From a virus: a stretch of 22,551 nt of DNA. Positions 1 to 22,551 of this stretch are shown here, in pieces. The stretch covers positions 1 through 22,551 of IMG/VR virus record IMGVR_UViG_3300032093_000911; one strand, given 5' to 3'. The notes beneath the pieces were generated by a model. It saw only the letters and a program-made list of their open reading frames with translations. It had not been told where the DNA came from and made no database searches. A program made the translations under genes and the position numbers. How positions within the stretch are numbered: position 1 is the first letter of the stretch; the number at the start of each line of letters is the position of its first letter.

Positions 1-22
1 TGGGGATCAGGACATTGGCCAT
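1..22 (-). CDS. Start of a further late gene, cut by the window edge
   Basis: On the minus strand an ATG at 22 opens a frame reading MANVLIP before the window ends. A second possibility is an ATG at 74, reading MRAEGF and also open to the edge, but that frame would run straight through the hairpin at 44-68. The position suits the next gene of the tail operon. Too little is visible to assign a function or to choose the start with confidence. Confidence 0.3.
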
Positions 23-43
23 TATAGAATGAGCGTTGCGAGG

Positions 44-68
44 GCGGAGGGGGATGGAACCCCTCCGC
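44..68 (-). terminator. Hairpin after the tail-fibre gene, possible terminator
   Basis: GCGGAGGGG (44-52) and CCCCTCCGC (60-68) form a 9-bp GC-rich stem with a 7-base loop, 20 bases past the stop codon of the gene ending at 89. No T-run follows on the minus strand, so it may be a weak or factor-dependent terminator, or an RNA-stabilising structure. Confidence 0.4.
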
Positions 69-88
69 TCTCATGGTTTTGGGATTTT

Positions 89-1171
89 TTAGTAAGTTCC
101 GCCGTCCAGAGTCACATCGCTGAAAGTGACATTGGAGATGGCTCCACCGGTGATGGAGACATTGTTCGCGGCTTGGGTGGCGATGGTGCCGAGTCCGAGG
201 GTCGTGCGGGCTGCGCTGGCGTCGGCGTCGTCGATGAGGCTGCGGCCGAAGCTGGTCAGGTCAGCGGTGCTGAACTGGTCCGCGCCGGTTGCGTAGACAA
301 CCTTGTCGGCGGCGACGGTGACTCCTGCCAAAGCGGCGAGGGTCGCGTCGTATGCCTGGACATTCGATCCAATCGCGAGGCCGAGGTTTGTGCGGGCGGC
401 CGAGGCGTCGGTGAGGTCGCTGAGGTTGCTGGCTTTGACGAGCTTTTCGCCGAGAGCTGTCGTCAGCGTGGTGGCGTAGTTCGCGTCGTCATTGATGGCG
501 GCGGCGATCTCGTTGAGGGTGTTGAGGAGGTCAGGCGCTCCGTCTACGATGCTGCTGACGGCGCTATCTACATAGCCTTTGTTCGCCGCGTCGCTGGAGG
601 CCGATGGGTCCGCCAGGTTCGTGATCTTTTGGCTGGAGAGCGAAACCGAGCCGGTGGGCGCGGCCATTTGATCGAGGCGGGAAGTGCGGACTTGGGTGTC
701 GAAATCCGAGACTTTCGCTGCGGTCAAAGTCGGGATGTCGGAGGCTTCGAGCGTCGTGCCGGAGGTGGCGAGACCTTTGGCATTAACGGTGATCTTCGTG
801 AAGGTGCCTGCCGAAACGCCGGAGTTGGCGAGGGTGGCGCTGATGCTGGCGTTGGCCGAGCCGTTGAAGGCCGAGGCTGTGCCGGTGACATCGCCAGTGA
901 GCGAGATGTCGCGGCCAGTGGCGAGGGTGGTGGCTGTGGCGGCGTTGCCGTCAACAGAACCGGAGATTGTCGAGCTGAAGGTCTTGACTCCTGCAACGGT
1001 CTGGTTGCCCTCGAGCATGACTGCTGCTCCAGCTCCGCCAATTTTGTCATTGGTTGTGCCGTTGCCTAGGTATAAAACCTTGCCGCTGAGATCATACGCT
1101 GGTTCTCCTGCAAGGAGGGCCGACGCGGGTGCGCCATTTCCACGGAGGAATTTGAGTTTTGGATTTGCCAT
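89..1171 (-). CDS. Tail fibre-like structural protein
   Basis: A 360-residue protein, rich in Ala, Ser, Thr and Asn, of the kind found in phage tail fibres. Near the N-terminus it has a LLAGEPAYDL segment and a LYLGNGTT segment, as in many fibre proteins that begin with a baseplate- or tail-attachment domain. The middle holds repeated short elements (GNAATATTL, DVTGTASAF), and the second half repeats DASAARTNLGL and DASAARTTLGL, which are typical of fibre shaft repeats. It ends in DGGTY, a C-terminus shared in form with the next two proteins upstream. It probably forms part of the host-recognition fibre. The start has no strong Shine-Dalgarno; the leader after the previous stop is A-rich (CACAAAGAAAGC). 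The assignment rests on composition and repeats; no receptor-binding tip is recognisable. Confidence 0.75.
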   Translation of the reverse strand: MANPKLKFLRGNGAPASALLAGEPAYDLSGKVLYLGNGTTNDKIGGAGAAVMLEGNQTVAGVKTFSSTISGSVDGNAATATTLATGRDISLTGDVTGTASAFNGSANASISATLANSGVSAGTFTKITVNAKGLATSGTTLEASDIPTLTAAKVSDFDTQVRTSRLDQMAAPTGSVSLSSQKITNLADPSASSDAANKGYVDSAVSSIVDGAPDLLNTLNEIAAAINDDANYATTLTTALGEKLVKASNLSDLTDASAARTNLGLAIGSNVQAYDATLAALAGVTVAADKVVYATGADQFSTADLTSFGRSLIDDADASAARTTLGLGTIATQAANNVSITGGAISNVTFSDVTLDGGTY

Positions 1172-1210
1172 TTGAGTGGGTGCTTTCTTTGTGTTTTTTG
1201 GCGGCGGTGG

Positions 1211-1831
1211 TTAGTAGGTTCCTCCGTCCTGCTCGCCAGGGACGGGGGAATAGGTGGTGCCGGTCCAGCGCCAGAGCGTCCCGTTGTCGCGAGCGACATA
1301 CAGGCGGTTGAGGCGTCCGGTGGCGGGAAAGTCGGAATAGGTGTCGTGCTGGATGAAGCCCTCGGCGTCGGCGATGGCGGCGGGGAGGGTCGTGCTGATT
1401 GCGGTCTCGGTGCTGGAAACTCGGGACTCGATGCCTGAGACGCTGGCGATGGCGTTTGTGAGGTCGCTGGAAACGGCGCTGATGCTGGAGGAGACATCGG
1501 CGATGGCATTTGCCCTCGATGTGGCCTCGCTCGAAATGGCGGCGATGCGGGCATTGCGCTCGGTGACCACCGAGGTTTCGGCGAGATCGACCTCGCCTTG
1601 CAGGGCCGCGAATTCGTCGGTGGTCGGGGAGGTTTTCTGGTAGGTGGTGCCTGTCCACGCCCAGACGACTCCCGAATTTTGCTGCACATACAAACGCTTC
1701 AGGCGGCCCACCGTCGGAAAATCCGTGCGGTCCACATAGTGGACAACGGCGTCGGTCTCGACGGGGAGGAGGATGGTCTTCGCGGAGAGGTCGAGCTGGC
1801 TGGAGAATTGGTCGGCTGTGAGAGTTGTCAT
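1211..1831 (-). CDS. Tail fibre-like protein with a duplicated W-x-WTGTTY domain
   Basis: A 206-residue protein with two copies of a roughly 40-residue module at its ends (about residues 30-70 and 160-200). Each copy has the pattern DFP-x-x-GRL-x-RLYV, then a Trp-containing strand ending WTGTTY. Between them, about residues 75-155, is a Ser/Ala/Ile-rich heptad-like stretch (SSSISAVSSDL, SRVSSTETAI) that probably forms a trimeric coiled coil. This layout suits a fibre or collar protein. The start ATG lies just after the stop at 1835 and is served by GGAGGAG, which sits within the last codons of the upstream gene. It ends in DGGTY. Phage structural role is likely; the exact place in the virion is unknown. 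Confidence 0.7.
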   Translation of the reverse strand: MTTLTADQFSSQLDLSAKTILLPVETDAVVHYVDRTDFPTVGRLKRLYVQQNSGVVWAWTGTTYQKTSPTTDEFAALQGEVDLAETSVVTERNARIAAISSEATSRANAIADVSSSISAVSSDLTNAIASVSGIESRVSSTETAISTTLPAAIADAEGFIQHDTYSDFPATGRLNRLYVARDNGTLWRWTGTTYSPVPGEQDGGTY

Positions 1832-1834
1832 GGC

Positions 1835-2359
1835 TTAAAAAACTCCTCCATCGACAACGCTGGTGCTGGTGAGCCCGCCTGGAGTTCCGGTCGTTTCGAC
1901 GGGGATGAGGCCGAGGGTGGTCACGACCAATTTGTTGCTGGGTGGCAGGGGGCTTGAGAGGGTGACGGTCTGGCTGGTGGCGTTGACTTGGTAGTCGCTG
2001 CCGGGCTCTTGGGTGACGCCGTTGATACAGACGAAGGTGTTCGAGGGATTGTTGTCGGCGAGGCCGGTGACGCTGAAGACCGTCTGCGTGCCGTTGCCGG
2101 AAAATGTGAAGGAGTTGAAGTCGAGAACGGGCTTGTTCTCGATAGCCGCCCACTCCGGCGATTCGTCGGAGATGAGGATGTAGGAGGCGGAGAGCGTCTT
2201 GTCGCCTGCCCCTTTGTATTGCCAGCGCTTGCCGTCGCTCGTGGTGACAAACGATCCCTCCTGCACGAGCGCCTGCTGCGGCGCGGTGAGGTCGGCGAGC
2301 GTTCCCGTAGAAACAATCGCGGCCTGCGCGGCAGAAGGTGTGAGCGGGAAAATTCGCAT
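1835..2359 (-). CDS. Tail fibre/appendage-like structural protein
   Basis: A 174-residue protein. Residues about 30-75 resemble the short domain seen at the start of many tail fibres (VTTSDGKRWQYKG, then SASYILISD and AAIENKP). Residues about 80-155 carry the beta-rich pattern FSGNGTQTVFSVTGL ... VCINGVTQEPGSDY ... TLSSPLPPSNKLVV, familiar from phage fibre proteins where GVTQ-PG-DY marks a repeated beta-sandwich unit. It ends VVDGGVF; the codons for DGGV (GATGGAGGAGTT) double as the ribosome binding site of the next gene. It starts three bases after the stop of the preceding gene, so translation is likely coupled. Function within the tail is inferred from these motifs and the position in the late operon. 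Confidence 0.7.
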   Translation of the reverse strand: MRIFPLTPSAAQAAIVSTGTLADLTAPQQALVQEGSFVTTSDGKRWQYKGAGDKTLSASYILISDESPEWAAIENKPVLDFNSFTFSGNGTQTVFSVTGLADNNPSNTFVCINGVTQEPGSDYQVNATSQTVTLSSPLPPSNKLVVTTLGLIPVETTGTPGGLTSTSVVDGGVF

Positions 2360-2362
2360 CGC

Positions 2363-2647
2363 TTAGTCGGCGAAGTGGAACTTGACCGTGACAGGCGTGC
2401 CGCTGAGGTCGGTGCGGCGGACGCTGATCTGCTGGGAGCCGACGAGGCCGTCGATGGCGACGGCCGTGTTGTTGTTCGCTTCGATGAACGAGCCGTTGTC
2501 GATCTTCCAATCGATCTTTTGCCCGGTGTAGTTGAAGAGGGTGACCTTGGTGGCGCGGAAGGTTGGGAGAGCGACGAAATTTGCGCCGGTGGCGGATGTG
2601 GCGACCTCGGAGGTGCCGCCGTTTTTGTAGCGAATATTGGCGTTCAT
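2363..2647 (-). CDS. Small structural protein of unknown function
   Basis: A 94-residue, beta-rich protein with no domain I recognise. It reads like a compact beta-sandwich: strands around VTLFNYTG, KIDWKIDNG, VAIDGLVG and TPVTVKFHF. It lies between the head-tail connector and the fibre genes in a tightly spaced late operon, with 22 bases to the upstream stop and 3 to the downstream start. A virion decoration, tail accessory or fibre-attachment protein would fit. The leader has no clear Shine-Dalgarno (AATAATTT before the ATG). Confidence 0.6.
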   Translation of the reverse strand: MNANIRYKNGGTSEVATSATGANFVALPTFRATKVTLFNYTGQKIDWKIDNGSFIEANNNTAVAIDGLVGSQQISVRRTDLSGTPVTVKFHFAD

Positions 2648-2669
2648 AAATTATTATGGGTTGGGCTTG

Positions 2670-3398
2670 TCAATAGGGTGAGACGGAGTCGCGCTGGAGC
2701 GACCAGGTGAGCGGGGTGTTGTTGTTTCGCAGGAAAATGTCGTCGTGCGTTTTGACGATTTCGGCCTCGGCTTTTTGGAGCTGGAAGGCGGCTTTGTCGT
2801 ATTGGCCGTCCTCTTCCAGCGTGTTGGCAAAAGCGGCGGCGCGGAGGTAGGGAGCGAAGATGGCGGGGATGCTCTGGCGCTCCCAATGCGTGGCGGAGGT
2901 CGGCAGGTTGCCGGTGGTCGCCGCGATGCAGAGGTAGCAATCGCCGGTGGTGTCGTAGTAAACGACATCGCCGGGCGAGTAGGCGGTGCCGGCCGCAAAG
3001 GCTGTGCTGGTGAGGCGCGGCTCGGGGCGGCGGAATTTCACCTGCACCTCGGCGCCGGCCGTGTAGCGGGCATCGGTGATGGTGGCCGAGTCGTCGTTGT
3101 CGGCAAACGAGAAGGTCTGCACGAGGCGGGTGCTGGAGGGGAGGAAATCGGTGATTCGGAGGATTTGGCCGATGGTGTTCTCTCCGGCGACGCGGTAGGT
3201 GATGACGCTGCCGACGGGCGTGCGGGCCTCGGTGAGCGTGGTGTCGGGCCAATCGTAGAGTCCCCACACATCCGAGAGGCCGGCCTCGATGTAGTCGGCG
3301 ATGGCGGCGGCTTGGGAGCCGAGCACCGGCTGGGCGGCGTCAAGCCCCATGCGGCGGAGCACGGAATCGCGGAGGGTTTTGAACGAGGCGGTTCTCAA
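2670..3398 (-). CDS. Head-tail connector/adaptor-like protein with an embedded carbohydrate-binding-like module
   Basis: A 242-residue protein directly downstream of the portal, where phage genomes place the head-completion or tail-adaptor protein. The N-terminal part (about 1-60: SFKTLRDSVLRRMGL, then IADYIEAGLSDVWGLYDWP) is helical, as in connector proteins. At about residues 145-185 is a segment, YSPGDVVYYD ... CYLCI ... HWERQ, that matches the pattern of small chitin/carbohydrate-binding modules (a YxxGDVV strand, then a C or Y strand, then a final Trp). The C-terminal helices (about 190-225) resume the connector-like character. The start is a TTG whose first bases overlap the portal stop (TTGA); a perfect AAGGAGG six bases upstream decides it. 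The function is inferred from position and fold pattern. Confidence 0.65.
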   Translation of the reverse strand: MRTASFKTLRDSVLRRMGLDAAQPVLGSQAAAIADYIEAGLSDVWGLYDWPDTTLTEARTPVGSVITYRVAGENTIGQILRITDFLPSSTRLVQTFSFADNDDSATITDARYTAGAEVQVKFRRPEPRLTSTAFAAGTAYSPGDVVYYDTTGDCYLCIAATTGNLPTSATHWERQSIPAIFAPYLRAAAFANTLEEDGQYDKAAFQLQKAEAEIVKTHDDIFLRNNNTPLTWSLQRDSVSPY

Positions 3399-5473
3399 GC
3401 CGGGCCTCCTTGCTGTTGGGCCATTTTTTCGAGGGCGGGCTGGGCGCCGACGCGGCCGATCTGGGCGTTTTGTTGCTGCTGGAGGGCGAACGAAAACGCC
3501 TGCATGCGGGCGTCGAGCATGGATTTGAAAATCTCGTCTTGCTGGTAGCGTTGCTGCACGGCGGGGTTCGCTTGGACGATCTGCTGGAGGGTTTGCAGGC
3601 GGAGCTGGGCGTTTTGGCCGTCGCTCTTGAGTTGGGGCTCGGTGCCGGCGGCGATCTTGGTAAATTGCAGTTGCTCGTCTTCGATCTCCTGCTGGGAGGC
3701 GGCTTCGACATCCTTGATGAGGAATTCGGCCATGGTCGGATCGATGGCGCTGAAGAGGAATTTGACGAGGCCGACGCGGTCCACGACGCCCATGACATCG
3801 AGCGGGAGCAGCTCGATCATTCCCTTGATTTTGACCTGGAGGGCTTCGGAGTCGAAGGTGCGGGCGTCGAAGTCGAGGCGCATGTCGAACTTGCCTTGGA
3901 TCTCTTGCCGGGAGGCGCGGAAGGGCATGGGCATGCCGCCAGCGACTCGCACGAACTGCACATCGTCGAGGTATTGCTGCGCGAGCTGGAAGGTCTGAGC
4001 GAGAATGAGGGAGCAATCGGAGAGCCAGCTATCGACGAGGTCTTGCTGGGCGAGAGCGGACCGCTGCGGGGCAAGGTCGGCGCGGGGGATGCCGAAATAC
4101 TCGTCCACATCGCGGCGGGTGGCGGCTTCGATTTCGATGGTGGCGTTGCTCGTGATCGGCGGAGCCATCCAAGAGAATTCGCCGGGGCGGCGCTCGGGGA
4201 GTTGCTTGGCGGGCCCGAGGACGATGTCGAGCTTGCCTCGGTTCGCGGGGACTTTGAGAACGGGCAAAATTTCTATACTTGCGCGATCATTGCGGAAGTC
4301 GCGCTGGGTCTTGATTTCCTGCTGGTGGGTGGAAAGAAGCTCAGGGACGCCGCGGGACTCGACGAGCGGGCGGCTGGTGCGCTCCAGAGGCAGCTCGACA
4401 AAGGGATACTGACCGTGCTCGTAGCCCATGGCCTCGCTTTTGGCGACGCGGTCCACCACCGAGGGCTGCATGTGGGTGCAGATGACCTCCATGGCGCCGA
4501 GGGATTCGTTCCACTTTTTCTGATAAACGCGCCAGACTTCCACGAGGTCGCGGTCGTCACTCAGTAGGATGGTATCGGTCATCCGGTAGAGGTTGCGGGC
4601 ATTGCGGCGATAGACGCCTTTGTGCTTCACCGCTTCCTCAATCCACTTGGGGTCGTAGTCCTCGGTGACCTCTCGCTCGCGGATCTCGTCCTCGCGGAGG
4701 AGTTCCCTGCACGCAATGAAGGGGGCGCGTTGGAGGTCGTAGGTTGATGGGGGGAAAACGATGTCCTCCCAGGGCTCGTAAGCCTGCCAATCGGGGAGGT
4801 TTTCAAAAATGTAGGGCGAGTCGTATTCAAAGAATCCCTGCTCGCGGAGGCGGCGGACATTGGCGGCGGTGCCTTGGCCGGGGAGGAGCATTTCCATTTC
4901 GCGGGCGACGGCCTCTTCCTGCGTGGGGTCGAGGATGGCCTCGATGATCAGGGCGAGATTCGGATCGCCGGTCTCGGCGAAGGTCTGCTGGAGGCTGTCG
5001 AGGCGGAAGGTGAGGACTTCGTTGCGAGTGGTGCGGCGCCAGAAGACGCCCATGATGGCAAGGCCGTAGGTTTCGCGGATGTTCGCAGCGAGTTCGATCT
5101 CGCGCTTTGTCATGGCTGCGCAGTGGGAGTTGAGGAGCCACTTGATGACGGTTTCGACCTTGCGGCCGGCCTGCATGTCGGTGCTCTCGGTTGGCAAAAT
5201 CGACATGCGGGATTTCGCAAAGGAATTTTTCATCATTCGCACGCGCTCGTTCACGATCATGTCGGCGAGGCGGATTCGGGAGTCACTGGCGCCATCCCAG
5301 GGAAACGCGGGCTTGCCGATGACGGAGGAAAGTTTGCGGCCGGAGTCGTCTTGGCCGGGCCAGAGGCAATATCTCAAATTGTAGTTGAGATTTTTGCGGG
5401 TCCAGTAATTGGCGGCGTCTGTTTCGGCCTGCTCGACGAGGCCGATGAGTTCGGAGACTTCGTCGGATTTCAT
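3395..5473 (-). CDS. Portal protein
   Basis: A 692-residue protein that fits the long portal proteins of short-tailed phages. The portal forms the dodecameric ring at one capsid vertex through which the terminase pumps DNA. Visible landmarks are the N-terminal helical region (VSELIGLVEQAETDAANYW), a PAFPWDGASDSRIRLADMIV segment typical of this portal class, a long central wing (about 100-350) and a Gln-rich C-terminal barrel-like helix region (about 590-692). It lies after the capsid and one small gene and before the connector. Its ATG overlaps the stop of the preceding gene (ATGA) and its stop overlaps the next TTG, so all three are probably translationally coupled. I call it from overall similarity and gene order, not from a catalytic motif. 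Confidence 0.85.
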   Translation of the reverse strand: MKSDEVSELIGLVEQAETDAANYWTRKNLNYNLRYCLWPGQDDSGRKLSSVIGKPAFPWDGASDSRIRLADMIVNERVRMMKNSFAKSRMSILPTESTDMQAGRKVETVIKWLLNSHCAAMTKREIELAANIRETYGLAIMGVFWRRTTRNEVLTFRLDSLQQTFAETGDPNLALIIEAILDPTQEEAVAREMEMLLPGQGTAANVRRLREQGFFEYDSPYIFENLPDWQAYEPWEDIVFPPSTYDLQRAPFIACRELLREDEIREREVTEDYDPKWIEEAVKHKGVYRRNARNLYRMTDTILLSDDRDLVEVWRVYQKKWNESLGAMEVICTHMQPSVVDRVAKSEAMGYEHGQYPFVELPLERTSRPLVESRGVPELLSTHQQEIKTQRDFRNDRASIEILPVLKVPANRGKLDIVLGPAKQLPERRPGEFSWMAPPITSNATIEIEAATRRDVDEYFGIPRADLAPQRSALAQQDLVDSWLSDCSLILAQTFQLAQQYLDDVQFVRVAGGMPMPFRASRQEIQGKFDMRLDFDARTFDSEALQVKIKGMIELLPLDVMGVVDRVGLVKFLFSAIDPTMAEFLIKDVEAASQQEIEDEQLQFTKIAAGTEPQLKSDGQNAQLRLQTLQQIVQANPAVQQRYQQDEIFKSMLDARMQAFSFALQQQQNAQIGRVGAQPALEKMAQQQGGPA
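3405..3411 (-). promoter_or_regulatory. Strong Shine-Dalgarno deciding a TTG start
   Basis: AAGGAGG on the minus strand ends six bases before the TTG at 3398, inside the last codons of the portal gene. The next in-frame ATG is 48 bases downstream and has no such signal, so the TTG is the better start. Confidence 0.75.
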
Positions 5474-5814
5474 ACGGTGGCGAGGCCGGGCGTGGTGAAA
5501 GTGGTGGAGGTGGAAACGACTCGGGTGTGCGGGTTGGCTTTGGCGAAATCGTCGCGGAATCCTTTGTCGGTCCAGCAGCCGGGGAGTTGTTGGTTCCAGA
5601 AAAGGTAGGAGTCGAAATCGATGGACATCACATGCTGGCCGATGCCGTCCACGGTGCGGCGGGCTTCGGCGAGGCGGTCGCTGGCGGCTTTGATGCGCTG
5701 CTGGCGCATCTCGGCGGTGACCATGCTGGCGAAGTGGCCGCGTTGGAGTTCCTCTTTCACGAGGGGCGCGAGATCGCCGAGATCGGCTTCGAGTTCGGAT
5801 GCGTCGTCTACCAC
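5470..5814 (-). CDS. Small phage protein between capsid and portal, function unknown
   Basis: About 114 residues if it starts at the GTG at 5814. There is no in-frame ATG nearby, so the start is uncertain and could lie further upstream, in the hairpin region after the capsid gene. The N-terminal half is helical and charged (ASELEADLGDLAPLVKEEL, then RQQRIKAASDRLAEARR). The C-terminal half is richer in aromatics (FDSYLFWNQQLPGCW, FRDDFAKANP). The stop overlaps the portal start as ATGA, which suggests stoichiometric coupling to the portal. It may be a capsid-associated or portal-assembly factor, but no known domain is visible. Confidence 0.6.
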   Translation of the reverse strand: MVDDASELEADLGDLAPLVKEELQRGHFASMVTAEMRQQRIKAASDRLAEARRTVDGIGQHVMSIDFDSYLFWNQQLPGCWTDKGFRDDFAKANPHTRVVSTSTTFTTPGLATV

Positions 5815-5868
5815 AGAGTTTTTGGTTTTTTTCTGAACTGCGGAAAATGGGAGACTCCAAGGCCCGTG

Positions 5869-5903
5869 GGCTCGGCGGCGGGAGTCAGGGACGCCGCCGA
5901 GCC
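5869..5903 (-). terminator. Strong hairpin just after the major capsid gene
   Basis: GGCTCGGCGGCG (5869-5880) and CGCCGCCGAGCC (5892-5903) form a perfect 12-bp stem with an 11-base loop, 14 bases past the capsid stop codon. There is no T-run after it. It may act as a partial terminator or 3' stabiliser that sets the high capsid-to-portal ratio; a strict terminator seems unlikely because the downstream structural genes have no obvious promoter. Confidence 0.6.
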
Positions 5904-5917
5904 GGGCATGCCAGGGA

Positions 5918-6928
5918 TTAGGCTGGGTCGAATTTACCGAGGCCGAGGGGCGACTTGACGCACAGGGCGCAAATCGCATCAACGATGCCGCGGGATCCGC
6001 CGCCACGGTCTTCCAACTCTTGGAAGCGGGGCTTGCGGTTGTAGCGGAGTTCGACCATGTCCATGTCGAGGACATAGCCACGGGAGAGCTGCTCGGCGGT
6101 GCTGGCGTTCTTCGCGAGGAAGAGGGACGGGATGAGCTCGAGCGTTCCGAAGTCGCCCTCGAAGATATCCACCGTGGAGGTGATCTTCTTGGCTTCCGCA
6201 TCTTGATTCAGAGTGCGGATCGCGCTGGCGACATTGGTCGAAGCGAACTGAGTGCGTGTGAATCCGGTGAAGGCACGCTTGAGGTTTGGCCCGCAGATCA
6301 GGCTGTAGGTCGAAACCTTGCCGGTCTGCTCGTAGATGCTCTGGAGCACATCCTGGACATTCGCTTCGGTGAGGGAAGCGGTGGCCGTGGTGTTGATGCT
6401 CGCGGATGGTGTGCGGTAGGCGGCTGCGACCGGGAGATCGGTCTGGGCGCCGTTTTGGATCCACTTGCCGAGGCCGCGGGTGAGGTAGGCATCGCTGCCA
6501 GACTGCTCTTGGGACTCTTGGTCCGAGCAGAAGGCGGCTTCCATGGAGCGCTTGATTTGCTCAAGGCTCTTGGTGACGGCTTTGGCCATCTCGCGCTTTT
6601 TGCCGATGCCGGCAACTTCGGAGATATTCTGAGCGAGGTCGTCCACCGAGGGGACTTCGCGGAACTTCTGCACGCGGGCCGAGAGGATTGCGCGGTTCGC
6701 GGCGTTGTCGATGAAGTCAGACGAGGAGATGTCTGTGTTCGAGAGGACGCCCGATGGGACGCCTGTCGTTGCAAAGGCATCGGCTTGCCATTGTGTCAAT
6801 GGGTTGATGGGTTCGCTGCCCTTTTTCGCTGTGGAAACGACGGGGCATGTTTTCGCGTCAACGACGGCGATGAGGTCGGAGAGATCCTGACGGATGCCGA
6901 CTTGGTTGGTGATGAGTGTTGCTGCCAT
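5918..6928 (-). CDS. Major capsid protein, SU10/DUF5309-like
   Basis: A 336-residue protein in the size range of the HK97-fold capsid family typified by phage SU10. It has an N-terminal segment (LSDLIAVVDAKTCPVVS), a PLTQWQADAF motif, helical E-loop and spine-like segments around residues 80-130, and a C-terminus of the form GYVLDMDMVELRYNRKPRFQELEDRGG, which I associate with the DUF5309 capsid family. It lies directly after the scaffold-like gene and upstream of the portal. The 22-base leader has no Shine-Dalgarno but a C/A-rich CCAACCAACCAAAATT stretch before the ATG. A strong hairpin follows the stop. It should be the most abundant virion protein. Confidence 0.85.
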   Translation of the reverse strand: MAATLITNQVGIRQDLSDLIAVVDAKTCPVVSTAKKGSEPINPLTQWQADAFATTGVPSGVLSNTDISSSDFIDNAANRAILSARVQKFREVPSVDDLAQNISEVAGIGKKREMAKAVTKSLEQIKRSMEAAFCSDQESQEQSGSDAYLTRGLGKWIQNGAQTDLPVAAAYRTPSASINTTATASLTEANVQDVLQSIYEQTGKVSTYSLICGPNLKRAFTGFTRTQFASTNVASAIRTLNQDAEAKKITSTVDIFEGDFGTLELIPSLFLAKNASTAEQLSRGYVLDMDMVELRYNRKPRFQELEDRGGGSRGIVDAICALCVKSPLGLGKFDPA

Positions 6929-6950
6929 AATTTTGGTTGGTTGGATTTGA

Positions 6951-7958
6951 CTACAGGGCGCCCTCTAAGAAGGCTGCGATGTCGTCGGATTTAAGGTTGT
7001 GTCCGCGCTCGTAGAGGCTTTTGGCACTGGCGCGGTTGTTGATGTCTTTGGCAGGCACTTTTTGACCTTTGGCAGGAGACGGGGTGGATGGGGCGGATTT
7101 CACAGGGGCGGCCGAGGATTTGGGCGCGGAGGCTGCTTTTTGGGCGGCTTGCTGGCGGGCGAACCGGAGCTTTTGGCCCTCGATGGCATCGCCGATCACC
7201 ATTTCGAGGTTCGGTATGTTTTTTAGTGCCGGGTAGGCTTTCAGGGTCTCGCGATACATGGCCTGCTCGGGCGATCCGGTCTGGAAGAGCGCGGGATACG
7301 CGGTGCGGGCCTCGGGCAAGACGGCCTGGCGCTGGGTGAGCCACTCGCGGCGCTTGGGAGCGTGCTCGGTGAGCATCTCGTCGGCGTTGGCGAGGTATTG
7401 GCGAACCTGGGCGGGCTCGTGGTAGACCTCTTCGCCTTGCGCGTTCGTCACGGTGCCGCCTTCGAGGTTTTCGAGCGCCCACTTGCGAACTTTCTTCGCA
7501 ATGGAGATGCGTTCTTCGAGTGCCTCGGGGCTTTCCACATCGGCGAGCGGGTCGGCGGGAGTGGGAGCGAGCGTGATGGGTGGCGCGGCGTCAAATTTGG
7601 CGCGGAGGTCGGAAATTTCGGTCTCCAGTTGCTCTGCGCGTTCTTCGGCCTCGCGGCGTTTGGCGGTGATCTTGTCGATTCGCTTGAGGAGCTTGTCCTG
7701 CGTGGGGGCGGGAGCGTCTTCCTCTGCGTCGTCGTCAGATTTTTCCTCGGCTTCTTCCTCGGCTTTTTCAGCCGGTTCGGAATCCTCGGTTTCCTCGGTG
7801 TTTTCCTGTGAAGGATCTATTTCCGCATTCGGGTCGGCCTCTTCGGTCGATGGTTCCGGCGGTGTTTCCTCAACTTTTTCCAATGTGAGCCCCATTTCTG
7901 TGGCCAAATCGGTGAGGTTGAGCGTGTCTTCTGTTTGGGTTTCTTGTGTTTGCGTCAT
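6951..7958 (-). CDS. Scaffolding-like protein
   Basis: A 335-residue protein immediately upstream of the capsid gene, the standard place for a capsid assembly scaffold. Residues about 25-85 are extremely acidic (runs of EE, DD, EETEDSEPAEKAEEEAEE). Residues about 90-125 form a charged coiled coil (KRIDKITAKRREAEERAEQLETEI). The C-terminal part (from about 270) is a Lys/Ala/Pro/Ser-rich linker followed by a short helix (ASAKSLYERGHNL ... DDIAAFLEGAL), as expected for a capsid-binding tail. Scaffolds guide procapsid assembly and are then removed. The call rests on composition and synteny. The leader (GGTTGGATTACC) shows no Shine-Dalgarno. Confidence 0.75.
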   Translation of the reverse strand: MTQTQETQTEDTLNLTDLATEMGLTLEKVEETPPEPSTEEADPNAEIDPSQENTEETEDSEPAEKAEEEAEEKSDDDAEEDAPAPTQDKLLKRIDKITAKRREAEERAEQLETEISDLRAKFDAAPPITLAPTPADPLADVESPEALEERISIAKKVRKWALENLEGGTVTNAQGEEVYHEPAQVRQYLANADEMLTEHAPKRREWLTQRQAVLPEARTAYPALFQTGSPEQAMYRETLKAYPALKNIPNLEMVIGDAIEGQKLRFARQQAAQKAASAPKSSAAPVKSAPSTPSPAKGQKVPAKDINNRASAKSLYERGHNLKSDDIAAFLEGAL

Positions 7959-8063
7959 GGTAATCCAACCAAGTGGGTCAGCGCGGGATTCACGAGCGGC
8001 GCAGAGGCTCGATGCCGGTTGGATTGCGATATTTTTTCGCTAAGTCGATGGACTTGAGCAGGA

Positions 8064-8100
8064 ATCGACGGAAATCGACGCGAAACGACAGATATCGACG
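8064..8100. repeat. Helically phased ATCGACG repeats
   Basis: ATCGACG occurs at 8064-8070, 8074-8080 and 8094-8100, so the starts are 10 and 20 bases apart, placing all three on one face of the helix. Two copies are followed by CGAAA. They lie in the 246-base gap (7959-8204) between the late structural genes and the small-gene cluster, which holds no convincing gene. A protein-binding site controlling late transcription, or a packaging or replication site, is possible. Confidence 0.55.
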
Positions 8101-8136
8101 CGAAAAAGGGAGGAATTGGGGGGGGCGCGGCCCTGA

Positions 8137-8184
8137 TTTTCCCCGAAGTTTTCCCCGAAGTTTTCCCCGAAGTTTTCCCCGAAG
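8137..8184. repeat. Four perfect tandem copies of a 12-bp unit
   Basis: TTTTCCCCGAAG is repeated four times without a mismatch (8137, 8149, 8161, 8173). The array lies just downstream of the zinc-ribbon gene that stops at 8205 and upstream of the scaffold gene. The minus-strand transcript would read CTTCGGGGAAAA four times. Sites for a DNA-binding protein, or a slippage-prone spacer, are possible; I see no open frame here that looks coding. Confidence 0.8.
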
Positions 8185-8204
8185 CCGCCCGCCGGGCTAG
8201 GTTT

Positions 8205-8405
8205 TCACCCGAGCTTTTCGTTGATGCGCTCGAGCCAGGAGCGGGGGTCGCCTGTAGGGCTTTTTTTTACCGGCGCGATGGTGCCGGCGGCGAGGATTTC
8301 GGTGGTAGTCCACCGCATGAGACACGCGAGACACTCGCGGCGGCGCTTGGCCTTGCGGGTATCGACCACCCGGCTGCGGGGGTGCTGGCAGGCGGGGCAG
8401 GTCAT
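8205..8405 (-). CDS. Small NrdR-type zinc-ribbon protein
   Basis: A 66-residue protein whose first 40 residues follow the N-terminal zinc ribbon of the NrdR repressor: CPAC at 3-6, SRVVDTR, a basic run (RRR) and CLAC at 25-28, then RWTTTE. The ATP-cone domain that follows in real NrdR is absent; instead there is a short tail ending SWLERINEKLG. It may bind DNA or act as a small phage regulator or accessory protein. The ATG overlaps the preceding stop (ATGA), so it belongs to the same small-gene operon. The ribbon is clear from four cysteines; the function is not known. Confidence 0.7.
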   Translation of the reverse strand: MTCPACQHPRSRVVDTRKAKRRRECLACLMRWTTTEILAAGTIAPVKKSPTGDPRSWLERINEKLG

Positions 8406-8629
8406 TGTGAAAAATGGCGAGACTTGACGATCAACCGGCGGGCTTTCTCGATGATGTCGAAATAAATTTCCTGCTCGGTGATGTCCCGCGTGTATTCTGG
8501 CGGCTCGGCGTAGGTAAGCACCTCCTTGAGCGTGAGGGCCAAATCGATGGCCAGCTTGCAAGTCGGTTCGACGCCCGGGTGGTCTTGCCACTCGCGTCCA
8601 CAGGCGTTGCATTGGAAAGAGGAGGTCAC
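8402..8629 (-). CDS. Small protein with a CxxC zinc-binding-like N-terminus
   Basis: A 75-residue protein from a GTG at 8629 that overlaps the upstream stop (GTGA). The N-terminus has FQCNACGREW (Cys 7 and 10) with a third Cys at 24, which may form half of a zinc site. The rest is helical and charged (ALTLKEVLTYAEPP, then DIIEKARRLIVKS). No family is recognised. It sits between two other small genes coupled by 4-base overlaps, which argues that it is translated. Confidence 0.6.
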   Translation of the reverse strand: MTSSFQCNACGREWQDHPGVEPTCKLAIDLALTLKEVLTYAEPPEYTRDITEQEIYFDIIEKARRLIVKSRHFSQ

Positions 8630-8907
8630 GGCTGCTTGCTGGATTCCTCGATGCGCTGGATGAGGTCGCTCTGGAAGGCGCGGAGGGCGTCGAGGCCGCC
8701 GGCGCAGTGGGCGAGGGTGCCGTGGTCCGAGGCGGTCTTGAGGTTTCCGACCAACTCGACGGCGTCGTCGATGTGGTCTTGCAGGACTTGCTGGAGGGCT
8801 TGGACGACGAGGGGCTTGATCCCGGGCATGCACAGCGCGGTCTGCATGTCGTCATCGTCAAGACGGTCGGGGGCGGTGAGGCGGATGGTTTTTTTTATGG
8901 TGATCAT
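8626..8907 (-). CDS. Small helical protein of unknown function
   Basis: A 93-residue protein with a beta start (MITIKKTIRLTAP), an acidic patch (DRLDDDD) and then long amphipathic helices (KPLVVQALQQVLQDHIDDAVELVGNL and LDALRAFQSDLIQRIEESS). No known domain is visible. It lies four bases after the HTH gene stop at 8912 and overlaps the next gene by GTGA. A role as a packaging accessory or small regulatory dimer is possible, but this is only inference from its place between the terminase and the head genes. Confidence 0.6.
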   Translation of the reverse strand: MITIKKTIRLTAPDRLDDDDMQTALCMPGIKPLVVQALQQVLQDHIDDAVELVGNLKTASDHGTLAHCAGGLDALRAFQSDLIQRIEESSKQP

Positions 8908-8911
8908 AGAT

Positions 8912-9112
8912 TCATTTGGATGGGGTGGGGTGGAGGTCGAATTTCTGGACGACTTGGGCATGCAGGAAGGCGTGCCGCTTGGATTGGCTGGGGATGGGCT
9001 GGAGGAGGCCGATCTCAATGTAGGTTCTGTATTCGCGCTCGCTGATGCCGAGGAGGTCCATGACATCGCGACGGCGTAGGATTTTTTTAGTAAGAGCCGC
9101 CGCCTGTGACAT
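8912..9112 (-). CDS. Small helix-turn-helix protein (excisionase/MerR-like)
   Basis: A 66-residue protein. Residues 10-40 (KILRRRDVMDLLGISEREYRTYIEIGLLQPI) read as a winged-helix/MerR-like HTH: a helix, a turn at LGIS, a recognition helix and a short beta wing. Its ATG lies inside the last codons of the large terminase gene (26-base overlap), so it is likely made by coupled translation. Proteins of this type act as excisionases, transcription regulators or DNA-binding packaging accessories. The position directly after the terminase would suit a late regulator, but nothing shows its target. Confidence 0.65.
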   Translation of the reverse strand: MSQAAALTKKILRRRDVMDLLGISEREYRTYIEIGLLQPIPSQSKRHAFLHAQVVQKFDLHPTPSK

Positions 9113-10694
9113 TGAGGATCCCTCCTTCCACATTTTCGACGCCGGAGCAGACGAGGTAGCGCAGGCAGTCGATGGGGTCTTTGCAGGCTCCTTTCTGGCC
9201 GTCGGCGCCGGTCCATTCCTTGAGGGCGAAGATGGTGTTGGCGCACCGCTCGCTGATGTAGAGGCGGGGCGCGTTCTGGTGGTCGATGGGTTTGTCGTCA
9301 TGGTAGTAGAGCCAGTCGTTGATGAGGGAGACGCCCTCGGAGATGTTTTCGGTAGGGCAACTGCGGAAGGGCATGCCGGCCTCTTCGAGCTCCTCGAGGA
9401 GCGTGGTGGCGTGCTCGCGGGTGCCGGCGACGGTGGTGTTCCCATAACGGGAATCGATCCACCGCTCGAAGGGCTGGACGCCGTCGAGTTTTTCCAATCG
9501 CAAAATCTCGGCGGTGTAGGCGAGCAGGCCGAAGCCGAAGGATTTCTGGCCGTCGCCGGGCTCGCCGTCGGCTTTCTTGCCGCTGGGTTTGCACCACTCC
9601 TCGGGGTAGCCGACGCCTTCGATGTATTCGTCGGCCTGAGGCCATTCGCGGTAGACCCATGCTCGGCCGTTCGCGTCGATTTTGATCCATAGCATGAACC
9701 AGTTCTTGTTCCCGGCGGGGTCGCAAAAAAGGTAGACGGTGCCGTCTTTGGGGATCTGGTCGGCCTTGACGACATGCACGGACTCGCGGAACCGGGGGAA
9801 CGAGGTGGCGGTGGCTTTTGTGGGGACTCCGTAGGCGCGGCAGAGGATTTTTTCGCGGGGCTGCTGGGCGAGCTCGACTTTCATGCGCTCGTAACCGGCC
9901 CAGGGGTTCGACTGCGTGTGAAAGTAAAAAATGGCGGCGTTGCGGGTGGCGCACTTCTGGAGGGTGGGCACGGTCTCGAAGCCTTTGCCGTTGCGCTTGG
10001 GCAGGAGCTCGGCCTCGATCTCTCGCAGGGTCTTGGCGCCTTGGAGGTATTCCTTCACGGTCGCGGAGTAGCCTTCCACTGGCGTGAAAGTGACGATGAG
10101 GATGCCGTTTCGAGTGACGAGGCGGTAGCGGATGGTCTCTAGCCAATCCAGCGGCACCAACTCGTCGCACCACACCACATCGACCTCGCCGCCCTCAATC
10201 GTCTTGATGTCCTGCGCGTAGTTGCGAAACCAGCACTGGCTCCGGTTCGGCAGCACAAAGGTGTTCTCGGAAAAGCCGTTTTTTTGAGTGTAGCTGATAT
10301 TCGTGACCTGGGTGCGCTTGGCTTTCCGCAGCTCGGCCGGCATGAAATCCCACAGGATCGGCTGCTGCATTGAGATCGAGTTGTCATTCGTTGTCTGGAA
10401 GCACCAAGCCCGGGCGTCGGGCTTCTCGATTAGCAGGCGCATCAAATATTTTCCCGCCCAGGTAGACTTGCCCGAGCGGTTGCCCCCGAGCACGAGGATG
10501 TCCCGATACTTCGCCGCCGCCTCGTCCACCTCACTCCAATGCTCCGGCTCGTAGCCATACCGAATCGGATCCTCCTTCTCCAAAACGATCCGCTCCTCGC
10601 GCTCGCACAACAGGCGCTTCGCCTCTTCGTAATCCTTCTTGAAGAGACTCGCCGGGACTTCGGGGATGACGGGGTGGGTGGTCTGGCCTTTCAT
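9087..10694 (-). CDS. terL: Terminase large subunit
   Basis: A 535-residue packaging motor. The N-terminal ATPase has Walker A GGNRSGKST (70-78) and Walker B VDVVWCDE (171-178). The C-terminal RNase H-like nuclease shows the expected acidic residues in LFCDPAG, WIDSRYG and KDPIDCLRY. It cuts concatemeric DNA and pumps it through the portal. The start is the ATG at 10694 (MKGQ), which overlaps the stop of the preceding small gene as ATGA; a longer upstream frame exists but would overlap that gene. It ends GGGSY, a C-terminus that resembles those of the three tail proteins. All key residues are intact. Confidence 0.93.
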   Translation of the reverse strand: MKGQTTHPVIPEVPASLFKKDYEEAKRLLCEREERIVLEKEDPIRYGYEPEHWSEVDEAAAKYRDILVLGGNRSGKSTWAGKYLMRLLIEKPDARAWCFQTTNDNSISMQQPILWDFMPAELRKAKRTQVTNISYTQKNGFSENTFVLPNRSQCWFRNYAQDIKTIEGGEVDVVWCDELVPLDWLETIRYRLVTRNGILIVTFTPVEGYSATVKEYLQGAKTLREIEAELLPKRNGKGFETVPTLQKCATRNAAIFYFHTQSNPWAGYERMKVELAQQPREKILCRAYGVPTKATATSFPRFRESVHVVKADQIPKDGTVYLFCDPAGNKNWFMLWIKIDANGRAWVYREWPQADEYIEGVGYPEEWCKPSGKKADGEPGDGQKSFGFGLLAYTAEILRLEKLDGVQPFERWIDSRYGNTTVAGTREHATTLLEELEEAGMPFRSCPTENISEGVSLINDWLYYHDDKPIDHQNAPRLYISERCANTIFALKEWTGADGQKGACKDPIDCLRYLVCSGVENVEGGILNVTGGGSY

Positions 10695-11020
10695 CGATTT
10701 TCTTCTTTGAACGCCCACATGCGCTCTAACATCCAATCCTCTCGTGTGCAAATATTTTTAAGCAAAAAACTGCTAGATTTTACAATTTTGTCAAAATCAG
10801 AAATTTCTTTATTAATTCTTAAAATTGCGGGCGCAACTATGTGCAACCAAATTTCATATCGCAAACACCACTGAAGTTCGTAATATGTTTTTTTTCCTAA
10901 ATTTTTATTCTGCAATAGCGTTTCATCTAAATAGGCACTTAAGATATCTTCTTTGCTTTTATATCCGGCCTTTGCGATTCTTGTTTTCGCGCCCTTGGAT
11001 AAATCATCATCCCAAGCCAT
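10691..11020 (-). CDS. Small protein with an RNA polymerase alpha-CTD-like helix-hairpin-helix
   Basis: A 109-residue protein. Residues about 8-50 follow the pattern of the C-terminal domain of the RNA polymerase alpha subunit: a first helix (TRIAKAGYKSKEDILSAY) and a helix-hairpin-helix end (LQNKNLGKKTYYEL) like the NLGKKSLDEI signature of that domain. That domain binds DNA and activators. The remaining half is helical with no known family. The gene is visibly AT-rich, while both neighbours are GC-rich, yet it overlaps each neighbour perfectly by ATGA. It could be a small DNA-binding packaging factor or a transcription modulator; the alpha-CTD similarity is by eye only. Confidence 0.65.
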   Translation of the reverse strand: MAWDDDLSKGAKTRIAKAGYKSKEDILSAYLDETLLQNKNLGKKTYYELQWCLRYEIWLHIVAPAILRINKEISDFDKIVKSSSFLLKNICTREDWMLERMWAFKEENR

Positions 11021-11283
11021 CACTCCTGCCCCCCTCTCAATAACGCATTCGTCTTCGGCTTCGCATCCACCAGGCTCCCGTCCGCAGCCTTCGCCACGGT
11101 CACCTTCTCGTTCGCCCGGTAAAACGCATTGTCCCGCACGCCGATGCTGGCAGACTCCACCTCGCTGAAGTTCACCAATAACAGGCGACGATTCTGCGGC
11201 TGCCTCGCCCGAGATACCCTCGCGGGCCTCGGCCATTCTTGTTCCTTCTCTTGTTTATCTACTTGTGGTTTTTGTTTTTTCAT
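11020..11283 (-). CDS. Small basic protein of unknown function
   Basis: An 87-residue protein with a strongly charged, probably disordered N-terminus (KKQKPQVDKQEKEQEW, then RPARVSRARQPQNRR) and a short ordered part (LLLVNFSEVESASIGV, DNAFYRANEKVTV). I recognise no domain. It ends LLRGGQE and its stop overlaps the next start as ATGA. It is the first gene of the short packet leading into the large terminase. The region upstream (11284-11410) holds inverted repeats and may contain its promoter. Confidence 0.6.
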   Translation of the reverse strand: MKKQKPQVDKQEKEQEWPRPARVSRARQPQNRRLLLVNFSEVESASIGVRDNAFYRANEKVTVAKAADGSLVDAKPKTNALLRGGQE

Positions 11284-11373
11284 AAAATTTTTCCGACGGG
11301 TGGATGAGTGGGGGGAAATTTGGAAACGCCACCGAGGCACCCCCCTCCCCCCCTATCGAGGTCATAACTTCAT

Positions 11374-11393
11374 ATAAGCATACTTATCGATAA
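11374..11393. promoter_or_regulatory. Overlapping inverted repeats in the gap before the terminase packet
   Basis: ATAAG-cata-CTTAT (11374-11387) overlaps the perfect palindrome TTATCGATAA (11384-11393). They lie in the AT-rich part of the 127-base gap 11284-11410, next to a C-rich run (11340-11353), upstream of the minus-strand gene at 11283. An operator or a promoter of the packaging genes is possible; no consensus -35/-10 pair is convincing. Confidence 0.4.
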
Positions 11394-11410
11394 TGAGCCA
11401 GCATTGTGTT

Positions 11411-12208
11411 TCAATCATTTACAGAATCAGTGTCTTTTTTGGGCTCGGATAACGCCTGTTGTTGAGACTGAGAGGGGATTTTGATTTCGGAGTTCTGCGC
11501 CCCCACACTCATCTCCTTACCCTCCACTTGGAACTCTCCTTCGACGACATCCTGCTTGGAGCTAATGGCTTTGATTAGCTCATCGTAGGACATCGCCTCG
11601 ATCTTGGCTCGGATGTTGACATTGACCTGCTGCGGACCCTCGCCCTTTTCGAGCTTGTCGTGAGCAGTGCCGGCAAGGAAGTTGAGGTCCCCGGCCTTGA
11701 TCTTCTTTCGCTCCTCGGGATCGCGGAGGCGGTTGCGGATCTCGGACTGGGCGAGGCGCCGGATGTCGGACCAGGCAGAGGCGGAGAGTTCCTTGTCCTT
11801 GTCCTTGGTTCGGGGGTGGTTGTTGATCACCCGATAGATGACTTCCTCGCTGACTCCGAGGATTTGGTTGATGCGGGAGGTGACCATGCCGGCGAGGTAG
11901 AGGTCGGCGACGACATCGCAGAGGTTTTTGAATTCGGGAGACATGAGTTCCCAGTTGGGCTCTTTGTTGGCGTTTACAGCCTCGCTACGGGCTCTTTCAT
12001 ACTTGCAGGGTGTCGTGACACTATGCTGCCGGATTTTCGCCTCCTCGATCCTCTGGAGCTTCCAAGCCTTGCCCTCCTCGAAATTCTGAGGGCAGCCGGA
12101 GTCGAACCATTGCAGAGCGGATTCCGTCTTCACATTAAACTCAGCCGCCAGCTTCACGGCGACCTGGTGGCGGGTTTCGACTTTGGGGATTTTGCGTGGT
12201 GGTTTCAT
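11411..12208 (-). CDS. terS: Probable terminase small subunit (HTH DNA-binding protein)
   Basis: A 265-residue protein that contains one clear helix-turn-helix around residues 95-130 (YLAGMVTSRINQILGVSEEVIYRVI) and a possible second DNA-binding helix pair at the N-terminus (VAVKLAAEFNVKTESALQWF). The segment NFLAGTAHDKLEKGEGPQQ (about 176-194) resembles the AGIAIDK-x-x-L-x-GEPT pattern of small-terminase-like phage proteins. The C-terminal tail is polar and Gln/Ser rich. Its place, two small genes before the large terminase, fits. The small subunit recognises the packaging site; a dense repeat cluster directly upstream could be that site. The alternative is a phage transcription regulator. 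Confidence 0.55.
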   Translation of the reverse strand: MKPPRKIPKVETRHQVAVKLAAEFNVKTESALQWFDSGCPQNFEEGKAWKLQRIEEAKIRQHSVTTPCKYERARSEAVNANKEPNWELMSPEFKNLCDVVADLYLAGMVTSRINQILGVSEEVIYRVINNHPRTKDKDKELSASAWSDIRRLAQSEIRNRLRDPEERKKIKAGDLNFLAGTAHDKLEKGEGPQQVNVNIRAKIEAMSYDELIKAISSKQDVVEGEFQVEGKEMSVGAQNSEIKIPSQSQQQALSEPKKDTDSVND

Positions 12209-12211
12209 AGC

Positions 12212-12387
12212 TTTGTCCAGATTTCAGAATTGTTGGACAAACCTTGGGCCAAACGGCGCAGTCCATGAAAGTGTCCAAGTCCAGAAATATCCCCCCTTAA
12301 AGGGGGATTGCTGGACGGACATTTCTGGACAAGCCATGGCGAGTCCAAGAATCAATTTCTGGACACATTTCTGGACTATTTCTGGAC
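12212..12387. repeat. Cluster of TTTCTGGAC repeats and an inverted TTTGTCCA pair
   Basis: ATTTCTGGAC is present at 12321, 12355, 12367 and 12378, its reverse complement at 12279-12288, and a variant GTCCAGATTT at 12215. TTTGTCCA (12212-12219) and TGGACAAA (12234-12241) form a perfect inverted repeat with a 14-base spacer. Together they fill the 205-base gap between the helicase gene and the probable small terminase gene. The density and mixed orientation suit iteron-like protein-binding sites, either for packaging, replication or autoregulation. Confidence 0.7.
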
Positions 12388-12413
12388 ATGGTAAAAAATG
12401 TATTGAGCGCATA

Positions 12414-13934
12414 TTATTTTGAGTGGATGGCATCGTAGATTTTCGAGCGGGAGCATTTGTATTTCTTCATGGCCGCAGCGATGAAAGCCGACATCGGCCC
12501 GGAGTGAGCGGCATGCTCCGCTTTGAGTTGAATCAGATCAGCGGCCGACATTGTCGGCTTGCGCCCTGCGTGGCCCTTATTGTCTTGCTGGTCATCCTCC
12601 TCGAGCTTGCCCAGCTCCCAGTGCAATCCTTGTGCCGCATGCTGTAGCACAATGCTGGTCGTCGGCAGGCGATGCTCATCCACCACGCCAGCCCGATTGC
12701 CACGCTTTGCCAGCAGAAGTTTGAAAACCCCATCCTCTCGTGTCGTTTGCAGCACGGCGATGGCTCGCGCCCAGTTCGTCAGCTCGCTAGACCCCAGCCC
12801 GATGTAGGCGAAATCATTCGTATTCCAATGCTGTCTGCTCTTCGTATCCTCCTTCGGCTTCCCCGTGTGGTGACTCCACACCCACGCAAACCCATACTCA
12901 AACGCCAGCGGGTTACATAGTTGCCGCAGGAAATGCGATGCCACCGATTGCTGCGAGATGTCGTCCCCGATGTAAGACAAAAGCGGATCTCCAAAGACCA
13001 GGTCACGCCCGCCGTGGGTCTGGAGCAGCTCCCGCACCACTCCCATGAATTCCTCTCCCACTTGAGCCGTTGCCCTCACGAACATCAGGTTCTCCTTCAA
13101 TATCTCTAGTGCATTGGCATCCGTGTAATGCGAGTTGGCGATCACATACGGCAGCACGCCCTGCACGATCTCAGCCATATCGCCCTGATCATTCTCCGCC
13201 TGGATGAAGAGCGACCGCAGCGGCCTTGCCGGCTTGATTCCGAAAAACGGCAACCCCAGCGCCCATGTCACCGCCGCCTGCACCGTCAAGCTGCTCTTCC
13301 CGATCCCCGACTGCCCCACGAGCAGCAACTGCCCACCCTTGCACACCCATCGATCCCCCAGCAGCGTGCTCTCGTCCGCCTCTGGCTTGTAGGAAAACAA
13401 CGACTTGAACGAATGCACCTCCACGCCCTTCATCCCAGACTTCGGCGCCGCCAGCTTCTGGAGTTCCACCATTGCCTCGCGGTAATCCATCTCGCCCCGC
13501 TGCATCATCCCGGCAATCTCCACAGACCTCCGACGCCGATACGCCTCCCCGATCTCTCCCAGCATCTCCCCCACGATCTCGCCACCCTGCGGATTGTAAG
13601 ACAGACTTCCATCCGACGCCGCCAAGGCATCCTTCCAATCCACCAACCCAGCCTCCTTCGCCGACTTCTCCGCCAGCGCCTGCCAGAATGCATTGCTCTC
13701 CACCGCCCCGATGATTGTGTGCGCCTGCACCGGCTTGCCCGCCCGATACAACGAATACCCCGCTGCATAGATGATCCCATGCATTTTATCAATAAACGCC
13801 TCCGGTTCCACAACCGCCGCCGCCGGCACACCATGGAAACCCTGCGAGCTAATGTAGCCGATCACGGCGCTTTCTTTTTCGGGGTAGGAAAATACTGACA
13901 TGAATGGAATTATCTTTTGAGCAATAGCTGTCAT
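12414..13934 (-). CDS. RepA/DnaB-like replicative helicase-type ATPase
   Basis: A 506-residue protein. The N-terminal 100 residues (FSYPEKESAVIGYI ... FIDKMHGIIYAAGYSLYRAG) match the helical N-terminal domain pattern of DnaB. The ATPase core is of the RecA-like AAA_25/RepA type: Walker A GQSGIGKSS (207-215), Walker B DLVFGDPLL (311-319) and a WVWSHHTGKP sensor segment (351-360). The C-terminus (from about 460) is a separate small HTH (MSAFIAAAMKKYKCSRSKIYDAI). It probably loads at, or unwinds, the phage origin. Its ATG at 13934 overlaps the resolvase stop as ATGA; a second in-frame ATG at 13901 is possible. Replication initiator/helicase is the best assignment. Confidence 0.8.
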   Translation of the reverse strand: MTAIAQKIIPFMSVFSYPEKESAVIGYISSQGFHGVPAAAVVEPEAFIDKMHGIIYAAGYSLYRAGKPVQAHTIIGAVESNAFWQALAEKSAKEAGLVDWKDALAASDGSLSYNPQGGEIVGEMLGEIGEAYRRRRSVEIAGMMQRGEMDYREAMVELQKLAAPKSGMKGVEVHSFKSLFSYKPEADESTLLGDRWVCKGGQLLLVGQSGIGKSSLTVQAAVTWALGLPFFGIKPARPLRSLFIQAENDQGDMAEIVQGVLPYVIANSHYTDANALEILKENLMFVRATAQVGEEFMGVVRELLQTHGGRDLVFGDPLLSYIGDDISQQSVASHFLRQLCNPLAFEYGFAWVWSHHTGKPKEDTKSRQHWNTNDFAYIGLGSSELTNWARAIAVLQTTREDGVFKLLLAKRGNRAGVVDEHRLPTTSIVLQHAAQGLHWELGKLEEDDQQDNKGHAGRKPTMSAADLIQLKAEHAAHSGPMSAFIAAAMKKYKCSRSKIYDAIHSK

Positions 13935-14368
13935 TTGTTTGTATCGTGGGCATACACGCCCACCGCCAGCGCCGCCCACAGGTGCGAGCGCATGCCGTAG
14001 GTCGGCCCGGGGGATTTCTTCGTGCCCTGCGGCCCGAGGCGGTCGATCAACGCCTGGCGCACATTCGCGTCCTTTGCCCTCGGCGAGTGGCACAGGTGCA
14101 ACTTCACATCCCGCCGGTAGCACAGCCGAGTGTCCGTCCGAGCCACCTCAAGGAACCTCCCAATCCACACACAGGTCTCGAAGGTCGAAGCCCCTACCGC
14201 CATGCCGTAGCTGGCGATCATCTCGCAAGCCACCGCATCATACTCCCGCCCGATCAGGATCTGTCTGATCTCCGCATTCGGCAGGTGGTCCGCATCGAGG
14301 ATCCGGCGCCCATCCCACAGGACAAACGCCGTCTCGGTCGTGCCGGGGTCGAGAGCAAGGATCGTCAT
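13931..14368 (-). CDS. RuvC-like Holliday-junction resolvase
   Basis: A 145-residue RNase H-fold endonuclease. The first strand has the catalytic Asp in ILALDPGT (Asp7), a second acid in VACEMIASYGM (Glu49), and KDANVRQALIDR (from 99) with GTKKSPGP, which is typical of phage RuvC-like resolvases. The last catalytic position, normally Asp before W-x-ALAVA, is His here (RSHLWAALAV, His129), with HD at 141-142; some RuvC proteins also use His. It would cut branched DNA from recombination or replication before packaging. It overlaps both neighbours by ATGA, linking it to the helicase. Confidence 0.8.
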   Translation of the reverse strand: MTILALDPGTTETAFVLWDGRRILDADHLPNAEIRQILIGREYDAVACEMIASYGMAVGASTFETCVWIGRFLEVARTDTRLCYRRDVKLHLCHSPRAKDANVRQALIDRLGPQGTKKSPGPTYGMRSHLWAALAVGVYAHDTNK

Positions 14369-14568
14369 TTCGCAGCCTCCCAAGACATAGGAGTGAGATC
14401 CAACCTTTCTCGGTATCGATCAACATACTCCCTCGCCTCGTCCCGCTCACGCTCTAACTTGCGAGCAAAATCGGTCGGCACCATATACTCCTGCGCAAAG
14501 GCCATGCGTTCCGCCGCATCCGTCTCGGGCGTAGCCGCCTCTGTGTTCTCTGTGTCCTCTGTGGTCAT
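14365..14568 (-). CDS. Small charged coiled-coil protein beginning with a repeat-encoded TTEDTENTE
   Basis: A 67-residue, acidic and highly charged protein. The first 11 residues (MTTEDTENTEA) are encoded by a dispersed repeat of three 9-bp units (14539-14565). The rest is a likely coiled coil (DFARKLERERDEAREYVDRYRERL), as in many small phage proteins encoded near SSB-like genes. The stop overlaps the resolvase ATG (ATGA), and the start lies three bases past the stop of the SSB-like gene. That overlap supports translation. No function is known. Confidence 0.6.
   Translation of the reverse strand: MTTEDTENTEAATPETDAAERMAFAQEYMVPTDFARKLERERDEAREYVDRYRERLDLTPMSWEAAK
14539..14565 (-). repeat. 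Dispersed 9-bp-unit repeat, copy 1 (three units)
   Basis: Plus-strand CTCTGTGTT-CTCTGTGTC-CTCTGTGGT, three 9-bp units. On the minus strand it encodes TTEDTENTE at the start of the small protein 14365-14568. Copies 2 and 3 are at 19253-19279 and 20896-20922, each also exactly three units and in the same orientation. Confidence 0.8.
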
Positions 14569-14571
14569 ATA

Positions 14572-15078
14572 CTAGAACGGAATCTCATCCCCCTCGGCAT
14601 CATGTGTCTTCGCTACCACCGCCACCGGAGCCGGCGCCCCGCCGCGGACCTCCGCCAGCTTCGCGTCCAGCGCCTTGATCCGGTCCACTTCCATCGCCAC
14701 GGCCGGCGCCTTCACAGGGTTGAGCCACTTGATTTTGAAGCGCACCTCCCCGTTGTATTCCTCGCCCTGCACGGTCACCCGCACCTCCGTGCCCACCCAA
14801 TTTGGCACAGCCTGGTCCTCCAGTTGCTGCATCGTCCAGCCCGAGCCGAAGATATCGTCCAGCGTCTTGAGCGTCCGCTCAGTCGCCTTCTCTGTGAGGT
14901 AACCCTTCCACACGATCTCCTTGCCCTTCTGCTCCCCCTCATCGGCGATCACCACCGGCACCCGCACAAACTCCGAGCCCGACTTCGCCTCCATGCCGAG
15001 CCATCCGTTGCCGGGGCGTTTCACCGTGCCGAGGAACTTGCCCTCCGCGTTCACATACTGCTTGTCTTGTTTTTCCAT
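14572..15078 (-). CDS. Single-stranded DNA-binding-like phage protein
   Basis: A 168-residue protein. It has a beta-rich core (about 15-130: GTVKRPGNGWLGMEAK, EFVRVPVVIADEG, VRVTVQGEEYNGEVRFKIKWL) and a C-terminus ending GDEIPF after a low-complexity Ala/Val linker. That ending is the SSB-type acidic tail, which recruits partner proteins. I infer an SSB-like or DUF669-like ssDNA-binding role in replication and recombination, next to the annealing protein, nuclease and helicase genes. The leader is rich in CAAC (AACCAACCAACTAACAACAAC) with no Shine-Dalgarno. The exact family cannot be fixed by eye. Confidence 0.65.
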   Translation of the reverse strand: MEKQDKQYVNAEGKFLGTVKRPGNGWLGMEAKSGSEFVRVPVVIADEGEQKGKEIVWKGYLTEKATERTLKTLDDIFGSGWTMQQLEDQAVPNWVGTEVRVTVQGEEYNGEVRFKIKWLNPVKAPAVAMEVDRIKALDAKLAEVRGGAPAPVAVVAKTHDAEGDEIPF

Positions 15079-15085
15079 GTTGTTG

Positions 15086-16675
15086 TTAGTTGGTTGGTTG
15101 TTGTTGAAAAAGTTCTTCCAAGAGAGTTAAAAAAGCTCGCTCTGCTGTTGCTGGCACGACTCCGTTGCCGAGGAGGCGCAGCTCGTCAGTTCGATTGTCA
15201 CAGGTGACTTGCAGCTCGGCATAACCCATCCCACCGGCAGACCCATCAGCGTCTCGACCCATCTCGGGTTGAGCTTGCCCGCCATGTTCATTTTGGTCAG
15301 TTGTGCAGGGATCGTTTTGTGGGTCGTTGAATCTTGGTTGATGTTGTGGCCGTCTTGAAGTTGCGGCGTCGCCCAAGCCGCCGTCTGCCTGCTCAATGTC
15401 ACTTTGCCCTCCTCGATCCGCTTCTGTGCTACTTCCGGCGTCGATGCCAGATGCGAGTCGCCCATGATCGGCGTTGCCCAATTCTGCACCATCTCCACCT
15501 GTTGATTGATTGTCTGGGATTGCAGCACCATCCGGCCATCCGGAGTCTTGCGGTAGGCTCTCTCGCCCGGTCTTGCTGGTTGTCCATCCTTCGTGTAGAG
15601 CGTCTCCACTCTCGCTCCCGCTTCGTTGGCCTGCGGGGTGCGCCAACTCGCTTGATAAACCGGCGAATGAACCGCCTCCCGCAAGTTGCTCAACGCCTTG
15701 CGATTCTTCCTGCCGCCGCGCGTCTTGTTCGTCTCCGCAAATTCCTCCACCGGACGCACTGGCAGCGTGTCCATGGTTTGCGGCGTTGGCCACGACAACC
15801 CTTGGCGGCTCCCATCCGTGCTGGGGTTGGCCGGGGCGGCTTGGCCATACTTGGTCATGGCGTGGTGCAGGCTCACTCCGTGGAATCCGCCCTGCTCCAG
15901 ATTGTTGTCCGTCCGCAGCACCGCCCCATCCCTGTGGTTCGAGGCGTCCGGCGTTGGCCAGTTCGATAACTCCCCGCGATTCGCCATCGCTGACAGGCTC
16001 TGACCCATCTGACCCTTGTCGAACAAGCCAGCTTTCTCCGCTTCCATTGCACATGGCGTTGGCCAACAAGTTGCTGCTCTCGCTAATGTCACTTGATGTC
16101 CCGCATCCATTGCTCGCTGGTTGCATTCTGCTGACCCATCCTTCCAATCCCTCGCATTTGCGGTGGGCCAAGATGAACACCCTTTTTCTTTGGTGAGGCG
16201 CGCCGACTTCACTCGCAGAGAATATTCCCCACGAGCTTTGATAACCAATGCTTTCCAGTTCTCCAATGACTTCGCGGAGTCCGAGGCTGATGTGTCCTTC
16301 GACATTTTCAAAGAAGCAGAGTCTTGGCCGAAGAAGTCGAATTCCGTCTGCAATCCAAGGCCAGAGGTGTCGTGGATCGTCTTTACCTGCTCGCTTGCCT
16401 GCGGCAGAGAATGGCTGACAAGGGTATCCTGCAATGAGGATGTCCACCAATCCGTGAAACGATCCGTATGGGAAGGTTTTAAGATCGCTCCATATAGGTG
16501 CGACATCCAAGAGTCCTTTTTCCATCTTACTGATGAGATTGGCTTGAGCGAACCCCTCAAGCTCACAATATGCGATGGCCCGCAATCGCTCGCCAAAGAT
16601 GTTTTTGAGTCCAAGTCCAATGCCGCCATATCCGGCGCACATTTCGAGAGTTGTAATGGGCGAGGGATTATCCAC
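15086..16675 (-). CDS. C5 cytosine DNA methyltransferase with a LANA-repeat target region
   Basis: A 529-residue orphan methyltransferase; no restriction endonuclease gene is nearby. It would place 5-methylcytosine on phage DNA, probably against host restriction. Motif I is TTLEMCAGYGGIGLGL (8-23), the catalytic motif IV GYPCQPFS (83-90), motif VI FFENVEG (121-127), motif VIII QRKRVFIL (162-169), and motif X LRLLGNGVVP (about 499-508). Between VIII and X lie about 330 low-complexity, Gly/Ser/Asp/Gln-rich residues with seven LANA/LAH/LGNA motifs, far longer than a usual target-recognition region. The start is GTG, after AAGGAA and the stop of the nuclease gene. Nearly the whole length overlaps another open frame on the same strand. 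Confidence 0.9.
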   Translation of the reverse strand: MDNPSPITTLEMCAGYGGIGLGLKNIFGERLRAIAYCELEGFAQANLISKMEKGLLDVAPIWSDLKTFPYGSFHGLVDILIAGYPCQPFSAAGKRAGKDDPRHLWPWIADGIRLLRPRLCFFENVEGHISLGLREVIGELESIGYQSSWGIFSASEVGAPHQRKRVFILAHRKCEGLEGWVSRMQPASNGCGTSSDISESSNLLANAMCNGSGESWLVRQGSDGSEPVSDGESRGVIELANAGRLEPQGWGGAADGQQSGAGRIPRSEPAPRHDQVWPSRPGQPQHGWEPPRVVVANAANHGHAASASGGGICGDEQDARRQEESQGVEQLAGGGSFAGLSSELAHPAGQRSGSESGDALHEGWTTSKTGRESLPQDSGWPDGAAIPDNQSTGGDGAELGNADHGRLASGIDAGSSTEADRGGQSDIEQADGGLGDAATSRRPQHQPRFNDPQNDPCTTDQNEHGGQAQPEMGRDADGSAGGMGYAELQVTCDNRTDELRLLGNGVVPATAERAFLTLLEELFQQQPTN

Positions 16676-16677
16676 AT
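15127..16677 (-). CDS. Possible overlapping gene inside the methyltransferase (W-x-T-P repeat protein)
   Basis: An open frame of 516 residues, from an ATG at 16677 that shares its G with the methyltransferase GTG (ATGTG). It lies on the same strand and carries seven copies of W-x-T-P-x-x-x-D (WPTANARD, WPTPCAME, WPTPDASN, WPTPQTMD, WRTPQANE, WATPIMGD, WATPQLQD). It also has GEYSLRVKSA near residue 165 and, close to its end, LNPRWVETLMGLPVGW. Each W-x-T-P uses the same DNA as a LANA-type motif of the other frame. From memory, W-x-T-P with LNP-x-WVE-x-LMG occurs in proteins annotated in phages; whether it is a true gene or a frame conserved because the methyltransferase is conserved is open. 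Confidence 0.45.
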   Translation of the reverse strand: MWIIPRPLQLSKCAPDMAALDLDSKTSLASDCGPSHIVSLRGSLKPISSVRWKKDSWMSHLYGAILKPSHTDRFTDWWTSSLQDTLVSHSLPQASEQVKTIHDTSGLGLQTEFDFFGQDSASLKMSKDTSASDSAKSLENWKALVIKARGEYSLRVKSARLTKEKGCSSWPTANARDWKDGSAECNQRAMDAGHQVTLARAATCWPTPCAMEAEKAGLFDKGQMGQSLSAMANRGELSNWPTPDASNHRDGAVLRTDNNLEQGGFHGVSLHHAMTKYGQAAPANPSTDGSRQGLSWPTPQTMDTLPVRPVEEFAETNKTRGGRKNRKALSNLREAVHSPVYQASWRTPQANEAGARVETLYTKDGQPARPGERAYRKTPDGRMVLQSQTINQQVEMVQNWATPIMGDSHLASTPEVAQKRIEEGKVTLSRQTAAWATPQLQDGHNINQDSTTHKTIPAQLTKMNMAGKLNPRWVETLMGLPVGWVMPSCKSPVTIELTSCASSATESCQQQQSELF

Positions 16678-16679
16678 TG

Positions 16680-17708
16680 TTATTCCTTCAGCGCCTTCTG
16701 CTTCTTCCGGTCCTGCAGCAGCCGGGTCGTCTCCTTGCCTGTGCGCACATGGGCGGTCAGCGGCTCGTGGCCGAGGCTCGCACACCAGGCGCGATACTTC
16801 TCCCCACCCATTTTGCCCCCCATCACCTCGATGAGTCCCTCCAGCGGCGCATTCTTTTCCTTAGCCGCATACAGGATCCCCTCGGTGTCGAAATACTCCG
16901 ATCCCTTCGCCTTGCTGATCCGCCAGCCCGGCACATCCTCGCCCGCCTCCAGCAGTTCCTTGATCTTGTCGGAGGCCGAGTCCACGATCTCCTTCTCGAC
17001 CGCCTTCCACTGCGTGAGGAATTTCCCCAAAGTCTCGGGGTCCGCCAGCAAGCGGTCCTTAATCTCCGCCAGCGAGGCCGAGCCCTGCACCACCGCCAGA
17101 CCCTCCTCCACCGGCTGGATCACCGCAGGGCATGTATCTTTTCGGGCGCACCAATCGCAATAGTCCGAAACCCGAGGCTGAGCCTTCGGATCCCGCACCT
17201 CCGCCAGCAGCAGCTCGATCTGCCGCTTCGCCTCAGGCCAGGTCACCCGATACGAGACCACCTTCCGCTCGTCCGCATACACCACATGGCCCACAAAGTC
17301 CTGCAGGAAATGCCGTTCCATGACGGCCAAACAATATGCCAGAATCTGGTGGTAATAATCCCTGACGGCTCCGGTTTTCAAATCCGCCACCCAGCCGGTC
17401 TTCTCACACAGCACATCCGCCGTCCCCACATGGCTCATCCCCGGGGTGTGCATCGCCAAGAATTCCTCCCTCGTCTCCAGCTCCCCCGTCATCTTGTAGG
17501 AAAGGAACAACTGCACCGCCCACTCCGCCGGCGCCTTGTCCTCCGGTGCCAACGCCTCCAGCTCCGTCCGGTCCCCCTGGAGTGCCAACCTTACCGCCCG
17601 GTCGATCCTCGTCCCCCGCTCCGCCGCCGGACCCGCCGGCCCCTCCTTCGGTTGATACTTCGGGCACTGCGCCAGTTTTGGCAGCATCGAATGTCTTATT
17701 TTGGTCAT
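16680..17708 (-). CDS. Cas4/RecB-like PD-(D/E)XK nuclease (DUF2800-type)
   Basis: A 342-residue nuclease. AERGTRID (29-36), GTADVL (95-100), ADLKTG (108-113) and QILAY (121-125) form the RecB-type active site: Asp98, Asp109-x-Lys111 and the Q-x-x-x-Y motif. Cys15 with Cys184, Cys187 and Cys193 matches the 4Fe-4S cysteine pattern of Cas4/AddB nucleases. The C-terminal third (from about 210) is a helical extension (EIKDRLLADPETLGKFL, KGSEYFDTEGILYAAK) seen in phage DUF2800 proteins. It would process DNA ends for the RecT-like protein encoded upstream. The start ATG at 17708 lies within the preceding gene's frame, whose true end is uncertain. The stop is two bases before the methyltransferase ATG/GTG. 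Confidence 0.8.
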   Translation of the reverse strand: MTKIRHSMLPKLAQCPKYQPKEGPAGPAAERGTRIDRAVRLALQGDRTELEALAPEDKAPAEWAVQLFLSYKMTGELETREEFLAMHTPGMSHVGTADVLCEKTGWVADLKTGAVRDYYHQILAYCLAVMERHFLQDFVGHVVYADERKVVSYRVTWPEAKRQIELLLAEVRDPKAQPRVSDYCDWCARKDTCPAVIQPVEEGLAVVQGSASLAEIKDRLLADPETLGKFLTQWKAVEKEIVDSASDKIKELLEAGEDVPGWRISKAKGSEYFDTEGILYAAKEKNAPLEGLIEVMGGKMGGEKYRAWCASLGHEPLTAHVRTGKETTRLLQDRKKQKALKE

Positions 17709-17934
17709 AAAGTCTTTGGTTAAAAAATTGCTTAGAAAAATCCCTGCCCACCGGCATGTTCCGCTTTCGGAAAAAGGCATTGCAGGCTTCGTTGATCTCG
17801 GCGCAGCTCTCAATGGATAGATAAAAGCCCCCGGCTCGTGCGTCGGCGCCCGTCACCGGCTTCAGATTCATTTTGAAATCCTCGCCGTAGCCCTCGCTCG
17901 CCCGCACATTCCCGCCGAAGTCCCAATCTTTCAC
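17404..17934 (-). CDS. Small protein upstream of the nuclease, 3' end uncertain
   Basis: The frame starts at GTG 17934, or ATG 17871, which has a GAGGAT Shine-Dalgarno. The first 70 residues look coding (VTGADARAGGFYLSIESCAEINEACNAFF, then RNMPVGRDFSKQFF). After the six T's at 17722-17727 it continues for over 100 Gly-rich residues in a frame that overlaps the nuclease gene by 305 bases, which looks like out-of-frame reading. One extra T would put a TAA stop right after QFF, 10 bases before the nuclease ATG. So either the real gene ends near 17720 with a sequence or slippage frameshift, or the overlap is genuine. No domain is recognised. It lies between the RecT-like and nuclease genes. Confidence 0.5.
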   Translation of the reverse strand: MKDWDFGGNVRASEGYGEDFKMNLKPVTGADARAGGFYLSIESCAEINEACNAFFRKRNMPVGRDFSKQFFNQRLYDQNKTFDAAKTGAVPEVSTEGGAGGSGGGAGDEDRPGGKVGTPGGPDGAGGVGTGGQGAGGVGGAVVPFLQDDGGAGDEGGILGDAHPGDEPCGDGGCAV

Positions 17935-17940
17935 GAGTTG

Positions 17941-18711
17941 CTACGCCTTCGCCTCCTTGTTAAAATCCGAGACCGCCTTGAGGAACGCCGGCACCTTCCC
18001 AGCCACACGCGCCTCGAGATACTCGGAGGCATCACGCCAAGTCTGGCCCTCAGTGAGTTGCTTGCGATGGCGCAGAAAAGCCTCCACCTCCGCCTCGCGG
18101 CCAGAGAATGCTTGCTCGAATTCCGACGGGGCAGGGGAGACCTCCACCGAGATCGCCTCCGGTTCCGGCGCCGGCAGCGCCGCCAGCTCCGCATTCGCCG
18201 CCTCGATTTGGATGTATCCCGTCGAGCGAATAGGCCCAAAATCCTGCACCTCTTCCGGCGCATACATCCCATTCAGCACTGCGGGGTAAACCGCCCTCAC
18301 GCCCTCCGAGATCACCCGCGCACGCAGCATCTGCCGGGGGTATTGGCGCCAGTTGTCCTTCGTCCCCAGCCCCGCCGACTTCGCCCGAGCCATATCCCAA
18401 TCAATGCGAAGCGATCCGCCCGCAGGGTGCGTGAAAGTCGCGGAGACCTTCTCATTGCTGTGGTCATGCCACTCGATACGGCCACCGCTTTGCTGGAACC
18501 TCGCCAGCATCGCGTCCGATTTCAGCGAAGCCCGCCCCTGGATAATATGGTAGTCGCTGGCCACCGAGCCGGGATGCCGACCCTCCGCGGCCGCGACTAT
18601 CATCAGCGCCAGAGCCTGATCACTTGTTTTGACTCCGAAGAGCCCCGATTTGGCGAGAGCCCCCGCCATGGTCTGCATGTCCCCGATAGGGACGAGTTGT
18701 GTGTTGTTCAT
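17941..18711 (-). CDS. RecT-like single-strand annealing protein
   Basis: A 256-residue protein similar in pattern to phage RecT-family annealing proteins: KTSDQALALMIVAAAEGRHP (about 28-47), YHIIQGRASLKSDAMLARF, the IEWHDH beta segment, and the NWRQYPRQMLRARVISEGVRAVYP helix (about 120-143) that is characteristic of this group. The C-terminal 60 residues are a Pro/Glu-rich linker and a charged helix. RecT proteins anneal complementary single strands made by a partner exonuclease; the Cas4-like nuclease downstream is the obvious partner. The leader has AGGAGT 10 bases before the ATG. Confidence 0.8.
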   Translation of the reverse strand: MNNTQLVPIGDMQTMAGALAKSGLFGVKTSDQALALMIVAAAEGRHPGSVASDYHIIQGRASLKSDAMLARFQQSGGRIEWHDHSNEKVSATFTHPAGGSLRIDWDMARAKSAGLGTKDNWRQYPRQMLRARVISEGVRAVYPAVLNGMYAPEEVQDFGPIRSTGYIQIEAANAELAALPAPEPEAISVEVSPAPSEFEQAFSGREAEVEAFLRHRKQLTEGQTWRDASEYLEARVAGKVPAFLKAVSDFNKEAKA

Positions 18712-18732
18712 GTTGTTTGACTCCTAAAAAAA

Positions 18733-18888
18733 TCAGTCCTCGAATTCCTCCCACCGGCGCTCGCGCTCGCGTCGCCGTTGCTCCATGTCGCGGAAGCGAA
18801 TCAAAATGTTTTGCTGGCCCGCCCAGTAAGCGGCGCAGACCGACCCGATGGTGATGAGCGCCAGAATAAATCCCTGCCAGCCGCTCAT
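18733..18888 (-). CDS. Small single-membrane-span protein
   Basis: 51 residues. Residues 4-24 form one membrane helix (WQGFILALITIGSVCAAYWA), followed by a cytoplasmic, highly charged tail (RDMEQRRRERERRWEEF). Its ATG overlaps the upstream stop as ATGA, which supports translation. Function unknown; tiny membrane proteins like this in phage early operons may affect superinfection or membrane-linked replication, but that is only a possibility. Confidence 0.55.
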   Translation of the reverse strand: MSGWQGFILALITIGSVCAAYWAGQQNILIRFRDMEQRRRERERRWEEFED

Positions 18889-19067
18889 AGGTGTGGCTCC
18901 ATCGGCAAAGGCCAGTTCGCGTAGGCCGTCCAAATCTCTGGCCATGTTTTCTTGATCAGCTCCAGATTCGCCGGATCCGCAGCAGCCGCGGCATGAGCCA
19001 GCGCCCGCACAAAATGCCCCCCGTGGTAGGTCATCGCATCGATGGCTCGCAGGTCTTGGATGCTCAT
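18885..19067 (-). CDS. Small protein of unknown function
   Basis: 60 residues, mostly helical (SIQDLRAIDAMTYHGGHFVRALAHAAA, then ANLELIKKTWPEIWTAYANW). No known domain. It overlaps both neighbours by ATGA, so it is part of the coupled early operon between the DUF551 protein and the membrane peptide. It looks like a small phage accessory protein; its function is unknown. Confidence 0.55.
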   Translation of the reverse strand: MSIQDLRAIDAMTYHGGHFVRALAHAAAAADPANLELIKKTWPEIWTAYANWPLPMEPHL

Positions 19068-19291
19068 CGTGTCGCCTCCGGCGGTTCTGGGAACGGCATC
19101 CAATGCGTGACCTCCACCTCGATTTGCTGCGCGGTAGCCCAGCGCCACAACCGCCCATCATGGAACCCCGCATCCACATGCCGGTCCTCCGTTGCCACAA
19201 TCACATCAGTATCGCTGTCCGGCATCTCGGCATCCACCGACCGCCAAACCAACTCCGTGGCCTCCGTGTTCTCCGTGGTTAATCCGCTCAT
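19064..19291 (-). CDS. DUF551-family small protein
   Basis: 75 residues. The pattern matches the DUF551 family of small phage proteins: an N-terminal W at WRSVDAEMP, a central strand pair (DTDVIVATEDRHV, DGRLWRWA), and the C-terminal VTHWMPFPEPPEAT, which is the family signature. Its first residues (GLTTENTEATE) come from the dispersed 9-bp repeat. The function of DUF551 is unknown. It overlaps its neighbours by ATGA on both sides. Confidence 0.8.
   Translation of the reverse strand: MSGLTTENTEATELVWRSVDAEMPDSDTDVIVATEDRHVDAGFHDGRLWRWATAQQIEVEVTHWMPFPEPPEATR
19253..19279 (-). repeat. Dispersed 9-bp-unit repeat, copy 2 (three units)
   Basis: Three 9-bp units CTCCGTGGC, CTCCGTGTT, CTCCGTGGT on the plus strand. 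On the minus strand it encodes TTENTEATE near the start of the DUF551 protein. Confidence 0.8.
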
Positions 19292-19395
19292 CGCGCCAAC
19301 CTCCCCGTCAGCATGAGCAAGAGGACCGGAATCGTGATCACCTGCAAAAAGTCCAAGGCGTAGCCGAGGCACCGCAGCGTTGTGTCGGGGTCCAT
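19288..19395 (-). CDS. 35-residue membrane peptide
   Basis: A very short frame: MDPDTTLRC, then one hydrophobic helix (ALDFLQVITIPVLLLML) and a basic end (TGRLAR). It starts one base after the stop of the 52-residue gene and its stop overlaps the DUF551 start (CGATGA), so it fills the gap between the two coupled genes exactly. That fit and the membrane-helix character support it as a real small gene. Function unknown. Confidence 0.5.
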   Translation of the reverse strand: MDPDTTLRCLGYALDFLQVITIPVLLLMLTGRLAR

Positions 19396-19396
19396 T

Positions 19397-19555
19397 TTAC
19401 CAAGCCCCCTTGATTATTTGGATGCTTGTCGGCCATGCGCCGTAAAGGCGGTGGAATTCATGTTTCGCGGCCTCAAGGGTCGCGGCCCAGACGAGCTCGC
19501 CAAACGCGCCTTTGTAGTAGTCGTTGGCCCTGCAATAATACTTTTTGCTTTTCAT
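19397..19555 (-). CDS. Small protein of unknown function
   Basis: 52 residues (KKYYCRANDYYKGAFGELVW, then ATLEAAKHEFHRLYG). Aromatic-rich and probably an alpha/beta fold. No domain is recognised. A good Shine-Dalgarno, AAGGAGGAG, lies eight bases before the ATG, inside the preceding HTH gene, whose stop overlaps this ATG (ATGA). Confidence 0.6.
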   Translation of the reverse strand: MKSKKYYCRANDYYKGAFGELVWAATLEAAKHEFHRLYGAWPTSIQIIKGAW

Positions 19556-19767
19556 ATTTTGACTCCTCCTTGTTGGTAGGTGTTCGTTGTTGCGCGGCGC
19601 TTCGCTGCCCACCACTTCTCCAGCGACGGCCGCAAAATCATCCATCCGCCCCGATTTCCCCTCGGCTTCTCGGCGGTAAAAGCTCCAGACCGGCAGAACA
19701 ACCGGAGAGTGAATGGCGCGTAACCCGTGAACTCCGACGCCTCCTCGACGCTGATCATCAATTTCAT
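19552..19767 (-). CDS. AlpA/excisionase-like helix-turn-helix protein
   Basis: 71 residues. ISVEEASEFTGYAPFTLRLFCRSGAFTAEK (5-34) has the helix, turn and wing pattern of HTH_17/AlpA-type DNA-binding proteins, with a beta wing and a following helix (SLEKWWAAKRR). In temperate phages such proteins act as excisionases or early regulators. It is the second gene of the early operon, after the RHH protein, and overlaps it by ATGA. Confidence 0.7.
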   Translation of the reverse strand: MKLMISVEEASEFTGYAPFTLRLFCRSGAFTAEKPRGNRGGWMILRPSLEKWWAAKRRATTNTYQQGGVKI

Positions 19768-19937
19768 TTCCGCGCCCCTCCCTTGGATTTCGTTTTGGCA
19801 TCCCGCTCCGACATGCGGCCCACCGCTTGAGCCACCAACCGACTAATAGGAGTTCCTGCCGCTTTGCTTTTCGTTTTGAGAAAGCCGTAGATTTCGTCCG
19901 GCATGCTCACCGATATTTTGACATATGCACCTTGCAT
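19764..19937 (-). CDS. Ribbon-helix-helix (CopG/Arc-type) regulator, first gene of the early operon
   Basis: A 57-residue protein. AYVKISVSMPDEIYGFLKTKSKAAGTPISRLVAQAVGRM has a short beta strand followed by two helices, the ribbon-helix-helix pattern of small DNA-binding repressors, and a basic C-terminus (RDAKTKSKGG). It opens the long minus-strand early operon and lies opposite a second RHH gene on the plus strand. Its start abuts the GTGCTACT operator-like repeats, so it may be autoregulated. It is the likely lysogeny/early-lysis regulator, by analogy with other phages. Confidence 0.75.
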   Translation of the reverse strand: MQGAYVKISVSMPDEIYGFLKTKSKAAGTPISRLVAQAVGRMSERDAKTKSKGGARK

Positions 19938-19938
19938 G

Positions 19939-20088
19939 AGTGCTACTGAATAAAACCGGTGCTACTAGGTAAAGAAAAAAAATAAATGGGGTGATCACCC
20001 CATACGAAAAAAACACTTGACACGCCCATAAACACTAGCTCGGCGGGCGAAAATAAAATTTGCACTCAGTGGCAAATGGTGCTACTGG
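19939..20088. promoter_or_regulatory. Divergent control region with three GTGCTACT operator-like repeats
   Basis: AGTGCTACTG (19939-19948), GGTGCTACTAG (19958-19968) and GGTGCTACTGG (20078-20088) share an 8-base core. The first two are 20 bases apart, about two helical turns, next to the minus-strand RHH start. The third sits just before the plus-strand RHH start codon. The region (19938-20095) between the divergent genes holds no other gene. It is a plausible repressor-binding region; RHH proteins bind such short repeated sites. Confidence 0.65.
19986..20003. promoter_or_regulatory. 18-bp perfect palindrome in the divergent control region
   Basis: ATGGGGTGATCACCCCAT is a perfect palindrome. 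It lies between the two operator-like repeats of the early side and TTGACA at 20017-20022, which could be a -35 box for plus-strand transcription; no good -10 follows at 17 bases. It may be a separate repressor site. Confidence 0.6.
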
Positions 20089-20095
20089 TGGGAAG

Positions 20096-20401
20096 ATGAA
20101 AACGAAAACCGGAGCATCGAAAGTCAATATTTCGATGCCAAAAGAACTCTACGACTATTTGAAAAAAATGGTCGATGACCACAACGCCAAACCAGAAAAC
20201 GCCCACTGCCCAACTGATTTTTCCAAGATGGTCCAGAAAGCCATCCGCGGCATAATGCAAGAAGACCGCAAACCAAAAAAATGCGAACCGGGAAAAGCGT
20301 CCTCCCCAGGATATGTTGGTGCCAAGATTTTGAAAGCGTCCGAGAGTTCCGCTTCTTCACACTCAACTCATGGCAAGAATCCTTCCCGAAAAACTGGATA
20401 G
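20096..20401 (+). CDS. Ribbon-helix-helix-like regulator, plus strand
   Basis: A 101-residue protein. KVNISMPKELYDYLKKMVDDHN (9-30) and the helix PTDFSKMVQKAIRGIMQE (about 39-56) match the ribbon-helix-helix pattern: a beta strand that pairs in the dimer, then two helices. A Lys/Ser-rich, probably disordered tail follows. It is divergent from the other RHH gene and the only plus-strand gene with the lipoprotein. The pair may form the lysogeny switch. The ATG at 20096 is chosen over an upstream TTG at 20060, which lies before the third operator-like repeat. Confidence 0.7.
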   Translation: MKTKTGASKVNISMPKELYDYLKKMVDDHNAKPENAHCPTDFSKMVQKAIRGIMQEDRKPKKCEPGKASSPGYVGAKILKASESSASSHSTHGKNPSRKTG

Positions 20402-20436
20402 GCCAGATTCACGACCTAACCTCCGCCAAAAAATGC

Positions 20437-20453
20437 GGGGGGGGGGGGGGGGG
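20437..20453 (+). repeat. 17-G homopolymer between the RHH and lipoprotein genes
   Basis: Seventeen consecutive G's, 39 bases upstream of the lipoprotein ATG, followed by an AT-rich leader. Such a tract is prone to slippage. In several bacteria tracts like this near a promoter tune expression, so it may make the lipoprotein phase-variable. A sequencing artefact in tract length is also possible. Confidence 0.85.
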
Positions 20454-20492
20454 TAAATTGCTGCTATTTATTATCTTACAACTTTAATACAA

Positions 20493-20867
20493 ATGAAAAA
20501 AATTTTGATTATTTTATGTCTGGCACTTAGCGCCTGCGCCACACAAAGCACCACACAAACCGAACGGCCCGACCCCGACTATTACGACCACCTCATCCAA
20601 GTCCAGAGCATGCCCCCCGGCGCCATCATCGATTTGAACAACGATGTCGTCGGAGTCAGCCCCTGCACCATCCTGGTCAAAGACTCCTACAAAGCCAACT
20701 GGCCCAGCAACGGCCTCACCAGCCAGATCATCAACGCCCGCTGGACCGACGGCTCCCGCTCCTACCAAACATTCTGCACCGGATCCCCGATCCCCAAGCA
20801 TGTCGTTTTCCTCCACCCCATCCCCAACAAAATCCTCGAGCAGCCCGCCGTCCTCACCCAGCGGTGA
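20493..20867 (+). CDS. Predicted lipoprotein with PEGA-like domain
   Basis: 124 residues. The N-terminus is a lipoprotein signal (KKILIILCLALSAC) with LSAC as lipobox, so Cys15 would be lipidated. The mature part carries a PEGA-like stretch (PPGAIIDLNNDVVGVSPCTILV), a small beta domain found in surface and secreted proteins, and a C-terminal Pro-rich tail. It is transcribed opposite to the lytic genes and near the integrase. Such moron-like genes are often expressed from prophages and alter the host surface or block superinfection. The 17-G run upstream may regulate it. Function beyond this is unknown. Confidence 0.75.
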   Translation: MKKILIILCLALSACATQSTTQTERPDPDYYDHLIQVQSMPPGAIIDLNNDVVGVSPCTILVKDSYKANWPSNGLTSQIINARWTDGSRSYQTFCTGSPIPKHVVFLHPIPNKILEQPAVLTQR

Positions 20868-20895
20868 TTCGCCATTCGCGAACTGCAAATCCCAC

Positions 20896-20922
20896 CTCTG
20901 TGCTCTCCGTGTCCTCCGTGGT
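20896..20922 (-). repeat. Dispersed 9-bp-unit repeat, copy 3 (three units)
   Basis: CTCTGTGCT-CTCCGTGTC-CTCCGTGGT, the third copy, here in the 73-base convergent gap (20868-20940) between the lipoprotein and integrase genes, where nothing else is seen. It is followed by GTTAAC, which partly matches the flank of copy 2. Confidence 0.8.
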
Positions 20923-20940
20923 TAACCTATAAGTTAATTC

Positions 20941-21942
20941 CTAAATCCGCCACCAAGCCCGCCAATCCGCCCGCACCGCCGGAACCGCATAGACCCGCTG
21001 CACCATCGCCGGCGAAGTGTGCCCCATCTGATATCCTGTGAGCCCCGCATTCCCGCACCGCCCGAGATGGTAGGTCGCAAACGAATGCCGCAGCGCGTTG
21101 TCCGGCCAGCCCTCCCAGCCAAGCGCCAACGCCACCTTCCGCCGGCGCTCATGCAGCGCCTCCATTGAGTTCGCCACAATCCGCCCCTTCTTCTTCTCGA
21201 AAAATTTCCTCCGCTTCATCAACGGCTCCGTCATATCCACAACCCGCTCCAGCATCCCCTCGTGCTGTTTCGAGACCTCCGCCCGCACATGGATCTGTTT
21301 CGTTTTCGTATCGATGTCTTCCCAATTCATACGAGCCACCTCCACCGTCCTTAGGCCCGCAAATCCTCCCAGCAGCACCAGCGCCATCACATCATCGCTC
21401 ATCGGCGCCTTGAGCAGCTCCTTCATTTGCTCGGGCGTCAAAATATTTCGCCCAGGTGTCGCCCGAGGAGCGCGAAGCCCATCCAACGGCGAGCGGTCAA
21501 TGAATCGCATCCGGTAGCACCAGCGGAAAAACATCCTCGCGTAACGAAACCACATCGCCTTGCTCGTCTCCGTCCGCCCGAGTTCCTTTAGCCAGCGGTC
21601 CACATCCAGCGGCATCACCTCATCCAGACGGCCGCGGAATTGCCGCATCAGCGCCACCTGAGTCGCCGCAATTTTATCTCGGTGGCTTTTACTTTGAGCG
21701 TCCACGCTCCGAACCCACAAGGTCGCCGCCTGCGAAACCAAAAGCCCCGCCTCCTCCTGCAGCCCATTTGTTCCCTTCTCTTGAATCAGCGAAACCAACC
21801 GTGCCCCCTCCTCAAAAGCCTCCGCCTCGCTGGCAAAAAACCGACGAATTTTTTTCCCGGCAAACGACTGCTTGATCTCCAGCTTCCACGGAGACGAAGT
21901 CCGAGCGGGGTAGGGAGAGACAATAAAAGGCGAAGCACTCAT
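20941..21942 (-). CDS. int: Tyrosine integrase
   Basis: A 333-residue tyrosine recombinase. The N-terminal 160 residues are a core-binding (SAM-like) domain (LWVRSVDAQSKSHRDKIAATQ, then RYARMFFRWCYR). The catalytic domain has Arg198 (GLRTVE), Lys225 (EVSKQH), Arg285 (NALRHSF), His308 (MGHTSP) and the nucleophile Tyr318 (RVYAV). The residue three before Arg285, usually His, is Asn282 here; such variants are known. The start is the ATG at 21942. It lies next to a tRNA-Ser 3' fragment, so it should integrate the phage into a tRNA-Ser gene. Confidence 0.92.
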   Translation of the reverse strand: MSASPFIVSPYPARTSSPWKLEIKQSFAGKKIRRFFASEAEAFEEGARLVSLIQEKGTNGLQEEAGLLVSQAATLWVRSVDAQSKSHRDKIAATQVALMRQFRGRLDEVMPLDVDRWLKELGRTETSKAMWFRYARMFFRWCYRMRFIDRSPLDGLRAPRATPGRNILTPEQMKELLKAPMSDDVMALVLLGGFAGLRTVEVARMNWEDIDTKTKQIHVRAEVSKQHEGMLERVVDMTEPLMKRRKFFEKKKGRIVANSMEALHERRRKVALALGWEGWPDNALRHSFATYHLGRCGNAGLTGYQMGHTSPAMVQRVYAVPAVRADWRAWWRI

Positions 21943-21951
21943 AGAGATTGA

Positions 21952-22200
21952 TGTTGATCGGTGTTGTCCGGCGTTGTCCAAACACTGCACTTAGGCATCA
22001 ACAATGATAAACAATCTTAAACGAATATCAACAGCAAAGACCGCCCGCAGAAGCAGACTAGTAAAGGCTCCAGAGGCTTACTGGAGGTGGCGGAAGGGGC
22101 GGGATTCGAACCCGCGGATCGTTGCCGATCGTTCGATTTCGAGTCGGTCAACTGCTTCTTAAATTCAACGACTTGCGTTGCTGTTGTCCGTTGTTGTCCG
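21952..22200. repeat. Integrase arm-site-like repeats on both sides of the core
   Basis: TGTTGTCCG occurs at 21962-21970, 22182-22190 and 22192-22200, with GCGTTGTCC at 21971-21979. TGTTGAT (21952-21958) and its reverse complement ATCAACA (21997-22003, 22027-22033) add to the integrase side. Tandem pairs on both sides of the tRNA fragment look like attP arm-binding sites. The stretch also contains a CTCCAG/CTGGAG hairpin (22068-22086); no other gene is seen in 21943-22232. Confidence 0.6.
22088..22146 (-). other. attP core: tRNA-Ser(CGA) 3' half
   Basis: On the minus strand this is the 3' part of a tRNA-Ser. The anticodon loop CTCGAAA (22137-22143, anticodon CGA) is followed by a stem strand, a long variable arm (GATCG-GCAA-CGATC), a T-arm (GCGGG TTCGAAT CCCGC, 22099-22115), an acceptor strand CCCTTCC, the G discriminator and CCA (22088-22090). 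The matching 5' half with D-arm is absent to the right: beyond the three-base CGA of the anticodon stem, the sequence departs from any tRNA. It is therefore a recombination core, not a working tRNA gene. Confidence 0.8.
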
Positions 22201-22232
22201 AGGCGAAGAGGTTTTGGGGGCTGTAGACTAAG

Positions 22233-22406
22233 CTACTTTTTCGCCATCAACTTGGCCAGCTCGGCTGCGAATACCTTGATCTGCGCAGGCGTCATGCTGC
22301 CAGCGATTTCGTGTGGCTCAATAGCCTCTGATTCGGTTTGCAACCTCTCGGGCTTCTGATCCAAGCCCAAGGTCTTCTGCGATTTTGATGAATTCGTCGT
22401 CATAGC
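22233..22406 (-). CDS. Small ORF at the end of a truncated gene, status unclear
   Basis: 57 residues from the ATG at 22406. The last half (PHEIAGSMTPAQIKVFAAELAKLMAKK) is a credible amphipathic helix, unlike random sequence. It overlaps the last 89 bases of the gene ending at 22318 in another frame. It may be a short real gene, or the original C-terminus of that gene lost by a frameshift. Confidence 0.35.
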   Translation of the reverse strand, partial: AMTTNSSKSQKTLGLDQKPERLQTESEAIEPHEIAGSMTPAQIKVFAAELAKLMAKK

Positions 22407-22551
22407 TTTGTTTGAGACCTGATTCTTGTTCACCTCGTAATTTAGCCCACAAATCTTTTTCTGGATACCACAAAATAGCTTGGACATCTGCGTTTGTGAG
22501 GCTGTATCCGCGACGGCCCATTTCTTCTCGAATGCCGTTTACAACGCGACT
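22318..22551 (-). CDS. C-terminus of a larger protein, cut by the window edge
   Basis: The frame is open to the window end: SRVVNGIREEMGRRGYSL, then TNADVQAILWYPEKDLWAKL and a helical end (DDEFIKIAEDLGLGSEAREVANRIRGY). The ADVQAILWYPEKDLW type of segment reminds me of C-termini of large phage polyvalent or DUF7178-like proteins, so I think this is the end of the phage late cluster rather than a host gene, but this is from memory. The N-terminal part is missing. Confidence 0.55.
   Translation of the reverse strand, partial: SRVVNGIREEMGRRGYSLTNADVQAILWYPEKDLWAKLRGEQESGLKQSYDDEFIKIAEDLGLGSEAREVANRIRGY

Follow-up and report, generated by a model that had tools for sequence, protein, structure and literature searches.

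What does a run of 17 consecutive G's do shortly upstream of a gene for a surface lipoprotein, and is the lipoprotein the gene on which it acts? The run lies in the window analysed here, a stretch of 22,551 nucleotides that is an entire IMG/VR record (IMGVR_UViG_3300032093_000911), which was compared with related records. An initial annotation had proposed phase variation, with the tract serving as a promoter element of the lipoprotein gene.

The G17 tract and its surroundings

The G17 tract is real (Table 1). It ends 39 bases before the lipoprotein ATG at 20493, as first described, and nothing else in the window is comparable: the runner-up among G/C runs is a single G8 (8118-8125), and under a first-order Markov model only ~8e-6 G runs of at least 17 are expected on the + strand of the window. 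The tract is thus a repeat far longer than chance at one specific locus. A perfect 12-bp tandem repeat of 4.0 copies (TTTTCCCCGAAG) occupies window positions 8137-8184, close to the G8 run at 8118. Homologous tracts of G9-G18 are present at the equivalent position in 20 further loci, and these related contigs support the existence of the tract. Because the window is a complete record, the exact length of 17 depends on one metagenome assembly, and the early caution about an error in tract length holds, as homopolymer lengths in short-read assemblies can be off. An exact tract-flank search of viral contigs with TAAATTGCTGCTATTTATTATC gave no match, nor did phage records yield a DNA match to window positions 20000-21000.

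Table 1. Features of the window at and around the G tract
Feature	Position	Strand	Remarks
Divergent Arc/RHH-like regulator	19767..19937	-	phrog_3180 Arc-like repressor, E 0.0011
Control region between divergent regulators	19940..20087	+	Repeats and palindrome
Zero-frame regulator gene	20096..20401	+	RHH/CopG-like, weak evidence
Candidate -1 slippery heptamer G_GGA_AAA	20290..20296	+	In the regulator's zero frame
ORF2	20290..20487	+	-1-frame extension from heptamer to TAA (20485-20487); -1 frame constrained
ORF2 core CWCQDFESVREFRFFTLNSWQESFPKNWIGQIHDLT	20314..20421	+	Conserved among relatives
Example peptide from ORF2 core, EFRFFTLNSWQESFPK
G17 tract	20437..20453	+	17 consecutive G; glycine codons in -1 frame; sets frame of downstream peptide
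Hydrophobic tail KLLLFIILQL	20455..20484	+	In phase after poly-Gly when G17
Lipoprotein, cargo gene	20493..20867	+	124 residues
Tyrosine integrase	20941..21990	-	Convergent with lipoprotein

The arrangement appears to resemble a lysogeny control region. An excisionase-like gene and the integrase adjoin the divergent regulator pair, and between the two regulators GTGCTACT(G/A) is repeated at 19940, 19959 and 20079, with a perfect palindrome, ATGGGGTGATCACCCCAT, at 19986-20003. Beside the integrase, window positions 22087-22180 look by eye like the 3' part of a tRNA-Ser gene, making an attachment site possible; ARAGORN found no complete tRNA.

The zero-frame protein of the window has no significant match to an RHH profile; its relatives match RHH_1 with E-values down to 3e-4, and the top PDB sequence match is MetJ (E 0.041). 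An AF2 model places helices at residues 16-31 and 42-58, with pLDDT below 50 from residue 62, so that the end of the protein is predicted disordered from roughly the position of the heptamer; fold searches with Foldseek found nothing. Across loci the N-terminal regulator modules fall into several unrelated-looking types, so that the conserved part starts near the overlap. L049, L051, L052, L053 and others carry different N-terminal regulator domains on a nearly identical overlap region, for example L052 versus L053 after QGKAQTVVGAV. This pattern suggests that regulator domains are swapped at the heptamer.

A conserved -1 frame overlaps the end of the regulator gene

The 3' end of this small regulator gene is overlapped in the -1 frame by ORF2, which carries the motif CWCxDPxSxREFRxWALNSxxxxLPxGWxGxIHDLT, followed by the tract, read as Gly codons, and then by a hydrophobic tail. 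A search with ORF2 matched 92 viral contigs, 80 of which were fetched, and ORF2 was also found on Verrucomicrobia MAG contigs titled Terrimicrobiaceae and Chthoniobacter flavus; within the order of one ORF2-bearing MAG it is present in 4/213 genomes. From R to DLT the core measures exactly 27 codons, without indels, in all 84 readable loci. Nearest-neighbour differences fall at ORF2 codon positions 3/1/2 in numbers of 201/123/69 (chi-square p ~2.5e-15, from pairs that are not independent), and the third positions of ORF2, where most differences lie, are second positions of the regulator frame. This concentration identifies the -1 frame as the constrained one.

ORF2 has no meaningful family match in Pfam, PHROGs or PDB, and its core has no protein match among phage records. 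The AF2 model is weak (pLDDT 64) and Foldseek searches with it came back empty, for which reason a strand predicted in the ORF2 tail was left out as evidence. ORF2 thus represents a conserved overlapping-frame protein family with no counterpart in these three collections.

How might ORF2 be translated? Between the upstream stop and the core, 47 of the 67 distinct ORF2s contain no ATG, GTG or TTG, although the window's own ORF2 does have an ATG, at 20281. GGGAAAN occurs in the zero frame 39-60 nt upstream of the core in 48/67 distinct loci, the window included, as a slippery heptamer of the X_XXY_YYZ type before the overlap ends; it was found in no other frame of these distinct upstream regions. 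The codon preceding the heptamer encodes Q, P, S, E, T, K or L, and its final base is always G. From the scarcity of start codons together with the frequency of the heptamer, we infer that ORF2 is translated via -1 ribosomal frameshifting. Among heptamers of this type, G_GGA_AAG is very prone to shifting in E. coli, and G_GGA_AAC serves as a viral -1 shift site (PMC5009743). The remaining 19/67 loci have no canonical heptamer, some carrying GAGGAAAAG or other sequences. No consistent stimulatory RNA structure follows the heptamer (z -1.6 to 0.6) and no SD-like element was seen upstream of it; neither element is obligatory for -1 frameshifting, but their absence weakens the case.

Repeats at the site differ in kind and length between relatives

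G runs of at least 9 are concentrated at the site, with 21 within 120 nt after the core versus 2 elsewhere in 448,642 bp. Sister lineages carry (AGCCACC)n, with n from 1 to 18, where others carry poly-G; as the 7-base unit is not a multiple of three, a length change of this repeat also shifts the frame. Interrupted versions of the tract exist as well (G9AG6, G7AG14 and G11TGGTGG), and in some members the repeat is absent or degenerate (L127/L132). In relatives without the repeat, the ORF2 stop often overlaps the next gene as ATGA, or ORF2 continues in frame into that gene.

Repeat lengths differ between close genomes. L075 and L085 have 14 versus 22 nt between flanks that are 98% and 98% identical, the near-identical pair L064/L075 likewise differs in tract length, and L072 and L077 have n=10 versus 4 heptarepeats with 99.3% identity upstream, a difference less exposed to homopolymer error. 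L107 and L108 have 16 versus 15 nt (flanks 99.3% and 100% identical), a single-base difference that is doubtful because lengths of 12-18 G from short-read assemblies can err by at least 1. Identical pairs from different samples have equal lengths (G14 in L075/L076, n=9 in L114/L116), which argues that tract lengths are not random assembly noise; by the same assembled sequences, length variation between phages is not universal. Since lengths vary between near-identical phages and a second repeat type occupies the site, we regard the tract as very probably a contingency repeat of variable length, and a change in its length alters the reading frame of a conserved sequence.

Contigs related by their integrase (39 contigs) contain downstream G runs in L011, L012, L014 and L015. 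A separate set of G9-G10 runs among the integrase relatives (L022 9530-9539, L023 9614-9623, L024 9089-9098, L036 5778-5787 and L012 10090-10098) shares a single conserved position within a gene for a DNA cytosine methyltransferase (GGFPCQDIS(S/I)AGGG(A/S)GIEGERSGLW). The methyltransferase frame is open in 5/5 of these loci, giving no sign of switching; the runs may possibly be a slippage site. They were rejected as instances of the same feature because they lie in an open frame of another gene.

The peptide that follows the tract is itself conserved. Twenty-four nucleotides after the tract are alignable in 12 loci, and one frame reads (K/N)xLxx(I/M)xL; within this limited set of related sequences, the synonymous share of codon differences is 30% in the tail frame versus 15% and 4% when the other two frames are read, and four loci have stops in the +1 frame. 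At least 7 of the 12 loci are out of phase as assembled and the tail is nonetheless kept, as expected if phase is lost and regained; in L127/L132 the tail is still in frame behind an interrupted tract. Pattern searches with the tail DNA returned no loci beyond those already known.

The tract goes with ORF2 rather than the lipoprotein

The lipoprotein call is backed by a signal peptide with lipobox (MKKILIILCLALSAC), in agreement with the initial annotation; no domain is indicated apart from a PEGA match below threshold (E 0.012). The tract occurs without that lipoprotein in L011/L058, L012/L047, L014/L048, L068 and L071, and the lipoprotein occurs without the tract in L007/L008; the tract therefore goes with ORF2. 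Where a cargo gene does follow, its start is close to the end of ORF2. At a tract length of G17, ORF2 stops 5 nt short of the lipoprotein ATG; one added G moves the stop to 36 nt before the ATG, and two added G's carry it past the lipoprotein start. In 5/5 loci assessed, the cargo gene starts 1-6 nt downstream of the in-phase ORF2 stop; the gap is 6 nt for L052 and L054 and 1 nt for L107 and L108. Two of these, L054 and L108, are assembled out of phase and show this spacing only after a one-base phase change. The 20 nt before the lipoprotein ATG contain no Shine-Dalgarno-like sequence. Translational coupling of ORF2 termination to the lipoprotein start is plausible from this spacing, and the tract may possibly affect the lipoprotein by that route; since a number of tract loci lack any cargo gene, coupling cannot be its general role. 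In L065, L066, L067, L069, L073 and L078, ORF2 continues in the same frame into the lipoprotein, possibly giving a regulator-lipoprotein readthrough product with an internal start.

Alternative explanations

These observations bear directly on the promoter role proposed at the outset, in which the tract tunes promoter spacing or factor binding, as poly-G does in some Neisseria genes. Its distance of 39 nt from the ATG fits that idea, and by eye G17 would provide 17 nt of spacer ahead of TAAATT, which agrees with a -10 box at 4/6 positions. However, no + strand sigma-70-like promoter pair is seen in 19900-21000, and, unlike tracts of the Neisseria type, the G run neither separates a -35 from a -10 element nor adjoins a promoter for the gene downstream. 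Lengths of 9-18 hold no constant spacing, coding constraint acts on the region in the -1 frame, and tract and lipoprotein occur separately. The gene content of relatives and the missing promoter led us to reject this model as the main explanation, and we regard it as very unlikely. The phase-variation idea itself is partly supported by the sequences in an altered form, as coding-frame switching of a frameshifted regulator extension in place of lipoprotein promoter control. An artefact, either two-colour poly-G or an error in homopolymer length, is more improbable still. Contigs do break here, with ends within 130 nt after the core in 9/84 versus starts within 130 nt before it in 1/84 (Fisher p 0.018), five of the ends lying at the tract position and one within the heptarepeat, and after G18 L087 carries at 479-600 an apparent error-laden copy of the L085 flank, a caution for short-read assembly past G tracts. 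Yet position, strand and both flanks agree in ~20 contigs from many metagenomes, interrupted versions exist, and G14 is identical in two samples; an artefact accounts for uncertainty in length, not for the existence of the tract.

Two further readings accept the repeat and dispute what it does. If RNA polymerase slipped on the G tract, each cell would hold a standing mixture of C-termini and no heritable switching would follow; long homopolymers favour polymerase slippage and the assembled phases cover all three classes, but the heptanucleotide repeat of sister lineages supports replication slippage instead, and we consider this account unlikely. We give about the same low credence to neutral expansion by mutation, with the repeat as a flexible linker or as a recombination-boundary scar between regulator module and variable cargo, and no selected switch. 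Loci exchange both the N-terminal part of the regulator and the cargo downstream, poly-Gly could plausibly act as a linker, and L127/L132 are among the members whose repeat is missing or decayed. What speaks against neutrality is that two unrelated repeat classes occupy a single position, that such tracts are nearly absent elsewhere, and that tails are conserved though many assembled phases are off, which is unexpected for a neutral frame-breaking tract.

Proposed mechanism and significance

We consider it probable, though well short of certain, that slippage at the repeat makes the C-terminus of a frameshifted prophage regulator phase-variable and, in some phages, does the same to the translational coupling of a lipoprotein. 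In this model a temperate Verrucomicrobia phage would carry the G17 tract as a simple-sequence contingency repeat within the 3' portion of a regulator gene. Ribosomes translating the RHH-like regulator would slip -1 at G_GGA_AAA (20290), adding the conserved 'CWC...DLT' domain in place of a short disordered zero-frame end. A tract length of 2 mod 3, as in G17, would then lead from poly-glycine into the KLLLFIILQL tail and a stop 5 nt before the lipoprotein start; 0 mod 3 would give a stop directly after the tract, 36 nt before that start; and 1 mod 3 would give another tail, running beyond it. Replication slippage would thereby switch two properties, (a) how the extended regulator ends at its C-terminus and (b) how far the ORF2 stop lies from the lipoprotein start, hence possibly translational coupling; that it does so within populations, with an effect on regulator or lipoprotein, we infer from the sequences.

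A broader formulation, to which we hold only tentatively and with somewhat more doubt than belief, is a two-layer recoding switch in a lysogeny-type regulator. The frameshift would add a domain of no known family, and an interchangeable poly-G or heptanucleotide repeat would phase-vary its C-terminus and the lipoprotein coupling, so that sibling lysogens would differ heritably in regulator form or surface. If true, such repeats, recurring as two unrelated kinds in an overlapping frame tied to a regulator of temperate phages, would mean that prophages diversify sibling lysogens by a built-in mutational switch. A switch at this site appears to be undescribed so far, and we found no earlier description of one in the open-access literature. 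The repeats also suggest why contigs break and genes are mis-called at this site in viral metagenomes.

Comparison with known systems

For bacterial surface genes, phase variation through repeats is well established. Contingency loci include poly-G in Neisseria and Campylobacter and hepta- and tetranucleotide repeats in Haemophilus influenzae, and different repeat classes at equivalent positions in relatives are treated as circumstantial evidence for phase variation (PMC2651432). The present locus is like them in having length-variable repeats where slippage shifts the frame and repeat classes that differ between relatives at equivalent positions. In those loci, however, the repeat belongs to a surface gene, either to its promoter or to its 5' coding region, whereas here it is found in Verrucomicrobia phages, in the -1 frame that overlaps a regulator and close to the 3' end of that frame.

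The G/GT tail genes of phage lambda use -1 frameshifting on a heptamer of the G_GGA_AAN type. Haloarchaeal viruses likewise use -1 frameshifting on G_GGA_AAN (PMC5009743). The heptamer type and a C-terminally altered phage protein are common to these cases and ours; unlike them, the gene here is a regulator followed by a hypermutable repeat, the frameshift is predicted, and there is no clear stimulatory structure. In the cro gene of Lactobacillus phage A2, -1 frameshifting yields a product only 12 residues shorter, reported from decoding in E. coli (PMC5009743). Frameshifting in a lysogeny-decision regulator, predicted in our case, is the shared element, but the extension here is a conserved new domain. 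Finally, the gtr operons of P22-like prophages are phase-variable under the control of DNA methylation (PMC2909390); the locus described here is similarly prophage-encoded, cell-surface related and, we propose, phase-variable, but by repeat slippage where gtr control uses DNA methylation.
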